The notes beneath the pieces were generated by a model. The model made no database searches. It had not been told where the DNA came from and saw nothing but the letters and a program-made list of their open reading frames with translations. A stretch of DNA of 55,049 nt from a virus. The DNA lies in the IMG/VR virus record IMGVR_UViG_3300022845_000006, positions 1 through 55,049 of that record; one strand, given 5' to 3'. The translations under genes were made by a program, and so were the position numbers. Below, in pieces: positions 1-55,049 of this stretch (the first letter of the stretch is position 1; each line of letters begins with the position of its first letter).

Positions 1-273
1 AAAAGTTTTAGCAGCTCCGCATTCACATTGAGTAGTTATACCAATATGCCTTTTTAAATCGTCTTCGTAAAAATACTCAACTCTATGAATGCCAAACGCC
101 ACACTATATTCAATGGTATCATCTTCTTTTTTAATACGAGAAATTATCTTACCAACTCGCTCTAATACAGAACCTTTAACTTCTACCTTTTCACCAACAT
201 TAAATTTAAAACTATTCACTGTCTTCTCCAGTTCTTCAAAGTATTCCTCCCAAAGGTCCCATTGAGTACTCAT
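1..273 (-). CDS. Small acidic protein with a C-terminal CxC element (cut by the window edge)
   Basis: The ATG is at 273 and 91 codons are open to the window edge. The protein begins MSTQWDLWEEYFEELEK, then has a beta-rich stretch (NVGEKVEVKG) and reaches a CECGAAKTF motif at the edge. If the sequence is circular, translation continues at 55049 with CKMRTD and a TAA at 55029-55031, giving 97 residues and a final CxC...C cluster that could bind metal. It starts 3 bp after the polymerase stop and so belongs to the same transcript. I do not recognise the family. The frame continuity across the junction makes the gene itself credible. Confidence 0.7.
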   Translation of the reverse strand, partial: MSTQWDLWEEYFEELEKTVNSFKFNVGEKVEVKGSVLERVGKIISRIKKEDDTIEYSVAFGIHRVEYFYEDDLKRHIGITTQCECGAAKTF

Positions 274-276
274 ATC

Positions 277-2490
277 TTACTTAATTTGTCCATACCTATC
301 TCCAATTTCAGGATCAGCATTCAAAGGAACACTAAGCTTTGTTGTGTTTTCTAATACAAACTTCATAAGCTTTCCAACTTTCTCAGCAATGTCAGCATCA
401 CATCTGACAACTACTTCATCATGCACCTGCATACAAATATAAGCGTCTAAATTTTGTCTATTAAACTCTTTAGCTAAAGCAATACAAGCCTTGTTAGTTA
501 TAGTAGCTGCCATACTTTGGATCGGAAAATTCAAGCAGTTATTTTTAAAGTTCTTATACTGCTTCCCTAAGTATTTCATCTGCTCATACTTTTTAGGTGA
601 ATCATGGTACTTAGACCAAAGTTTTAAAGAATCTCCCAAGTCTTCCCCATGTGTATAGTGAAGTCTTTTCAAAGTTTTTAAATGCCTAACTCTACCACCT
701 TTAGATTTAACATAACCCAAAGAAGTAGCTTGACTAGTTAAAGCCTCCATTCTAGTTTTTAATCTAGGGTAAGATATAAAGTAATCTTTAATAATGCCTT
801 CAGCTTCTTTTTGAGAAATGTCTAACTCTTTAGAAAGTTTAAAAGCTTGCATACCATATCTTATTCCAAGTGAGAAACTTTTAGCAGCTTGACGCATTGC
901 AGGTTCATGTTTCTTAAGATAGTTATCAGCATTCTTATCAGCGCTGTATTGTGTTAAGTTCCAAACCTTACAAGCCACAGAACTATAAAAATCTTCTCCA
1001 CTTCTTATCATATCCAACAAAGCCGGATCACCTGAATCATCTGCAAAAACTACAACTTCCAAAGAATTGTAATCAGCTCCGACTAATTTTTTGTTGTCTC
1101 CAGCGATTACAAAATGTCTAATCATGTTAGTGTATTTAGTAACCAACTTAGAAGCTTCTCCAGGTTCTAAAGGTCTTGGAAGCTGCATTAAGTCACCTCC
1201 CAACCTACCGCTAGTAGTCCTATGCATGTTCCAACTTGGGTATAAAATACCGTCAATTTGTTTTTCCAACATTCTGTCTATGTAAGTACTTTTTAACTTA
1301 TTAAGCTTATTGTATTGTTGTAACAACTCAACCCATGGATGTTTCTTAGCCATATCTTCTAAGAAGAAATCATTAACTTGTGGTTGACCAGTAGGTGTTT
1401 TACTTAAAGGAGTTTCCTGCAACTTTTCAAAGAATATCTTTTTTAGGTGAAACTTAGAAGATAGATTAAACATGTAACCTTCTTCCTGATCTGCCCACCA
1501 TTTTCGTTGAATTCTTTCTACAGTTTCTTCGTCTAAGTAATCGCCTCCTAATAGAAATGTCCTATAAACACTATCAGGAAGATTATCAATGTTCTTACCT
1601 AGTAAGCTAAATCGACCGCCTTTAGTTAAGGGAAGGTCTAAAGATCCGTATTTACAAATGTATTGTGCAAATTCTCCAGATCGTTTAGGAGGTAGTTCTT
1701 TATTTAAAAACCACAATTCAAACTCATAAGATAAAGGCTTTATAGCTTTTTGAATACGATACTCTAAAGAAGTAATGTCTGTTAATATCCCATCCTTAGC
1801 TTGTTCAATTGTGTTAATGTCTAAAGCAACACCTTTTAATTCCATTGGAATAGTAACGAGCTTATACAACGGCATGACTTCATCTTTGAAGTAAAAGTCA
1901 GACAGTCCTTCTTTTTCTATAATGTTTAAATAATGATCATTAATTGCATATGTTAAAATACAATCTTTAATACAATAATTACCCATGATATCTAAATCTG
2001 CCTTAAAATATTGGTGAGTAGTGCCTCCATTAGCTTTAATAGACTCTTTCATTAAACGCTGCTCTTCTGCAGCACTATCTCCAAATAATTTCTTACCGAC
2101 ATCTTTTAATCCAAAAGGTCTTTCTTCATCTGCAGTATGTTTTAACAACATTCCGTCAGACCATAAAGAGTCTATCAAATTTACACCAAAGTAATTTAAA
2201 GTGAACCTACTATCAAAAGATCCGTTCCAGGTTATTAACTTTTTAGACTGTAAAGCCTTTAAAATAATGACGCAATCTGCATAGCCAACTCTCTCAACAA
2301 GATTATCACTTTCTGCATCATACTCCAAATGGCAAATATAAAATCCACGCGCAGCATTAGACAGACCAAATCCAATAATGTTACCGCCGCAAGTGTCCAA
2401 AGAATCAGATTCGATATCGTACGCAAGTATTTCATGATCATTTATAAACTCCAATATAAGGTTAATATCCTTACTATCTTTTATTATCAT
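277..2490 (-). CDS. polA: Family A DNA polymerase with 3'-5' exonuclease
   Basis: Replicative DNA polymerase of the Pol I/T7 type, 737 residues. The N-terminal DnaQ-like exonuclease keeps its metal ligands: D25 and E27 (YDIES), D93 (WNGSFD) and Y172xxxD176 (YCIKD). The polymerase domain has a TSGRLGGDLMQLPRP element (about 426-440), motif A with D473 (GADYNSLEV), motif B with R533, K537 and Y545-G546, and motif C with H690-D691-E692 (MQVHDEVV). There is no 5'-3' exonuclease domain, as is usual for phage replicases. Motif A reads DYNSLEV where DYSQIELR is common, a tolerated variation. The gene is last in the replication cluster; an AGGA ribosome site precedes the ATG and a 7-bp hairpin lies just upstream. 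All catalytic residues are present, so proofreading and polymerase activity are both expected. Confidence 0.97.
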   Translation of the reverse strand: MIIKDSKDINLILEFINDHEILAYDIESDSLDTCGGNIIGFGLSNAARGFYICHLEYDAESDNLVERVGYADCVIILKALQSKKLITWNGSFDSRFTLNYFGVNLIDSLWSDGMLLKHTADEERPFGLKDVGKKLFGDSAAEEQRLMKESIKANGGTTHQYFKADLDIMGNYCIKDCILTYAINDHYLNIIEKEGLSDFYFKDEVMPLYKLVTIPMELKGVALDINTIEQAKDGILTDITSLEYRIQKAIKPLSYEFELWFLNKELPPKRSGEFAQYICKYGSLDLPLTKGGRFSLLGKNIDNLPDSVYRTFLLGGDYLDEETVERIQRKWWADQEEGYMFNLSSKFHLKKIFFEKLQETPLSKTPTGQPQVNDFFLEDMAKKHPWVELLQQYNKLNKLKSTYIDRMLEKQIDGILYPSWNMHRTTSGRLGGDLMQLPRPLEPGEASKLVTKYTNMIRHFVIAGDNKKLVGADYNSLEVVVFADDSGDPALLDMIRSGEDFYSSVACKVWNLTQYSADKNADNYLKKHEPAMRQAAKSFSLGIRYGMQAFKLSKELDISQKEAEGIIKDYFISYPRLKTRMEALTSQATSLGYVKSKGGRVRHLKTLKRLHYTHGEDLGDSLKLWSKYHDSPKKYEQMKYLGKQYKNFKNNCLNFPIQSMAATITNKACIALAKEFNRQNLDAYICMQVHDEVVVRCDADIAEKVGKLMKFVLENTTKLSVPLNADPEIGDRYGQIK

Positions 2491-2503
2491 AATAGTTCCT
2501 AAG

Positions 2504-2532
2504 AGAAGCGCCGATATTGCACCGACGCTTCT
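2504..2532 (-). promoter_or_regulatory. Hairpin between the OB-like gene and polA
   Basis: AGAAGCG (2504-2510) is perfectly complementary to CGCTTCT (2526-2532). Two further CG pairs can form inside after one mismatch, leaving a loop of about 9 nt. It fills the short gap just upstream of the polA ribosome site on the minus strand. There is no U-tract, so a translational or processing signal is more likely than a terminator. Confidence 0.45.
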
Positions 2533-2539
2533 GAGTTAT

Positions 2540-2884
2540 TTAAGCAATCAAAACATCAAAATTATGAGCTTCTTTACCTTTCATTTTTCCCTTAGTGATT
2601 TCCTTTTTACCGTCATAACTGACCTGGCAAAAATCACCTGGGCTTACTGACTTCATTCTAAAGCCTAGATTACCTGCCCCATTAATCACTATAGTAGTTC
2701 CGTCTTCTTTTTCAAACTTGAAATCTAGCTTAGTTTCATCGTAATGGTTTGGTAATGTTTCTAAAAACGTACCTTCTAAAATTACACCTTTAAAATCGTC
2801 TTCTGCCAATTTACTTGGTCTTACAAATTCGATCCCTGCTCCTGATTCTCCGCCTGGTCTTTTAAATTCTCTTTTTGCTGTCAT
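2540..2884 (-). CDS. Small OB-like protein, candidate ssDNA-binding protein
   Basis: 114 residues. After a disordered basic start (MTAKREFKRPGGESGAG) comes a compact beta-rich domain with the segments GVILEGTFLETLPNHYDE, FKFEKEDGTTIVINGAGNLG and FCQVSYDGKKEI, ending GKEAHNFDVLIA. The alternation of short strands and the position directly upstream of polA fit a phage ssDNA-binding or polymerase accessory protein. No acidic C-terminal tail typical of SSB is present. The SSB role is inferred from context; the family is not one I can name firmly. Confidence 0.6.
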   Translation of the reverse strand: MTAKREFKRPGGESGAGIEFVRPSKLAEDDFKGVILEGTFLETLPNHYDETKLDFKFEKEDGTTIVINGAGNLGFRMKSVSPGDFCQVSYDGKKEITKGKMKGKEAHNFDVLIA

Positions 2885-2908
2885 AGCATTCCTTTGGTAG
2901 TGTCAGAT

Positions 2909-3055
2909 TTAATTATCCGACTTGTTATCGTATTCTTTTGATAGTTCATCTAAGTAGTTTTCATATTCTAATCTGTCTGATTCTTTTTGAGCTTCTATGT
3001 TAGATAACTTCTCTTGTAGTCTTTGTACTTCTTGCCTTAAAATTGCTTCTTGCAT
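2909..3055 (-). CDS. Small coiled-coil protein, 48 aa
   Basis: ATG at 3055, TAA at 2909-2911, starting 2 bp after the upstream stop. The 48-residue product (starting MQEAILRQEVQRLQEKL) is almost entirely a charged amphipathic helix with heptad-spaced leucines and ends in DNKSDN. It lies between the MazG-like gene and the OB-like gene. No family recognised; coding is supported by tight packing and a clean coiled-coil pattern. Confidence 0.55.
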   Translation of the reverse strand: MQEAILRQEVQRLQEKLSNIEAQKESDRLEYENYLDELSKEYDNKSDN

Positions 3056-3056
3056 G

Positions 3057-3368
3057 TTACTTCTCCTTTAAATCTTTATATAGTAAAAATGATATATTAG
3101 CTAAAGCATGTTTTAAATGATGCAACCCACTTTCATCATCCAGCTTCTCACCTTTACGCCAAGCATTAATATGTCTAAACAACGCAGCTTCATATTTATA
3201 AGCTTCAACGTATTTCCAGTTATCGTCGTCATATTTATTAGCACCATATGTTATCACTTCTGCTAATCCTTCATGAGTCTCTACTGGCACTAAGTCATAC
3301 CGTAGCTTATCACTATCATACTTTCTTCCTTTTTCAACCACGTTAGTCCCTCCTACGTTTTTCCACAT
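3057..3368 (-). CDS. MazG/MazZ-like dATP/dGTP pyrophosphohydrolase family protein
   Basis: 103 residues from the ATG at 3368, chosen because AGGAG lies 6 nt upstream; a more distal in-frame ATG at 3392 would overlap the neighbour further and lacks such a site. The protein has the hallmarks of the phage dATP/dGTP diphosphohydrolase N-terminal family (DUF5664): KYDSDKLRYDLVPVE, LAEVITYGANKYDDDNW, a helix with ALFRHINAWRKGE, and SGLHHLKHALANISFLL. Related proteins hydrolyse purine dNTPs and, in 2-aminoadenine phages, supply precursors as MazZ. Here it sits with polA, dUTPase and a reductase, so a role in dNTP pool control is the simplest inference. No PurZ-like gene is visible. Confidence 0.75.
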   Translation of the reverse strand: MWKNVGGTNVVEKGRKYDSDKLRYDLVPVETHEGLAEVITYGANKYDDDNWKYVEAYKYEAALFRHINAWRKGEKLDDESGLHHLKHALANISFLLYKDLKEK

Positions 3369-3582
3369 GATACTCTCCTGTATTCTGGTCATAGCTATCT
3401 TCTAGTTCATCATTATACATTAAATCTTCTAATCTTAAAACTTCTTTATATGTTGAATTCATCATTTTCTTAACAGCTTCATCCCGATACAGCGCTTTAT
3501 AAGGATCATCGTATAAGCGCTTATAAAAGTTTAACATATCTCTTAAGTCTTCTAATCTACTACTACACCTATCGACCGTCAT
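3343..3582 (-). CDS. Helical acidic protein, 79 aa
   Basis: Starts at 3582, one base overlapping the stop of the exonuclease gene, and ends 26 bp inside the MazG-like gene. It is helical and charged (RLEDLRDMLNFYKRLYDD, YKEVLRLEDLMYNDELEDS) and ends with basic EKRRRD. A perfect sigma-70 promoter lies 31 bp upstream inside the exonuclease gene, so this is the first gene of a separately promoted replication sub-operon. No recognisable family. Confidence 0.6.
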   Translation of the reverse strand: MTVDRCSSRLEDLRDMLNFYKRLYDDPYKALYRDEAVKKMMNSTYKEVLRLEDLMYNDELEDSYDQNTGEYHVEKRRRD

Positions 3583-4397
3583 TAAATCTCCTTTATTAAA
3601 TAGTCAGTCTCAATTATATCACATACTTTCTCTTCTGTCAACCAGTTTCCGGTTTTAAGACAATTATTATACAACTTAAGCGCTTCTAACACTTTAATCC
3701 TACCGCCGTGCATGCTCTTCTGTCCTAGCTTATACACTTCACACTTCTTGTCAGTCTTACCAAGCACTACAAAATAAAAATCAAACGGCTTACCGTAGTG
3801 GGCTTCAAATAACATACAATATAAAGCAGCACTAAGCTGATACATATATTGGTCACAAGTATAAGTAAAACTATCTACGTCAGTTGGATGGGCAGTTGTC
3901 TTTACGTCTGCGATATAACCTTTATCTAGGTTTATATAATCCGCTCTAGCTTTTAACTTAACACCTTGAAGCGTAGTAGCTACAGAGTATTCGGATTCAC
4001 CACCAGATAAGATTTCCATCGCTGCAGGTAAATCTTTTGCTGTCTGCGTCCAAGCTTCAACTCTCTTACGTTGAGGAGTAGACAATATGATATAGTCTGA
4101 GTTTTTTTCTTTAAAAGCTATCCAGTCTTTTCCTGCCTTACGCCATCCATCGAAAAACCTAAACTCGTTCTTAATCTCCTCCGGCTCTAATAATATAGAG
4201 TGAGCATACGTACCTTCATCAAAAGCATTACTACTTTTACGTTCAGGTTTTTCTAAAAGTATATACTCCTTATAAAAAGCGTCTAAATCTTTAAGTAGTG
4301 TTTTTAAACTACTAGAACTTAAATAACTCTTATCCTCATGGTACTGAGAATTAGTACAGTGATTAATCCCTTCTTTCAGCTTGAACTTCGTATTCAT
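3582..4397 (-). CDS. RecE/Cas4-like PD-(D/E)XK exonuclease
   Basis: 271 residues of the phage PDDEXK exonuclease group (DUF3799, putative exodeoxyribonuclease 8). The N-terminus has the usual SSSSLKTLLKD segment and GTYAHSILLEPE with H66. The nuclease core follows: SEYS with E136, KARADY with D153, IADVKTT with D164-x-K166, and YQLSAALYCML with Q187. These are the H...E...D...DxK...Q residues of the RecB-type fold. It probably acts as a 5'-3' dsDNA exonuclease in single-strand annealing recombination; no Beta/RecT-like annealase is obvious next to it. A GAGGAG site lies 8 nt before the ATG. Confidence 0.85.
   Translation of the reverse strand: MNTKFKLKEGINHCTNSQYHEDKSYLSSSSLKTLLKDLDAFYKEYILLEKPERKSSNAFDEGTYAHSILLEPEEIKNEFRFFDGWRKAGKDWIAFKEKNSDYIILSTPQRKRVEAWTQTAKDLPAAMEILSGGESEYSVATTLQGVKLKARADYINLDKGYIADVKTTAHPTDVDSFTYTCDQYMYQLSAALYCMLFEAHYGKPFDFYFVVLGKTDKKCEVYKLGQKSMHGGRIKVLEALKLYNNCLKTGNWLTEEKVCDIIETDYLIKEI
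3613..3641 (-). promoter_or_regulatory. Consensus sigma-70 promoter
   Basis: On the minus strand TTGACA (3636-3641) and TATAAT (3613-3618) are separated by exactly 17 bp, a 12/12 match. It lies inside the 3' end of the RecE-like gene and would drive the small helical gene, the MazG-like gene, the OB-like gene and polA. Confidence 0.85.
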
Positions 4398-4527
4398 TTT
4401 TGAACTCCTCTTTGTTTAAGTTATGTTGATCTTCGTAACACTTATTGCATAAGAATATATGCGGCTGTATATAAACCTTTAAGCAATACAATTCCTCCTT
4501 ATTTTTTTCACACTTTTCACACTTCAA
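4363..4527 (-). CDS. Four-cysteine zinc-ribbon protein, TTG start, 54 aa
   Basis: TTG at 4525-4527 with AGGT upstream; TAA at 4363-4365. The product (LKCEKCEKNKEELYC...FLCNKCYEDQHN) has two CxxC knuckles, C3/C6 and C27/C30, spaced as in zinc ribbons. The start lies inside the last codons of the HNH gene and the end lies 35 bp inside the exonuclease gene, in a different frame. The regular cysteine spacing is the main argument that it is real. Confidence 0.55.
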   Translation of the reverse strand: MKCEKCEKNKEELYCLKVYIQPHIFLCNKCYEDQHNLNKEEFKNEYEVQAERRD

Positions 4528-5143
4528 AATAAACCTCCATTTTATTATTTTTAGAACAGTTTAAAGACTCTTCTAATATTTGCAAATTTTGCCAGACGTG
4601 CAAACCGCATACATTCTCTCCTTGTAAAGGAATGATATGGTCAACATGATACTTTAAACCCGTAACTGTCCCTAACCATTGAGCTTTTTCATATACTATT
4701 TTTATCTTATCTAACTCACTCCATTCAGGAGTTGCTTGTAGTTTTTTTGCATTTCTTCTCGCCTCCGATGCGTTCTTAATACCTCTATTATTTTCACGCC
4801 ATTTTTTACTTATCAAGGCTATTTTTTCTTTATTATTTTCACGATATTTCCTTTCCTTTACAGATATTTCCTTTTGATTATCTTTATAGTATTTTCTTTT
4901 TCCAGCAAGTACTTTTTCTCTATTAGCTACTCTATATTTTTTATTTTTTAAAAGTATTTCTTCTTTATTATCCTCATAATGTCTTTTTTTAACAATATTT
5001 ATTTTCTCCTTATTCTTTTTTTTATATTCTTTATTATACTTTTTAATACAAAGTGAGCAATTATAATCTAGCTTTTTCTCTCTATGCTTAGTCCAATTCT
5101 CACCAACTACAAGATTATCTGAACATTTATTACAGTTTCTCAT
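4517..5143 (-). CDS. HNH homing endonuclease
   Basis: 208 residues. An N-terminal zinc knuckle pair (CNKCSDNL, CSLCIKKY) is followed by repeated basic helices of the type YRxNNKEK (about 35-120) that probably track DNA, then the conserved block LQATPEW, IVYEKAQWL and the HNH core VDHIIPLQGENVCGLHVW with D168-H169, ending NLQILEESLNC. Start and stop overlap both neighbours, the SF3 helicase by ATGA and the zinc-ribbon gene, as expected of a free-standing homing gene that has settled between replication genes. Two close paralogs lie in the virion arm (47.7 and 49.6 kb). Low G+C and long Lys/Asn runs set it apart from neighbours. Confidence 0.93.
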   Translation of the reverse strand: MRNCNKCSDNLVVGENWTKHREKKLDYNCSLCIKKYNKEYKKKNKEKINIVKKRHYEDNKEEILLKNKKYRVANREKVLAGKRKYYKDNQKEISVKERKYRENNKEKIALISKKWRENNRGIKNASEARRNAKKLQATPEWSELDKIKIVYEKAQWLGTVTGLKYHVDHIIPLQGENVCGLHVWQNLQILEESLNCSKNNKMEVYFEV

Positions 5144-6480
5144 GCTGCATTACCTATTTTAATTATCCAAGTTTGAGTACCTTTAATATTAACCCTAGAC
5201 ACTTTAAAGGATTTAGGATATTTTTTACTTAAACTCTTAAACCGCTCTCTACCAACACGAGTATTATATCCAAAGTATTCTTTAATAATCTCCCCTGCTT
5301 CAAATATTTCCATTTGCTTACCTGGATTATCCTTGCAAAATTTAAAAACAAAATACTCCTCCCACTCTTTCAACGACGATGCTCTAACTTCTTCAGTTCT
5401 TTCAGATATAAACACTTGTGACATTTCTTCGGCTTTGGTTTCATAGTTCCATAAAAAACCTGCTAACTGTTCAATGTTTTCATCTAAGAACAGATCTTTA
5501 ATTTGAGAATCGTTTAAAATCTTAGTAAGTTTTATATCTGTTAATTCTAAAATACTAAATCTTCTATCATCAGCAGTTAGACTTATAGAGTCCATATTAT
5601 TAGAAGAGATATAAAAACTTGCATAATTATGTATCTCTCTAGCGTCAATTCCTTTTTTCTCTATTTCAATAAAATCATTAACAACTAATTTAAGCTTATC
5701 CTCTTCTTCTTTATTTTTAATATAAATCTCATCACAATAGACTAGTCTCCTGTCTGCAATTTGAGAGTTAAATGTTCCTTTAAAAACTCTATCTGAACCT
5801 GCATAAAAATTATCAGTTCCGAATAAACGCCTCATTACCTCTCCAAGCACTCCTTTACCCACGCCAGGAGCGCCAATTGTAGTTAGTATACAATAATTTC
5901 TACCCGATAGTCCATGAGATAGCCATTTTATAAGATACTCATAAGACGGTTTATCATTATTTACCAAGTGCTTAAAGAACTTATCGTACATAACTGGCAA
6001 AGCTTTAGCAGTTACTTCATTTTCGCCTTTTGAGTAAAAATGATCTTCCTGCCAAAACGGAGGCTTGTAAGTATTAAAACTATGAGTACCGTCAATGTTC
6101 TTAATTAATAATCCAGAATCATATGGTCTGTAATCATACTCAGCTACATATATCTTAGAATGAACATCATACTTTGGATCGAACAGTTTTAATAATCTAT
6201 CCTTATGAATCTTCCCAATGTTTCTATTTATATAATCAAGTATTTTAATCTGGTTCTCTTCTCCTTGCTGATCAGTTACAAGATCTGATCTTACTATTTT
6301 CTGAATCAACCCATAATTAGGACACTCTTCAATTACATCCATTACGATGTATTTCATGTTGTCTTTGTGTTTCTTAAACGCTTCGTCACGTTCCATCATT
6401 CCTAATATTTGCTTCTCACCAAGACCAAATTTAATAAGTTTATTAATATGTTTCTTAACTCCTTCTATTCTTTCAGACAT
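5140..6480 (-). CDS. SF3-like replicative helicase (D5/DUF5906 type)
   Basis: 446 residues. The ATPase core has Walker A GAPGVGKG (203-210), Walker B RLVYCDE (D250-E251), a sensor-1 region FYISSNNMDS (N294-N295) and the DDRRFSIL arginine element (304-311), the pattern of phage superfamily 3 helicases related to P4 alpha, D5 and DUF5906 proteins. The first 150 residues are helical and lack a primase motif, and the last 100 residues may be a winged helix (GYNTRVGRERFKSLSKKYP). The separate primase gene directly upstream shares its stop/start, so the two probably form a primase-helicase complex at the fork. Confidence 0.88.
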   Translation of the reverse strand: MSERIEGVKKHINKLIKFGLGEKQILGMMERDEAFKKHKDNMKYIVMDVIEECPNYGLIQKIVRSDLVTDQQGEENQIKILDYINRNIGKIHKDRLLKLFDPKYDVHSKIYVAEYDYRPYDSGLLIKNIDGTHSFNTYKPPFWQEDHFYSKGENEVTAKALPVMYDKFFKHLVNNDKPSYEYLIKWLSHGLSGRNYCILTTIGAPGVGKGVLGEVMRRLFGTDNFYAGSDRVFKGTFNSQIADRRLVYCDEIYIKNKEEEDKLKLVVNDFIEIEKKGIDAREIHNYASFYISSNNMDSISLTADDRRFSILELTDIKLTKILNDSQIKDLFLDENIEQLAGFLWNYETKAEEMSQVFISERTEEVRASSLKEWEEYFVFKFCKDNPGKQMEIFEAGEIIKEYFGYNTRVGRERFKSLSKKYPKSFKVSRVNIKGTQTWIIKIGNAA

Positions 6481-7385
6481 TAACCCCTCCTTTTGGCTTT
6501 ATAAGCGTGATCAACTGCGACTTCCAATTTATGCGCAGGATAACCATGATCTAATAATACCTCAAAAGTTCTCTGACTTAAAACTTCTAAAAAAGTTTCC
6601 TTATCTATACCAGTTTCATCAATTGCCCATAAAGTAATTCTGTATAGTTCAGGATACAAACCTGCTGAGTCTGCCCAGTCTACATATCTAAGCTTATTTT
6701 TCAAACCCGAACTTGCATACCTCCAAAAATCTGCAGCAGTTTCAACGCCGTCTACAAGCTCTACAGTCTCAATAGCTACATGCGGAGATACTTCAGGGCA
6801 GTTACTTAATAGCTCTTCAAACTCAAGCTTTTTTATCCTAGGTAAAATCTGTATAACAGCTTGTAAGTTCCCATTATCCCGTGTAAACATTGGAAACCTG
6901 CTTAATCTACTAGGATTTTTAGAAGAAGTGTCAATAACTTTTACACCAGCGTAATCGTCCACATAAGCCGCTATGCGCTGCCAAATTGCTTTATACGACT
7001 GAACACCTGCAAAGCTATGATGCTCAGCTTCTAACGGCTCCTCAAGGCTCAGTATGGCGTGATAAGACTTACCGCCAGAGTATACAATCGTAGTCCACTC
7101 AATTCCACACCCTTTGAGGATTCTAATTTGATCCACCAAACTTACCGTATCCATTTCAAACATAAAATTCCGAAACTTACTAACATTAAAATCAGCTCTT
7201 CTGGGAATATCATAATCTCTTCCTTCCTTTTGAAGATACCCGTGATCATGTTGAGTATCTAATGGGTTAATGCAGAAATACTCATGCTTCTCTTTTGGAG
7301 GAAGCGCTAATACTTCATTAGCATATCTATTACCATAACATGTTTTCTCGTCTTTGTCAAACAAAATGTCCCAAAAGCTGTCCAT
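6480..7385 (-). CDS. Archaeo-eukaryotic-type (AEP) DNA primase
   Basis: 301 residues. The catalytic pattern of AEP/prim-pol enzymes is visible: FMFEMDT with E77 and D79 as metal ligands, YSGGKSYHAIL with H109, and VIDTSSKNPSRLSRFPMF with D152, R160 and R163 for nucleotide binding. The C-terminal 120 residues are helical (PriCT-like by position). It lies immediately upstream of the SF3 helicase, an arrangement known from P4-like and several lytic phages where primase and helicase are split. It should make primers for the family A polymerase encoded downstream. A T7-type TOPRIM/DnaB primase-helicase is absent. Confidence 0.88.
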   Translation of the reverse strand: MDSFWDILFDKDEKTCYGNRYANEVLALPPKEKHEYFCINPLDTQHDHGYLQKEGRDYDIPRRADFNVSKFRNFMFEMDTVSLVDQIRILKGCGIEWTTIVYSGGKSYHAILSLEEPLEAEHHSFAGVQSYKAIWQRIAAYVDDYAGVKVIDTSSKNPSRLSRFPMFTRDNGNLQAVIQILPRIKKLEFEELLSNCPEVSPHVAIETVELVDGVETAADFWRYASSGLKNKLRYVDWADSAGLYPELYRITLWAIDETGIDKETFLEVLSQRTFEVLLDHGYPAHKLEVAVDHAYKAKRRG

Positions 7386-7549
7386 TATAGTCCTTTTCTG
7401 TACATGTACAGGTGCTTAGACAGGGATAAGTCTATGATATTGTTCAGAAGACATGAAGTACAGGCTTTTCCCAAATTGCCACCGTAGCATATAATATATT
7501 TTCCCTCTATATATATGCATCCCAATTCGTCTCTTTTACTCACATTCAT
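7385..7549 (-). CDS. Cysteine-containing small protein, 54 aa
   Basis: The ATG at 7549 is preferred because GGAG lies about 8 nt upstream; a TTG at 7594 in the same frame has no such site. The product (starting MNVSKRDELGCIYIEG) has cysteines in GCIY, IICYGG and ACTSCLL. Its stop abuts the primase ATG. The CxxC and spaced cysteines may bind a metal, but I recognise no family. Confidence 0.55.
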   Translation of the reverse strand: MNVSKRDELGCIYIEGKYIICYGGNLGKACTSCLLNNIIDLSLSKHLYMYRKGL

Positions 7550-7574
7550 ATTTTTTTCTCCATTTATAAGCTTA

Positions 7575-7799
7575 TTAAGCTTCTCCAGCGTCAATATCCG
7601 TTTTAACCTGTACTTCTGACTTCTTCTTTAATTCTACATACTTACGACAATAATGACCCTGTCTTACGTCTGTACTAGACAGATTACCATATTTAATATA
7701 TGCTAACCCATTGATATCATAGGGACAATAATTATTCCCACACTTAATTGTACAGAACGGACAACCATTACTTAATACGTTCGATTTTGGTGTATCCAT
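7575..7799 (-). CDS. Cysteine-rich small protein, possible zinc finger
   Basis: 74 residues with C13 and C16 (CPFC), C20, C25 and C51 (HYCRKYV). The first four cysteines are clustered as in a zinc or Fe-S site. It overlaps the upstream gene by 32 bp. The lysine-rich tail (KKKSEVQVKTD) could contact nucleic acid. Function unknown. Confidence 0.6.
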   Translation of the reverse strand: MDTPKSNVLSNGCPFCTIKCGNNYCPYDINGLAYIKYGNLSSTDVRQGHYCRKYVELKKKSEVQVKTDIDAGEA

Positions 7800-7998
7800 A
7801 AAACTCCCTAATAGCAGCTGCCTTTTCCACGATCAACCAATCATCAGGATCAATCTCTTCCATATACCAAAGACATACCATAATAATCGGAATGCCTATA
7901 GTTGCAGATATCATGTTAATACCTTCAGCGCCGTCTTTGTGTAAAGTCTTAAGCACCAGTTCTTTACTTCCAATATAATCCGATTCTTTAACTACCAT
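7768..7998 (-). CDS. Hypothetical protein, 76 aa
   Basis: Begins MVVKESDYIGSKELVLKTLH, with a hydrophobic middle (MISATIGIPIIMVCLWYMEE) and a basic end (YTKIERIK). AGGA precedes the ATG, which overlaps the end of the membrane-protein gene by 11 bp. Fold and role are not recognisable. The tight overlaps on both sides support it as a real gene. Confidence 0.6.
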   Translation of the reverse strand: MVVKESDYIGSKELVLKTLHKDGAEGINMISATIGIPIIMVCLWYMEEIDPDDWLIVEKAAAIREFYGYTKIERIK

Positions 7999-8233
7999 CT
8001 GAATTCCTACCCATTAGTTCATCTACTGCATTCTTACTCTTCTCAGCGTCAAAAGCGTCACTAGCGTCCTTAATAAACTTAGCATCTCTAAACGCTTTCG
8101 CTACAGCATGAACCAGCTGATAAAACATACACGCTCCAAACGCATAAGCCCAAAACGGATTCACACTTCCTAAGCAATAAGTTATAAACGCAAACGTGCT
8201 AATCTCAAAGATAATCATAAATAATTTAAACAT
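7988..8233 (-). CDS. Small inner-membrane protein, 81 aa
   Basis: Two hydrophobic segments, about residues 1-22 (MFKLFMIIFEISTFAFITYC) and 27-45 (FWAYAFGACMFYQLVHAVA), followed by a charged cytoplasmic-type tail. It has a strong AAGGAG site. Position among early genes suggests host-membrane targeting, but this is inference only. Confidence 0.6.
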   Translation of the reverse strand: MFKLFMIIFEISTFAFITYCLGSVNPFWAYAFGACMFYQLVHAVAKAFRDAKFIKDASDAFDAEKSKNAVDELMGRNSDGS

Positions 8234-8234
8234 G

Positions 8235-8462
8235 CTACTCTCCTTCTTGTAATTTAGATTTTAGTCTCTTTAAGTTCCGAGTCAACTGTGTCATGCTAAT
8301 CTTCATTGCCTGCAACAATAACATTCTCCTACTTTCATCGTCCAAGCCTATTAGTTGTTTTGACAACTGCGTCTGAAACTCAAGAAGCGTCGGATTCTCC
8401 TCTAGCACCTTATCAATTTCATTCTGTGCATTTTTAATTATTTCATGTTGGTATTCATTCAT
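8235..8462 (-). CDS. Helical coiled-coil protein, 75 aa
   Basis: Almost wholly alpha-helical, with two amphipathic segments (LLEFQTQLSKQLIGLDDE and MLLLQAMKISMTQLTRNL). It overlaps the upstream stop by the usual ATGA and is followed 1 bp later by the membrane protein. The form resembles small phage regulators that act by dimerising, but nothing specific can be assigned. Confidence 0.6.
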   Translation of the reverse strand: MNEYQHEIIKNAQNEIDKVLEENPTLLEFQTQLSKQLIGLDDESRRMLLLQAMKISMTQLTRNLKRLKSKLQEGE

Positions 8463-8653
8463 GACATATCTCCTAGTAGTTTTTTCGCCTTAATCATATA
8501 ATCATAGTTTTTATTTTCACCATGAATATTTAACACTCTTTCGTAAATAAACTCAAAATGTTTTTTAAACTCATCAAGTTCCTGCTCCGTCTCACATAAT
8601 TTCATTTCCAATTTAGCATACTGTGCTATAAAATTATCATCTACTTTACTCAT
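8459..8653 (-). CDS. Hypothetical helical protein, 64 aa
   Basis: Charged helical sequence (starting MSKVDDNFIAQYAKLEMKL) with a putative helical pair ending in a short basic run, KAKKLLGDMS. ATGA overlaps on both sides place it firmly in the operon. No family recognised. Confidence 0.55.
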   Translation of the reverse strand: MSKVDDNFIAQYAKLEMKLCETEQELDEFKKHFEFIYERVLNIHGENKNYDYMIKAKKLLGDMS

Positions 8654-9447
8654 CCTTGCATCCTTTCTTGAACTTCAGCAGCCAACACATGTATTGGATG
8701 TTTATTTGCCTTAAAATACAACTGATGAAGCGCCACTACCCAATCAGTTCCAAACCTTTCAACCATTTTTTTAGTATAATAATTCTCAGCCATGCTAACC
8801 GTTCTACTACTATAACCTGCCAATCTAAAAGTGAGGAATTTGTAGAATAACATCAGCTCTCCATCTACTCTAACACCTTTTGATCTTGATGTCAAGAAAG
8901 TACTTGCAAGGAACCAAACTTTCTCAAGCGTCGATGGCGCATACAACTCCGAACACGATTTATAAAAGTAAGTATCTCTTGGCTGTCTCATATATCTCAT
9001 GTTAAACTTATACGGCTCCGAATCATCGTAGCAGTATTTATTTTGCTTCCCATAATCTACTACATCATCTATTAAGTCCTTTCTCATGATGTAAATAGAT
9101 TGCATGATGATTCCATTATACTCATCATGACTTACAGTATTAAACTCCCCATGTTGGGGATGATTTTTAGGATACCCATTCAAGCCTACACTCTGCCTAC
9201 CATATAAACCTTCCACCACCATCGCTTCTTGCATGTTAACATCTAGTTGATACATAAACTGCTCATCATACACGCCTAAAGTTGCCATTAAAGTCGCAAA
9301 CATTCCTGTAAACAAATGCGGATTCTCATTGTCGTAGCCTTTTAGTTTTGATGCTAATCTCGGCATTAGTGACAACCGCATATACTCGTCACTATAATAG
9401 TCAAAATAATCCTTAACTGCCTGCTCGGCTTCTTTAGATAAAAACAT
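8650..9447 (-). CDS. Hypothetical early protein, 265 aa
   Basis: A mid-size, soluble, mixed alpha/beta protein with no motif I can name. Aromatic residues are abundant (YFDYYSDEYMRL, SIYIMRKDL, RDTYFYKS). The C-terminal half is helical (MLFYKFLTFRLAGYSSRTVSMAENYY). The AAGGAGTAAC site and downstream ATGA overlap are clear. Its size and place ahead of the primase-helicase block suggest a replication or host-takeover role, inferred only from context. Confidence 0.7.
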   Translation of the reverse strand: MFLSKEAEQAVKDYFDYYSDEYMRLSLMPRLASKLKGYDNENPHLFTGMFATLMATLGVYDEQFMYQLDVNMQEAMVVEGLYGRQSVGLNGYPKNHPQHGEFNTVSHDEYNGIIMQSIYIMRKDLIDDVVDYGKQNKYCYDDSEPYKFNMRYMRQPRDTYFYKSCSELYAPSTLEKVWFLASTFLTSRSKGVRVDGELMLFYKFLTFRLAGYSSRTVSMAENYYTKKMVERFGTDWVVALHQLYFKANKHPIHVLAAEVQERMQG

Positions 9448-9448
9448 G

Positions 9449-9763
9449 TTACTCCTTTGGTGGATCCAACCTACCTAATAATTTCTTTAGTTTAAAATCT
9501 ACTACATATATTTTACACTTATCACTTGTACGCCTCAAATTCTGCAACATTTCATTCACCTGTAATAGTTTATCCAGTTTCCACTTAAGCATTCCATCTG
9601 GTAAATTTTTTGTCTTTTTCGTCATGTTAATCTCCGCGCCACTAATGCCTTCTAACATTGTATCATAGCTCTTATAACTTGTCAAGCGTAAAACCCAACA
9701 TATATTATTAATAATAAACCAAAACGGTATCAAAATAAAACACGCTAATCTAAGTAACATCAT
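9449..9763 (-). CDS. Membrane-anchored protein with a nested internal start
   Basis: The long form starts at 9763 (ATG overlapping the upstream TGA, with GGTGGGA upstream), 104 residues, with an N-terminal membrane segment LLRLACFILIPFWFIIN. A second in-frame ATG at 9625 has the strong site GGAGATTAAC and would give a soluble 58-residue form beginning MTKKTKNLPDG. A sigma-70-like promoter lies inside the gene at 9657-9685, exactly placed to transcribe only the short form. I infer two products: an anchored early form and a soluble form under its own promoter. The shared C-terminal part is basic and helical (NEMLQNLRRTSDKCK). Family unknown. Confidence 0.6.
   Translation of the reverse strand: MMLLRLACFILIPFWFIINNICWVLRLTSYKSYDTMLEGISGAEINMTKKTKNLPDGMLKWKLDKLLQVNEMLQNLRRTSDKCKIYVVDFKLKKLLGRLDPPKE
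9657..9685 (-). promoter_or_regulatory. Sigma-70 promoter internal to the membrane-protein gene
   Basis: TTGACA (9680-9685), 17 bp, TACAAT (9657-9662) on the minus strand, 11/12 consensus. It precedes the strong ribosome site and internal ATG at 9625. It would also transcribe the primase-helicase block downstream. Confidence 0.75.
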
Positions 9764-10341
9764 TTCTTCCCACCCCGAACCTTCGCTAATGTTTCTTTTG
9801 CACATTTGGACATAATATCTTTGGTATTTATTTCTACTATGCATGCGTTATTGTCTTCTAATATTTCTATGTCGTAATTTTCTATATCTGCATAAAACTC
9901 CAAAGCCTCGACACAAACCGCAAGTTCGGCTTCCTGCTTTTTTAGATATTTTATTAAATCGCTATGAGATTTTGGTGAGCAGTATATATGATCGCTTGGG
10001 CACATACATTCTATTATATAGATTTTGTCGTTGGTGTAGTCTTTGCCCATAGAACCCCACTCCGATTGCTCACTCATCTTTGCCCCCGATACATGCATAA
10101 ACTGCATTTGTTTATATTCATCTTGAACCTCTTCAGTAAAAGTATCTTCATCCCAAGAGATCCCCACGTCATCTTCATCATGAACACTCATTGTGCCTGT
10201 TGCTGGACATGATTTACATTTAATAGGATCACCATCCCATACCCAACCTTCTTTCGCTTCCGAGTCGGTGTAAACTTCTATCCTTGAGTAACCACAACAA
10301 GCACATTCATCAGGGTATTTTCTCCATATTTTCTTTTCCAT
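9760..10341 (-). CDS. Zinc-ribbon plus Ea22-like C-terminal module protein
   Basis: 193 residues. The N-terminus has cysteine pairs in CACCGYS (13-19) and CKSC (about 42-45), spaced as a zinc ribbon. The middle is acidic (HDEDDVGISWDEDTF). The end has the segment LAVCVEALEFYADIENYD...AKETLAKV, which recurs in many phage early proteins such as the Ea22-like group. The related ending LAVCVEAL...EETLTKVKE occurs in the gene at 12.5 kb, so the two share a C-terminal module. The role of this module is not established. Confidence 0.65.
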   Translation of the reverse strand: MEKKIWRKYPDECACCGYSRIEVYTDSEAKEGWVWDGDPIKCKSCPATGTMSVHDEDDVGISWDEDTFTEEVQDEYKQMQFMHVSGAKMSEQSEWGSMGKDYTNDKIYIIECMCPSDHIYCSPKSHSDLIKYLKKQEAELAVCVEALEFYADIENYDIEILEDNNACIVEINTKDIMSKCAKETLAKVRGGKK

Positions 10342-10938
10342 CTACTCCCCCTCATCTTCTAATATACAAATTAGCAGCATAAAATTAATGTTCCATTGGT
10401 CTTTTTCAGCATAAGTATAAGAAGCATTAGAAGCATCAGAAGCATCATAAGCATAAGCAGCGGAAGCATAAGCAGCAGCATCATAAGCATAAGCATCAGA
10501 AGTATAGGCAGCATCAGAAGTAGCAGAAGCAGCATAAGAAGCATCAGAAACAGCAGCAGCAGCATAAGAAGAAGCAGAAACAGAAACAGCAACAACATAA
10601 TCACAAGCACGTCTTTTTATTAATAATTCATCTAACGATATTAAGCCTAGTAAGAAATCTTTATTAGCTTTTAAGCACTCATTAACCCTATTATCGTTAG
10701 GGTATTTTTCATTGTAAATATGGGCAACTGACTTCGCACATTCTAATGACCACCATTTTAAAATATTAACATTAACCATTTTTCTTATTAGCCATTCTTT
10801 ATTGTTATGAGGGATATGTTCTAACTGTAAAAACTCAACCATCGTCATATTAAAATCAGGATAATACTTGACTAAGTTTTCGTACACGCTTGTGTATGGG
10901 TCGAGTTTTTTAATATCTTCTAGTGTTATTTTGTTCAT
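10342..10938 (-). CDS. Hypervariable Ala/Ser/Tyr/Asp-tract protein, copy 1
   Basis: First-positioned (most downstream) of three tandem paralogs, 198 residues. A conserved helical domain (about 1-110) contains EWLIRKMVNVNILKWW, LECAKSVAHIYNEKYPND and KDFLLGLISLDELLIKRR; similar domains precede Ala-rich tracts in many phage proteins (Imm5-like group). Residues about 111-175 are almost only A, S, Y and D. The constant C-terminal cap is YAEKDQWNINFMLLICIL, with the terminal residues EDEGE diverged from the other copies. Ligand unknown; the variable surface suggests recognition of a changing partner. Confidence 0.75.
   Translation of the reverse strand: MNKITLEDIKKLDPYTSVYENLVKYYPDFNMTMVEFLQLEHIPHNNKEWLIRKMVNVNILKWWSLECAKSVAHIYNEKYPNDNRVNECLKANKDFLLGLISLDELLIKRRACDYVVAVSVSASSYAAAAVSDASYAASATSDAAYTSDAYAYDAAAYASAAYAYDASDASNASYTYAEKDQWNINFMLLICILEDEGE
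10409..10608 (-). repeat. KMT-codon hypervariable tract of copy 1
   Basis: About 200 bp of low-complexity DNA in which nearly every codon is G or T, then C or A, then T (GCT, TCT, TAT, GAT), encoding Ala, Ser, Tyr and Asp, with occasional ACT, GTT and AAT. Flanks on both sides are conserved among the three copies; this tract is not. Confidence 0.8.
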
Positions 10939-11529
10939 CTATTCCACCTCTTCTTTTAATATACGAATTAGTAACATAAAATTAATGTCCCATTGGTCTT
11001 TTTCAGCATAAGTATAAGAAGCATCAGAAACATCATAAGTAGCATAAGCAGCGGAAGCATAAGCAGAATAAGTAGTAGCATAAGCAATGGCATCAGAAGA
11101 ATAAGCATCAACAGAAGTAGCATAAGCAGCGGAAGCATAAGCAGAATAAGCAGCATCATAAGCAGAAGCATCAGAAGCACCAACAGCAGCAGTAGCCGCA
11201 CGTCTTTTTATTAATAATTCATCTAACGATATTAAGCCTAGTAAGAAATCTTTATTAGCTTTTAAGCACTCATTAACCCTATTATCGTTAGGATATTTTT
11301 TATTGTAAATATGAGCAACTGACTTCGCACATTCTAGTGCCCACCATTTTAAAATATTACCATCAACCATTCTCCTTATTAGCCACACTTTAGCTTTATG
11401 AGAGATGTGCTCTAACTCTAAAAACTCAACCATCGTCATATTAAAATCAGGATAATACTTAACTAAGTTTTCGTACCCACTTCTGCATGGGTCGAGTTTC
11501 TTAATATCTTTTAGTGTTATTTTGTTCAT
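10939..11529 (-). CDS. Hypervariable Ala/Ser/Tyr/Asp-tract protein, copy 2
   Basis: 196 residues, with the same layout as its neighbours. In the conserved domain it is the most divergent copy (ELEHISHKAKVWLIRRMVDG where the other two have QLEHIPHNNKEWLIRKMVNV), yet its first 20 residues (PCRSGYENL) and last residues (KEEVE) match copy 3. The variable tract contains the units DASAYDAAYSAYASAAYA and AYATTYSAYASAAYATYD, including an internal duplication of AYSAYASAAYAT-like sequence. It starts one base after copy 3 stops, with GAGGTGG as ribosome site. Confidence 0.75.
   Translation of the reverse strand: MNKITLKDIKKLDPCRSGYENLVKYYPDFNMTMVEFLELEHISHKAKVWLIRRMVDGNILKWWALECAKSVAHIYNKKYPNDNRVNECLKANKDFLLGLISLDELLIKRRAATAAVGASDASAYDAAYSAYASAAYATSVDAYSSDAIAYATTYSAYASAAYATYDVSDASYTYAEKDQWDINFMLLIRILKEEVE
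11006..11200 (-). repeat. KMT-codon hypervariable tract of copy 2
   Basis: About 195 bp with the same codon pattern as the copy 1 tract, but a different order of Ala, Ser, Tyr and Asp codons. It carries a visible internal repeat of roughly 30-40 bp. Confidence 0.8.
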
Positions 11530-12150
11530 CTATTCCACCTCTTCTTTTAATATACGAATTAGTAACATAAAATTAATGTCCCATTGCTCTTTTTTAGCAT
11601 AAGCAGAATCATCATCATCATAAGCATAAGCATTAGCAGCATAAGAAGCAGTAGCATAAGAAGCATAAGCATAAGCAGTATAGGCAGCAGTAGCATAAGA
11701 ATAAGCAGCATAAGCAGAAGCATCAGAAGCATAAGAAGCACCATCATCATCAGAAGCCGCAGCCGCAGCCGCAAAGGCAGCATCAACATCATAAGAAGTA
11801 GAAGAGGCAGCAGTAGCCGCACGTCTTTTTATTAATAATTCATCTAACGATATTAAGCCTAGTAAGAAATCTTTATTAGCTTTTAAGCACTCATTAACCC
11901 TATTATCGTTAGGATATTTTTTATTGTAAATATGAGCAACTGACTTCGCACATTCTAATGACCACCATTTTAAAATATTAACATTAACCATTTTTCTTAT
12001 TAGCCATTCTTTATTGTTATGAGGGATATGTTCTAACTGTAAAAACTCAACCATCGTCATATTAAAATCAGGATAATACTTGACTAAGTTTTCGTACCCA
12101 CTTCTGCATGGGTTGAGTTTCTTAATATCTTTTAGTGTTATTTTGTTCAT
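11530..12150 (-). CDS. Hypervariable Ala/Ser/Tyr/Asp-tract protein, copy 3
   Basis: 206 residues, the longest and most upstream copy. The middle of its conserved domain matches copy 1 (QLEHIPHNNKEWLIRKMVNV) while both ends match copy 2, a mosaic expected from recombination between tandem copies. The variable tract begins with Ala/Asp-rich DVDAAFAAAAAASDDDG and continues with AYAYASYATASYAANA and a DDDDS run before AKKEQWDINF. Its leader, GAGGTGGAATAG then ATG, is repeated before copies 2 and 1, showing that the duplicated unit is about 600 bp and includes the end of the preceding gene. Confidence 0.75.
   Translation of the reverse strand: MNKITLKDIKKLNPCRSGYENLVKYYPDFNMTMVEFLQLEHIPHNNKEWLIRKMVNVNILKWWSLECAKSVAHIYNKKYPNDNRVNECLKANKDFLLGLISLDELLIKRRAATAASSTSYDVDAAFAAAAAASDDDGASYASDASAYAAYSYATAAYTAYAYASYATASYAANAYAYDDDDSAYAKKEQWDINFMLLIRILKEEVE
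11596..11821 (-). repeat. KMT-codon hypervariable tract of copy 3
   Basis: About 225 bp of GCT/TCT/TAT/GAT-type codons with some GCC/GCG Ala codons at the 5' end of the tract. It differs in length and order from the tracts of copies 1 and 2. Confidence 0.8.
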
Positions 12151-12516
12151 CTATTCCACCTCTTCTTTTAATGCCATAATCGCTGCGTATGCGGCTCGGG
12201 CTGCGGCTTCTGATGCGCTCTTGTACCAACCATCTTCAAATACATGACAATCTATATTTACCAATGAAACCCAGTATCGCTCGTCTTTAACTGACATATC
12301 TATCTTTATTTCAATACATACCCCCAGCTTTTCAAAAACTGGGATTTGTGCGTCTAGTGAGGTGGTGTAAATACCGTTCTTTATTAACTCAATATCTTGT
12401 CCATAACCTTTGGCAAATTCCATCACTTGTGAAGGTATCCATGTGTGATTGGAATATATTCTGTAGCCCATAAACTCAGCTATCCCACGGTTAATTTCTT
12501 CGTTTGTTGGTTTCAT
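12151..12516 (-). CDS. Phage ABA-sandwich-like protein
   Basis: 121 residues. The pattern NEEINRGIAEFMGYR at the start, TSLDAQIPVFEKLG in the middle and the Ala-rich helix ASEAAARAAYAAIMAL at the end matches the phage ABA sandwich domain group found in many phage early operons. Function is not established. Its last residues (KEEVE) and the following intergenic bases are those repeated after copies 2 and 3 of the downstream tandem array, so the array probably arose by duplication that captured this gene's 3' end. Confidence 0.65.
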   Translation of the reverse strand: MKPTNEEINRGIAEFMGYRIYSNHTWIPSQVMEFAKGYGQDIELIKNGIYTTSLDAQIPVFEKLGVCIEIKIDMSVKDERYWVSLVNIDCHVFEDGWYKSASEAAARAAYAAIMALKEEVE

Positions 12517-12830
12517 TCTTTCACCTTTGTTAATGTTTCTTCTACCTTTAAATAAGTTCTTTCATGTAAATGTAAACCGTCTTCCATTACTCCATTCAAA
12601 GCCTCAACACACACCGCAAGTTTTAAAATACTGCCCATAAGCAATGTTGCACATTCTGCAACGGCTGCAGCTTTATCCAACTCGTGATCTATTTCTTCTT
12701 CTTGGCTTTGCATATATTCACATGCTGCCATCCAACCTTGATTTGCTGATGAATACCAAGAGTAGTTAATCTCTTCTACTTCATTTATTTCCCAATCTTG
12801 AAACGCTTCTTCCCATTCTTCTTTACTCAT
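12513..12830 (-). CDS. Acidic early protein with Ea22-like tail, 105 aa
   Basis: Acidic and aromatic N-terminus (WEEAFQDWEINEVEEINYSW), a helix with HELDKAAAVAECATLLMG, and the ending LKLAVCVEALNG...EETLTKVKE that resembles the end of the zinc-ribbon gene at 9.8-10.3 kb. ATGA overlap with the gene downstream. No defined activity. Confidence 0.6.
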   Translation of the reverse strand: MSKEEWEEAFQDWEINEVEEINYSWYSSANQGWMAACEYMQSQEEEIDHELDKAAAVAECATLLMGSILKLAVCVEALNGVMEDGLHLHERTYLKVEETLTKVKE

Positions 12831-13095
12831 ACTCGTCTCCCTCTTCCAACTCTAATCCTAATTTAGCTAACAACTCATCAAAGTCATTTAACCCTACATA
12901 TTCCTTATACTCCGATACCACATTATTATAATAATCCTGATCCGGCTTTTCAGGCACTAGCATCACTAAAAACTCCACATCTAAATACACTCCAGTTTCT
13001 AAGCTACTATGCTGTGACAACACTCTTCTTTTATGTACATCATTCTTATAAGCTGGCATTTTATAGGCTCCGTTTTTGTTTTTTAATTTATTCAT
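12823..13095 (-). CDS. Hypothetical protein, 90 aa
   Basis: A basic N-terminus (MNKLKNKNGAYKMPAYKN) and an acidic C-terminus (DELLAKLGLELEEGDEYE). It is preceded by three tandem copies of a 23-bp leader carrying AGAGATTAAC, the last directly before the ATG. No recognised family. Confidence 0.6.
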   Translation of the reverse strand: MNKLKNKNGAYKMPAYKNDVHKRRVLSQHSSLETGVYLDVEFLVMLVPEKPDQDYYNNVVSEYKEYVGLNDFDELLAKLGLELEEGDEYE

Positions 13096-13152
13096 GTTAA
13101 TCTCTACGTCTTCTAATTGTTAATCTCTACGTCTTCTAATTGTTAATCTCCC
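13096..13152 (-). repeat. Tandem 23-bp leader repeat with Shine-Dalgarno-like cores
   Basis: Two exact 23-bp units (13096-13118 and 13119-13141) and the start of a third. Read on the minus strand each unit ends in GAGATTAAC, the same ribosome-site context used before many genes here; only the last is followed by ATG. The copies probably arose by slippage; whether the upstream copies act as standby ribosome sites is untested. Confidence 0.75.
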
Positions 13153-13164
13153 TTTTCACGTTTA

Positions 13165-13461
13165 TTATACCTGAAAATACTTATAAGCAGCTTCCAAAGC
13201 CTCAACCACTAACAACGCCTTCAAATCTTCATCCGGCTCAATTATAATCCAATCTGGCTCTTTTGCCACTAACACTTCACCCACTTCAATATCGTCTTCA
13301 CTATTTACAATCATTTCAGCGCTTATTTCGTGCCCTTTATATTGCACTCTTACATCTTCTAATAACACATATCCCACTTCAAGCTCTTCCTGTTCTAAGT
13401 GATCATGTAACTTTTTTTCAAAATACCGATCTTCCTTACTATTTCCGTAACAACCCGCCAT
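13165..13461 (-). CDS. Acidic hypothetical protein, 98 aa
   Basis: The ATG at 13461 (MAGCYGNSKEDRYFEKK) is chosen because AAGGA lies 7 nt upstream and a perfect promoter lies about 60 bp upstream. The same frame is open much further but lacks a plausible start. The protein is acidic with beta-rich segments (EVGYVLLEDVRVQYKG, VGEVLVAKEPDWIIIEPDED) and ends in an amphipathic helix (ALLVVEALEAAYKYF). No family recognised. Confidence 0.65.
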   Translation of the reverse strand: MAGCYGNSKEDRYFEKKLHDHLEQEELEVGYVLLEDVRVQYKGHEISAEMIVNSEDDIEVGEVLVAKEPDWIIIEPDEDLKALLVVEALEAAYKYFQV

Positions 13462-13518
13462 GATATCGTCCTTTTCAAGCGTCTCAAGCTTTATTACTTT
13501 GCCGCTTCCTATATTACT

Positions 13519-13547
13519 ATTATACACCACTCTTCGATGCCTGTCAA
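13519..13547 (-). promoter_or_regulatory. Consensus sigma-70 promoter
   Basis: TTGACA (13542-13547), 17 bp, TATAAT (13519-13524) on the minus strand, 12/12. It serves the 98-residue acidic gene and the tandem-paralog region beyond. Confidence 0.88.
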
Positions 13548-13567
13548 TACATTTTTTGAATAAGTTG

Positions 13568-13903
13568 TTATTTTTTCGCATTTTTAAGTTCCGATTTTCT
13601 AATCTTAATACACTGCTTCTTAAGCTTCTTAAGCCTTTTAACATAATCCTTAAACTCAGCAACCTCTCCAGTACAATTAAACGCTTGATCAGATAAAAAC
13701 CCATGCTTATTCTTACGACTACCAAAGAAGTCATCATAGTAACAAATATTAAGCACTTTACTAATAAGTTCACTTACCGCTAGATCCATTAAATATGCAT
13801 AAGCACTACCGATGCCACCTTCCCGTGCTTTAAGTGTTTCATAACAGTAGTCATCTGCTGCATTAGCTTTCTTAATTACTTCAAACATTTTTCTAGCTTC
13901 CAT
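13568..13903 (-). CDS. Hypothetical protein with basic tail, 111 aa
   Basis: Helical N-terminus (MFEVIKKANAADDYCYETLKA), a middle with YAYLMDLAVSELISKVLNI, and a strongly basic end (YVKRLKKLKKQCIKIRK) that could bind nucleic acid. AGGGGGA precedes the ATG, within a duplicated leader. It resembles small phage proteins of unknown role. Confidence 0.6.
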   Translation of the reverse strand: MEARKMFEVIKKANAADDYCYETLKAREGGIGSAYAYLMDLAVSELISKVLNICYYDDFFGSRKNKHGFLSDQAFNCTGEVAEFKDYVKRLKKLKKQCIKIRKSELKNAKK

Positions 13904-13988
13904 TTTTTCCCCCTGTTGTTAGTTTAATTTTTTCTCCTGTTGTTAGTTTAACATAGATCATGTTGTTTGTCAACCGTTTTAATTCCAT
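13893..13988 (-). CDS. Possible 31-aa leader peptide
   Basis: ATG at 13988 preceded by GAGGAGATTAAC; TAG at 13893-13895. The product begins MELKRLTNNMIYVKLTTGEK and repeats KLTTG because the DNA beneath is the duplicated leader. It overlaps the start of the downstream gene in another frame and also contains a promoter. The strong ribosome site argues for translation; a regulatory role is speculative. Confidence 0.35.
   Translation of the reverse strand: MELKRLTNNMIYVKLTTGEKIKLTTGGKNGS
13904..13952 (-). repeat. Duplicated leader (about 25 bp, two copies)
   Basis: Read on the minus strand, TTAAACTAACAACAGG followed by a purine-rich ribosome site occurs twice in tandem; one copy has AGGAG and the other AGGGGG, and only the second directly serves the ATG at 13903. 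Confidence 0.65.
13945..13973 (-). promoter_or_regulatory. Sigma-70-like promoter
   Basis: TTGACA (13968-13973), 17 bp, TAAACT (13945-13950) on the minus strand, 10/12 consensus, upstream of the gene that starts at 13903. Confidence 0.5.
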
Positions 13989-14050
13989 GTTAATCTCCTC
14001 GTTTTTAATGTTTCTAACTCTCCGCTTAAATCTTGGCAAGGTTCTTGCAC

Positions 14051-14473
14051 TTAAAACACTCCACTGCTGCCAAAACCATTATCACCTCTGCTACTACTTA
14101 AAAACATATCAACCTCTTGTAGCTCAAACACCGCTAACGGCATAATCACCAACTGCCCACATCTATCACCTTCAGTATACTGTGCCGTCGGAGTTTTAGT
14201 ACGCTTATACCTAAAAGCGATGTTACCTTGATACCCTGTATCTATTATTCCGATAGAATTAGCAAGCATTATATCAAGATTAGATACACTACTTCTAGGT
14301 ACTAACAACCCCACATGATCCTTCGGTATATTCACAGCAATATGCGTGTTATATTGGACATACTTATCATGCAATGTCACACTAGAACAAGTCATGTCGT
14401 AACCTGCGTCAGTTACATAAGACTTAACCGGCGTCACCGCCTTCTCACTTAATTTTTTAAATTCAATAATCAT
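14051..14473 (-). CDS. dut: dUTP diphosphatase
   Basis: Trimeric dUTPase, 140 residues, the normal length. All five motifs are visible in order: DAGYDM, PRSSVSN, GIIDTGYQGNIAFRY, RCGQLVI, and the C-terminal RGDNGFGSSG that closes over the active site. It hydrolyses dUTP to dUMP and pyrophosphate, preventing uracil incorporation and feeding dTMP synthesis. With the reductase, the MazG-like enzyme and polA it completes a small dNTP toolkit. The ATG overlaps the stop of the cysteine-rich gene. Confidence 0.96.
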   Translation of the reverse strand: MIIEFKKLSEKAVTPVKSYVTDAGYDMTCSSVTLHDKYVQYNTHIAVNIPKDHVGLLVPRSSVSNLDIMLANSIGIIDTGYQGNIAFRYKRTKTPTAQYTEGDRCGQLVIMPLAVFELQEVDMFLSSSRGDNGFGSSGVF

Positions 14474-14709
14474 GATAACTCTCCTACTCTATTATTACCA
14501 TGTGGCAATTCCATAAACTCTATATTAGTCTTATTCAAATCCGCCTGGGTTCTAAATTGAACATAATAACCACAAAAGTTACAAGTCTCGCCATCGTCAC
14601 ATTCTGTTACTTCAAACACTTTATGATCGTCTTGCTCTTCTAAAGTTCCCTTTTTACAGGTACAAAGTGGAACCTCTACTAGTTCCGAGTTTCGTTTTGT
14701 AATACTCAT
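14470..14709 (-). CDS. Cysteine-rich small protein (zinc-binding candidate)
   Basis: 79 residues with CTCKKG near residue 16 and CDDGETCNFCGYYVQF near residue 37, giving five cysteines in zinc-ribbon-like spacing. Its ribosome site CCGGAG is part of a leader repeated before the ClpP-like gene. ATGA overlap with dut suggests co-translation. No known function. Confidence 0.6.
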   Translation of the reverse strand: MSITKRNSELVEVPLCTCKKGTLEEQDDHKVFEVTECDDGETCNFCGYYVQFRTQADLNKTNIEFMELPHGNNRVGELS

Positions 14710-14712
14710 TTT

Positions 14713-14748
14713 TTAATCTCCGGTTTTTTGGTTTTTTGTTTGTATCAT
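14713..14748 (-). CDS. Possible 11-aa leader peptide
   Basis: ATG at 14748 after GAGGAGATTAGC, coding MIQTKNQKTGD and stopping just before the ATG of the cysteine-rich gene. A nearly identical arrangement (MIKLKPEIKK) precedes the ClpP-like gene. Two well-spaced ribosome sites in a row could couple translation. Confidence 0.35.
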   Translation of the reverse strand: MIQTKNQKTGD

Positions 14749-14749
14749 G

Positions 14750-14824
14750 CTAATCTCCTCGTAGCAATATCATGCCGTAACACGCTACCGCTAATGTTAA
14801 TATAATTAATAATTCTACTTCCAT
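14750..14824 (-). CDS. Tiny single-span membrane peptide, 24 aa
   Basis: ATG at 14824 after GGGAGCTTAAAG; TAG at 14750-14752. MEVELLIILTLAVACYGMIL is a complete membrane span followed by RGD. One of several peptides of this kind in the genome. Confidence 0.5.
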   Translation of the reverse strand: MEVELLIILTLAVACYGMILLRGD

Positions 14825-14860
14825 CTTTAAGCTCCCTATAAACAATATTCATTTAACACA

Positions 14861-15139
14861 GCTCTTAAAAGGCGATAGCTCGCCAACCTAACCACTAGAT
14901 GTTCTCCAGTACCACCAGATCTACTCTCACCCTTGCAAGGATGCCGGCGCCGCCTCTCCGCTCCAACGACATCAGGCAGGTTACGCCTTTAACACTCTAT
15001 ACTATATCGGCATTCCATTGCCTCTGTTTATCGTCGGTACTCCGAGTAGGAACTTGGACTAGTGATTTAAAGTCTTACAAGACTAGCACAATTCTTCGCA
15101 AGGCTTCCCAAGCTACAGGAGTGCAATTCTTATGTTACA
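14861..15139 (-). ncRNA. Candidate structured non-coding RNA
   Basis: About 280 bp with no credible gene between the ClpP-like stop and the next small gene. Hand count gives 119 G+C in 14881-15120 (about half), far above the A+T-rich flanks. The minus-strand RNA can form a series of hairpins: GCTT/AAGC (15103-15113), AGTCT/AGACT with a 4-nt loop (15071-15084), TCGG/CCGA with a 4-nt loop (15034-15045), GGCA/TGCC (15009-15022), AGGC/GCCT (14974-14988) and TAGAT/ATCTA (14896-14923). It ends in a GGCGA/TCGCC tetraloop hairpin and U4. It is not a tRNA, and I find no group I or group II intron core. Strand is chosen by the terminator and gene direction. Homology is unknown. Confidence 0.55.
14867..14884 (-). 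terminator. Terminator-like hairpin ending the candidate RNA
   Basis: GGCGA-GCTA-TCGCC (14871-14884) is a 5-bp stem with a tetraloop, followed on the minus strand by TTTT (14867-14870). The short U-tract makes it a moderate intrinsic terminator, possibly partial, since genes continue downstream. Confidence 0.5.
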
Positions 15140-15706
15140 CTAATATATCTCAACCACTTTATCCACTAACCCCCATGCAACAGCTTCAGAAGCCGTCAGC
15201 ACCCAATCTGCCTTCTCCACTTTATCCACTAACGCTTTTTTAGTAATTCTTTTTTTAACGATGATACTATCACGGTAAATATCATAAATAAGCTCCTCTT
15301 GAATCTTATGAAGCCTTTCCCAAGCCTTCCTATTCAACCTGGAACCTTCAAAAGCTGCAGTACCCTCGTGCAACATCATATAAGAATTCACACTCATAAA
15401 CCTTTCATCACCGGCTTGCATTATGACGCTTGCCATGCTGGAGACGCCGCCATAGCCTATAATTCTTACTGCATTTTTCATACTTTTAATTGCATCATAA
15501 ATTGCCAAGCCATTATCTACACACCCACCATCTGAAGACAATAAAACTGTCACCATTCCGGTAGTTCCGTCTAGTATATGTAGGTTCGATACTATAGTAT
15601 CCTTCATAAGCTCATCAATATCTCCAAAAATCTTAATAGTCTTAGTCGGTACATAAATATCATAAGCGTGAAAGTTTTCAATATTTGATGTTAATTTATC
15701 ACTCAT
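15140..15706 (-). CDS. ClpP-like serine protease, early region
   Basis: 188 residues with the ClpP/crotonase-like fold pattern. LLSSDGGCVDNGLAIYDAI marks the substrate cleft, YGGVSSMASVIMQAG holds the nucleophile S90, YMMLHEG holds H113, and D161 lies at about the ClpP distance from the histidine. The end SEAVAWGLVDKVVE is typical of the family, so the protein is complete and of normal length. There is no export signal, so it should work in the cytoplasm, alone or with a host AAA+ partner, perhaps degrading host proteins early. It is distinct from the exported relative in the virion arm. The candidate RNA begins right after its stop. Confidence 0.85.
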   Translation of the reverse strand: MSDKLTSNIENFHAYDIYVPTKTIKIFGDIDELMKDTIVSNLHILDGTTGMVTVLLSSDGGCVDNGLAIYDAIKSMKNAVRIIGYGGVSSMASVIMQAGDERFMSVNSYMMLHEGTAAFEGSRLNRKAWERLHKIQEELIYDIYRDSIIVKKRITKKALVDKVEKADWVLTASEAVAWGLVDKVVEIY

Positions 15707-15852
15707 TTTTTAATCTCCGGTTTTAATTTAATCATGTTAATCTCCTCGCAAATACAACTCCCTTCGATTTCAATACCATCATCGTATTTTATAAATAATG
15801 TATAATCACAATTATCACATTTTATAATCTCAATTACACTATCATCACTCAC
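15703..15852 (-). CDS. Cysteine-containing small protein, 49 aa
   Basis: GTG at 15852 after AAAGGAG; TGA overlaps the ClpP-like ATG. MSDDSVIEIIKCDNCDYTLF carries a CxxC knuckle and SCICEE a second cysteine pair. An internal in-frame ATG with GAGGAGATTAAC could also make a 10-residue peptide (MIKLKPEIKK) just before the protease. Confidence 0.5.
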   Translation of the reverse strand: MSDDSVIEIIKCDNCDYTLFIKYDDGIEIEGSCICEEINMIKLKPEIKK

Positions 15853-15973
15853 AATAATGCTCCTTTATAACCTGTATAATGTCACTAACTATTAACTCCA
15901 CCTGATCCGATTTTATCTTACTCTGATGTTTTAATAGTAACATGTTAATAAGCCTAACCTTTAAATCTTTCAC
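15845..15973 (-). CDS. Small helical protein, 42 aa
   Basis: GTG at 15973, overlapping the upstream TGA, with AAGG upstream; TGA at 15845-15847 overlaps the next gene. The product starts MKDLKVRLINMLLLKHQSK and is an amphipathic basic helix. It fills an otherwise empty gap in the operon. Confidence 0.4.
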   Translation of the reverse strand: MKDLKVRLINMLLLKHQSKIKSDQVELIVSDIIQVIKEHYCE

Positions 15974-16236
15974 ACTAATGCCTTTTTAGCTTCAACCGTT
16001 TCACTCGTAACAAGCTTCGACTCCTCTTCATCTTCAACAATATGATCATGATATTCAAAGCACCCATCACTGTACACAAGTTCAATGTTATTCTCATCAT
16101 CTCTTTGATGTTTTAATAAAAAATCATATATAAACTTATCCAGCTCCGATTTTAGGTAAAAAGTTTTAACATAATCGTTAAAGCCGTTCGTATAAGTTAC
16201 AAAATAATTCGAATAAATCTTTCCATTTAAAATCAT
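15970..16236 (-). CDS. Hypothetical acidic protein, 88 aa
   Basis: Tyr/Asn-rich N-terminus (MILNGKIYSNYFVTYTNG) and an acidic centre (YHDHIVEDEEESK). GGAGATTAAC precedes the ATG. No recognised family. Confidence 0.6.
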   Translation of the reverse strand: MILNGKIYSNYFVTYTNGFNDYVKTFYLKSELDKFIYDFLLKHQRDDENNIELVYSDGCFEYHDHIVEDEEESKLVTSETVEAKKALV

Positions 16237-16260
16237 GTTAATCTCCTTATAGCGGCTTTA

Positions 16261-16509
16261 TTACCACTCCTCAATTGTAAAGTTATAATATCCTAGCGAA
16301 TCCATTACTGCAATCGCCTCTTCTCTAGTATAATCCATTTCCCATAATAAGTCAACAAAAAACTCCTCCTGTATGTCGTCAATATTCCACGGTTTAGTAA
16401 GAGAATGATAATATTCCTTGAAATAATGCTCATCCCATTGAAGTTCTAGAATCTCCGCTGTCATGTTAATGTTTTGTTGGCTTGAATTGATTGTTCTAAT
16501 TGCATTCAT
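16261..16509 (-). CDS. Hypothetical acidic protein, 82 aa
   Basis: Starts at the ATG overlapping the beta-helix stop, with AAAGGA upstream. Contains WDEHYFKEYYHSLTKPWN and FFVDLLWEMDYTREEAIAVM. An alternative ATG at 16464 lacks a ribosome site. No family recognised. Confidence 0.6.
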   Translation of the reverse strand: MNAIRTINSSQQNINMTAEILELQWDEHYFKEYYHSLTKPWNIDDIQEEFFVDLLWEMDYTREEAIAVMDSLGYYNFTIEEW

Positions 16510-17180
16510 GATAATTTTCCTTTGTAGTAAATTGGTATTAATGTTTCTAATAAACTCATTACATTATTATAATGTTTTTCGTCTAATCCCATTTTTAATG
16601 CATCTTCTAACCCTACTTCTAACCATTCAGTGTATAACATTTGCACACATCCTATCCGAATATGATAATCTGTAAAGGTTATGTTGTATTGGAAGTTTGA
16701 CTGATTGTATATGCTTAAACATTCTATAGTTATTTCAGCTTCACCAGCCACCCAAGCTTCCCCAGCCACTCTAGCTTCACCAAACACCCTAGCTTCACCA
16801 AACACCCAAGCTTCACCAAACACCCTAGCTTTATCAAACACCCAAGCTTCATCAGCCACCCCAGCTTGACCAGACACTCTAGCTTCCCCAAACACTCTAG
16901 CTTCACCAAACACTCTAGCTTTATCAGCCACCCAAGCTTTACCAGCCACCCTAGCTTCACCAGACACTCTAGCTTCCCCAAACACTCTAGCTTCACCAAA
17001 CACTCTAGCTTTATCAGCCACCCAAGCTTCACCAACCTGCGATAAATTACTCTCCTTCTCTATAAAACCGCCCAAGTCTCCAGATTTAACGCTTCCAAAG
17101 TCCTTTAACGCTTTTATCCGGTATAAAGTTGTTCCAAAATGATCAATTGATTCAGTAGTTAGTTCGTATTTTTCATCCAT
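16506..17180 (-). CDS. Hexapeptide-repeat left-handed beta-helix protein
   Basis: 224 residues. A conserved cap (YELTTESIDHFGTTLYRIKA, then DLGGFIEKESNLSQVGEA) leads into 16 exact-length hexapeptides (residues 53-148) such as WVADKA, RVFGEA, RVSGEA and RVAGKA, the [LIV]-x-G-x-A-x pattern of left-handed beta-helices. A helical C-terminal domain (about 150-224) follows. Relatives with the same cap are common in phages and some host proteins of the YdcK type; activity is unproven. The first ten hexapeptides form two near-identical blocks of five (90 bp), so length probably changes by recombination. Confidence 0.8.
   Translation of the reverse strand: MDEKYELTTESIDHFGTTLYRIKALKDFGSVKSGDLGGFIEKESNLSQVGEAWVADKARVFGEARVFGEARVSGEARVAGKAWVADKARVFGEARVFGEARVSGQAGVADEAWVFDKARVFGEAWVFGEARVFGEARVAGEAWVAGEAEITIECLSIYNQSNFQYNITFTDYHIRIGCVQMLYTEWLEVGLEDALKMGLDEKHYNNVMSLLETLIPIYYKGKLS
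16737..17024 (-). repeat. Sixteen 18-bp units encoding hexapeptides
   Basis: 288 bp of 18-bp units. A five-unit block (WVADKA, RVFGEA, RVFGEA, RVSGEA, RVAGKA) is followed by a near-copy (WVADKA, RVFGEA, RVFGEA, RVSGQA, GVADEA), then six more units. Confidence 0.85.
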
Positions 17181-17206
17181 TTTTAAGCTCCTTTAGCTGT
17201 TACATA

Positions 17207-17236
17207 ATGGTAACATAAAAGGTATCGCCATGTCAA
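17207..17236 (-). promoter_or_regulatory. Sigma-70 promoter upstream of the beta-helix gene
   Basis: TTGACA (17231-17236), 18 bp, TACCAT (17207-17212) on the minus strand, 10/12, in the gap before the gene that starts at 17180. Confidence 0.65.
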
Positions 17237-17284
17237 GATAAAACTTTAGCTATTTTAATATTTATGGATGTTTTACAGGTGTTA

Positions 17285-17488
17285 CTATTTTTTAGACTCT
17301 AATATTGAATCAAATATACGATAATATACTTGCAATTTATCATTTACAGACAATGCATTACGCAATATCTGCTCGGCAGTTCTAAGTTTTCCAGCCTTAA
17401 CCGCCTCTAGTAGTTCCGTTTCATGTTCGTGTTTTAAGCTTTCTAAATATTGAATGTCTGACTCTAAATTGAATAGATCTAGTACCAT
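17285..17488 (-). CDS. Coiled-coil protein, 67 aa
   Basis: Entirely helical with heptads: LFNLESDIQYLESLKHEHE and QILRNALSVNDKLQVYYRIF. Strong site GGAGATTAAA before the ATG. No family recognised. Confidence 0.6.
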   Translation of the reverse strand: MVLDLFNLESDIQYLESLKHEHETELLEAVKAGKLRTAEQILRNALSVNDKLQVYYRIFDSILESKK

Positions 17489-17511
17489 GTTTTAATCTCC
17501 TTTATCTAATT

Positions 17512-17748
17512 CTAAGATATCAACCTTTCTAAGTATTCAATTAATGCACACATCTCAGCTCTATTAAGCTCCATAGTTTTAGAGTTTAACAATTCCGACA
17601 CCGAAACTAAAACTTTATCACCATCCCCAATCCTGCCCAACTGTAATTTTCCAACTTCGTCGGCTCCGTTGAGTTTTTTAAGACTAAAACCGCTTCCAAT
17701 TGTAAGTTCTCTTGTAAGTCCATTATAGGACTTGAGATTATAAGCCAT
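17512..17748 (-). CDS. Hypothetical protein, 78 aa
   Basis: Begins MAYNLKSYNGLTRELTIG, with a central IGDGDKVLVSVSELLNSK and a C-terminal helix ELNRAEMCALIEYLERLIS. Preceded by two ribosome site-ATG units (GGAGTTAACATG, then GGAGCATTAACATG) in tandem. No known role. Confidence 0.55.
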   Translation of the reverse strand: MAYNLKSYNGLTRELTIGSGFSLKKLNGADEVGKLQLGRIGDGDKVLVSVSELLNSKTMELNRAEMCALIEYLERLIS

Positions 17749-17784
17749 GTTAATGCTCCTGTTAATACCATGTTAACTCCTTTA

Positions 17785-19692
17785 TTACTTTATAGGACAT
17801 ACTCCACCTTCGCAACCAATCTGATCGGAACTTATAGAGTTTTCATCAATTTCAACGCTAGTAATCGCCTTTACTTTTTTGATTCGATCTTTATACTCCG
17901 ATTCAGAAATAGCTTCCAACGGTGCTTGAATGAAACCATGATCACTGTGTAATAAAAATGAAACTGTTTTAATATTGTTGTTAAAGTTTTCAAGTAACCA
18001 CTCCTTTATTCCATCTAGTTCTTCTTTCTTATAATATATGGTAACACTTACTGCATTATCAGACCATTCAGATTGTAACTTTTTAACAATTTCTAATTGA
18101 TCAATAGCAGAACAGTCTTTAGCAACTTTAGCATGCTTAGGAAGTTTACAAGGAAATTCTACAACTACAGTACCCCTATTTTCAGTACCGTCGAAGTTTT
18201 TAACATATTCAACTGGATACCCATTAGTCCTACAAACGTCAACCAATGGTATATCACTAGCCATTCGCACCCTTCTAATATAAAAATGCGAGTAACCTGG
18301 ATGCGCCCCAGGAGTAACGCCGCTTAGAAGTGACAACGTGCCACTCGGCTTTACAGTAGTAAGTTTAATACTAGTAGGAAACCCATGTTTCTTTGAATAC
18401 TTCTCATCATACAATCTTAATTCTGAATAACATTCACTAAGCCATGATATTTGTTTCTTCGTAGACATGCAATAGCCTGTAATACCAATTCCCATTCTCA
18501 TGTTTTTATGCACTACGTCTTCTGTATTTTTATGATGACATTTTATTGCCAATGAATGCTTACAAATTCTATATAAATACTTAGACACTTTAAAAAGTTC
18601 TTCTTTTGATTCTATATTAGGCAAATGAATCTCTGCCAAACAACAAGTTTCATAAGGTTCTAAACTTTGTTCGGCACAAGGATTGTAACCTTTAACGCCT
18701 TGATCTGGATAGTCAAAATCATCTGTCCTACCTACGTTTTGAGATAGTTTTAAATTAATCAACCCATAAGCTTCACCGTTTCCAGTGTAACCATTCCAAA
18801 ACTGTTCTGGTAACAATGATATATCATTACACACAATGCTATTATTAGACATTGCTCTCCAATTAGGAATGTTACCATTGCTCCAATCTTTAGCAGCTAA
18901 AAACTGTAAATCATCATAATCACCAATGGCAATTTGTGCAGACCTTCTAACATTACCAGCTACAACAATGCTACCGATAATATTCATGATATCCAAACAA
19001 TCTATAGGTCTTAACTGTTTCCCTCTTCTAGAGTCAAGCACGTTTATAATATTGTTAATTCCTATTACTAAATCTTCCGCACCGCTAGCAGTTCCGCCAA
19101 ATCCTTTTATTGGACTTCCTTTACTTCTAATACAATGCGTGGAATATGTAAAACCTTCCCCACTATAGAAATAAGCCTTTAAAACTCTACCTAATAACTT
19201 AACCCAACCTGTACGGTTATCAGGTACTATAAAATCTGCATCTGCAACGTCTAACCTTTCTATTTTTATTTTCTTACGTTGCAACCTTGGAAGTTTATAA
19301 ACATACTCTCTTTGAATATTATACCCTACGCCCGATCCAAGCATTAGCATATCCATAGCCCAAGTAAACGGCTCTATAGGACTATCAACTATCGTAAGAG
19401 CGCAGTTTTGTAAAGAAGCTAGCCCCAACCTATCAACGGTTTTACTACCTAGCTGCCAAAAGAATCGACCAGCTACAGTACCCTTTAATGCTAGTAACAT
19501 TTCTCTAACTTCTTGTTCTTCTTTTTTACTAAAACCAATCTTAAGCTGTTTATCACAACCTTTTATCATTCTTTCTACAGTATCAGGATACTCTTCAACT
19601 TTAGAAGATGTACTGTTTTCGTTTAACTTCCTACTATAGGTTCTTTTATAAACTATATAGCCTATATCGCCCCACGGTATTTTATCTGACAT
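17785..19692 (-). CDS. nrdJ: Class II (B12-dependent) ribonucleoside triphosphate reductase
   Basis: 635 residues of the monomeric, adenosylcobalamin-dependent RTPR type, reducing NTPs to dNTPs. Key residues align by spacing with the Lactobacillus enzyme: C97 (LQNCALT) and C350 as the active-site redox pair, C339 and E341 in NPCAEQ as thiyl radical and acid/base, and C627/C632 (CEGGVC) as the C-terminal thiol shuttle. The PSGTLSLLSG element is also present. It is shorter than the usual about 740 residues. No B12 synthesis or thioredoxin gene is visible, so the host must supply cofactor and reductant. Oxygen-independent chemistry fits marine or low-oxygen hosts, but this is inference. Confidence 0.93.
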   Translation of the reverse strand: MSDKIPWGDIGYIVYKRTYSRKLNENSTSSKVEEYPDTVERMIKGCDKQLKIGFSKKEEQEVREMLLALKGTVAGRFFWQLGSKTVDRLGLASLQNCALTIVDSPIEPFTWAMDMLMLGSGVGYNIQREYVYKLPRLQRKKIKIERLDVADADFIVPDNRTGWVKLLGRVLKAYFYSGEGFTYSTHCIRSKGSPIKGFGGTASGAEDLVIGINNIINVLDSRRGKQLRPIDCLDIMNIIGSIVVAGNVRRSAQIAIGDYDDLQFLAAKDWSNGNIPNWRAMSNNSIVCNDISLLPEQFWNGYTGNGEAYGLINLKLSQNVGRTDDFDYPDQGVKGYNPCAEQSLEPYETCCLAEIHLPNIESKEELFKVSKYLYRICKHSLAIKCHHKNTEDVVHKNMRMGIGITGYCMSTKKQISWLSECYSELRLYDEKYSKKHGFPTSIKLTTVKPSGTLSLLSGVTPGAHPGYSHFYIRRVRMASDIPLVDVCRTNGYPVEYVKNFDGTENRGTVVVEFPCKLPKHAKVAKDCSAIDQLEIVKKLQSEWSDNAVSVTIYYKKEELDGIKEWLLENFNNNIKTVSFLLHSDHGFIQAPLEAISESEYKDRIKKVKAITSVEIDENSISSDQIGCEGGVCPIK

Positions 19693-20010
19693 TTATAATC
19701 CTTGATCCATGATAATTAATACTAACTTATGATTATCCTCTCTAGTCGCTAACAATATAGGATTCTCAACTGCCTTCTGAAGCTCTTCCCATTGTTTACC
19801 ACTTTTAGGAAGTTCAATGTCTTTAGTTACAACGTAATTCTGCTTTAACTTCTCATCTTCTACGTTAAGCGCCTCTTGCATTTGTTCAATGGTGATTTTA
19901 TTATTAACCATTTCATTATCATATTTGTCAAAAATAACCTTCCACTCTTCTAAGTATTTAGGCAAATTCTCAACCGGCATTCCCGACTGTCTCATGATTT
20001 CGATTTTCAT
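19693..20010 (-). CDS. Hypothetical protein adjoining the reductase, 105 aa
   Basis: Mixed helical protein (starting MKIEIMRQSGMPVENLPKYL) with a Lys/Glu-rich centre and hydrophobic end (HKLVLIIMDQGL). It directly abuts the reductase start, so it may be co-translated, but it has no CxxC and is not a thioredoxin. Unknown. Confidence 0.6.
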   Translation of the reverse strand: MKIEIMRQSGMPVENLPKYLEEWKVIFDKYDNEMVNNKITIEQMQEALNVEDEKLKQNYVVTKDIELPKSGKQWEELQKAVENPILLATREDNHKLVLIIMDQGL

Positions 20011-20011
20011 A

Positions 20012-20206
20012 TTATTTCTCCTTTCGCTCTACTCTAGCTTTAACTCTGTTTTTCTCTAAACTCTCCTTAGCCTGTTCAATAATATCTAAGCTAAACAATG
20101 CCAACGCTGGTAATAAAAACACCAACGCTAAACCTGCATTACCTACATACATTAAACCAAGTCCAGTTGCTAACGCTGTATAACCTATAGCTGTTTTTGT
20201 TCTCAT
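20012..20206 (-). CDS. Small membrane protein, 64 aa
   Basis: A long hydrophobic stretch (about residues 7-40: TALATGLGLMYVGNAGLALV, then FLLPALALFSLDII), enough for one or two spans, followed by a basic tail (EKNRVKARVERKEK). ATGA overlap with the 42-residue gene upstream. Membrane role inferred. Confidence 0.6.
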   Translation of the reverse strand: MRTKTAIGYTALATGLGLMYVGNAGLALVFLLPALALFSLDIIEQAKESLEKNRVKARVERKEK

Positions 20207-20331
20207 GCTGTCACTTCCTTTGCTACGTCGTTTATAATATCCATTAACTCTTCTGCAGATAGTTTTTCTTTATCACTTTTCAACGGCTTTCCTTCAGGTC
20301 TTATTTCTGAAATATCCCTTTCTTCCCTCAT
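20203..20331 (-). CDS. Small charged protein, 42 aa
   Basis: ATG at 20331 overlaps the upstream TGA and has AAGGAG upstream; TGA overlaps the next ATG. Product starts MREERDISEIRPEGKPLKSD and ends in a helix EELMDIINDVAKEVTA. Perfect overlap packing supports it. Confidence 0.6.
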   Translation of the reverse strand: MREERDISEIRPEGKPLKSDKEKLSAEELMDIINDVAKEVTA

Positions 20332-20765
20332 GCTGTAACTCCTTGTATCTCTGGACTCCAGTTTTTGACGTCCGTTCTGTTTTTACATTTACCATTTGAG
20401 CAACACCTAAAATACTTTTTCCCATCTGGTCTGCTCATGATGATTAACTTTAAATAACCGCTGCCACATTTATGACAATTCCATTTATCCTTAAGCTCTT
20501 GTAACGGCGTCTCTTGACTCTTTTTAATCTCCGAAACTTTTGGTTTATTCTTATTATTAAAATACCTCACAACGTCTTCAACTGGTATGTCAGAAAGTTC
20601 ATCATTTACATATACAATACTACTGTCAAAACCTTGTTGAAGCGTCTTAAGGTCTGTTAACAATCTACTAATTTTTTTATCTTTTTGATTCAATTTTGAT
20701 TTAAGAGATGATATCGTCTGCTTTAACGCTTGCACATCACCCCTAATATTATCTTTATTTCTCAA
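20328..20765 (-). CDS. Coiled-coil protein with C-terminal zinc ribbon
   Basis: 145 residues. Residues 1-45 are a coiled coil (LKQTISSLKSKLNQKDKKIS). The end has CHKCGSGYLKLI, then CCSNGKCKNR, the CxxC...CxxxxC layout of topoisomerase-type zinc ribbons. It may bind nucleic acid or a host protein. It is not a topoisomerase. Confidence 0.6.
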   Translation of the reverse strand: MRNKDNIRGDVQALKQTISSLKSKLNQKDKKISRLLTDLKTLQQGFDSSIVYVNDELSDIPVEDVVRYFNNKNKPKVSEIKKSQETPLQELKDKWNCHKCGSGYLKLIIMSRPDGKKYFRCCSNGKCKNRTDVKNWSPEIQGVTA

Positions 20766-20776
20766 GTGATTCCTTT

Positions 20777-21517
20777 TTAGTTAACTGTAATAATATCACC
20801 ATTTTGATCAATCTTAAAGCTACATCGAAAGCCGTCAGTAGTTGTATAAGCTACATTAGGACTTAACACACTTAAAAATTCCCTACTACCGCTAGCCTTA
20901 TAATATGCTACCACTTGCGAACCAAATTTTATCAACACTTCATCAGCTCCTAGAGCGTCTCCACAAGGATTCAAAATCTCAACACTACTAGATGCAACCA
21001 CTCTTTGAAGTCTTCTAATAGCTCTTTCAGAGCGTTGCAACCGTCTTAGTATTTTAGTAGTTTTTCTACTTAATTTGTTTACTCTTTTACTAACTTTTTT
21101 AAGTTTTCTATAATTACGCCTTACAAAACCTTCTAAATCTTCCAAATCTCCCTCTAATGATTCAATTCCATCACTGTTTGAATCAACATCTGATTCTAAA
21201 TTACTAATATCTAACCGTACAGCCTCCAACACTCTATTAATTTGCTCAATATCGTCGCCATTAGCGGCAATGTTAGAAGCGTTTAAGTCGATCAATTGAA
21301 ACTGCAACTCATTTGCAAACTCTAAAAGCTCAATTCGTTCTGCATGTTCATCTAGTCTTTGATCCTGTTTTGTATCGTTATTATGATCATCTCCTGATAT
21401 TGCTTTAACTATTTTTCTTGGAACTTTAAAAACTGCCCCAACTAATTTAGTTCCATCATTTTTAATATCACAACCTACTAAGGTTAGCACTGCTAATGTT
21501 AATACTACTTTTTTCAT
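20777..21517 (-). CDS. Lipoprotein with long periplasmic coiled coil
   Basis: 246 residues. The lipoprotein signal MKKVVLTLAVLTLVGCD has a lipobox at LVGC with lipidation at C16. Residues about 55-175 form a very long coiled coil with basic repeats (RNYRKLKKVSKRVNKLSRK). A C-terminal beta domain (about 185-246) has a cysteine pair (NPCGDALGADEVLIKFG, FRCSFKI). D19 follows the first residues after the lipidated Cys-Asp. It sits with a transglycosylase and tiny membrane peptides, so a surface role such as spanin-like bridging or superinfection exclusion is plausible. Confidence 0.75.
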   Translation of the reverse strand: MKKVVLTLAVLTLVGCDIKNDGTKLVGAVFKVPRKIVKAISGDDHNNDTKQDQRLDEHAERIELLEFANELQFQLIDLNASNIAANGDDIEQINRVLEAVRLDISNLESDVDSNSDGIESLEGDLEDLEGFVRRNYRKLKKVSKRVNKLSRKTTKILRRLQRSERAIRRLQRVVASSSVEILNPCGDALGADEVLIKFGSQVVAYYKASGSREFLSVLSPNVAYTTTDGFRCSFKIDQNGDIITVN

Positions 21518-21528
21518 GTTCGAATTCC

Positions 21529-21597
21529 TTAAGTTGAAGCCATGATAATCATGACTAATATTATTATTACTATCACACTTTCATATTCAAAATGCAT
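21529..21597 (-). CDS. Tiny single-span membrane peptide, 22 aa
   Basis: ATG at 21597 overlaps the transglycosylase TAA (TAATG); TAA at 21529-21531. MHFEYESVIVIIILVMIIMA is one membrane span. Its place between a peptidoglycan enzyme and a long lipoprotein suggests a lysis or envelope role. Confidence 0.5.
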   Translation of the reverse strand: MHFEYESVIVIIILVMIIMAST

Positions 21598-22031
21598 TAC
21601 AAGTACTTCTTTACTTTCTTTAAATAGTTTATCACACTTGGCAAATTAATGCAAGCTTTTCTAGTTCCGCAATTATAACGCATAATCGCTTCCTCTAGTG
21701 GGTAAGTCTTATAAAACCACGAGAAGACTTTAAAACCTGCCTCTGTACTGTAATTTGTATCGATCAATAGCTTTTGCCTATCAAGCTTATACGCTTTAAT
21801 ATTGAATTCATTTATTTGAAATAGACCATAATCAGATGATCGCTCATTAACAGCTCCAACATTATAAGATGATTCTACCCTAGCAATAGCTGCCATAATG
21901 TTACCAGGAATGCCGTAAGTCTCACTATGTTCCGAGATTGCAGTAGTAATTTCAAATGCTTTATCTCTATTAATATTTGGTTTGTTCATAACTATTTGAG
22001 TCATTAAAACCGTCAATGCTAACATGCTCAT
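21597..22031 (-). CDS. Lytic transglycosylase (SLT/goose-lysozyme type)
   Basis: 144 residues. A hydrophobic N-terminus (MSMLALTVLMTQIVM) that could be a signal or signal-arrest sequence precedes an SLT domain with catalytic E53 in IARVESSYN, then SSDYGLFQIN and the C-terminal MRYNCGTRKACI. It cleaves the MurNAc-GlcNAc bond of peptidoglycan. It is transcribed from an early promoter and is far from the spanins by map position within the arm, so it could serve lysis or act at the cell envelope. It is the only clear free-standing muralytic enzyme seen. Confidence 0.85.
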   Translation of the reverse strand: MSMLALTVLMTQIVMNKPNINRDKAFEITTAISEHSETYGIPGNIMAAIARVESSYNVGAVNERSSDYGLFQINEFNIKAYKLDRQKLLIDTNYSTEAGFKVFSWFYKTYPLEEAIMRYNCGTRKACINLPSVINYLKKVKKYL

Positions 22032-22234
22032 TTTTTACTCCACTCACATCTTTCACCCATTGCTACTGAATAACTGTCTTGATGTTCCCCTGAATATTTA
22101 GGGCTCATATATTTATCTATATACAACATAGCATAATGAGCGAGTTGTTCAGCTTGTACCATGTTTAGTGCTAAATGCTCATCTCTCTTAACTAAATACC
22201 TAGACAAACCTTTCTTTACTTTATCCCTGTTCAT
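22028..22234 (-). CDS. Hypothetical basic protein, 68 aa
   Basis: Starts MNRDKVKKGLSRYLVKRDEH and has a helix QAEQLAHYAMLYIDKYM. ATGA overlaps on both sides, between the 36-residue gene and the transglycosylase. No family recognised. Confidence 0.6.
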   Translation of the reverse strand: MNRDKVKKGLSRYLVKRDEHLALNMVQAEQLAHYAMLYIDKYMSPKYSGEHQDSYSVAMGERCEWSKK

Positions 22235-22341
22235 TTTTCCCCCTTACTAGTTCCGACTAAATCCATGATAGCTTTAAACAACTCATCATCTGTTAATGTT
22301 CCGAATATTTTTTTGCTCTCATCGTTTGTTGTTTTAGTCAT
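22231..22341 (-). CDS. Small acidic protein, 36 aa
   Basis: ATG at 22341 with GGGGATAAC upstream, directly after a perfect promoter; TGA overlaps the next ATG. The product starts MTKTTNDESKKIFGTLTDDE and ends with LVGTSKGEK. First gene of the transglycosylase transcript. Confidence 0.65.
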   Translation of the reverse strand: MTKTTNDESKKIFGTLTDDELFKAIMDLVGTSKGEK

Positions 22342-22358
22342 GTTATCCCCTTTTTAAT

Positions 22359-22387
22359 ATTATACTACAAGCGCTTATAAATGTCAA
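22359..22387 (-). promoter_or_regulatory. Consensus sigma-70 promoter with AAGCGCTT in spacer
   Basis: TTGACA (22382-22387), 17 bp, TATAAT (22359-22364) on the minus strand, 12/12. The palindrome AAGCGCTT (22369-22376) lies in the spacer and recurs in the promoter at 23532-23560. Confidence 0.9.
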
Positions 22388-22390
22388 GCA

Positions 22391-22738
22391 TTAAATCAAC
22401 TCTTGACTATTAATAATATCTAATAAATCTTGCTCACAATCTTCAATGTCTTGATCTACTTCATATCTATTAGCACAATATGCAACCAACTGAGTTAAAT
22501 CAATCCCAACCGTTGGCTTATAATAAGTTCTAAAATCTAAAAAACACGATTCAGCTGCAACAATATTAGGCTTATATCTTAAATCACAAAACGCAGCCGC
22601 CTTTTGAAAGTCAGGCTCTAGTGATATTCTCTCAGGCGCTTCTACCTTTGCCGTTGCTTCCCCTTCTAATTCATGTTTAAATTTGCCACAGCTAGCAGTG
22701 ATTAATATTAGTAAAAATAAGATTATAAATTGTCTCAT
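22391..22738 (-). CDS. Early lipoprotein, 115 aa
   Basis: Signal MRQFIILFLLILITASCG with the lipobox TASC and C17 as lipidation site. The mature part has five cysteines (CDLRY, ESCFLDF, YCANRY, DCEQD), so it probably forms disulfides in the periplasm. Small early lipoproteins of phages often block superinfection; that role is inferred. The next promoter begins just after its stop. Confidence 0.7.
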   Translation of the reverse strand: MRQFIILFLLILITASCGKFKHELEGEATAKVEAPERISLEPDFQKAAAFCDLRYKPNIVAAESCFLDFRTYYKPTVGIDLTQLVAYCANRYEVDQDIEDCEQDLLDIINSQELI

Positions 22739-22893
22739 GATACCGCCTTAATTAATATCTTGACTATTGACCTACGTGGGCATTTTTCTGCAACCATTAC
22801 TAATTTAATATATCTATCTACATCAAGCGCCCCTATTATAAGATAATTATATGTTACTTTTTGACTAGTAGTTATTTTTAGATTATAGTTCAT
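22735..22893 (-). CDS. Small basic protein, 52 aa
   Basis: ATG at 22893 with AGGAG upstream; TGA overlaps the lipoprotein ATG. Begins MNYNLKITTSQKVTYNYLI and ends in a basic helix around KCPRRSIVKILIKAVS. The double overlap supports coding. Confidence 0.6.
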   Translation of the reverse strand: MNYNLKITTSQKVTYNYLIIGALDVDRYIKLVMVAEKCPRRSIVKILIKAVS

Positions 22894-23077
22894 GGTTAAA
22901 TACTCCTAGAATTTTATTAAATGTTCTATCACTTTCCTTTTCTAACCTGTCCCATAATATCGCTTGCAATTCAGACTTATAAGGTTCATAGTCTTTGCCG
23001 TCTACACCCCTACAATAAGGATCTTCTAGTATTTCTTTAATTTTCCAAGTAGGAATAAATTTTAATTGTTTCATCAT
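22883..23077 (-). CDS. Hypothetical protein, 64 aa
   Basis: MMKQLKFIPTWKIKEILEDP, then a helix AILWDRLEKESDRTFNKIL. Overlaps the tiny membrane gene upstream and the basic gene downstream. No family recognised. Confidence 0.55.
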   Translation of the reverse strand: MMKQLKFIPTWKIKEILEDPYCRGVDGKDYEPYKSELQAILWDRLEKESDRTFNKILGVFNHEL

Positions 23078-23145
23078 GATACCACCTGAGTTAAAATTGC
23101 CGCTAAAATAAACACACTTAAAATAATTAACATGTATAAAACCAT
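23074..23145 (-). CDS. Tiny single-span membrane peptide, 23 aa
   Basis: ATG at 23145 overlaps the TAA of the preceding tiny gene; TGA at 23074-23076. MVLYMLIILSVFILAAILTQ is fully hydrophobic. GGGG before the ATG is a weak ribosome site, so translation may be coupled to the peptide upstream. Confidence 0.45.
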   Translation of the reverse strand: MVLYMLIILSVFILAAILTQVVS

Positions 23146-23210
23146 TATAACCCCAATTCGTCTTTAAAAACGCTCATTAATAATATAACTATCATAAAAA
23201 ATACAACCAT
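23145..23210 (-). CDS. Tiny membrane peptide of the ELGL-tail pair, 21 aa
   Basis: ATG at 23210 overlaps the upstream TAA and has GAGGTGG upstream; TAA at 23145-23147. MVVFFMIVILLMSVFKDELG plus a final L. It aligns with the 22-residue peptide at 47187-47255 (MIAVFFMVVFIAMELFREEL, then GL): about 12 of 21 positions match, including the hydrophobic face and the ELGL end. Two related peptides in opposite arms argue strongly that both are expressed. Confidence 0.6.
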   Translation of the reverse strand: MVVFFMIVILLMSVFKDELGL

Positions 23211-23500
23211 TACGCCACCTCTAATATCATATTATCTTCAAAGTCAAGCGTTACCCTTGGCGTTTTAACGTACCACTTAAAATCTTTTTGAAATACTCTA
23301 TAACCTGAGGGCAGTAGATCATTCATACAATTTTTAGTGTGGTTAGTTTTAAAGCCGCTAGTGTTTAATCTTACTTCATTTTCACAACGATGATAAATCA
23401 CAGTATCATATAATTGAGCAATAGTATTTTTAACTGACTCCATGTTTAAGTCGGTTAAGTAAGTTGTAACTAAGTTTAAACCTTTTCTTTGTTTTGTCAT
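23210..23500 (-). CDS. Hypothetical early protein, 96 aa
   Basis: Starts MTKQRKGLNLVTTYLTDLNM; contains two cysteines and a beta-rich end (YRVFQKDFKWYVKTPRVTLD). It has its own promoter and a leader nearly identical to three others upstream. No family recognised. Confidence 0.65.
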   Translation of the reverse strand: MTKQRKGLNLVTTYLTDLNMESVKNTIAQLYDTVIYHRCENEVRLNTSGFKTNHTKNCMNDLLPSGYRVFQKDFKWYVKTPRVTLDFEDNMILEVA

Positions 23501-23531
23501 GTTAATCCTTTGGTTGTTAAGTTCTTAATTA

Positions 23532-23560
23532 AGTATAATACAAGCGCTTAATCATGTCAA
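23532..23560 (-). promoter_or_regulatory. Sigma-70 promoter with AAGCGCTT in spacer
   Basis: TTGACA (23555-23560), 17 bp, TATACT (23532-23537) on the minus strand, 11/12; AAGCGCTT at 23542-23549. The transcript leader begins TTAATTAAGAAC and ends in GGATTAAC before the ATG at 23500. Confidence 0.88.
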
Positions 23561-23568
23561 GCATTAAT

Positions 23569-23850
23569 CTAATAAGATTGAATGATAATCATAGTCCTAC
23601 CAGGAACTTCAAGCACAATAGTATTATCTCTCAATTCATCAATAGAATCAAGCCCATATTGCTCTAAAAAATACTCTGGTTCATCTTCTACGAAGTCACA
23701 ATCTAAAGCTATAACGTCAAGCTCCGAATCTGGAGAAACTTCCTCAATGAAGTCATACAATGCGCCTAATCCTTCATAACTCCATGATTCATGTCTATTT
23801 TGATCTCTAAATGCGTCTCTAAAATCGTTCTTCGTAATTGTACTAATCAT
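23569..23850 (-). CDS. Acidic early protein, 93 aa
   Basis: Acidic throughout (FIEEVSPDSELDVIALDCDF, YGLDSIDELRDN). A compact size and strong negative charge recall DNA-mimic type phage inhibitors, but no fold is recognisable. It has its own promoter and the conserved leader. Confidence 0.65.
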   Translation of the reverse strand: MISTITKNDFRDAFRDQNRHESWSYEGLGALYDFIEEVSPDSELDVIALDCDFVEDEPEYFLEQYGLDSIDELRDNTIVLEVPGRTMIIIQSY

Positions 23851-23881
23851 GTTAATCCTTTGGTTGTTTTGTTCTTAATTA

Positions 23882-23910
23882 AGTATATTACATCTATCGA
23901 CATATGTCAA
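23882..23910 (-). promoter_or_regulatory. Sigma-70 promoter with GACATATGTC operator-like palindrome
   Basis: TTGACA (23905-23910), 17 bp, TATACT (23882-23887) on the minus strand, 11/12. GACATATGTC (23899-23908), a perfect 10-bp palindrome, overlaps the -35 box. Confidence 0.88.
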
Positions 23911-23923
23911 GCAAACTTTAACA

Positions 23924-24148
23924 CTATTCTAAATATAATTCTCTTATAGTAACCTCTTCAAGTTTTGTTAAACTATTAAGAGCTGCGTCTATTTTTTTAG
24001 TATCTACCACATTATAAGTATTATAAACTTCATAACAAAACCCATTAGGATTTGGAGCAAGCCCGTAGCTTACCAATTCAATATCACCTACGTCCGTTTC
24101 TAACAAGTCAATAAGTTTTAATACGTTTGGGGTTAATTTATCAGTCAT
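23924..24148 (-). CDS. Acidic early protein, 74 aa
   Basis: Starts MTDKLTPNVLKLIDLLETDV; mildly acidic, mixed alpha/beta, with the aromatic run GFCYEVYNTYNVVDT. Own promoter and conserved leader. No family recognised. Confidence 0.62.
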   Translation of the reverse strand: MTDKLTPNVLKLIDLLETDVGDIELVSYGLAPNPNGFCYEVYNTYNVVDTKKIDAALNSLTKLEEVTIRELYLE

Positions 24149-24179
24149 GTTAATCCTTTTGTTGTTTTGTTCTTAATTA

Positions 24180-24208
24180 ATTATACTATATTCATCGACA
24201 TATGTCAA
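24180..24208 (-). promoter_or_regulatory. Consensus sigma-70 promoter with GACATATGTC palindrome
   Basis: TTGACA (24203-24208), 17 bp, TATAAT (24180-24185) on the minus strand, 12/12; GACATATGTC at 24197-24206 overlaps the -35 box as in the promoter at 23882-23910. Confidence 0.9.
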
Positions 24209-24211
24209 CAA

Positions 24212-24433
24212 TTATTTAGCATTATTTTTAAATATCTTAACATCTTTCAACTTACTAATCCTATCAACTAATAAAGGACACTCAACGTCAACAAAAAGCG
24301 CTGGCTTTCCATTAACATTGAGCGCCTTAACAGCACATTTTAACTCCTGATTACAATATAAGAAGAGAAGTTTTTGCCGATCCTGATCAGCGTAATAATC
24401 TTGAGTAGTAAATGTAGTTACAATTAAACTCAT
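24212..24433 (-). CDS. Hypothetical early protein, 73 aa
   Basis: Starts MSLIVTTFTTQDYYADQDRQ, with alternating beta-type segments (KLLFLYCNQELKCAVKAL, ALFVDVECPLLV) and three cysteines. ATG overlaps the stop of the 56-residue gene. No family recognised. Confidence 0.62.
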   Translation of the reverse strand: MSLIVTTFTTQDYYADQDRQKLLFLYCNQELKCAVKALNVNGKPALFVDVECPLLVDRISKLKDVKIFKNNAK

Positions 24434-24603
24434 TATAAACTTCCTTTTAGTTTTTTAGCCTTAGAAACGCAAGATCTTGCTGCGACTAAATAGTGAATAA
24501 GACGCGTAGCTTTCGCTAGCATAAGATAGGATTTTGCCTGACCTAGTATTGATGCAATTTTTTCATCGTTTACAAGTTCCTGCATGTTTATAATTTGTGT
24601 CAT
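24433..24603 (-). CDS. First early gene, 56 aa helical protein
   Basis: ATG at 24603 with AAAGGGATTATC upstream; TAA overlaps the next ATG (TAATG). Product starts MTQIINMQELVNDEKIASIL, is helical and ends basic (SKAKKLKGSL). It is the most promoter-proximal gene of the minus arm, likely the first product in infection. Confidence 0.65.
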   Translation of the reverse strand: MTQIINMQELVNDEKIASILGQAKSYLMLAKATRLIHYLVAARSCVSKAKKLKGSL

Positions 24604-24635
24604 GATAATCCCTTTGGTTGTTTTGTTCTTAATTA

Positions 24636-24664
24636 ATCATACTAAACATATCGGCACACGTCAA
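24636..24664 (-). promoter_or_regulatory. Leftward promoter at the divergence point
   Basis: TTGACG (24659-24664), 17 bp, TATGAT (24636-24641) on the minus strand, 10/12; followed by the same leader beginning TTAATTAAGAAC. Confidence 0.75.
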
Positions 24665-24776
24665 GCATTATTTAGCATTATCTTAATTTAATTCATGATA
24701 TATTTTGCCTATCAACTTTAAGTTCCAATAGTTTTATACTATTATATAACAAGATAAACAAAACCGTAAATGGGAC
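24665..24776 (+). promoter_or_regulatory. Divergent intergenic region, rightward start not resolved
   Basis: A+T-rich gap ahead of the first plus-strand gene. TATACT (24735-24740) and a nearby TATATAAC could serve as -10 boxes, but no TTGACA-like box lies at the right distance. The late arm may need an activator or a diverged promoter. A 7-codon ATG frame (24769) also opens just before the first gene. Confidence 0.35.
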
Positions 24777-24782
24777 GTGAAT

Positions 24783-25265
24783 ATGTATTATAAAGGTGGT
24801 AGACAATACCGAGCACTAAGAAAAGGATTTACCGAGCATGGAAAACCCTTTTGGCGCAAGCAAACCTTTATAGACTTACAAAACAAATGGTACGAAAAAC
24901 TAAAATCTAAGGGCTTCAATGACCTCGAACATCTTGACAAAAAGTCAGGTGCCGGTCAAGATACGCCTTTTTTAGCCGGAAATGTGTCAAATTTAGTCCA
25001 ATCTTACGACCCTTTGGTAGAAAACTACTTCAGAAGCTGCCGAAATTACTTACATTATGCCAAATTCCCTTCAAAAGCTCATAAAGTCATGTGGGAATGC
25101 TTTTGCGAGGGCTATTCTTACCGCCAAATGATACCGATCATTAAGAAGAAAGCCAAGATAAGCCGCTCAGTCTTCTGGATAAGCGACCACCTCAACAAGC
25201 TTAAGCGTGCTATGGTAGAATTCAACCTCAATGATCCAGAAAGGTTTATAGATGAAGATGAATAG
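24783..25265 (+). CDS. Helix-turn-helix protein, first gene of the late arm
   Basis: 160 residues from the ATG at 24783 (GGGA 7 nt upstream); a GTG six bases earlier is possible. After GKPFWRKQTFIDLQNKWYEK and a helical middle, residues about 105-150 (WECFCEGYSYRQMIPIIKKK, then SRSVFWISDHLNKLKRAM) look like a helix-turn-helix of the sigma/terminase-small type. Proteins of this kind head the packaging clusters of several podoviruses. It may be a small terminase subunit or a late transcription activator. Confidence 0.6.
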   Translation: MYYKGGRQYRALRKGFTEHGKPFWRKQTFIDLQNKWYEKLKSKGFNDLEHLDKKSGAGQDTPFLAGNVSNLVQSYDPLVENYFRSCRNYLHYAKFPSKAHKVMWECFCEGYSYRQMIPIIKKKAKISRSVFWISDHLNKLKRAMVEFNLNDPERFIDEDE

Positions 25266-25701
25266 CCAAGCTTCCCAAGCTTCCCAAGCTTCCCAAGCTT
25301 CCCAAGCTTCCCAAGCTTCCCAAGCTTCCCAAGCTTCTCAAGCTTCCCAAGCTTCTCAAGCTTCTCAAGCTTCCCAAGCTTCCCAAGCTTCCCAAGCGCT
25401 TACAAAGCCTTTCAACCCCCCCACCCCAAAATCCGAAAACCCTAGGTTCCCTCTATATGAGTTAAAGAGTAATAATAAAAAACTATATTTACACACTGCT
25501 TATGCCCCCTCCCCCTGTTTAGGTTCCGTCTTAACGTCATTACAACCACTTAGGGTACCTACCCCCAAAAAAATTTTACAGCCCAAATATGTAAAAGCAG
25601 CTAACCCATTGATATCACATAAACACGGAGCTAACAACACCTACATAGTTAAGAAAGCAATAAGAAACCAAAAGCAACCCAAGGAAACGCAAAATGACTG
25701 A
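25252..25701 (+). CDS. SQA-repeat protein with basic tail
   Basis: 149 residues. Residues 5-49 are 15 perfect Ser-Gln-Ala triplets; the rest is Pro- and Lys-rich (KPFNPPTPKSENPRFPLYE, YIVKKAIRNQKQPKETQND). It overlaps the preceding gene by 14 bp with AAAGG upstream. Low complexity rules out fold assignment. The next gene also carries short ASQASQA and ASDASQA runs, so the repeat is a shared theme. Confidence 0.6.
   Translation: MKMNSQASQASQASQASQASQASQASQASQASQASQASQASQASQASQALTKPFNPPTPKSENPRFPLYELKSNNKKLYLHTAYAPSPCLGSVLTSLQPLRVPTPKKILQPKYVKAANPLISHKHGANNTYIVKKAIRNQKQPKETQND
25264..25398 (+). repeat. Fifteen tandem 9-bp units (SQA minisatellite)
   Basis: TCCCAAGCT or TCTCAAGCT repeated 15 times without interruption (first copy AGCCAAGCT, last ends in GCG). 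Every unit contains AAGCTT across its junction. Units of 9 keep the frame, so copy number can vary without inactivating the gene. Confidence 0.92.
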
Positions 25702-26143
25702 CAAACACAAACCAGCCTCCACGCTGGAAGATCTAAACATCCAATACAACATCATATGCGCCAAGCTAGGCGATATAGTGTTCAAACGTAAACAAACTGA
25801 CGAAGAAATGATACGGCTCGAAACGCTTGACCTAGAGCTTTCAAAGGAGCATGATAATCTCTGCGCCCAGATCAACCACATCAACGACATCGCAGGAGAG
25901 CTTAAAGCGGCTTCTAAAGCTTCACAAGCCTCACAAGCTAACGAACACACGCCTTCGCCACTAAAGCCCTTAGAAGAGCTTACAGAGCCTTCTGACGCTA
26001 CTAAAGCCTACAAAGCCCTAGGTCATGTTAATCTCGCCGCCGAGAACGCTTCTGACGCTTCACAAGCCGATATTAGCTCCGCCGAAACCTCCGATACCTC
26101 CGACACTTCAAAACTCGAACACGCCTTAAGGATTAACCCATGA
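25694..26143 (+). CDS. Coiled-coil protein with Ser/Ala/Asp-rich tail
   Basis: 149 residues. Residues about 10-70 are helical (LEDLNIQYNIICAKLGDIVF, EHDNLCAQINHINDIAGELK); the tail has AASKASQASQANE and NASDASQADISSAETSDTSD. Overlaps both neighbours by a few bases. Unknown function; likely co-expressed with packaging genes. Confidence 0.55.
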   Translation: MTDKHKPASTLEDLNIQYNIICAKLGDIVFKRKQTDEEMIRLETLDLELSKEHDNLCAQINHINDIAGELKAASKASQASQANEHTPSPLKPLEELTEPSDATKAYKALGHVNLAAENASDASQADISSAETSDTSDTSKLEHALRINP

Positions 26144-26661
26144 AAGAACTACCAATAGTATTGCGCCTAGCAAACCAAGAAGATGTTGCATTTATATTTA
26201 ATAGTTGGCTCAAAAGCTACAAAACTTCCAACTTCGCCAAAGGAATAGAACCGACAGTATTTTACTCCGAGCATCATAAACTATTAGAGCGATTATTGAA
26301 AAACTATGATACTATCATCGCTTGCTCACCAGACGACTCGACGCAAATCTACGGATTCATCAACGGCGGATACACCGACAACTTCTTCACCCTTAACTAC
26401 GTATATGTCAAACACACATTCCGTCGCATGGGAATCGCAAAATCTCTATTCAACGGATTTGTACATGAACCAGGAGCAGTAGGATTATTCACCCATTTAA
26501 ATCATATCTCATCCAAGCTATCGCAAAAATACAACATGATGTACCATCCTTATATCATGTTCAATTTGCAAGACTTCGAAATTACCAAAAACACCGACGT
26601 AGAACTCGAAGCTAAAAGATCCGCCTTAAGCCCAAAACAGCAAGAAGCGTCAAATGAGTAA
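26140..26661 (+). CDS. GNAT-family acetyltransferase
   Basis: 173 residues with the GNAT fold pattern: N-terminal LRLANQEDVAFIFNSWLKSY, a strand IYGFINGGY, and motif A with LNYVYVKHTFRRMGIAKSLF, where RRMGIA is the acetyl-CoA pyrophosphate-binding turn. GNATs at this place, just before terminase, are frequent in podoviruses. The substrate is unknown; a host or virion protein amine is the usual guess. Confidence 0.82.
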   Translation: MKELPIVLRLANQEDVAFIFNSWLKSYKTSNFAKGIEPTVFYSEHHKLLERLLKNYDTIIACSPDDSTQIYGFINGGYTDNFFTLNYVYVKHTFRRMGIAKSLFNGFVHEPGAVGLFTHLNHISSKLSQKYNMMYHPYIMFNLQDFEITKNTDVELEAKRSALSPKQQEASNE

Positions 26662-27007
26662 AGACCCAAAACGCCGAATAGTCGTCGACGGCGACCGTCC
26701 TAAAGCAGTACCAAAAGCGCTCAATCTAGAGTCCCTACTTTCAGACGCCATGACAATCATAGCAAACGAGTTATCCAGCTACCGAGCTAAAACAGACCGA
26801 GGAATATATTTAGATCTTAAAGAAGCTAGAGCAGTTCAAGGTTATATGACCTCCCTAGCTCAAATGCATAAAGCAGCTACCGAATCCGCAGAAAAACAAC
26901 GTAAAGAGCTCTTAGAGCATTTATCAGACAAAGAACTACTAGAAGTAGCTCAAAAACAACTTAAAGACGACGAGGAGGTTATAGATGTCAAACCCAGAAA
27001 ATCTTGA
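26654..27007 (+). CDS. Small terminase subunit candidate
   Basis: 117 residues: a basic start (MSKDPKRRIVVDGDRPKAV), a long helical pair (LLSDAMTIIANELSSYRAKT and AVQGYMTSLAQMHKAATESA) and the ending LSDKELLEVAQKQLKDDEE. Such helical oligomerisation cores with LSDKEL tails occur in phage small terminases. No DNA-binding motif is clear. The HTH protein at 24.8 kb is the rival candidate. Confidence 0.45.
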   Translation: MSKDPKRRIVVDGDRPKAVPKALNLESLLSDAMTIIANELSSYRAKTDRGIYLDLKEARAVQGYMTSLAQMHKAATESAEKQRKELLEHLSDKELLEVAQKQLKDDEEVIDVKPRKS

Positions 27008-27230
27008 ACGCGCAGAACGAGTGCAAATCATGCTAGACATAAGAGCTGCAGTATTCAATCTAGTTGAAAAAGTATTCGACGAAATCGACGCAGATTTAGA
27101 AAACTTTACGTTCACTCAAGATAATGTTAAAATGATCCGTGCTTCAAGAGCCAGACTAACTTTAAAAAGTACACGCAAATTAACCCTCGATAGCATTTCA
27201 GCGATAGGAGCAGATTATGAGTCAAAGTAG
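26985..27230 (+). CDS. Helical protein, 81 aa
   Basis: Helical, starts MSNPENLERAERVQIMLDIR with GAGG upstream; the C-terminal part is basic (MIRASRARLTLKSTRKLTLD). Overlaps both neighbours. Possibly part of the packaging complex by context. Confidence 0.58.
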   Translation: MSNPENLERAERVQIMLDIRAAVFNLVEKVFDEIDADLENFTFTQDNVKMIRASRARLTLKSTRKLTLDSISAIGADYESK

Positions 27231-27438
27231 TACAGCAGAAGAACTAAAAGAAGTAATAAAGGAAGAAATACTTCCAACCGAGCAGGACATTGAAATAGCC
27301 ATGGCAGTCAAAAGCATCAAAGCCAAATGGAAGAAAACCCTAAAGCCAAAATCAAAAAGCGAGCTTATCGACATTATCATACAACTAAGCATCGACGTAT
27401 CAATACTCAAACAAGAGCTTTCAGAAGGAGAAGAATAA
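27217..27438 (+). CDS. Helical acidic protein, 73 aa
   Basis: MSQSSTAEELKEVIKEEILP, then a KSIKAKWKKTLKPKSKSELI stretch and helix IIIQLSIDVSILKQELSEGE. Its TAA overlaps the protease ATG (TAATG), so translation may be coupled. Confidence 0.58.
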   Translation: MSQSSTAEELKEVIKEEILPTEQDIEIAMAVKSIKAKWKKTLKPKSKSELIDIIIQLSIDVSILKQELSEGEE

Positions 27439-28109
27439 TGAGAATCATGTTAATCCTAGCGCTTCTGACGACTACCCTATTCGCGCGAGAAGTAAAACTT
27501 ACAAAATCAAACCTAGTACACATTCGAGGACGCATCGACTTCACCTCCATGCAAAAAGCTCAACAAGACCTTCTAAAACAACACGTCAAACGCGGTAGCA
27601 AAGATTACACAATATATCTATTCATCGACTCACCAGGCGGTAGCATCTCAGCAGGAAACGCATTCATAGCATATGCCAAAACCTTCAGAGACGTAAAAAC
27701 CATCTGCATGTTCTGCGCCTCCATGGCTCATGCAATTTCTCAAGCCCTTCCAGGAGAACGCCTAGGCACCGACGGAAACATCATGATGGCTCACCGCGCC
27801 AAAGGAACCGTATCAGGTCAATTCAACGACGGTGAAATGGAAAGACGTTTAGCACTATGGAAACGCATCGTAACCAGAATGGAACAAACAAACGCAAACA
27901 GAATCGGAATCACATTAAAAGATTACCAAAAACGAGTTAAAGATGAGTACTGGACTCACGGAGTAGATTCAGTAGTTCAAAACGTACTAGACGACATAGC
28001 AACCGTCTCATGCTCTGACAAACTAATGACCTCCAGCAGAACAGAAAAAATAAGATCAATATTCGGAGAAAGAATAATAGTGATTCCACTATGCCCACTA
28101 ATGATTTAA
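27438..28109 (+). CDS. Exported ClpP/SppA-like serine protease
   Basis: 223 residues from the ATG at 27438, which has AAGGAG upstream and overlaps the previous stop. MRIMLILALLTTTLFA is a signal peptide with likely cleavage after LFA. The mature part has the ClpP/SppA core: YLFIDSPGGSISAGNAFIAY, nucleophile S95 in FCASMAHA, H119 in IMMAHRAKG and D169 near the expected third position. A Lys-rich central segment follows. The signal peptide points to action in the periplasm or to membrane association, unusual for a gene lying between small and large terminase genes. It is clearly distinct from the early ClpP-like protein. Confidence 0.85.
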   Translation: MRIMLILALLTTTLFAREVKLTKSNLVHIRGRIDFTSMQKAQQDLLKQHVKRGSKDYTIYLFIDSPGGSISAGNAFIAYAKTFRDVKTICMFCASMAHAISQALPGERLGTDGNIMMAHRAKGTVSGQFNDGEMERRLALWKRIVTRMEQTNANRIGITLKDYQKRVKDEYWTHGVDSVVQNVLDDIATVSCSDKLMTSSRTEKIRSIFGERIIVIPLCPLMI

Positions 28110-28124
28110 TACTAATATTAGTAT
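28109..28124. promoter_or_regulatory. 16-bp perfect palindrome
   Basis: ATACTAATATTAGTAT is a perfect inverted repeat with no loop, lying just after the protease stop and ahead of the strong GGAAAGGAG site of the next gene. It suits a dimeric protein operator better than an RNA hairpin. Confidence 0.5.
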
Positions 28125-28154
28125 AAAACAATATTATACGGAAAGGAGTATAAA

Positions 28155-28475
28155 ATGAAAAAAGAAGACATCGACATTAAAAGCATCAGAGCTTACCAAG
28201 CAGTAAGTTTTGAATCAAAATTAGACACATTTTTTAGTGTAGAGCAGACACCAAACAGAGCAGGTTGTAAAATTGAAATCGTAGATGGTATTGGAGTATT
28301 ACTATCCACAGCAAAGGACAGTGTAATAGTGCCTTTTACTAACATCTCAGGAATGTATCTGCAAACAGAGTATAAGACTCAAAAAGAAGCCGCTCACAGA
28401 GCTGACATTAATAAACCAGCAAAAGCTCAATCAACAAGGAGGGTTAAATCAGATCCAATCGGAGCTAAAAGCTAA
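28155..28475 (+). CDS. Hypothetical protein, 106 aa
   Basis: Strong AAAGGAG site. Beta-rich start (AYQAVSFESKLDTFFSVEQT, IEIVDGIGVLLSTAKDSVIV) and a basic disordered tail (NKPAKAQSTRRVKSDPIG). Placed directly before the large terminase. No family recognised. Confidence 0.6.
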   Translation: MKKEDIDIKSIRAYQAVSFESKLDTFFSVEQTPNRAGCKIEIVDGIGVLLSTAKDSVIVPFTNISGMYLQTEYKTQKEAAHRADINKPAKAQSTRRVKSDPIGAKS

Positions 28476-28478
28476 TAA

Positions 28479-29954
28479 ATGACCATCCAGCGTAAAGCGA
28501 TCTTAGAAGAGATCAAACGACGGCAAGACAAAAAAGCAGCAGCAGCAGCAGCGCCGTCGTTAATCTTAGAAGAGTTTTGTTTCGACAAGCAACTACTCTT
28601 CATCAAAGATCCTAACAAGTTCAAAAGCGCCGTCTGCTCTCGACGTGCCGGAAAAACCGTAGCCTGCGCCGCAGACCTATTAGACACTATTATGTCTCAT
28701 AAAGATGTCAACTGCCTATATCTGACTCTAAACCGCATGTCTGCCAAGCGTATCATCTGGAAAGATCTTTTAAAAATTATCAAAAAATACAAACTAAATG
28801 TTAAGGTCAACGCTTCCGACCTCACAATAACCTGCCTAGACACAGACAGCACTTTATACATTTCAGGAGCCAAAGATGCTACAGAAATAGAAAAATTCCG
28901 TGGTATGGCACTAAAAAAGGTATACATAGATGAATGTCAATCTTTCAGGAATTATCTTCGTGATCTTATCGACGACGTTATTATCCCTGCTCTTTGGGAC
29001 CATGATGGTACTCTTGTACTTATCGGTACACCTGGTCCTATCTGTGCTGGCGTATTTTACGAGTCCTGTGTCAGTTCTGAGTGGAGTCCTCATCATTGGA
29101 CTATTCATGATAATCCGTGGATTCTCAAACTAAGTGGTAAAACACCAGACGAGATCCTAAAAATAGACCGAGAACGTAAAGGAGTCTCAGAAGATAATCC
29201 ATCATATCGCCGAGAAGGTCTTGGAGAATGGGTAGAAGACATGGACGCACTAGTGTTCAAATATAAACGAGAAATAAACGACTACAACACACTCCCCGAA
29301 GGTGATTATGAATACGTCATGGGAGTAGACATAGGCTACAACGACGCCGACGCTATAGCAGTAATGGCATACAACCACAAGCAAAACAAGGTATACTTAG
29401 TAGAAGAATACGTAAAACCCAAGCAAACCATTTCTCAATTAGCAACTGCAATACGGAGAATTGACTCCGTTTACAACTGTTCAAAAAAAGTCATAGACGC
29501 CGGCGCATTAGGTAAAAAGATACAAGAAGAAATAGTCCAGAGATATCGTATAAACCTAGAACCAGCAGAGAAGACTCGTAAAATAGAATTCATCGAATAT
29601 ATGAACGCCGACCTTCGTAAGGGATTTATCAAGATTAAAGCAGACACGGTTTTTGCTGAAGAGTCCAAGCTAATGACATGGGACTACGACAAAAGCACAC
29701 CAGATCGACTAGTAGTGTCAAAAGCGTATCACTCCGATATATGCGACGCCGTATTATATGCATACAGAGAAGCAAGACATTGGTGGCAAGAAAAAGACCA
29801 TGTATCACCACTAAGACATACACAAGAATACATGGATCAGCTAGAACAAAAAGAAGCCGACGCCATGGAAGCTAAAAGCCAAGGAAACGACTTCGACCTC
29901 TCAGACGCTGACTGCAAAGAATTTGAATCACTTGTATGGGGAGACGAATTTTGA
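28479..29954 (+). CDS. terL: Terminase large subunit
   Basis: 491 residues. ATPase: Walker A CSRRAGKT (K59), Walker B VYIDE (D151-E152) and the coupling segment LVLIGTPGP. Nuclease (RNase H-like): VMGVDIGYNDADAIAV with D284 as first metal ligand and a C-terminal DAVLYAYREARHWW. An Ala run at residues 20-25 comes from a GCA repeat in the DNA. It translocates DNA into the procapsid and cuts the concatemer. The full length and all motifs are present. Confidence 0.95.
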   Translation: MTIQRKAILEEIKRRQDKKAAAAAAPSLILEEFCFDKQLLFIKDPNKFKSAVCSRRAGKTVACAADLLDTIMSHKDVNCLYLTLNRMSAKRIIWKDLLKIIKKYKLNVKVNASDLTITCLDTDSTLYISGAKDATEIEKFRGMALKKVYIDECQSFRNYLRDLIDDVIIPALWDHDGTLVLIGTPGPICAGVFYESCVSSEWSPHHWTIHDNPWILKLSGKTPDEILKIDRERKGVSEDNPSYRREGLGEWVEDMDALVFKYKREINDYNTLPEGDYEYVMGVDIGYNDADAIAVMAYNHKQNKVYLVEEYVKPKQTISQLATAIRRIDSVYNCSKKVIDAGALGKKIQEEIVQRYRINLEPAEKTRKIEFIEYMNADLRKGFIKIKADTVFAEESKLMTWDYDKSTPDRLVVSKAYHSDICDAVLYAYREARHWWQEKDHVSPLRHTQEYMDQLEQKEADAMEAKSQGNDFDLSDADCKEFESLVWGDEF

Positions 29955-30043
29955 GATTAAGAGTAATCATGATATCATCTACTGTATTTGTATTATTAAC
30001 CTTTATAGTAGCACTACTAATAAAACATGGAGTATCAATATGA
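29951..30043 (+). CDS. Small single-span membrane protein, TTG start, 30 aa
   Basis: TTG at 29951 overlaps the terminase TGA and has GGGGAG 7 nt upstream; TGA at 30041-30043 overlaps the next ATG. The product begins MRLRVIMISSTVFVLLTFIV, with a basic end then one span. An internal ATG (29969) lacks a ribosome site. Confidence 0.5.
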   Translation: MRLRVIMISSTVFVLLTFIVALLIKHGVSI

Positions 30044-30279
30044 TAAAAAACATCGCAGAACTAAAACAGCTCATCCAATGGGCTAAAGACAACAAGGTCA
30101 AATCCATCAATCTTGGAGATATAAAGTTCGAATTATCCGATTTCGCATACATAGAAGGAGCGGAGCTGACAGACGAGCAAATAGCTTCTGGACTGTCTGA
30201 ATATAACACTGACACATTAACTGATACTCTTAAAGACGAAGAAAACGAAGATTTGCTTTTCTGGTCTTCAAATAAATAA
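30040..30279 (+). CDS. Acidic protein between terminase and portal, 79 aa
   Basis: ATG at 30040 with GGAG 8 nt upstream. Starts MIKNIAELKQLIQWAKDNKV; central acidic region ending LKDEENEDLLFWSSNK. Proteins with an IKxFKxxGVxEIxL-type helix-strand start like this are common near phage terminases, without known role. Confidence 0.6.
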   Translation: MIKNIAELKQLIQWAKDNKVKSINLGDIKFELSDFAYIEGAELTDEQIASGLSEYNTDTLTDTLKDEENEDLLFWSSNK

Positions 30280-30288
30280 GGATAAATT

Positions 30289-32223
30289 ATGCCATATAAT
30301 GGACCTAAGAACAATAACTTCTATTGGTGGAAGGAAGATAAAGACAAAATCCACGAGTCTGTTTTCCAATACACACAATTCCTAGACCAAAGACAGTCTT
30401 ACAAAAGCCTTAACAATCTCAAAAACATGCGCCTTTATGGCAATTATGAAGTAATAGGATTACAATCTTACCAATACGCAAAAACAGAAACCTCATCAGC
30501 TACTCAAAACCGGCTAACGCTAAACATAGTACAATCCATGATAGATACAGTAGTATCGAAAATCACTAAAGCTAAACCTAAGCCCACCTTCCTTACAGAC
30601 GGCGGTGACTGGTCAGCTCAGAGAAAAGCCAAACAACTAACTAAATTCATGGAAGGTCAATTCTACTCATCTGATTTCTATGACAAAGCAACACAAGCCT
30701 TTCAAGACTCTTGCATCTTCGGAACCGGAGCAATTAAAATATACAAGCAAGACAACAAAATCAAATGCGACAGAGTGTTCATAGACGAGATAACAATCGA
30801 CGACACTGAATCATACTACGGTGAACCAAGACAAATCCATCAAACTAAGCAAATAAACAAAGACGTATTAAAAGACATGTTCCCAGATCATGCTGGATTC
30901 ATAGACGACATAGGAAGCTCAGACGGCTCCTTTCACGATACTGCACAAGACAATGACATGGCGACAGTTATCGAATCATGGCATATTAAAAGTGGACCAA
31001 ACGCTACAGACGGTAAACATTCCATATGTATAGAAAACAAAACCCTTTGGGAAGAAGAGTACGATAAAGACTACTTCCCATTTGTATTTTTCCGTTGGGG
31101 AGTAAGACCTTTAGGATTTTGGGGGCAAGGACTATCAGAACAACTAGCAGGTATCCAGTTAGAATTAAACAAAATCTTAAAAACCATACAAGTATCAATG
31201 CATTTAACATCTATTCCAAAAGTTTTCGTAGAAGCTTCATCCAAAGTTGTAGCAGCTCACTTAAACAATAAAATCGGTGGGATTATAAAATACGTAGGAA
31301 CTAAACCATCATACGAGTCAGTAGGTTCCGTACCTCCAGAACTATTCAGCCACCTAGACCGTTTATATGAACGCGCCTTTGAAATCGCAGGAATATCACA
31401 ACTTTCAGCACAAGCGTCAAAACCTACAGGACTAGACTCTGGTAAAGCCTTGAGAGAATTCTCAGACATTGAATCAGAAAGATTCCAAACCGTAGCTGCA
31501 AGATATGAAAAAGCATTCATGGATGCATCTAAAGTTTTCATAAAAATTGCAAAAGAATGTTACCTAGAAGACGATGACTTCAAAGTAAACGTCAAAGGCA
31601 AGAAATTCATGGAAACTGTCTCATGGAAAGACGTAGATTTAGAAGAAGATAAATACATGATGCATATTTTTCCAACATCATCTCTATCAAACACACCATC
31701 AGGAAGGCTACAAGACGTACAAGAGCTTATGCAAGCAGGCATGATACCTCCAGAGTTTGGTAGAAAACTATTAGACTTTCCAGACTTAGAAGCTTACACT
31801 AACAGAGTAGACGCGCCAATCGACGATATTGAACGTGCAATCGAACTCATGATAGATAAAGGTCAATATCAAACTCCAGAACCCTATCAGCAGCTCGACA
31901 TGGGCATTGTAATGATGCAACAAGCCTATCTATTATATAGAACACAAAATGCTCCAGAATCAAGACTAGAGCTTTTCAGACGTTGGATAGAAGACGCCAA
32001 TGAACTTGTAGCACGCGCTAACACTCCGCCAATTGAAGACGCTAATCAGTTAGAAGCTCCGCCAATATCAGCAGAACAAGAAGACTTGACACTAAACGGA
32101 GATCCTAACGCGCCAATGCAATTAACACCAGATGAATTAGCAGCATTAGAACAAGGAGCGCCAATGGAAGAGGCACTAGCAGTTCCAGAAGCTGCACCTG
32201 AATCAGACATATTACCAATTTAA
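30289..32223 (+). CDS. Portal (head-tail connector) protein
   Basis: 644 residues, podovirus-type portal. Typical features: RLYGNYEVIGLQSYQYAKTE, NIVQSMIDTVVSKITKAKPK, FQDSCIFGTGAIKIYKQDNK and the stem/clip region with LGFWGQGLSEQLAGIQLELN, then SGKALREFSDIESERFQTVA. The end is acidic and Pro/Glu-rich, as in connector barrels. It forms the dodecameric ring where terminase docks and DNA enters. Its place after terminase and before scaffold is canonical. Confidence 0.92.
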   Translation: MPYNGPKNNNFYWWKEDKDKIHESVFQYTQFLDQRQSYKSLNNLKNMRLYGNYEVIGLQSYQYAKTETSSATQNRLTLNIVQSMIDTVVSKITKAKPKPTFLTDGGDWSAQRKAKQLTKFMEGQFYSSDFYDKATQAFQDSCIFGTGAIKIYKQDNKIKCDRVFIDEITIDDTESYYGEPRQIHQTKQINKDVLKDMFPDHAGFIDDIGSSDGSFHDTAQDNDMATVIESWHIKSGPNATDGKHSICIENKTLWEEEYDKDYFPFVFFRWGVRPLGFWGQGLSEQLAGIQLELNKILKTIQVSMHLTSIPKVFVEASSKVVAAHLNNKIGGIIKYVGTKPSYESVGSVPPELFSHLDRLYERAFEIAGISQLSAQASKPTGLDSGKALREFSDIESERFQTVAARYEKAFMDASKVFIKIAKECYLEDDDFKVNVKGKKFMETVSWKDVDLEEDKYMMHIFPTSSLSNTPSGRLQDVQELMQAGMIPPEFGRKLLDFPDLEAYTNRVDAPIDDIERAIELMIDKGQYQTPEPYQQLDMGIVMMQQAYLLYRTQNAPESRLELFRRWIEDANELVARANTPPIEDANQLEAPPISAEQEDLTLNGDPNAPMQLTPDELAALEQGAPMEEALAVPEAAPESDILPI

Positions 32224-32253
32224 GATTACGCACAAACATGATACCATAAAAGG

Positions 32254-32286
32254 GCTTAAAAAGCTCGGCAATTATGCCAATTAAGC
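32254..32286 (+). promoter_or_regulatory. Nested hairpin before the scaffold gene
   Basis: GCTTAA (32254-32259) pairs with TTAAGC (32281-32286) around an inner GGCA-ATTA-TGCC hairpin (32267-32278). It ends 17 nt before the scaffold ATG and next to its AGGAG. There is no U-tract; a processing or translation-control element is likely. Confidence 0.4.
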
Positions 32287-32302
32287 AATATTAGGAGACA
32301 CC

Positions 32303-33334
32303 ATGTCGAACGAAGAAGTAGTACACCCTCAAGGTCAAGTAGTAACACCAACAGACGCGCCAGCGGCTAATCCATATGATACTGCAAACGAAGCTTATGC
32401 CAATCTGGATAAAGCAGCAGAACTTGAGACAGCACTAGACGCAGCATTAGAAGGTGAAGAGTCAGAGTCAGAAGCAGCTCCAGAAGTGGAAGCAGAACCT
32501 GAAGATGATAAATTTGCCTCCAAATTTGCAGCACTTTCAAGACGGGATAAGGAATTAAGAGAAAGGGAATCAGAAGTAAATAACAAACTAGCATTACTAG
32601 AAGAAAAACTAGAAGCGCTTCAAAACCCAGCAGCACCGGAACCTGAAGCAGAGCCAGAAGTAGTAGAAGAAACATTGGCACAATATAAGAGAAGACTAAG
32701 CAGCGACCCACTAGGAACACTGTCTGCAGACGGATTATCATACGAACAGCTAACAGAACTAGCATTGAATGATGGTAAGCTAACGCAAGATATGCAGATG
32801 AAGCTCATGAGAGAGGAATTAGAAGGAAACTTCAAATCCGAACTAGAAGGTATCAAAAGCAGTTTAGCTAAAAAAGAAGAAGAAGAAATAGAAAGACAGA
32901 AAGAAACAGAAGAAAAGCAATATGAACAGGTAGTAAATGACTACAAGCAAAATTTAACAAACTTTATAAATGATACACAGGAATTCGAGCTGATTAGAGC
33001 AAACGACAGCGTAGACCTTGTATTTGATGTTATCGAAGATTACCACGCAGAAACAGGACGAGTATTAGACATGCAGGAAGCTGCAGCACAAGTCGAAGCT
33101 TATCTTGAGGAAGAAGTTGACAGAATTGTTAACAAGACTCAGAAGCTGAAAGCCAAATTTGGTATTTCACAAGAAAAAGCTGAAGAGATTGTTAAAGCCC
33201 AAGAGCAACCAGGGAGCACTCAGTCACCAACCCTTTCAAACGCCAACTCTACAATGGCGTCTAAAAGCAGTAGACCAAGAACGCGAGACGAGTCAGTATT
33301 GACAGCAGCATCATTACTTAAATGGAATGACTAG
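32303..33334 (+). CDS. Capsid scaffolding protein
   Basis: 343 residues, very acidic and Ala/Glu/Pro-rich at the start (EGEESESEAAPEVEAEPEDD), with long coiled coil (RDKELRERESEVNNKLALLE, LAKKEEEEIERQKETEEKQY) and a short basic C-terminus (SSRPRTRDESVL) of the kind that binds the coat protein. Composition and place between portal and coat are diagnostic of scaffolds. Confidence 0.85.
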   Translation: MSNEEVVHPQGQVVTPTDAPAANPYDTANEAYANLDKAAELETALDAALEGEESESEAAPEVEAEPEDDKFASKFAALSRRDKELRERESEVNNKLALLEEKLEALQNPAAPEPEAEPEVVEETLAQYKRRLSSDPLGTLSADGLSYEQLTELALNDGKLTQDMQMKLMREELEGNFKSELEGIKSSLAKKEEEEIERQKETEEKQYEQVVNDYKQNLTNFINDTQEFELIRANDSVDLVFDVIEDYHAETGRVLDMQEAAAQVEAYLEEEVDRIVNKTQKLKAKFGISQEKAEEIVKAQEQPGSTQSPTLSNANSTMASKSSRPRTRDESVLTAASLLKWND

Positions 33335-33391
33335 AGAACAGAAAGAACACTTGCAGCGTGTTAGCGCATAAGACGAGCAGAGGATTACATT

Positions 33392-33985
33392 ATGATTATT
33401 TATGCAGTAATTAGAACAGATACTGATGAAATTGTTTATATAGGTCAAACTATACAAAGTCTTTGTAAAAGAAAGGCAAAACACTTGTCAGAATCTCGAA
33501 AGGGAAAAGGGTCTATTTTAGGAGCAGCTATAAGAAAACATACTATAAATGTATTTAAATTTACAGATATAGGAGATTGTAAAACTCAGCAAGAATTGTG
33601 TAATTTAGAAAAACACTTGATAAAAACTTTTAAGCCTAGGTATAATATACAAGAAGGTGGGAAAGTGGGATTTACTTCATGGAACAAGGGAGTAAAAGAA
33701 GCCAGACCATTAGTTATTGAAAATATATCAAAAGCAGCTAGAAATAGAAAAAGAACTAAAAGAGGTAAATATTCTAAAGAAGCAGTTGCAAATATTAGAG
33801 ATGCAAAATTAAGGAATACTGAAAAACCTTTTTTATGTCACCAAAACGGAAAAGTTTATAAAAACAAAGTTACGGCGGCTAAGGATTTAGGAATAAAGCC
33901 GGGAGGCATTTCAGTAGTATTATTAACAACAACTAAAAACAAGAGTATCAAGGGATACACCTTTGAATACTTAAAAGGAAATTAA
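33392..33985 (+). CDS. GIY-YIG homing endonuclease
   Basis: 197 residues. The catalytic domain has IIYAVIRTDTDEIVYIGQT, the KRKAKHLSES segment and the metal-ligand helix CNLEKHLIKTFKPRYNIQEG. A NUMOD3-like part (GFTSWNKGVK, GKYSKEAVANIRDAK) and a NUMOD1-like C-terminus (YKNKVTAAKDLGIKPGGISV) bind DNA. It is free-standing between scaffold and major capsid genes; one base separates its stop from the coat ATG. More A+T-rich than its neighbours. Confidence 0.93.
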   Translation: MIIYAVIRTDTDEIVYIGQTIQSLCKRKAKHLSESRKGKGSILGAAIRKHTINVFKFTDIGDCKTQQELCNLEKHLIKTFKPRYNIQEGGKVGFTSWNKGVKEARPLVIENISKAARNRKRTKRGKYSKEAVANIRDAKLRNTEKPFLCHQNGKVYKNKVTAAKDLGIKPGGISVVLLTTTKNKSIKGYTFEYLKGN

Positions 33986-33986
33986 A

Positions 33987-35195
33987 ATGGCTTTAGATAT
34001 GACGAGCTTCGATGCGGCTTTGAAACAACACTATACGAGTGATCGTATTGAAAACATGGTCTATTCAGACAACCCTTTACTAGCTTTATTAAGCAAGTAT
34101 GAAAGCTTTGGTGGTAAAAACCTTCCGATTCCAGTAATTCATGGTAATCCACAAGGTCGATCTGCTACTTTCGCAACGGCACAATCAAACAAAACAAACA
34201 GCGAGATCAAGGACTTTGTTCTTACTCGTAAAAAAGATTACTCTTTAGCATCTATCGATAACGAAACTATCGAAGCTTCTAAAGGTAACGCAAACTCCTT
34301 CATGGAAGCTGCAACTACAGAAATCGACGGAGCTATCCAAGCTGCTACAAGATCACTTGCAATCGCATTATACGGTTCTGGATCTGGTTCAATTGGACAA
34401 GTTGTTGCAGGTTTTACAGGTACTTCTTTCACTCTTAGTGATGCAGAAGACGTAACTAACTTTGAAGTAGGAATGGAATTAGTTTTCTCTACTGCTGATG
34501 GTGGTGGTTCAGTTAAAGCTGGTAGCATTACAGTTACAGGTGTAAATCGTGACTCAGGTGTTCTTACAGTTGACGCCGGTTCAGGTATCGCTTCTGGTAC
34601 AGGTCCAGCAACTGCTGACTTCGTATTTGTTGAAGGTGATTATGATTCTAAAATTTCTGGTCTTTTAAGCTGGCTTCCTAGTTCAGCTCCAGGCAGTTCG
34701 GATTCTCACTTTGGAGTAAACAGATCAGTTGACGCAACAAGACTTGGTGGTATCCGTTTTGACGGTTCTGCACTTCCAATCGAAGAAGCACTAATTGGTG
34801 CAGCTAGTCGTGTAGCAAGAGAGGGTGGTAGACCTGGACATTGTTTCATGAGTTACAGTAAATTTGCTGACCTTGAAAAAGCACTTGGTTCTAAGGTTCA
34901 ATATGTTGACCTTAAAGCTTCTGCTGATATCGGATTCAGAGGAATTATGGTTAACGGTCCTAGAGGTCCAATCAGAGTTGTTCCAGATCAAAACTGTCCT
35001 AGCTCAAGAGCTTTTATGTTACAACTTGATTGTTGGAAACTATACTCACTTGGTAAATGTCCTAAGATCTTAGATTCTGACGGTCTTAAAATGCTAAGAG
35101 AGTCAGCAGCTGATGCAGTAGAAGTACGAGTCGGTTACTACGCTCAACTTGGATGTAAAGCTCCTGGTTACAATGCAAACATTAACTTAGGTTAA
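33987..35195 (+). CDS. Major capsid protein
   Basis: 402 residues. Starts MALDMTSFDAALKQHYTSDR. The shell domain is recognisable by NLPIPVIHGNPQGRSATFAT and DAAIQ-like helix EIDGAIQAATRSLAIALYGS; an inserted Ile/Thr/Gly-rich domain (FTLSDAEDVTNFEVGMELVF, about 145-215) may project from the capsid. The end, MLRESAADAVEVRVGYYAQL, is typical of HK97-fold coats in podoviruses. Its codon choice is less A+T-biased at third positions, as expected of a highly expressed gene, and a strong terminator follows. Confidence 0.92.
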   Translation: MALDMTSFDAALKQHYTSDRIENMVYSDNPLLALLSKYESFGGKNLPIPVIHGNPQGRSATFATAQSNKTNSEIKDFVLTRKKDYSLASIDNETIEASKGNANSFMEAATTEIDGAIQAATRSLAIALYGSGSGSIGQVVAGFTGTSFTLSDAEDVTNFEVGMELVFSTADGGGSVKAGSITVTGVNRDSGVLTVDAGSGIASGTGPATADFVFVEGDYDSKISGLLSWLPSSAPGSSDSHFGVNRSVDATRLGGIRFDGSALPIEEALIGAASRVAREGGRPGHCFMSYSKFADLEKALGSKVQYVDLKASADIGFRGIMVNGPRGPIRVVPDQNCPSSRAFMLQLDCWKLYSLGKCPKILDSDGLKMLRESAADAVEVRVGYYAQLGCKAPGYNANINLG

Positions 35196-35209
35196 TCTTA
35201 ATAACTAGC

Positions 35210-35237
35210 GGGAGCTTCGGCTCTCTCTACTTTTAAA
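35210..35237 (+). terminator. UUCG-loop terminator after the capsid gene
   Basis: GGGAGC (35210-35215), TTCG loop, GCTCTC (35220-35225), 6 bp with one G-U, then a T-rich run ending TTTT. Likely sets high coat to tail expression by partial termination. Confidence 0.8.
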
Positions 35238-35246
35238 GGCTTGTAA

Positions 35247-35411
35247 ATGGCAAAAGACAAAAAAGACAAAAAAAGTTTCATGGACGGTCTTCAAGACGCC
35301 CTTAGATCCGGCGGCGCTAGAGATAAAGTTCCTGCTGCTGACGGTAAAAAGCACGACCCTAAATGGATGGATACGAAAAAGAAGAAAAAATTTAAGTTTG
35401 GTAGAAAATAA
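35247..35411 (+). CDS. Small basic protein, 54 aa
   Basis: ATG at 35247 with AAAGG upstream; TAA at 35409-35411. Begins MAKDKKDKKSFMDGLQDALR and ends KKKKKFKFGRK. Lysine-rich; may bind DNA inside the capsid or be a minor virion part. No family recognised. Confidence 0.65.
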   Translation: MAKDKKDKKSFMDGLQDALRSGGARDKVPAADGKKHDPKWMDTKKKKKFKFGRK

Positions 35412-35464
35412 GCTACCATTAACAATCGCTGCGTCGGTACATGACTCAGACAAAAGGAAAAAAA

Positions 35465-35842
35465 ATGGCAAACAGAAATTTTCACAGAGTACAATCACTA
35501 TCAAGAGAAGTTAAAATCCTACACGCTAAAGTAGCAATCGGTGCATCAGGTGCTCCAACTTTAAGCGTTAACGATTCAGTTGGTGTTGCATCAATAACTA
35601 GAGACTCAGCAGGTGTTTACGAAGTAACACTTGATGATGCTTATAGCAGTTTTTTACATTTTAATGTAATTATGTTAGAAGCTACTGCAGAAGACGTTAC
35701 TTTTCAAGTAGAATCTGAAACAGTTGCAACTACTAAAATAATTAAGTTTCAGTGTAAAACTGCCGAAGTAGAAACAGACCCTTCAAGTGGTTCCGTTCTT
35801 CATATTAGAATTGAAGTTAAAAACACTAGTGTAGTTAGATAA
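35465..35842 (+). CDS. Virion protein candidate (beta-rich), 125 aa
   Basis: ATG at 35465 with AAAGGA upstream is favoured over an in-frame ATG at 35441 without a site. Beta-rich: KVAIGASGAPTLSVNDSVGV, VTFQVESETVATTKIIKFQC. Small beta proteins after the coat gene often decorate the capsid or form part of the neck; assignment is inferred. Confidence 0.6.
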   Translation: MANRNFHRVQSLSREVKILHAKVAIGASGAPTLSVNDSVGVASITRDSAGVYEVTLDDAYSSFLHFNVIMLEATAEDVTFQVESETVATTKIIKFQCKTAEVETDPSSGSVLHIRIEVKNTSVVR

Positions 35843-35852
35843 GGAGTATAAA

Positions 35853-36116
35853 ATGCTTCTCAAAGACAACAAGAAAGGTCTTGTTACCATTATAATGAAA
35901 AGAATGAAAGGAGGCAGCTCAGACATGTCTCCTGATTTTAAAAAAGAGCACGCTTCAGTAGCTCCGCGTAAAAACGGCGCAGAACAAGACGACTCAGTAG
36001 CATTATCATCTGCAGCAGAAGAAATGATCTCTGCAATTAAATCAGACGACGCTAGCAAGTTTACAAGCGCTCTTAAATCTTTCATAGAAATGTGTGAAGA
36101 CAAAGACGAAGATTAA
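35853..36116 (+). CDS. Hypothetical protein, 87 aa
   Basis: AAGGAGTATAAA before the ATG, the same context as the gene at 28155. Basic start (MLLKDNKKGLVTIIMKRMKG), Ser/Asp-rich middle, and a C-terminal helix KFTSALKSFIEMCEDKDED. This helix pattern is seen in small phage virion-region proteins. Role unknown. Confidence 0.6.
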   Translation: MLLKDNKKGLVTIIMKRMKGGSSDMSPDFKKEHASVAPRKNGAEQDDSVALSSAAEEMISAIKSDDASKFTSALKSFIEMCEDKDED

Positions 36117-36121
36117 AAATC

Positions 36122-36142
36122 GCCCCAGCAATGGGGCTTTTT
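36122..36142 (+). terminator. Rho-independent terminator
   Basis: GCCCC (36122-36126), AGCAAT loop, GGGGC (36133-36137), then five T. A textbook hairpin between the head and neck gene groups. Confidence 0.85.
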
Positions 36143-36154
36143 AAAGGACGATAA

Positions 36155-36838
36155 ATGTCAATTACTTTATTAGAACTCAGAACTCAAGCGAGACAATTAG
36201 CAGATATGGTAGACAACAACTTTGTTGGCGACACCGAATTAACAAACTACGTAAACTTTGCAGTAGCAGAACTTCATGATATATTGGTACAAACAGGAGC
36301 TGACTACTTCCTATCAGAAACAACTTCCTCTACAGTATCAGGTCAGTCAGATTACGCACTACCAGCAGACTTTTACAAAATACGAGGCGTAGACGCCAAA
36401 CTAAACGGTCAAAACTGGTTAAACCTAAGACCATTCAACTTCAACGAACGTAACAGATACGAAGACTTTGGAGCTTGGACGTTATTAGGAATAGCAAGTG
36501 TTAGATATAGAGTCATGGGAACGAACATTAAATTTACTCCGATTCCAGATAGTAATATTGATTACAGACTCTATTATGTCCCAGTTGCTACTAAACTATC
36601 AGCAGATACCGACACTCTTAATGATGTTAACCAATATTCTGACATAGTAATTATATCAGCAGCAATAAAGATGTTATTAAAAGAAGAATCAGACGTAAGC
36701 ATGTTAGCAGCAGAAAAACAAAGATTAATACAAAAAATAGAACAAGACGCAAAAGAGCGAGACATGGCTCAACCCGAATCAATTAGTGACATTCATGCAG
36801 AAAACAATGAACCTTACTACTGGTCAACTAAAGGTTAA
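36155..36838 (+). CDS. Head-tail adaptor (tail tubular protein A-like)
   Basis: 227 residues with the adaptor pattern: VDNNFVGDTELTNYVNFAVA helix near the start, SDYALPADFYKIRGVD, a FTPIPDSNIDYRLYYVPVA strand pair, and helices YSDIVIISAAIKMLLKEESD. It should form the ring between portal and nozzle. Order portal, scaffold, coat, adaptor, nozzle supports it. Confidence 0.8.
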   Translation: MSITLLELRTQARQLADMVDNNFVGDTELTNYVNFAVAELHDILVQTGADYFLSETTSSTVSGQSDYALPADFYKIRGVDAKLNGQNWLNLRPFNFNERNRYEDFGAWTLLGIASVRYRVMGTNIKFTPIPDSNIDYRLYYVPVATKLSADTDTLNDVNQYSDIVIISAAIKMLLKEESDVSMLAAEKQRLIQKIEQDAKERDMAQPESISDIHAENNEPYYWSTKG

Positions 36839-36841
36839 CAC

Positions 36842-37162
36842 GTGGCACGAATAAGAGCTTTTAAGAAAACAAACTTCCAAGAAAACGAACCTGCAAAGCT
36901 TCAATCAAACTTAGAAATATTCTTCAAGCCCTTGTTGAACTCCGAAATCATCGACGGAATATTATTAAAAGATGTTATCCTTACAACTGGATCTGTAAAC
37001 AAAGTTGAACACAAATTAGGCAGAAAGCTTTTAGGCTGGATGGTAATTGGTAAAAATGCAAACGCTACAGTATGGGACTCTCAAGCTACTAACACAACAC
37101 TAGATAGCACAATAGACCTAAACAGTTCCGCAAACGTAACAGTAAACTTATGGGTATTTTAA
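36842..37162 (+). CDS. Conserved virion-region protein, 106 aa
   Basis: GTG start at 36842 with AAAGG upstream. Contains LEIFFKPLLNSEIIDGILLK, VEHKLGRKLLGWMVI and the end SSANVTVNLWVF. This combination recurs in many podovirus and siphovirus tail clusters as a small virion protein of unknown function. Confidence 0.7.
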   Translation: MARIRAFKKTNFQENEPAKLQSNLEIFFKPLLNSEIIDGILLKDVILTTGSVNKVEHKLGRKLLGWMVIGKNANATVWDSQATNTTLDSTIDLNSSANVTVNLWVF

Positions 37163-37174
37163 AAGGATAAAAAC

Positions 37175-37831
37175 ATGGCAGCACCAAATATGAATTTAAC
37201 ATTACCAGTAGTGACCGTCACTATTGGACCTGAATGGGCAACCGAGCTTAACACAGCACTAGAAGTAATAGACTCCCATGATCACTCAAGCGATAAAGGC
37301 GTTAGCATTACTCCAGCTGGATTAGACATAAGCACAAACTTAGACATTCAAAACCACATATTCTACAACTTCCAAGCAGTAAGATTCCAAGCCCAAACTG
37401 CAGCTTTAACAGGAGCTTCAAATGCGAATGCACTTCATAGCGTTAGTGGTGATTTATATTTTACTAACTCTGCTGGTACTGCAGTACAGCTCACCGCCGG
37501 TGGTAGTATTGTTGCTTCTCCTGGTTCTGCATCGGTTTTTACACAAACCGCAATAAGTACAGACGCAACCATTGGAGCCGGAGACACGTACGTAACATTA
37601 TTAGTAGATACTACATCAGCAAGAACTTTGACACTACCATTAGCGTCAGGAGTGGCAGCAGGTAGAGTTTACATAATTAAAGACGTATCAGGACAGTCAG
37701 AAGCCAATAATATCACACTCGGTATAGCAGGCTCAGACACTATAGACGGAGCCGCTTCAATAGTACTCAGCTCTAACTACGGATCTTGGATGATTTCTGG
37801 AGATTCAGTAACATCATGGTATGTACTATAA
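37175..37831 (+). CDS. Tail fibre-like virion protein, 218 aa
   Basis: N-terminus TIGPEWATELNTALEVIDSH, typical of fibre proteins with DHSSDKG, then repetitive beta sequence (GLDISTNLDIQNHIFYNFQA). The C-terminal 60 residues (IIKDVSGQSEANNITLGIAG, then TIDGAASIVLSSNYGSW) closely match the end of the gene at 49013. A trimeric fibre or adhesin with a shared tip module is likely. Confidence 0.75.
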   Translation: MAAPNMNLTLPVVTVTIGPEWATELNTALEVIDSHDHSSDKGVSITPAGLDISTNLDIQNHIFYNFQAVRFQAQTAALTGASNANALHSVSGDLYFTNSAGTAVQLTAGGSIVASPGSASVFTQTAISTDATIGAGDTYVTLLVDTTSARTLTLPLASGVAAGRVYIIKDVSGQSEANNITLGIAGSDTIDGAASIVLSSNYGSWMISGDSVTSWYVL

Positions 37832-37840
37832 GGGATATAA

Positions 37841-40786
37841 ATGAGTTTAAACAAACAAGAACTTCCCATTCCATTTGCAAAAGGCGTCGAAACTAAACTC
37901 GACTCCAAGCAGCGCCCTATAGGATCAATGAACCTATTAGAGAACGTGGTATTGTCAGAACCAGGGAAACTAAAAAAACGAACTGGATATACAAAACTTT
38001 CTACAGATGAATTAACAGGTACAATTGTAAATTCTCAAAAACTTACAAATTTCATAGACGAGCTATGCTTGTATACAGCTACTAACTTTTTCTCATTCAG
38101 CGAGTCAACCGACAAATGGACCGATAAAGGAATCATATCAAACATTTTTCCAGATTCAAAACCAATAGTAAGAAACACTTACCAGCAATCAGACGTAGCA
38201 TCAACCCATGTTAATGGATTAGACATTTTCGCATGGGAAGACACCAGAGGCGGAATAAGAGTTTCCATAATCGACAACGCAACCGGAAACGAATTAGTAT
38301 CAGACACTGAAATAACCTCTAGCGGTGTTAATCCTAAAGTTGAGTACATCGCTAATGAAGCATATTTCTTCTTCTCTGACGGAGCAAGTGTAAAATACAG
38401 AAAAGTAAACCCTGTCAACCCTACTACAATAGAAGCCGAAGTAGTAGCAGTTTCATCAGACCTAAACGCAGGCGCTAAACTTTTCGACACTACATCAGTA
38501 TCAGATGAAATAATCATGGTATGGTATAACGCCGCCGGAACAATGTCAATGCGAAAACTACAAGCAGCGGCAGTATTGACAGCAGTACAAGTTCAATCAG
38601 GAGAGGCGCCGTCAGTAGCTCTTAGTGTAACATCAGACTCCCTAAGTAGAGTATTAATAACGTATTACAACGCAACTGCAGTAAAAGTAATAGTGAGATC
38701 TTTCTCCCTAAGTGCAAACATAGTAACACCGACAGTAGTAGAGACAATCGCAAACGTAACAAACTGCAGCGCCGCAAGCTCAGACGGTGTTACTTATAAT
38801 GTATATTACCAAATCTCAGCATCAGCAACAACAAATCATAAAGTAAGGGTAAACACAATAGACACATCTGCCAGCGTCGGTACTCCAGCAGTATTCATGT
38901 TATCCGTAGGTATGGCAGCAGAACCGTTCGTACACAATAATGTAGTTTATTTACCAGTTATTCACCAAAGCACATTCCAGTCTACATTATTCCTAGCAAA
39001 TTCAGCAGGAAACATAGTATCTAAAATCGCACCAGGATTAGCAGGAGTGTTATTAGCATCCGGCACGTTACCATCTGTAAACAACATAACTGATGATAAC
39101 TTCCTTTTCGGACACCAAATAAAAGGTAAAAACGTATCAGAAGACAATACATTCTTCAGTCTCATAGGCGTACAATCTACCACTCTTGAATTTGACAAAA
39201 ACGAAAAATTTGAAAACTCAAGACTTGGAAGAAACCTTCACACATCCGGAGGAGTGTTACAATCTTACGACGGTAAAGTAATAGTAGAACATGGATTTCA
39301 CTTATTCCCAGAAGACCTAACAGCAGGAACAAATGCTTCTTCAGGCGGTAACATGTCAGACGGAACATTTCATTACTCCGCAGTTTATAGCTGGACAGAT
39401 AACAAAGGTCAAGATCATAGATCTGCTCCGAGTATTCCAATTACAGTTACAACATCTGCAGGCGGCACAACGCAGACTCAACCTATAATAGTTCCCACTT
39501 TAAGATTGACAGAAAAAACCAATGTTATCATAGAACTATATAGAACTGAAGCCAGCGGTACAATTTTCTACAAAGCAACTTCAACTACATCACCTACATA
39601 TAACGATCAAACTGCAGACACTGTTACAATTACAGACACATTAGCAGATGCTAGTTTGATATCTAACGAAACGCTATACACAACCGGAGGAGTGTTAGAC
39701 AACATCAGCGCTCCGTCTGCATATCTTATAGAATCACTTGGAAACAGATTATACATTGCAGGATTAGAAGATGAAAACCAATTGGGATATTCTAAAATCA
39801 GAAACGAAGGTAAGCCAGTAGAATTCAACGACACTCTAACAATGAACATAAACTCACTAGGCGGAGCAATAACAGCAATAAAAGCAATGGATGATAAACT
39901 AATAATCTTCAAAGACTCCGCAATATTCTACCTAACCGGAGACGGTCCAAACAATCTCGGAGAGCAAAACAACTTCATAGAGCCAGAATTAATATCTGCA
40001 GACGTAGGGTGCGTTTCATCTAAAAGTATTGTACTTACTCCTCACGGTTTAATGTTTCAATCTAAGAAAGGGATATATCTCCTATCAAGATCACTCGGCA
40101 CTTCATACGTAGGTCAAGGAGTAGAAGACTTCAACTCCGTAACCATAAAAAGCGCGAATCTAAAACTGAATGATAATCTAGCAGTGTTTTTAACTTCAGA
40201 CGGTAACACATTAACATATGACTACTTCGTACAAAAATGGGCAACATATACAAACCATAGAGGGTTATCAGCTATTATAAACAACGACAGCTACTACTAC
40301 ATCAGAATGAACGGTGACATATATAAAGAGTCAGAAGAATACACCGACGACGGATCACACATAAAAATGGTAGTAGAAACGTCATGGATGTCGCTTGCAG
40401 GAGTGCAAAACTACAAACGAGTGTATAGAGCACTTATACTTGGAGATTATAAATCTGCTCACAAAGTAGTAGTAAAAGTAGCATATAACTACTTAGAAGC
40501 TTATACACAAGAAGTGACATTAAACACAGCAGATTTTACAACCGATTCAGTATACGGCGGCGATAGTCCTTACGGAACAGGAACACCTTACGGCGGTACA
40601 GGAAATCAGTACCAATTTAGAGTAAACTTTAAAACGCAAAAATGTCAAAGCATTAAAATCAGAATAGAAGATTCACAAGAATCATCATTCGGGGAAGGCT
40701 TGTCACTATCAAACATGTTAATGGTAGTAGGAGTTAAAGGAACCGAATACAAACCAACACAAGCGAGGACGTATGGAACAAACTAA
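37841..40786 (+). CDS. Tail nozzle (tail tubular protein B-like)
   Basis: 981 residues. Start IPFAKGVETKLDSKQRPIGS, then LENVVLSEPGKLKKRTGYTK, hallmarks of podovirus nozzle proteins. It has a beta-propeller-like body with many short strands and the conserved LGNRLYIAGLEDENQLGYSK and DDKLIIFKDSAIFYLTGDGP segments. It forms the hexameric tail tip beneath the adaptor. The nozzle and adaptor pair define the virus as podovirus-like. Confidence 0.85.
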   Translation: MSLNKQELPIPFAKGVETKLDSKQRPIGSMNLLENVVLSEPGKLKKRTGYTKLSTDELTGTIVNSQKLTNFIDELCLYTATNFFSFSESTDKWTDKGIISNIFPDSKPIVRNTYQQSDVASTHVNGLDIFAWEDTRGGIRVSIIDNATGNELVSDTEITSSGVNPKVEYIANEAYFFFSDGASVKYRKVNPVNPTTIEAEVVAVSSDLNAGAKLFDTTSVSDEIIMVWYNAAGTMSMRKLQAAAVLTAVQVQSGEAPSVALSVTSDSLSRVLITYYNATAVKVIVRSFSLSANIVTPTVVETIANVTNCSAASSDGVTYNVYYQISASATTNHKVRVNTIDTSASVGTPAVFMLSVGMAAEPFVHNNVVYLPVIHQSTFQSTLFLANSAGNIVSKIAPGLAGVLLASGTLPSVNNITDDNFLFGHQIKGKNVSEDNTFFSLIGVQSTTLEFDKNEKFENSRLGRNLHTSGGVLQSYDGKVIVEHGFHLFPEDLTAGTNASSGGNMSDGTFHYSAVYSWTDNKGQDHRSAPSIPITVTTSAGGTTQTQPIIVPTLRLTEKTNVIIELYRTEASGTIFYKATSTTSPTYNDQTADTVTITDTLADASLISNETLYTTGGVLDNISAPSAYLIESLGNRLYIAGLEDENQLGYSKIRNEGKPVEFNDTLTMNINSLGGAITAIKAMDDKLIIFKDSAIFYLTGDGPNNLGEQNNFIEPELISADVGCVSSKSIVLTPHGLMFQSKKGIYLLSRSLGTSYVGQGVEDFNSVTIKSANLKLNDNLAVFLTSDGNTLTYDYFVQKWATYTNHRGLSAIINNDSYYYIRMNGDIYKESEEYTDDGSHIKMVVETSWMSLAGVQNYKRVYRALILGDYKSAHKVVVKVAYNYLEAYTQEVTLNTADFTTDSVYGGDSPYGTGTPYGGTGNQYQFRVNFKTQKCQSIKIRIEDSQESSFGEGLSLSNMLMVVGVKGTEYKPTQARTYGTN

Positions 40787-40788
40787 AC

Positions 40789-40817
40789 TTTACAATAGCA
40801 ACACAATATGTTATAAT
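40789..40817 (+). promoter_or_regulatory. Rightward sigma-70 promoter for internal virion genes
   Basis: TTTACA (40789-40794), 17 bp, TATAAT (40812-40817), 11/12. It is the only strong match I found on the plus strand, and lies in the gap before the internal-protein genes. Confidence 0.75.
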
Positions 40818-40837
40818 ACAATTCAAGGAGAAGTATA

Positions 40838-42121
40838 ATGGGACTCGGAAGCTTCGTAAAAAGCGGATTAGGGATGGCAGCAGGATTAGATCCAACTGGA
40901 ATAACAGGAGGTCTTATAGGCGGTATTGGAGACATTGCACAAGGTACAGCAACTTTCAAAGGCGCTACTAGAAAGATAGACAAAGACGCTTTTAAAATCG
41001 GAGGATCTGATAAAAGACAAAAACAAAACGCTAATCAAATTAGACGTGGCGATATTATGGAACGCCAAGCCGATAAGGAATTGCGAAAATCCAGAAAATT
41101 TGGAGAACAGTCCAGAAACGGTCAATCAAGTCTTATAAAAGATCTTCAACGACAATCAGCAGGTAAAGGTCCATCATTAGCAGAAGCTCAGATGAAACGA
41201 GCAGGAGATCGAGGATTAGCGCAACAACTAGCAGCAGCAGCAGCTCAACGTGGTGGTAATCAAGCCTCATTACAGCGCTCACTAGCTAGAGGACAACAAG
41301 CTCAATCAGCAGATATAGCACAGCAAGCAGGTCAAGCTAGAATACAAGAGCAATTATCAGCTAGACAACAATTAGCCGGAGCATTACAGCAGCGACGTGG
41401 TCAAGATGCTCAATTATTGGATCAGAACCAACAACTATATGGAGCAGGAGTAGCAAGACAACAACAAGGAATTAAACAAGGTCAAGCTATGTCACAAGCG
41501 TCACAACAACAGCAAGCAAACCTACAAGGTATGGAAACAGATCAATTCCTAGCAGCTCAAGGTTTAACAGGCGCAGGAGCTATGCAAGGTAAGCAATTGC
41601 AGTCAGATATGATCGGCGGAATAATGTCAGCGGTTTCAGATGAAAAAGCAAAAAAGAGCATTAAAAGCCACTCAGGAAATGAAGATAAAAAACCTTCTGA
41701 CGGTTCTAAATTCGCAAAAGATTTAGGAGCAGGTATGAAAAAAAGCGGCGGAAAAGATTATACACAATCAGGTAAATCATTATTTGCAGAAAAATCAGCA
41801 AATGTAAAAAGTTACTCAGATGAAAAAGTAAAAGAATCTAAAAAATCCGAAGGACCAAAAGAGTTCCTAGACGCATTAAAAGCATACTCATATGAATACA
41901 AAGATAGTCACAAAAATCTACCAGGAGCTGGAGAAGGGCGTCACATGTCAGTAATGGCACAAGACCTTGAGAAAGCAGGATCAGTTGGGAAGTCAATGGT
42001 ACAAGACACACCAGACGGAAAAATAGTCGACTACGGAAAAGGATTCGGTGCAATATTAGCAGCACAAGCACACCTAAACGAAAGACTTTCAGAAATAGAA
42101 TCTAAAAAGAAAAAGGATTAG
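40838..42121 (+). CDS. Internal virion protein with S74-like chaperone domain
   Basis: 427 residues. A Gly-rich hydrophobic start (LGMAAGLDPTGITGGLIGGI), a Gln/Ala-rich helical middle (LAQQLAAAAAQRGGNQASLQ, 115-265) and a C-terminal domain like peptidase S74 (intramolecular chaperone): SDEKVKES at 327, FLDALKAYSYEYKD, RHMSVMAQDLEKAG, VDYGKGFGAILAAQAHLNER. A second SDEKAKKS lies at 267. In related phages such domains trim or fold internal proteins. GGAG before the ATG; promoter just upstream. Confidence 0.75.
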   Translation: MGLGSFVKSGLGMAAGLDPTGITGGLIGGIGDIAQGTATFKGATRKIDKDAFKIGGSDKRQKQNANQIRRGDIMERQADKELRKSRKFGEQSRNGQSSLIKDLQRQSAGKGPSLAEAQMKRAGDRGLAQQLAAAAAQRGGNQASLQRSLARGQQAQSADIAQQAGQARIQEQLSARQQLAGALQQRRGQDAQLLDQNQQLYGAGVARQQQGIKQGQAMSQASQQQQANLQGMETDQFLAAQGLTGAGAMQGKQLQSDMIGGIMSAVSDEKAKKSIKSHSGNEDKKPSDGSKFAKDLGAGMKKSGGKDYTQSGKSLFAEKSANVKSYSDEKVKESKKSEGPKEFLDALKAYSYEYKDSHKNLPGAGEGRHMSVMAQDLEKAGSVGKSMVQDTPDGKIVDYGKGFGAILAAQAHLNERLSEIESKKKKD

Positions 42122-42123
42122 TA

Positions 42124-44769
42124 GTGGCATTGAATGATCAATCTCTAAATTCACAAGTGCCAGTAGCTGAAGAAGTTACTATAACTCCTAGAGAAACTGA
42201 ACCAGCTCCGGTCATGGCTCAACCAGCTATGGACAATCAACAAGCATTAGCGGATAAGGGATTTTTACCACATGATTTTTTTGCATCACAGCAAGAAGCA
42301 GATCCAGTTGAAGCTGAAGAAGTTTCAGTTGAAGATCCAATTACTGCTCCAGTTGAAGAGTTAGAAAACCCAGCTAAAAAAAGAAACATTAAAAAACAAG
42401 CCGGCGTTAACATTGAAAAAGTAGAACCAGAACTATTAGACAGAATAGAATCGCTAGACCTGTCTGAGTTTGGAGTAACTACGCCAACAATCTCTTCAGG
42501 ATTTAGAGGAGAAAGTAAAACAGCAGGACTAAGAGACAAGTTCATAAAAGAAGCAAATTTAGATACTTCAAACCTATCAGCAGAAGCTAAAACAGTAGTA
42601 ATGGACGCGATAAATAGAAGAGATTCAAACGGAAAATCAATATACCCTTCAGGTGGTTGGGGTGCAGCATTAAATAAAATCACTCAACTTGCAGGAACGG
42701 ACGTAGCCCAAAAAGTAGGAAACATAAGAAAAAGATTCGGAGGATTTCAATCAGGTCATACTAAAGGTAGTAAAGTTGATATGTCAGAATCTCAGTTTGG
42801 AAGAAAATTATCAAAAGAAGAACTAAACAGCGTAATAGGAAAACTAAAGGCTCAAGGATTAGAAGTATATCATGAACCAAACCAAGGCGCTAAAGTGCCA
42901 GGAACTAATAAGAGATATGATGTATTTGACATAAGAATAGCAGAACCAACAAACGAAGACGCAACTAGATTATCAATGTCTCCCACAGAACAACAAGACG
43001 TATTCGGAGACGTAGTAACACCAGAAAACATGACAAGCGATCAAACAGCACAACTACAACAAGATTTTAAATCAGGAAAATTCAACGACAGGAGACTAGC
43101 AATGGCTGGAGAAGAAAACATACAAGTACCTCAAGAGCAAGAGGAACAGGTTTTAGGACCATCAACTCCTGAAAACGTACAAGCTACAGAAGCTGCACAA
43201 CAAGAAGTACAGCCTGAATCTCCAGACCAACGTAAGTCTAGAATCAGACAAGAGATCAAAGATAGAAACTCTCAAAAACAAGCCGGATTCAGCGACATGC
43301 CAGGTAGAGTAACACCTGTAAACGAACCTTCAGATGAAGAAATTATTCAAGAATCAATAGCGCAACAAGACGCCGAAGACGCTCGTATAGTAGCGGAGCA
43401 AGAAGAGCAAGCAGCAATAGTAGAACAAAGAAGACAACAACTAGCTCAAGCAGAGTTAGCAGGTATTCCATTAGAAAGATCTCCAGTTGATGATCTACTA
43501 GATCAACAAAACTCTCAGCAAATTTCCGAAGCCCAATTAATGCAAGCAGCAGATGATGAATCACTAGTAGCTCAAGCTAAAGACGAAGCAGTTGCAGATT
43601 TTCAAGATCAAGAAGAGCAAGAGTATCAAAAACAAGTAGGTATGTCAAAACAAGAAGCAGTAGACATGCAATCTCAGCAAGAAGGAGTCATGATAGCTCA
43701 ACAAGAGCGCATGATAAAAAAGCAAGAAGAAGCTGAACAGATTAGCAATATATTACAACAAACAGAAAAAGATCTAGCAGTTGAAATACAACAAGCAAAA
43801 GATGATAATAATCTATCATTTTGGGATGTTGTAGGAGGTCTTATAGGCGGAGCTGGCTCAGGATTAGTAGGTCAAAAGTCACGCACGTTCGACGAAATAC
43901 TAGAGAAGAAATTAGAAAGTAGTATAAAGTTTAAAACACTACCATTAGAAAAAAGAAAACTTGCATACGCACAAGCATTAGAAGGTGTAAAAGCAGATAT
44001 TGATAAAAGCGTAAAAATAACTAACAACGCAGCTACAATATCAAAGCTTAACCAAGCCAAAGTAGAAATAACTAAAAAAGCAGAACAAGCTAGAGCAGAG
44101 GCAGGGGCAGAGTTAGTAAAGCAACAACTACTAGGAAAGTACTCAGACATGCAACGTAAAAGACAAACATTAAACGAAGAAGAAACGCAGCAGTTTTTCG
44201 ACGCATTACCAAAAGAAAAACAAAAACTAGCAGTAAAACTAAAAGAAGGCTTTGAACAAAAAATCAAAGACACAGACTACGCCATGATTGAAGATTCATA
44301 CTCTAACCTCATGTTAGCTTCTGAATCTGGATCACCAGCAGGCGGTTTAGCGGCAATTTTCTCATTTATGAAATCACTAGACCCTACATCAGTTGTAAGA
44401 GAAGGTGAACAAGCGCTTGCAAGAGCAGCTACAAGTTTACCAGGAAAAGTACAAAACGCAGTCAACTCCATGTTAAACGGTAGACCATTAAATGAAACCC
44501 AACTTGAAGACTTCAGAACCTTTGCAGCAAAAAGATTAATAGCAAAAGTCGGTAGAGCCAAAAAAGTAGCAAAAGACGCTTCCAAATCCGCAATAGCCGT
44601 AGGCGTACCTGCACAATGGGTAACAGGCGGAGCAGAAAACTTCAAAGGAATGGCAAGCATCATCGGAACTAGAGAAGCAAAAATCCTAGAGCTTATGCAA
44701 AAGTTTGGAAAAGAAAGAGACTTTATACTAAACGCTGAAAAAAACGGTAGTATCAAACCAATACAATAA
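42124..44769 (+). CDS. Ejection protein with peptidase-M15-like segment
   Basis: 881 residues, GTG start with AAAGGA upstream. After an acidic linker, residues about 100-275 contain SSGFRGES, YPSGGWGAALNKITQLAG, SGHTKGSKVDMSE (H212, D219) and KRYDVFDIRIA, resembling the SxHxxGxAxD zinc site of M15/VanY-type peptidoglycan peptidases. The rest is Gln/Glu-rich coiled coil (QAAIVEQRRQQLAQAELAGI) with a Gly-rich membrane-like segment FWDVVGGLIGGAGSGLVG. It may digest peptidoglycan and extend the tail during entry. The enzymatic part is inferred. Confidence 0.7.
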   Translation: MALNDQSLNSQVPVAEEVTITPRETEPAPVMAQPAMDNQQALADKGFLPHDFFASQQEADPVEAEEVSVEDPITAPVEELENPAKKRNIKKQAGVNIEKVEPELLDRIESLDLSEFGVTTPTISSGFRGESKTAGLRDKFIKEANLDTSNLSAEAKTVVMDAINRRDSNGKSIYPSGGWGAALNKITQLAGTDVAQKVGNIRKRFGGFQSGHTKGSKVDMSESQFGRKLSKEELNSVIGKLKAQGLEVYHEPNQGAKVPGTNKRYDVFDIRIAEPTNEDATRLSMSPTEQQDVFGDVVTPENMTSDQTAQLQQDFKSGKFNDRRLAMAGEENIQVPQEQEEQVLGPSTPENVQATEAAQQEVQPESPDQRKSRIRQEIKDRNSQKQAGFSDMPGRVTPVNEPSDEEIIQESIAQQDAEDARIVAEQEEQAAIVEQRRQQLAQAELAGIPLERSPVDDLLDQQNSQQISEAQLMQAADDESLVAQAKDEAVADFQDQEEQEYQKQVGMSKQEAVDMQSQQEGVMIAQQERMIKKQEEAEQISNILQQTEKDLAVEIQQAKDDNNLSFWDVVGGLIGGAGSGLVGQKSRTFDEILEKKLESSIKFKTLPLEKRKLAYAQALEGVKADIDKSVKITNNAATISKLNQAKVEITKKAEQARAEAGAELVKQQLLGKYSDMQRKRQTLNEEETQQFFDALPKEKQKLAVKLKEGFEQKIKDTDYAMIEDSYSNLMLASESGSPAGGLAAIFSFMKSLDPTSVVREGEQALARAATSLPGKVQNAVNSMLNGRPLNETQLEDFRTFAAKRLIAKVGRAKKVAKDASKSAIAVGVPAQWVTGGAENFKGMASIIGTREAKILELMQKFGKERDFILNAEKNGSIKPIQ

Positions 44770-44777
44770 GGAACAAA

Positions 44778-47183
44778 ATGAGTTCTGATAAAGAATTATT
44801 CAAAAAAATGAATAAAACCATTGACGCTGAAGCAGCTCCAGACAAAGATTCACTATATGGTGATGAAGGTAGTCTAATACCCGATGCGGATCTTGCAGAT
44901 ACCAAAGCAGGTTTTAAAGAAGAACAAAGACTAGAAGATGAATACGGTGATAACACTGCATCAGCTTTAGGACTTGGAGCACTTAGAGGTGCAACTTTAG
45001 GCGTATCCGATCATATCTTGTCAAAAACCGGAATAGTATCACAAGAAGCCTTAAGAGAGATTAAAGCAAGAAACTCAGCAGCTTCAACCACAGGTGATGT
45101 TTTATCAACTGCAGCATTATTATTAGCTTCAGGTGGAGCCGCAGGAGCAGCAAAAGCTGGAGCAGCAGTAGTAGGTAGAAAAGCAGTAGCAAAAGGAATA
45201 GCTAAAAAAATAGCCCGAACAGCATCAGCACCAATAAGAGGTATAGAAGCTGCAGGATTAGCATCAGAAAAACTAGCCCAAAAAGCACTATCAAACGTGT
45301 TAAAAGATGCAGCAAAAGACTCAATAGCTAAAAAAATAGTACAAAAGTCAATACCTAAAATGTTAGGCTCAGGAGTGGAAGGTGCAATATTCGCACAAGG
45401 CGAGCTTATATCAGAACACGCTCTAGATAACGCAGAAATGTCAGCAGAAAATATCTTAGCAACCGCTGGCATTGGCGGTCTTATGGGCGTAGCTGCAGGT
45501 GGTATATTCGAAGCTCCAAAAGCTTTAGCCCCTATTGGTAAAAAAATAAAACCTAAAATGAACGCATTAGGTGAAAAAGTATTAAACAAATTCGGAGATG
45601 TTAAAGAAGCATCTCTAGACATAATTGGTGCAAAACCTTCAACAAGAACATTTTTAAAGAAAAACAAAGCACAGTTTGTAGAAGAGTTACCAGACTTTTT
45701 AGTGGAAAAAGCCAAAATGGGAAAATGGACCAGCGACGCTAAGTTGTACGATAATGTATTAGACTTAAAAGATAAAGCAGGTTCAAAAATAGGTTCAATC
45801 ATTAAAGAAGTTGACGAACTTGGGCTTAAAACACCTGGCATGTTATCAACAAAAAGAGAAGTATTTGCAAGACAGCAATCTAAGATACAAGCTATCATAG
45901 ATGATCACATAGACATTCCAGAATGGGAATCAGCAATGCCTTTTCTAAGGAAATACAGAGACTCATACGGCGAACTAGCTAGAAAACGTGGAAACATTAC
46001 AGCTAAAGATTTACATGATAGAAGAATGTTAATCGATAAGGAAATAAGATACTCAAAAGGTTTTGAAAATTTCAATAAAAAAGAAATGGCAATGACTGAA
46101 ATAAGAGACTCCCTAAACGATGAAATATTCAAAGTTGCAGATAACGCATACGCAGCAGGAGTACCTGGAATAGCTGATACATTAAAAGCAGCAAACAAAG
46201 ACTACTCATACTCAGCAACATTATTACCATTACTAGCAAAACAAGTAGACTCAGCAGCGGCGAAACGTGGAATATTTTCAATGTCAGACATGATGGTTGG
46301 AGGATTCGGATTAGCAGGAGATTCATTAACCGCTGGAGGTACTTTATTAGTAGGTAAAAAACTATGGGAATCTAACCTAAGAAGAAGACTTCAAATATTA
46401 AAATCAGTTGAGAAGCAAAACCAGATAGTGTCTAAGAAAATAGACTTCGGAGTAAAGAGCTTTTTCAAAGGCAAAGCATCAGCAGCTAAACTAACTTCAG
46501 TAAATGCTCTAGTAAACTCAAATCTATCAATAGATCAAGAATCAAAAAAGAAACCAAAAACAAAAGCAGAAGCGTTTAAAAACATTAAAAATAACCTAGT
46601 GGAATTAACTACAAATCCTGAAAAGTTTCAAAAGAGAATGATAATAAGAACGGCACACTTAGTAAAAGAAGCACCTCAAACTACAGCTTTTGCAACCGCT
46701 ACAGCTCAAGCAGGTGTGCAGTTTTTAATGACAAAACTACCAAAACCACTTACAAACCCTGGAACCAAAAACGCATTCACAAAACGAGAATGGGGACCGT
46801 CTGAAACTCAAATGGCAAAATTCCAAAGATACGTAGAAACAGTAGAAAACCCAATGTCAATAGTAGAAGATTTGGAATCAGGAACCATAACCAGAGAAGC
46901 AGCAGAAGCGCTTCAAATAGTATATCCTAGAATTTTCCAACAAATACAGGAAAAAGTAATGGACTCTTTAAGTTCTAGTGAGGAAGTAGTACCATATAAC
47001 AAACGACTTCAACTAGGTATATTACTAAATATTCCTACTGATGAATCGTTACAACCTGAAGCAATCAAAGGATTGCAAGACAATTTCATACCAGCAGAAG
47101 AACAACAACAAATCGACTCAGACGATATCGAGCGATCAAATCGAGAGCAAACGCTCAATCAGCAGATGCTGACAAGGGAGTAA
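44778..47183 (+). CDS. Internal core/ejection protein with Ala/Gly-rich membrane segments
   Basis: 801 residues. Hydrophobic Ala/Gly stretches (LLASGGAAGAAKAGAAVVGR, AGIGGLMGVAAGGIFEAPKA) alternate with basic helices. The second half is helical (RDSYGELARKRGNITAKDLH). Long, Ala-rich proteins at this place form the internal core that is injected first and may make a channel across the envelope. No enzymatic motif. Confidence 0.7.
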   Translation: MSSDKELFKKMNKTIDAEAAPDKDSLYGDEGSLIPDADLADTKAGFKEEQRLEDEYGDNTASALGLGALRGATLGVSDHILSKTGIVSQEALREIKARNSAASTTGDVLSTAALLLASGGAAGAAKAGAAVVGRKAVAKGIAKKIARTASAPIRGIEAAGLASEKLAQKALSNVLKDAAKDSIAKKIVQKSIPKMLGSGVEGAIFAQGELISEHALDNAEMSAENILATAGIGGLMGVAAGGIFEAPKALAPIGKKIKPKMNALGEKVLNKFGDVKEASLDIIGAKPSTRTFLKKNKAQFVEELPDFLVEKAKMGKWTSDAKLYDNVLDLKDKAGSKIGSIIKEVDELGLKTPGMLSTKREVFARQQSKIQAIIDDHIDIPEWESAMPFLRKYRDSYGELARKRGNITAKDLHDRRMLIDKEIRYSKGFENFNKKEMAMTEIRDSLNDEIFKVADNAYAAGVPGIADTLKAANKDYSYSATLLPLLAKQVDSAAAKRGIFSMSDMMVGGFGLAGDSLTAGGTLLVGKKLWESNLRRRLQILKSVEKQNQIVSKKIDFGVKSFFKGKASAAKLTSVNALVNSNLSIDQESKKKPKTKAEAFKNIKNNLVELTTNPEKFQKRMIIRTAHLVKEAPQTTAFATATAQAGVQFLMTKLPKPLTNPGTKNAFTKREWGPSETQMAKFQRYVETVENPMSIVEDLESGTITREAAEALQIVYPRIFQQIQEKVMDSLSSSEEVVPYNKRLQLGILLNIPTDESLQPEAIKGLQDNFIPAEEQQQIDSDDIERSNREQTLNQQMLTRE

Positions 47184-47186
47184 ATC

Positions 47187-47255
47187 ATGATAGCAGTATT
47201 TTTTATGGTAGTGTTTATAGCAATGGAGCTATTCAGAGAAGAACTAGGTTTATAA
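47187..47255 (+). CDS. Tiny membrane peptide of the ELGL-tail pair, 22 aa
   Basis: ATG at 47187 with AAGGGAG upstream; TAA at 47253-47255. MIAVFFMVVFIAMELFREEL plus GL. It is a paralog of the early peptide at 23145-23210, with the same length, hydrophobic order and ELGL end. Confidence 0.62.
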   Translation: MIAVFFMVVFIAMELFREELGL

Positions 47256-47310
47256 CACATACACTATAGTATAGAGCTTATAAACTCGTAACCTCAAAAA
47301 AGGAGTCCAA

Positions 47311-47679
47311 ATGGGACGCAAGAACGTAGTAAAATCTTATAAAATGTGGAGCGCTGGAGACATCAGCGGATCTATCACTTCATCAGAAACCAATGTACTA
47401 AACCTCGATACCGCTAGTATCCATATAACATGGTCAGGAACTAGTCCAGCAGGTACGATAACAGTAGAAGCTAGTAATCAAGATCCAGACAAAAGCAGTG
47501 TTACCCAAGTTTGGCATGAGTTAGACCTAGGAAGCGCTGTTTCAGTATCGGGAAACTCAGGGGAGCATTTGATAATTTTTAACGAAATGCCTTTCAACAC
47601 TATTAGATTACAATACGCAAGATCAAGCGGAACCGGAAGCCTTGAAGCTACTATATCTGCTAAGACTACTGGCGCCTAG
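47311..47679 (+). CDS. Beta-sandwich virion/decoration protein, 122 aa
   Basis: Strong AAAGGAG site. Pattern SIHITWSGTSPAGTITVEAS and HELDLGSAVSVSGNSGEHLI, ending FNTIRLQYARSSGTGSLEAT. The gene at 52348 has the same layout. Such proteins decorate tails or fibres in many phages. Its stop is 1 bp before the HNH gene. Confidence 0.7.
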   Translation: MGRKNVVKSYKMWSAGDISGSITSSETNVLNLDTASIHITWSGTSPAGTITVEASNQDPDKSSVTQVWHELDLGSAVSVSGNSGEHLIIFNEMPFNTIRLQYARSSGTGSLEATISAKTTGA

Positions 47680-47680
47680 T

Positions 47681-48223
47681 ATGAAACAATGTAACAAATG
47701 TAATAAAGAATTAGAATTATCCTGTTTTTATTTTAGAAAAGACTATAATAATTATAGAAATAATTGTATAGAGTGTGAAAAGAAAAAAGCTAATGATTTT
47801 TATAATAACAATAAACAACACTGTAGCGAAAGGGCTAAAAAATACTATATTAAAAATAAAGAACACTTAAAAAATAAAAGTAGATTGCAATGGGAAAGCA
47901 TAAAAAACACAGAAGAGTATAAGACTTGGAAAGTGTTATATGGTGTAAAATATAGAGATAAAAACAGAGCCTTTCTTACTGCGCGTGAAGCAAAGAGAAG
48001 AGCAACAAAACTTAAAGCAACCCCTTCATACGCAGACTTAGATAATATAAGAATTGTATATGAAAAAGCTAAATGGTTAGAAACAATAACAGGATTAAAA
48101 TATGAAGTAGATCATGTTATACCATTACAAGGTAAAAACGTATGTGGTCTACATATATGGGAAAACTTACAATTATTAGAAAAATCACTTAACTGCAGTA
48201 AATCAAACAAACTAGGAGAATAA
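47681..48223 (+). CDS. HNH homing endonuclease
   Basis: 180 residues. CNKCNKEL and CIECEKKK form an N-terminal zinc site; a basic region with YYIKNKEHLKNK follows; the core is ATPSYADLDNIRIVYEKAKW and VDHVIPLQGKNVCGLHIWEN (D144-H145), ending SLNCSKSNK. It is very close to the early-arm copy at 4.5 kb. Its last codons carry the AGGAG used by the next gene, so the insertion preserves downstream translation. Confidence 0.93.
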   Translation: MKQCNKCNKELELSCFYFRKDYNNYRNNCIECEKKKANDFYNNNKQHCSERAKKYYIKNKEHLKNKSRLQWESIKNTEEYKTWKVLYGVKYRDKNRAFLTAREAKRRATKLKATPSYADLDNIRIVYEKAKWLETITGLKYEVDHVIPLQGKNVCGLHIWENLQLLEKSLNCSKSNKLGE

Positions 48224-48225
48224 CT

Positions 48226-48987
48226 TTGGCAACGTACATATACCCACCAGTATCAATATCAGGCGGAGACGCAACGGCTGCGAATCAGGCTTTAATGATA
48301 ACTGAGCTTGAAGCAATCAACACCGACACTGACACTCTTGTCGCTGTCGATTACGCTACTGAAACTACCCTAGCTTTAGTAGCTACAGAAGCTACAGCAG
48401 CAGCAATATTAGTAGATACAACATCATTAGACGGTAAAGACTTTTCAACCGAAGTAACTTCAGCAGCAATATTAGCAGATACAACATCATTAGACGGTAA
48501 AGACTTTTCAACCGAAGTAACTTCAGCAGCTATATTAGTAGACACTTCAGTTATAGCTGGAGACACTACAAGCATCGATGGTAAAATCACAGCCTGTAAT
48601 ACAGGTGCCGTTGTAGTATCATCAAGTGCACTTCCAACTGGAGCAGCTACTAGTGCTAACCAAGCTACAATTATAGCTAATCAAGCCGCTATTACTCCAG
48701 TAGATTTTTTAGACTCAGGAGTCGTAGATTCTTCAAGTACTAACATTCCAGCAGCAGGATTAACAGTAGTAGCTTCACTAGCTGCTGACTGTACAGAACT
48801 AGAGGTAGTAGACGATATTGGTGAATACATGACACTTACAGACGGATCAAACGTTGTACTTGCTTACCTTGCATTGGGCGGCGGTAGAGTTAAAGTTTCT
48901 ATATCTTCAGGTACAGAATTAAAACTAGCATCAGTTAGTGGTTCAACTATTAGTGCAGGAAAAATTGCAATAAACATTCTCGGTTAA
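48226..48987 (+). CDS. Repeat-containing tail/fibre protein, TTG start
   Basis: 253 residues. TTG at 48226 with AGGAG 8 nt upstream in the HNH gene end; no ATG is available nearby. N-terminus YIYPPVSISGGDATAANQAL; residues 59-100 are two 21-residue repeats (AAILVDTTSLDGKDFSTEVT plus S) and a third partial. The C-terminal half is a beta domain (GEYMTLTDGSNVVLAYLALG). Proteins of this type lie in marine phage tail clusters. Confidence 0.68.
   Translation: MATYIYPPVSISGGDATAANQALMITELEAINTDTDTLVAVDYATETTLALVATEATAAAILVDTTSLDGKDFSTEVTSAAILADTTSLDGKDFSTEVTSAAILVDTSVIAGDTTSIDGKITACNTGAVVVSSSALPTGAATSANQATIIANQAAITPVDFLDSGVVDSSSTNIPAAGLTVVASLAADCTELEVVDDIGEYMTLTDGSNVVLAYLALGGGRVKVSISSGTELKLASVSGSTISAGKIAINILG
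48400..48525 (+). repeat. Two 63-bp tandem repeats (plus partial third)
   Basis: 48400-48462 and 48463-48525 are nearly identical, followed by about 18 bp of a third. In-frame, so they alter the coiled or beta stalk length. Confidence 0.85.
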
Positions 48988-49012
48988 CACCGACTAGACT
49001 TAGGAGTCTACA

Positions 49013-49645
49013 ATGGCAGCAGCTATCTTTAGTGCAGGAAAAGTAAAAATATTAAAAAACACCCTCGTCTTCAAAGACGGAACCGAAATCTCATCAACCG
49101 ATGCGGCTAATTCAGTTACCAACGCAAGCACGAGTACAGACGATGCAATAGCTAGGTTTGACTCAACAACTGGTAAAATAGTTCAAGATTCAGGGGTAAC
49201 AATTACAGACGCAGACGTTGTATCTGGAGCAACCCAGCTTAACGTAGATAACATGCGCTTAGACGGGAACACTTTAAGCTCCACTGACACAGATGGTGAT
49301 ATTAACATAGATCCTGACGGAACAGGCGATGTTAAAATAAACGGAGCAGTAGTTATTTCAGTTGATAAGATTTACAACATACAGGCAGACAGTGGCGCTT
49401 TTACAGCTATAGCAAATTCTACAACAGTCGTAACCACTAGTGGCGGCGCAGCTACTGTAACATTACCAGCTCCAGCAACGACAGAATTTGTAACCATAAA
49501 AGACGGCGGAAACGCAGAAACAAACAACATTACAATAAACCAAGCAGTAGCAGAAACCATAGACGGAGCAGCATCCTATGTTATTTCATCTAATTATGGA
49601 AGCGTTACATTAGTTAGTGATTCTGTAAACTGGTGGATTTTGTAA
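49013..49645 (+). CDS. Tail fibre-like protein, 210 aa
   Basis: Starts MAAAIFSAGKVKILKNTLVF; then a fibre-type segment ASTSTDDAIARFDSTTGKIV and DITDADGDINIDPDGTG-like repeats (TDTDGDINIDPDGTGDVKIN). The end (FVTIKDGGNAETNNITINQA, ETIDGAASYVISSNYGS) matches the C-terminal module of the fibre at 37175. Probably a trimeric adhesin. Confidence 0.75.
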   Translation: MAAAIFSAGKVKILKNTLVFKDGTEISSTDAANSVTNASTSTDDAIARFDSTTGKIVQDSGVTITDADVVSGATQLNVDNMRLDGNTLSSTDTDGDINIDPDGTGDVKINGAVVISVDKIYNIQADSGAFTAIANSTTVVTTSGGAATVTLPAPATTEFVTIKDGGNAETNNITINQAVAETIDGAASYVISSNYGSVTLVSDSVNWWIL

Positions 49646-49646
49646 T

Positions 49647-50261
49647 ATGAAAAATTGTAAAAAATGTCATATAGAATTAATAGTTAATGATAATTGGAAT
49701 GTAAGTTTTAAGAAAAAAAGATATTATATTTGTAAGAAGTGTAGAAAGGAATATGCAACAAGTTATAGAGATAAAAACAAGTGTGTTTTAAAGGAAAAAA
49801 GAAGGGTGTATTATAGTAATAATAGAGAAGTTATTAGTTATAAAGACAAGCAATATTATAAAGAAAATACAGAAGTTATAAAAAAACGTGCAAAGGATTT
49901 TTACTATAATAATTTGGAAAAATGTAAAGATACTAGAAAGAAGTACTACAGAGCTAATAAGGAAAAAGCTAGAGAGTATAAGAGAGACTGGTTAAAGGAT
50001 AATCAGCATTTAAAAAACGCAGCAAATGCCAGAAGAAGAGCCTCAAAACTACAAGCAACTCCTTCATGGGCTGATTTAGAAAAAATAAAAATAGTATATG
50101 AAAAAGCAATATGGTTAAGTACAATTACAGGGCTGGAGAACCATGTTGACCATGTATTGCCTCTAAATGGTAAAAACGTATCAGGGCTACATACTTGGAA
50201 TAATCTTCAAATATTGGAGAAATCACTAAATTGCATTAAGAGTAATAATATAACAAATTAA
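49647..50261 (+). CDS. HNH homing endonuclease
   Basis: 204 residues, third member of the family. CKKCHIEL and CKKCRKEY zinc knuckles; basic helices with YYRANKEKAREYKRD; core ATPSWADLEKIKIVYEKAIW and VDHVLPLNGKNVSGLHTWNN, with D168-H169. Here VSGLH replaces VCGLH of the other two. It separates two fibre genes and lies just upstream of the AUU-start fibre. Confidence 0.93.
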   Translation: MKNCKKCHIELIVNDNWNVSFKKKRYYICKKCRKEYATSYRDKNKCVLKEKRRVYYSNNREVISYKDKQYYKENTEVIKKRAKDFYYNNLEKCKDTRKKYYRANKEKAREYKRDWLKDNQHLKNAANARRRASKLQATPSWADLEKIKIVYEKAIWLSTITGLENHVDHVLPLNGKNVSGLHTWNNLQILEKSLNCIKSNNITN

Positions 50262-50275
50262 CATAATATAGAACT

Positions 50276-50325
50276 ACACTACATCGGAATGTTCCGATAT
50301 GGTTTGACCGCCACATAGTGTTTTT
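50276..50325 (+). terminator. Three-way-junction hairpin with U-tract
   Basis: Outer stem ACACTA (50276-50281)/TAGTGT (50316-50321) encloses ATCGGAA/TTCCGAT (50283-50298) and a small GGT/ACC hairpin (near 50301-50309), followed by T5. It can act as an intrinsic terminator or leader structure just before the ribosome site of the fibre gene. Confidence 0.6.
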
Positions 50326-50342
50326 AACAAAAGGAGTCAGAA

Positions 50343-52301
50343 ATTTCTTACATTGGACAGAGACCTAAAGTAAAATCAATTCATTACGAACCGCAATCTA
50401 CAATACCTATAAATCCAGTAGAGGGTCAAACCTACAGAAGCGACGGAACCGCATCAGCTAAAGGCTTATACGAGTACCGAGACTCTACATGGCAAGAATT
50501 AGGCGGTAGCGGCGGCGGTATTAACTACTGCGACAACCCAAACGCTGAATCAGGCACCACCGGCTGGGCAACATATGCTGATACTGCAGGCACAAAACCA
50601 GTAGACGGTACCGGCGGCTCCCCAACTATTACATGGGCTCAAAACACATCAACACCTATGCGTGGAGCTGCAGATTTTAAATTTGCAAAAGACGCCGCAG
50701 ACAGACAAGGTGAAGGAGTTTCTTTTGATTATACAATCGACGAAGCCGATAAAGGCAGTCCTATTTATATTAAATTCGATTACAACTGCGACGATTCTGA
50801 CTATGCAGACGGCGATGTTATTATATACATCTACGATAAAGACGCTACATCTCTTAAAGAACCAGTAGGTATCGAAGTTCAAGCCGGAAAAGGTAATCAC
50901 TTTGCAACATACCAACCAGACAATAACACATCTGACGACTTTAGATTTGTCATACATCAATCAAGCACTAACGCAGCAGCATATGATCTATTCTTTGAAA
51001 ACTTCAAAATTGGTCCAGTTAGTGAAATTTCACAACCAAGTGTAGCAGCTATTAGTGATTGGAAAGATTACAATCCTAATCTGTTAAATTTTGCACTAGA
51101 CACAGGAGATGGCAATTATAGATCACAATACAGAAGAGTTGGGGATTCTGTTGATATTCGAATATATGGCAGCATCGAAACAAACCCTACAGGGATTATT
51201 GGGTTTACCCTGCCTGACGGACTATCAATGGTTGATAGAATATCATCGAGGGATGTTTATGGTGTTGCTAAAGGGTTTGATGGAGGTTCAAATACTCACT
51301 TAGGAATGGTGTCTAGTGGCGGCGCTACTACTTTTAATGTGACAGGGGATGATGGCACGGCACATTGGAATGCAACAACTCCCTTTACGTGGTCGGCAGG
51401 ATTTGATTACTTTTCAGTAAACGTTTACGGTATTCCAATTCAAGGTTGGAGCTCAGGCTCACAAGACGTTGCGGTTGTGGATGATAATAGAATTGTAGCA
51501 ATGTCTGCCGATAGCTATGCTGGTGCAGCAATATCAAATACCGCTGAAGGAGATCTAACTTTTACAACTAGCTCAGAGACACATTCTAATTTTGCAACTG
51601 GCACAGGTATTTATACAATAGGTACATCTGGTTGGTATCAAGTCTCAGCTAACACTGGGCTGCAAGTATCTAGTCCTGCAGCAGGGAATAAAGGGCAACT
51701 CCTTTTATACAAAAATGGATCAACATTATTATGCGAATGTCAGCAAGAAGCAGAATCAGCATCGACTAATACTTTCTTTTCACATCACGTAAGTATATCA
51801 GCAGTTTACTTATTAAAAGGTGAAACATTAAAAACCAGCTACGTTAATAATTGGGGAGAAAGTGTGTCACTCCAAGGTAATGCTAGAACTAATTTTAGTG
51901 TAAGCAAAATATCAGGACAAAACCAAATCATTGCAGCTGAAACTATAGTAGCACGAGCAAGCGGTAACGCAGCTAGTGCAGCTTCAGGAGCTCCGGTTAT
52001 TTTTCCAACTAGCGACTTTGACAGTCACGGCGGTTATAATGTTTCAACAGGATTCTACACTACTCAAGTTTCTGGAACTTACAGAGTTTCAGGATATGTT
52101 ACATCAGCAAACGCAGCTATAACATTAAACATAGCTAAAGACGGAGCAACCGACATAGCTGGAGGTATTACAGACGCTTCAGGTGAAGGAACTTTTACAG
52201 GATTAATTAAATGCAACGCTAATCAAACTATATCATTAGAACCTAGTGGAACTTTAGATATTTCAGGCGGACATATGAGCATTGAAAGAGTAGGAAATTA
52301 A
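50343..52301 (+). CDS. Receptor-binding fibre with C1q-like repeats, probable AUU start
   Basis: 652 residues. In frame the nearest upstream stop is at 50325-50327 and no ATG, GTG or TTG occurs before the typical fibre N-terminus SYIGQRPKV. The codon before it is ATT (50343), 6 nt after AAGGAG. I therefore place the start at AUU; an ATG at 50658 would lose 105 conserved-looking residues. Domains: short N-terminal anchor (QGQTYRSDGT-type, about 1-50), a carbohydrate-binding-like beta sandwich (to about 230), a beta linker and two C1q/TNF-like modules (VSANTGLQVSSPAAGNKGQL; TYRVSGYVTSANAAITLNIA). It probably binds the host receptor. Confidence 0.72.
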   Translation: MSYIGQRPKVKSIHYEPQSTIPINPVEGQTYRSDGTASAKGLYEYRDSTWQELGGSGGGINYCDNPNAESGTTGWATYADTAGTKPVDGTGGSPTITWAQNTSTPMRGAADFKFAKDAADRQGEGVSFDYTIDEADKGSPIYIKFDYNCDDSDYADGDVIIYIYDKDATSLKEPVGIEVQAGKGNHFATYQPDNNTSDDFRFVIHQSSTNAAAYDLFFENFKIGPVSEISQPSVAAISDWKDYNPNLLNFALDTGDGNYRSQYRRVGDSVDIRIYGSIETNPTGIIGFTLPDGLSMVDRISSRDVYGVAKGFDGGSNTHLGMVSSGGATTFNVTGDDGTAHWNATTPFTWSAGFDYFSVNVYGIPIQGWSSGSQDVAVVDDNRIVAMSADSYAGAAISNTAEGDLTFTTSSETHSNFATGTGIYTIGTSGWYQVSANTGLQVSSPAAGNKGQLLLYKNGSTLLCECQQEAESASTNTFFSHHVSISAVYLLKGETLKTSYVNNWGESVSLQGNARTNFSVSKISGQNQIIAAETIVARASGNAASAASGAPVIFPTSDFDSHGGYNVSTGFYTTQVSGTYRVSGYVTSANAAITLNIAKDGATDIAGGITDASGEGTFTGLIKCNANQTISLEPSGTLDISGGHMSIERVGN

Positions 52302-52347
52302 TAAACATTAACACTCATAAAGACAGAAAGACGGAAAGGATTAAAAA

Positions 52348-52716
52348 ATGAGAATACAAAACGAAGCATTAACACTAGACGGCACTGACATGGAGTCAAC
52401 CATTACATCAAACGCAGTATGGCTCGCTCATATTGCACATTATAGCATTCAAGTTGTATTTACTGGATCACCAAACGGAACATTCAAACTACAAGCTTCA
52501 AATGACGTAGGAGCTAAAGACGGCGGAGGTTTATCATCTCCAACGATCACTAACTGGACTGATATACCATCATCATCTTTAGCAGTTTCAGCATCAGGAA
52601 GCTCTTTATGGACTATATCAAATGCAGGATATAGATGGGTACGTGTAGTATGGACAAACTCAGCAAGCTCTACAGCCGCTATAACTAGTATCAGATTTAA
52701 TGTAAAAGGATGTTAG
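52348..52716 (+). CDS. Beta-sandwich virion/decoration protein, 122 aa
   Basis: GGAAAGGA before the ATG. Layout IAHYSIQVVFTGSPNGTFKL, then WTDIPSSSLAVSASGSSLWT and YRWVRVVWTNSASSTAAITS. Same length and strand order as the gene at 47311, so the two are paralogs or share a fold. Confidence 0.7.
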   Translation: MRIQNEALTLDGTDMESTITSNAVWLAHIAHYSIQVVFTGSPNGTFKLQASNDVGAKDGGGLSSPTITNWTDIPSSSLAVSASGSSLWTISNAGYRWVRVVWTNSASSTAAITSIRFNVKGC

Positions 52717-52725
52717 GGAATAATT

Positions 52726-53037
52726 ATGAAATTTGACATAGAATCAATGAAAAAACGAAGAAGCGAAGCAGCTAAAAAAAGAGAAGCTAAACCAAGCGCT
52801 AAAGAAACTTCCGATGAAATTGACAAAAAAAGCGCTAAAATGATAGATAGTATAGACAAAAAGAAAGCCTCTAAACAAAGAAAAAAAGACCTATCTCCCG
52901 ACGAATGGGAAAAGATAAAATACAAACGCGGAGAATTTGACGCCAAAGAAACCAAAAGATTAGCCGCTGGCTCCTCGAAAGAAAAAGTACTAGCAGCTCG
53001 AAAAGAGATGATGAAGCGAATGTTAGACAAGGAATAA
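52726..53037 (+). CDS. Highly charged helical protein, 103 aa
   Basis: Lys/Glu/Asp-rich throughout (MKKRRSEAAKKREAKPSAKE, KKKASKQRKKDLSPDEWEKI). Highly charged, probably disordered or coiled. It sits before the holin-like genes; role unknown. Confidence 0.65.
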   Translation: MKFDIESMKKRRSEAAKKREAKPSAKETSDEIDKKSAKMIDSIDKKKASKQRKKDLSPDEWEKIKYKRGEFDAKETKRLAAGSSKEKVLAARKEMMKRMLDKE

Positions 53038-53041
53038 CATT

Positions 53042-53332
53042 ATGAAAAAAGAGCTAGACTATTTAATTGAGAAAGTTAACAAAATAGACGAAAAACTAGG
53101 AGAAGTTGATAAACACTTAGCGGTGTATAACGAGCAGCTAGTAATTCATATTAAAGCTGGTGAAGCTATTCATGAAGCATCCCTTAAAAGAGATGAAGAA
53201 ATAGAAGACGATTTAAAACCAATAAAAGACCATGTTTATCAAATGCGAGGCGCTGGCAAACTCATAGCCGTAATAAGCCTTATATCAGGAACAGTGCTAA
53301 CAATATACACATTACTAGGAAACTTAAACTAG
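53042..53332 (+). CDS. Holin accessory (XhlA-like) membrane protein
   Basis: 96 residues: a coiled coil (LIEKVNKIDEKLGEVDKHLA), a second helix, and a single C-terminal span (AGKLIAVISLISGTVLTIYT). This layout matches phage XhlA-like proteins that help holins. It is followed by a second amphipathic small gene and then the arm-end terminator. Confidence 0.65.
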   Translation: MKKELDYLIEKVNKIDEKLGEVDKHLAVYNEQLVIHIKAGEAIHEASLKRDEEIEDDLKPIKDHVYQMRGAGKLIAVISLISGTVLTIYTLLGNLN

Positions 53333-53341
53333 GAGAATAGT

Positions 53342-53515
53342 ATGATTATAAGCATTTTAAAAGAAATTGGGAAAGGTTTAATAAGCGCTCTTTTGACTGA
53401 AAACTTCATTAAAGAGATTATCGTGTTTTTGCTAGAAAAACTTGCAAAAGCAACTGATAACGACGTAGACGATGTAATCGTAGAAAAAATCAAAGAAGCT
53501 ATCAAACCTAAATAA
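53342..53515 (+). CDS. Small amphipathic membrane protein, holin candidate
   Basis: ATG at 53342 with AGGAG upstream; 57 residues. MIISILKEIGKGLISALLTE and EIIVFLLEKLAKAT are amphipathic or membrane-active helices; the end is charged (VDDVIVEKIKEAIKPK). Its place after the XhlA-like gene suggests holin or antiholin function. Confidence 0.6.
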   Translation: MIISILKEIGKGLISALLTENFIKEIIVFLLEKLAKATDNDVDDVIVEKIKEAIKPK

Positions 53516-53527
53516 ATCCCAACCGCT

Positions 53528-53551
53528 AAGGGGCGGCGAAAAGCCCCCTTT
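53528..53551 (+). terminator. Rho-independent terminator
   Basis: GGGGC (53530-53534), GGCGAAAA loop, GCCCC (53543-53547), followed by CTTT. Ends the holin-region transcript ahead of the RusA gene. Confidence 0.78.
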
Positions 53552-53583
53552 ACTACTATCACATTATAGGCGTAAACCACATC

Positions 53584-54111
53584 ATGATATGTAACATAGA
53601 AATTCCACATAAAGCTTATTCAGTCAATGCTATGTTCTATAGAGACGGTAGGCGTAAGAAGCAAGAAGCGGTCCAATGGGAACGTACTATAGCTAACTAT
53701 CTAAGAGACGAAGACATACAAGAACAGCTTGAAAACATTCGGGCGAATTTTGACCCGAAAAAGCACTGTATTCAGGTCAGTTTAATATTTGAATTTCCAA
53801 AAGAGATTTTAATTACTAAAGTAGGAGCTATGTCCTCTAAAGCATTCGACCTTTCTAACATTGAAAAGCCGCTAATAGACGTAATTTTCTTACCTAGCCA
53901 CAGCTCGAAGACATGTAAAAACTTAGAATTAGATGACAAATACGTATCAAAACTAACATCGGCAAAAGTACCATCAACCAGGCACTCAATAAGAATATGC
54001 ATCGAGCTATTGCCATTACAACAACTACTAGATAATATGAGTGCCATGGATCCAACTAAAACCTCTCAAGATCCAGAGTGTCAAGATCATCAAGATAAAG
54101 AGCAACTTTAG
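53584..54111 (+). CDS. RusA-like Holliday-junction resolvase
   Basis: 175 residues. RusA pattern: PHKAYSVNAMFYRDGRRKKQ near the start, FDLSNIEKPLIDVI with the catalytic aspartates (DxxN..K..xD) and LELDDKYVSKLTSAK. It resolves branched DNA before packaging. It is the last plus-strand gene and its 3' end overlaps the convergent gene by 56 bp. The C-terminal tail (QDPECQDHQDKEQL) lies in that overlap. Confidence 0.85.
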   Translation: MICNIEIPHKAYSVNAMFYRDGRRKKQEAVQWERTIANYLRDEDIQEQLENIRANFDPKKHCIQVSLIFEFPKEILITKVGAMSSKAFDLSNIEKPLIDVIFLPSHSSKTCKNLELDDKYVSKLTSAKVPSTRHSIRICIELLPLQQLLDNMSAMDPTKTSQDPECQDHQDKEQL

Positions 54112-54610
54112 TAGTTCTATAACTTGGTACGCTGCACTCACCGTATAACTCATAGTCTTTAATATCTTTACACTTTACAACTCCTAGAATTTCAACATAT
54201 GGTAACTCTACTGATGTAAAAATGAAGTATTCAAACTCACCTGGATCTCTTACCACTTTATCTTTTCGTTGCAGTAACCATGATGATCCGTAGCGTTTTC
54301 TACTTGTTTCACCTTGAGACTTAACATGAAATGTATATTTTTGACTTACTAGATCAGCATCAAAGCTTTTATTCTTAACATCGTAGATCTCCAAGTCAGG
54401 CTTGTTAACCTTAACACCGCAAGAACTTAAATACTTATACGCTGCAAATTCTCCAGCAGCTCCGAGTAAAATATCGTTATATATCTTAACGCTTCTCTTT
54501 TCACCTCTGCGTTTGTATTCATCTGCAGAACCGCCTACTCTAGCTTCTGCAAAATCTTCACACTTTTCAATAACGCTCGCCGTTAGTTTTACTTTTTCAC
54601 CTATATACAT
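54056..54610 (-). CDS. PD-(D/E)XK-like nuclease or packaging-associated protein
   Basis: 184 residues. ILLGAAGEFAAYKYLSS gives a helix with an acidic residue; KSFDADLVSQKYTFHVKSQG has D-x(n)-HVK like the D...(E/H)xK core of restriction-type nucleases; WLLQRKDKVVR follows. The family I cannot name. GTTAAC-type leader before the ATG. Its 3' end overlaps rusA on the opposite strand, so the two transcripts converge. Confidence 0.6.
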   Translation of the reverse strand: MYIGEKVKLTASVIEKCEDFAEARVGGSADEYKRRGEKRSVKIYNDILLGAAGEFAAYKYLSSCGVKVNKPDLEIYDVKNKSFDADLVSQKYTFHVKSQGETSRKRYGSSWLLQRKDKVVRDPGEFEYFIFTSVELPYVEILGVVKCKDIKDYELYGECSVPSYRTTKVALYLDDLDTLDLERF

Positions 54611-54618
54611 GTTAACTC

Positions 54619-54903
54619 CTATAATATCATTAAAATGGTTAATATAATACTTACAATACTTGTCTTTTGATACAACTTCTTATCTTCTTCAACTTCTACC
54701 AATCTACTCTCCAGAAGTTCCACTTTCTCTTCCTGTACCTCTATCACATCCCCCTGTTCCTTTATCGTCACTTTCTGCGCTCCCACCGTCAGAGCACACT
54801 TTGACAGTAGACCGTCGCATAGCGTCAAGTTCTTGCTGGCGTAGGTATTCTGCATATTCAGACTCAAAATCAGTAGTAAGCTTATCACTATTCTCTTTGG
54901 CAT
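54619..54903 (-). CDS. Spanin-like protein (signal peptide, coiled coil, C-terminal span)
   Basis: 94 residues. Signal MPKRIVISLLLILSLNMQNT with likely cleavage at YAS; two cysteines (LCDGLLSKCALTV); a coiled coil (QGDVIEVQEEKVELLESRLV); and a C-terminal span TSIVSIILTILMIL. This shape matches a phage spanin group with a C-terminal membrane anchor. No strict lipobox. It lies out of frame inside the gene that starts at 55027, the classic nested spanin layout. Confidence 0.65.
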   Translation of the reverse strand: MPKRIVISLLLILSLNMQNTYASKNLTLCDGLLSKCALTVGAQKVTIKEQGDVIEVQEEKVELLESRLVEVEEDKKLYQKTSIVSIILTILMIL

Positions 54904-55027
54904 CTTTAGCCTCCTGTTTTTCGACCTTAAGCCGAGCGTTAACTGCTGCGAGTTTAATTTTATACCAAGCCTCTCGCATAAAGCTTAGAATGTTTTTGAT
55001 TACTAGTTTTACAAATATTTTAATCAT
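54704..55027 (-). CDS. Inner-membrane spanin-like partner, 107 aa
   Basis: ATG at 55027 with GGATTAAC upstream. N-terminal amphipathic/hydrophobic start (MIKIFVKLVIKNILSFM) and a coiled coil (LKVEKQEAKDAKENSDK); the last third (SDGGSAESDDKGTGGCDRGT) is low-complexity and entirely overlaps the other spanin-like gene by 200 bp. Its start follows the wrapped first gene by one base. Confidence 0.55.
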   Translation of the reverse strand: MIKIFVKLVIKNILSFMREAWYKIKLAAVNARLKVEKQEAKDAKENSDKLTTDFESEYAEYLRQQELDAMRRSTVKVCSDGGSAESDDKGTGGCDRGTGRESGTSGE

Positions 55028-55028
55028 G

Positions 55029-55049
55029 TTAATCCGTCCTCATTTTACA
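55029..55049 (-). CDS. 3' end of the gene cut at position 1 (if circular)
   Basis: Read on the minus strand from 55049: six codons (CKMRTD) in phase with the gene ending at position 1, then TAA at 55029-55031. The stop shares its AAC with the ribosome site of the gene starting at 55027. Confidence 0.65.
   Translation of the reverse strand, partial: CKMRTD

Follow-up and report, generated by a model that had tools for sequence, protein, structure and literature searches.

The sequence studied is a 55,049-base virus record (IMGVR_UViG_3300022845_000006), which was analysed over its whole length and is referred to here as the window. Its minus-strand gene block encodes DNA polymerase A, a PD-(D/E)XK nuclease and ribonucleotide reductase, and its plus-strand gene block includes a large terminase; among ten large ORFs examined in the window there were replication genes and a terminase, and no toxin. 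Three minus-strand ORFs, C (12150-11530), B (11529-10939) and A (10938-10342), adjoin one another stop-to-start and share one plan, namely a conserved N-terminal segment of 110 residues, a variable tract rich in KMT codons (G or T, A or C, then T, encoding Ala, Asp, Ser and Tyr), and a conserved C-terminal segment of ~22 residues. The features of the locus are listed below.

10342-10938, minus strand: gene A, 198 amino acids, Imm5_like N-terminal flank, variable tract and C-terminal helix; PF21805, 35.7 bits
10342-10410, minus strand: conserved C-terminal part of A
10411-10608, minus strand: tract A, 66 codons, 82% KMT, 97% NNT
10609-10938, minus strand: conserved N-terminal flank of A, 110 codons; alone matches Imm5_like positions 11-55 with 31.9 bits
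10939-11529, minus strand: gene B, 196 amino acids, paralogue of A; PF21805, 40.5 bits
10939-11007, minus strand: conserved C-terminal part of B
10944-10953, minus strand: GAAGAGGTGG, ribosome-binding-site-like, for gene A, within the last codons of gene B (read from the sequence)
11008-11199, minus strand: tract B, 64 codons, 77% KMT, 94% NNT
11200-11529, minus strand: conserved N-terminal flank of B; alone matches Imm5_like with 34.7 bits
11530-12150, minus strand: gene C, 206 amino acids, paralogue of A and B; PF21805, 33.0 bits; flanks modelled with confidence, tract with low confidence
11530-11598, minus strand: conserved C-terminal helix of C, residues 181-205 (block pLDDT 78-93)
11535-11544, minus strand: GAAGAGGTGG, ribosome-binding-site-like, for gene B, within gene C (read from the sequence)
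11599-11820, minus strand: tract C, 74 codons, 78% KMT, 91% NNT
11821-12150, minus strand: conserved N-terminal flank of C, predicted helices (block pLDDT 85-96)
12156-12165, minus strand: GAAGAGGTGG, ribosome-binding-site-like, for gene C, within the upstream gene (12151-12516) (read from the sequence)

Since GAAGAGGTGG precedes the ATG inside the end of the preceding gene, and the stop codon abuts the ATG, genes A, B and C look translationally coupled. Repeats are also found elsewhere in the window. An ORF at 25252-25701 (plus strand) begins with ~15 near-perfect 9-bp repeats, (QAS)n, with 96% matches, a clean in-frame repeat tract near the minus-to-plus gene-strand switch. At 16506-17180 (minus strand) a 224-amino acid ORF contains 16.6 copies of 18-bp repeats encoding ARVFGEARVSGEARVAG-type hexapeptides, and a 63-bp tandem repeat (2.3 copies, 96%) lies in the plus-strand gene block at 48398-48542. 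Finally, a 23-bp perfect repeat (2.4 copies), possibly regulatory, is located between minus-block ORFs at 13095-13150.

KMT codons account for 54/66, 49/64 and 58/74 of the codons of tracts A, B and C, i.e., 161/204 (79%) in total, and for 8, 11 and 8% of those of the respective flanks. A preliminary description of this DNA had proposed three tandem proteins with hypervariable KMT-rich tracts within conserved flanks, and the enrichment (77-82% vs 8-11%) bears this out. Given the amino acids of the tracts and the codon usage of this phage, only 21.8, 21.0 and 26.1 KMT codons would be expected in A, B and C. Likewise, T is the third base of 191/204 tract codons (94%), where 87 are expected. The Ala codons of the tracts are GCT in 70/80 cases and GCA in none (0/80), and GCA is the commonest Ala codon of the other genes of this phage (51%). 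Ordinary codon bias as the source of the KMT fraction, an objection that the preliminary description had itself raised, is thus excluded by the codon-usage expectation and by the absence of GCA. Wherever 8 or more KMT codons follow one another in the 55-kb record, they fall within tracts A-C, on the minus strand, and a control in which the record was read backwards gave no such run. The claim that the tracts consist almost only of KMT codons was right about the enrichment and overstated its purity: ACT and GTT are the next-commonest codons, and "almost only NNT" (94%) describes the tracts better than "almost only KMT" (79%). Compared with 131 tracts surveyed in other phages (see below), tracts A-C are low in Ala (38-42%, below all 131) and high in Ser (15-20%, above 97% of them). 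The high Ser share is a peculiarity of this phage and not part of the general recipe.

To describe how the tracts change relative to their flanks, paralogues and relatives were compared. Among A, B and C the N-terminal flanks are 92-97% identical at the DNA level, whereas tract identity, gaps included, is 64-73%. In a codon-shuffle test two of the three paralogue tract pairs aligned only slightly above shuffled sequences (z 2.0-2.5), and the A-B pair gave 5.1. In the aligned tracts of the window group we counted 19, 16 and 4 substitutions at codon positions 1, 2 and 3, vs 24, 16 and 26 in the flanks, these counts being small and non-independent. The first part of tract C (SSTSYDVDAA..AAAAAASDDD) is also found in the L004 tract, and a relative on another contig, with a flank of 92% protein identity, has a tract of which half can be aligned to that of C and the other half is rearranged. 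In phages 9NA, Solent and Sergei the N-terminal flank is identical at the DNA level (276/276 nt), and the tracts have 98, 79 and 45 codons; the tracts of Sasha 536P12 and PDP46 (flank 95%) have 90 and 66 codons; those of MetMV and its Methanoperedens counterpart differ by 21 codons; and two IMG/VR copies (L408 and L409) with flanks 99.8% identical over 471 nt carry different tracts. Hence in-frame length change between otherwise near-identical relatives was observed for 9NA/Solent/Sergei, for L408/L409 and for MetMV/Methanoperedens.

Across 77 close pairs with a flank identity of at least 93%, the tract differs in 50. In the other 27/77 pairs the tracts are identical, so that some phages keep the same tract from one sample to another; 26 of these 27 have flanks that are 99.6-100% identical, and many of the 27 are probably re-sampled genomes. 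We conclude that tract length and order alter in frame far faster than the flanks. The gain and loss of codon modules in frame among relatives agrees with the rapid diversification within conserved flanks that had been suggested, and very probably the tracts change as trinucleotide modules are duplicated, deleted or recombined in frame.

Two other origins of this variability were considered. In one family, contig ends within 600 nt are more frequent on the side of the tract than on the opposite side (19 vs 3, p = 0.0005), and the bias in a second family is not significant (14 vs 8). This excess would fit repeats or population variation breaking the assembly, and it is what could be said for the tracts being assembly artefacts of low-complexity repeats. 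Against this, isolate genomes (9NA, Solent, Sergei, Cr30 and Vibrio phages) carry the same tracts with open frames, the three copies in the window differ in their flanks, and an orthologue of C is present on an independent contig, so that an artefact can be given almost no credence. A targeted mutator altering codon positions 1 and 2, e.g., a diversity-generating retroelement, would leave position 3 fixed while positions 1 and 2 vary, as in the variable repeats that such elements make from AAY codons. However, no PF00078 reverse transcriptase was found in the record, which may be incomplete, by a search that does find reverse transcriptases in control genomes; Ala dominates the tracts, which is not the mark of an A-rich template; and differences between close relatives are mostly in-frame gains and losses. 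A targeted mutator is disfavoured, and we consider it very improbable.

DNA similarity led first to tracts in the Salmonella phages 9NA and Solent, in Caulobacter phage Cr30 and in Vibrio phages. In these tracts the Ala codons are nearly all GCT (69/69 in 9NA), whereas the third bases are mixed in the flanks of the same genes. In L015 the third base is C in each of the 20 tract codons available. IMG/VR was scanned for runs of 20 KMT codons, and likewise of 20 KMC codons, with at least 120 matches each. Among the matches listed, 148/158 Ala-type ORFs with a usable N-terminus belong to three N-terminal domain families (80, 38 and 30), one of them immunity-like, and each family has T and C versions of the tract. 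The earlier suggestion that KMT itself is special is not supported, since in other phages the same residues are encoded by KMC codons. The KMT scans also match homopolymers (poly-Ser, poly-Tyr and poly-Asp, as in L045, L060, L030, L070 and L032), which are unrelated to the Ala-type tracts.

Since such scans select for the pattern itself, two surveys chose relatives solely by their N-terminal domain, covering the best 80 of 333 and the best 80 of 447 relatives; the residue and third-base counts refer to the 131 tracts obtained from these. In the best 80 of each survey the tracts contain 69% Ala, 12 and 10% Tyr, and 7 and 9% Asp, and Lys, Leu, Gln and Met are nearly absent. The share of the top third base among Ala codons has a median of 0.96 and 1.00 in the tracts. 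For the N-terminal parts of these genes the values are 0.50 and 0.44, and for neighbouring ORFs 0.42. Loci with T tracts in the GCAVGC family have a mean GC of 0.44 and those with C tracts 0.57; in the other surveyed family 65/66 tracts are T-dominated. Third-base uniformity reaches 0.9 in 93 of the 131 tracts and is below 0.6 in 24 (~18%). The residue types within a single tract are few; most commonly, 3 or 4 of them account for 95% of it. The general recipe is thus Ala, Tyr and Asp with, in most cases, one third base (T or C) throughout, and hundreds of phage genes follow it.

Some tracts have other local alphabets, such as Ala/Phe (L289), Ala/Thr (L355), Ala/His (L356) and Ala/Trp/Arg/Gly (L359). 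In Vibrio phage K45 (L027, 1998-3125) a domain related to the N-terminal one of 9NA is followed by an Ala-rich tract and then by a long further region, with a transposase gene nearby. Parts of an Ala/Asp/Tyr tract of Vibrio phage 2.044.O (L025:2324-2397) are publicly annotated as CRISPR spacers, which is probably a false call of a repeat finder. No description of such tracts was found in the openly accessible literature, and none of a hypervariable, third-base-uniform tract for the Imm5_like family; the scaffold family is already known, and it is the tract phenomenon and the set-wide pattern that we did not find described there.

We then considered which residues are kept. From GCT, one step at codon position 1 or 2 leads to Asp, Ser, Thr, Val, Gly or Pro, and Tyr is two steps away, as it is from GCC. 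The 131 surveyed tracts contain 858 Tyr, 658 Asp, 198 Ser, 151 Val, 127 Thr, 90 Gly and 13 Pro, showing that Tyr and Asp are kept above the level of one-step mutation from Ala, and that Pro is avoided. Aromatic residues (Tyr, Phe, Trp or His) are present in 129/131 tracts, and Lys and Arg are absent from 107/131. Aromatic and acidic residues lie 3 apart in 29% of cases vs 13% expected, and spacings of 2, 4 and 5 are also common. The avoidance of Pro together with the excess of Ala suggests a helix. From the residue counts and the loose spacing it follows that the composition is selected and the exact order is not conserved.

These counts bear on two further explanations. The main rival to a functional contact surface is that the tract is a tolerated spacer, i.e., that the scaffold does the work and an Ala-rich helical linker drifts, with frequent and harmless in-frame trinucleotide expansion and contraction. 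The wide range of tract lengths within a family (about 20 to 151 codons), the loose aromatic/acidic spacing, with 2, 3, 4 and 5 all common, and the low model confidence in the tract speak for it. A neutral spacer, however, should give Ser, Thr, Val, Gly and Pro first, whereas the commonest non-Ala residue is Tyr, two steps from GCT, and Asp is three times as frequent as Ser; the enrichment of the 3-residue spacing and the near-universal presence of at least one aromatic residue are also at odds with neutrality. We regard a tolerated spacer as quite possible, nearly as likely as a binder. The uniform third base is a DNA-level property, and phages are known to encode repeat RNAs whose positions vary (VIPR), so the repeats might instead matter as a substrate for recombination or as a repeat RNA, the protein being secondary. 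Such an element is improbable, given that the tracts lie in frame between conserved protein segments, that the residue choice is selected, with T and C versions encoding the same residues, and that the period is 3 and not the 5 bases of the YNNGG repeats of VIPR. A VIPR-like guide RNA in particular was rejected, as VIPR repeats are intergenic, and the tracts lie inside ORFs with a period of 3.

The proteins encoded by A, B and C all score above the 25-bit cut-off of Pfam PF21805 (Imm5_like, putative immunity), with 33.0-40.5 bits, and are the only matches of this type in the window. The match sits in the N-terminal flank: by themselves, residues 1-110 of A and B matched profile positions 11-55 (of 129); the tracts of A and B alone, or the tract plus C-terminus, matched no Pfam family. 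The Imm5_like match is thus not due to Ala-rich composition. In A and B, the tract together with the C-terminus could not be recognised as the second half of the domain (positions 56-129), and, as far as profile matches can tell, the tract appears to stand in the place of that half. This anatomy and the family assignment of A, B and C are given with near certainty. D82 and R84 are invariant among four relatives, and R84 is conserved at 90% or more in 30 relatives. Imm5 proteins have a conserved Asp and Arg, are mostly alpha-helical and are listed against DYW-type deaminases. More distant homologues occur in the archaeal virus MetMV, a Methanoperedens MAG, IMG/VR contigs and other phages. One 70.9-kb contig (IMGVR_UViG_3300032236_001259) carries four Imm5-like tract-gene paralogues (L274, L280, L291 and L293), dispersed rather than tandem, some of whose tracts contain Trp, His and Asn. 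A common origin of the Imm5-like and GCAVGC N-terminal domains was considered and set aside, as it had no profile support. An NCBIfam search, and a PADLOC search for defence-system proteins, gave no match. No recurrent neighbour gene, toxin or other, was found in 159 loci of two domain families, so that the target, if there is one, is probably encoded elsewhere; tandem immunity genes that lack a toxin gene are known.

The protein of gene C was modelled by AlphaFold2 with 30 sequences. The helical N-terminal part (pLDDT 85-96 to about residue 110) and the C-terminal helix were predicted with confidence, and residues 117-178 had a pLDDT below 50. The predicted structure of a GCAVGC family representative follows the same plan. 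In these models, the tract looks inserted between two of the helices that make up a conserved scaffold. A Foldseek search of solved PDB structures by fold returned nothing significant, and a PDB sequence search nothing relevant; a phage protein named Imm-5-like was among the best fold matches. The closest superposition listed in the PDB was chain B of 7jtu (rmsd 4.2 over 97 columns, E 2.4, probability 0.16), which is not significant. 7JTU is the complex of SsdA, a DYW-like deaminase toxin, with its immunity protein SsdAI, and chain B is probably SsdAI. We take this resemblance as a lead, not as evidence of homology.

We propose that A, B and C are tandem copies in which an Imm5_like helical domain forms the N-terminal half, a hypervariable Ala/Tyr/Asp(/Ser) tract takes the place of the second half, and a conserved C-terminal helix closes the protein. 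Trinucleotide modules are probably duplicated, deleted or recombined in frame faster than point mutations accumulate, which would account for the uniform third base, and selection at the protein level would maintain a stretch that is rich in Ala, probably helical, and interspersed with aromatic and acidic residues. This combination of module turnover and protein-level selection is well supported by the comparisons described above. With T or C as the only third base, any mixture of GCY, GAY, TCY and TAY codons is free of stops, which may be an advantage of a uniform pyrimidine. The tract could then be a variable contact surface through which the immunity-like scaffold binds and blocks a host protein or one belonging to a competing element, and tandem copies with different tracts might provide a small repertoire. 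A specificity-setting variable binder on an orphan immunity-like protein is our best guess, and a tentative one: the tract is not confidently folded, 24/131 tracts lack third-base uniformity, and 27/77 close pairs have identical tracts. A wider reading, in which helical immunity-like scaffolds would display tracts of Ala, Tyr and Asp (Ser), made of KMT or KMC modules reshuffled in frame, as a widespread diversification without reverse transcriptase, a minimal code yielding new binders of host or competitor proteins, we consider rather unlikely.

Hundreds of phages carry, in genes labelled "hypothetical" or "Imm-5-like", tracts that differ despite identical flanks, a pattern that a molecular arms race would be expected to leave, and the role of the tracts can be tested in isolate phages of Salmonella, E. 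coli and Vibrio. If the tracts set binding specificity, they would be a simple way to diversify proteins independently of reverse transcriptase; if they are tolerated spacers, they are a striking example of trinucleotides turning over while selection maintains frame and composition. The case in the window is an unusual, Ser-rich instance within a large set, and the interest lies in the pattern across that set.

Several known systems resemble A-C in part. Synthetic antibody libraries have been built with KMT codons, i.e., with the same four residues, whereas the natural tracts are Ala-dominated and mostly Ser-poor. Diversity-generating retroelements likewise vary positions 1 and 2 and fix position 3, but no reverse transcriptase was found in the record, and the tracts change mainly by in-frame gain and loss of modules. 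SsdAI, whose own protrusion contacts and blocks its toxin, is all-helical, as are the modelled proteins of the A-C type, but it shows no PDB sequence match and no significant fold match to them. Imm5_like PF21805 and Imm5 PF14423 share with A-C the N-flank profile match and the conserved Asp and Arg (D82, R84), and differ in that the second half of the profile is unrecognisable in the tract alone and that no toxin neighbour was found. Further counterparts are the hypothetical phage proteins 9NA gp10, Solent gp17, Sergei gp17 and the Vibrio and Shewanella phage relatives, which combine, as A-C do, a conserved N-terminal domain, a hypervariable NNT tract of Ala, Tyr and Asp, and a short conserved C-terminus. 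Unlike A-C, the N-terminal domain of 9NA alone has no Pfam match, and the enterobacterial phage tracts are 62-70% Ala and nearly free of Ser; in the Sergei record the annotators had marked a tandem repeat region.
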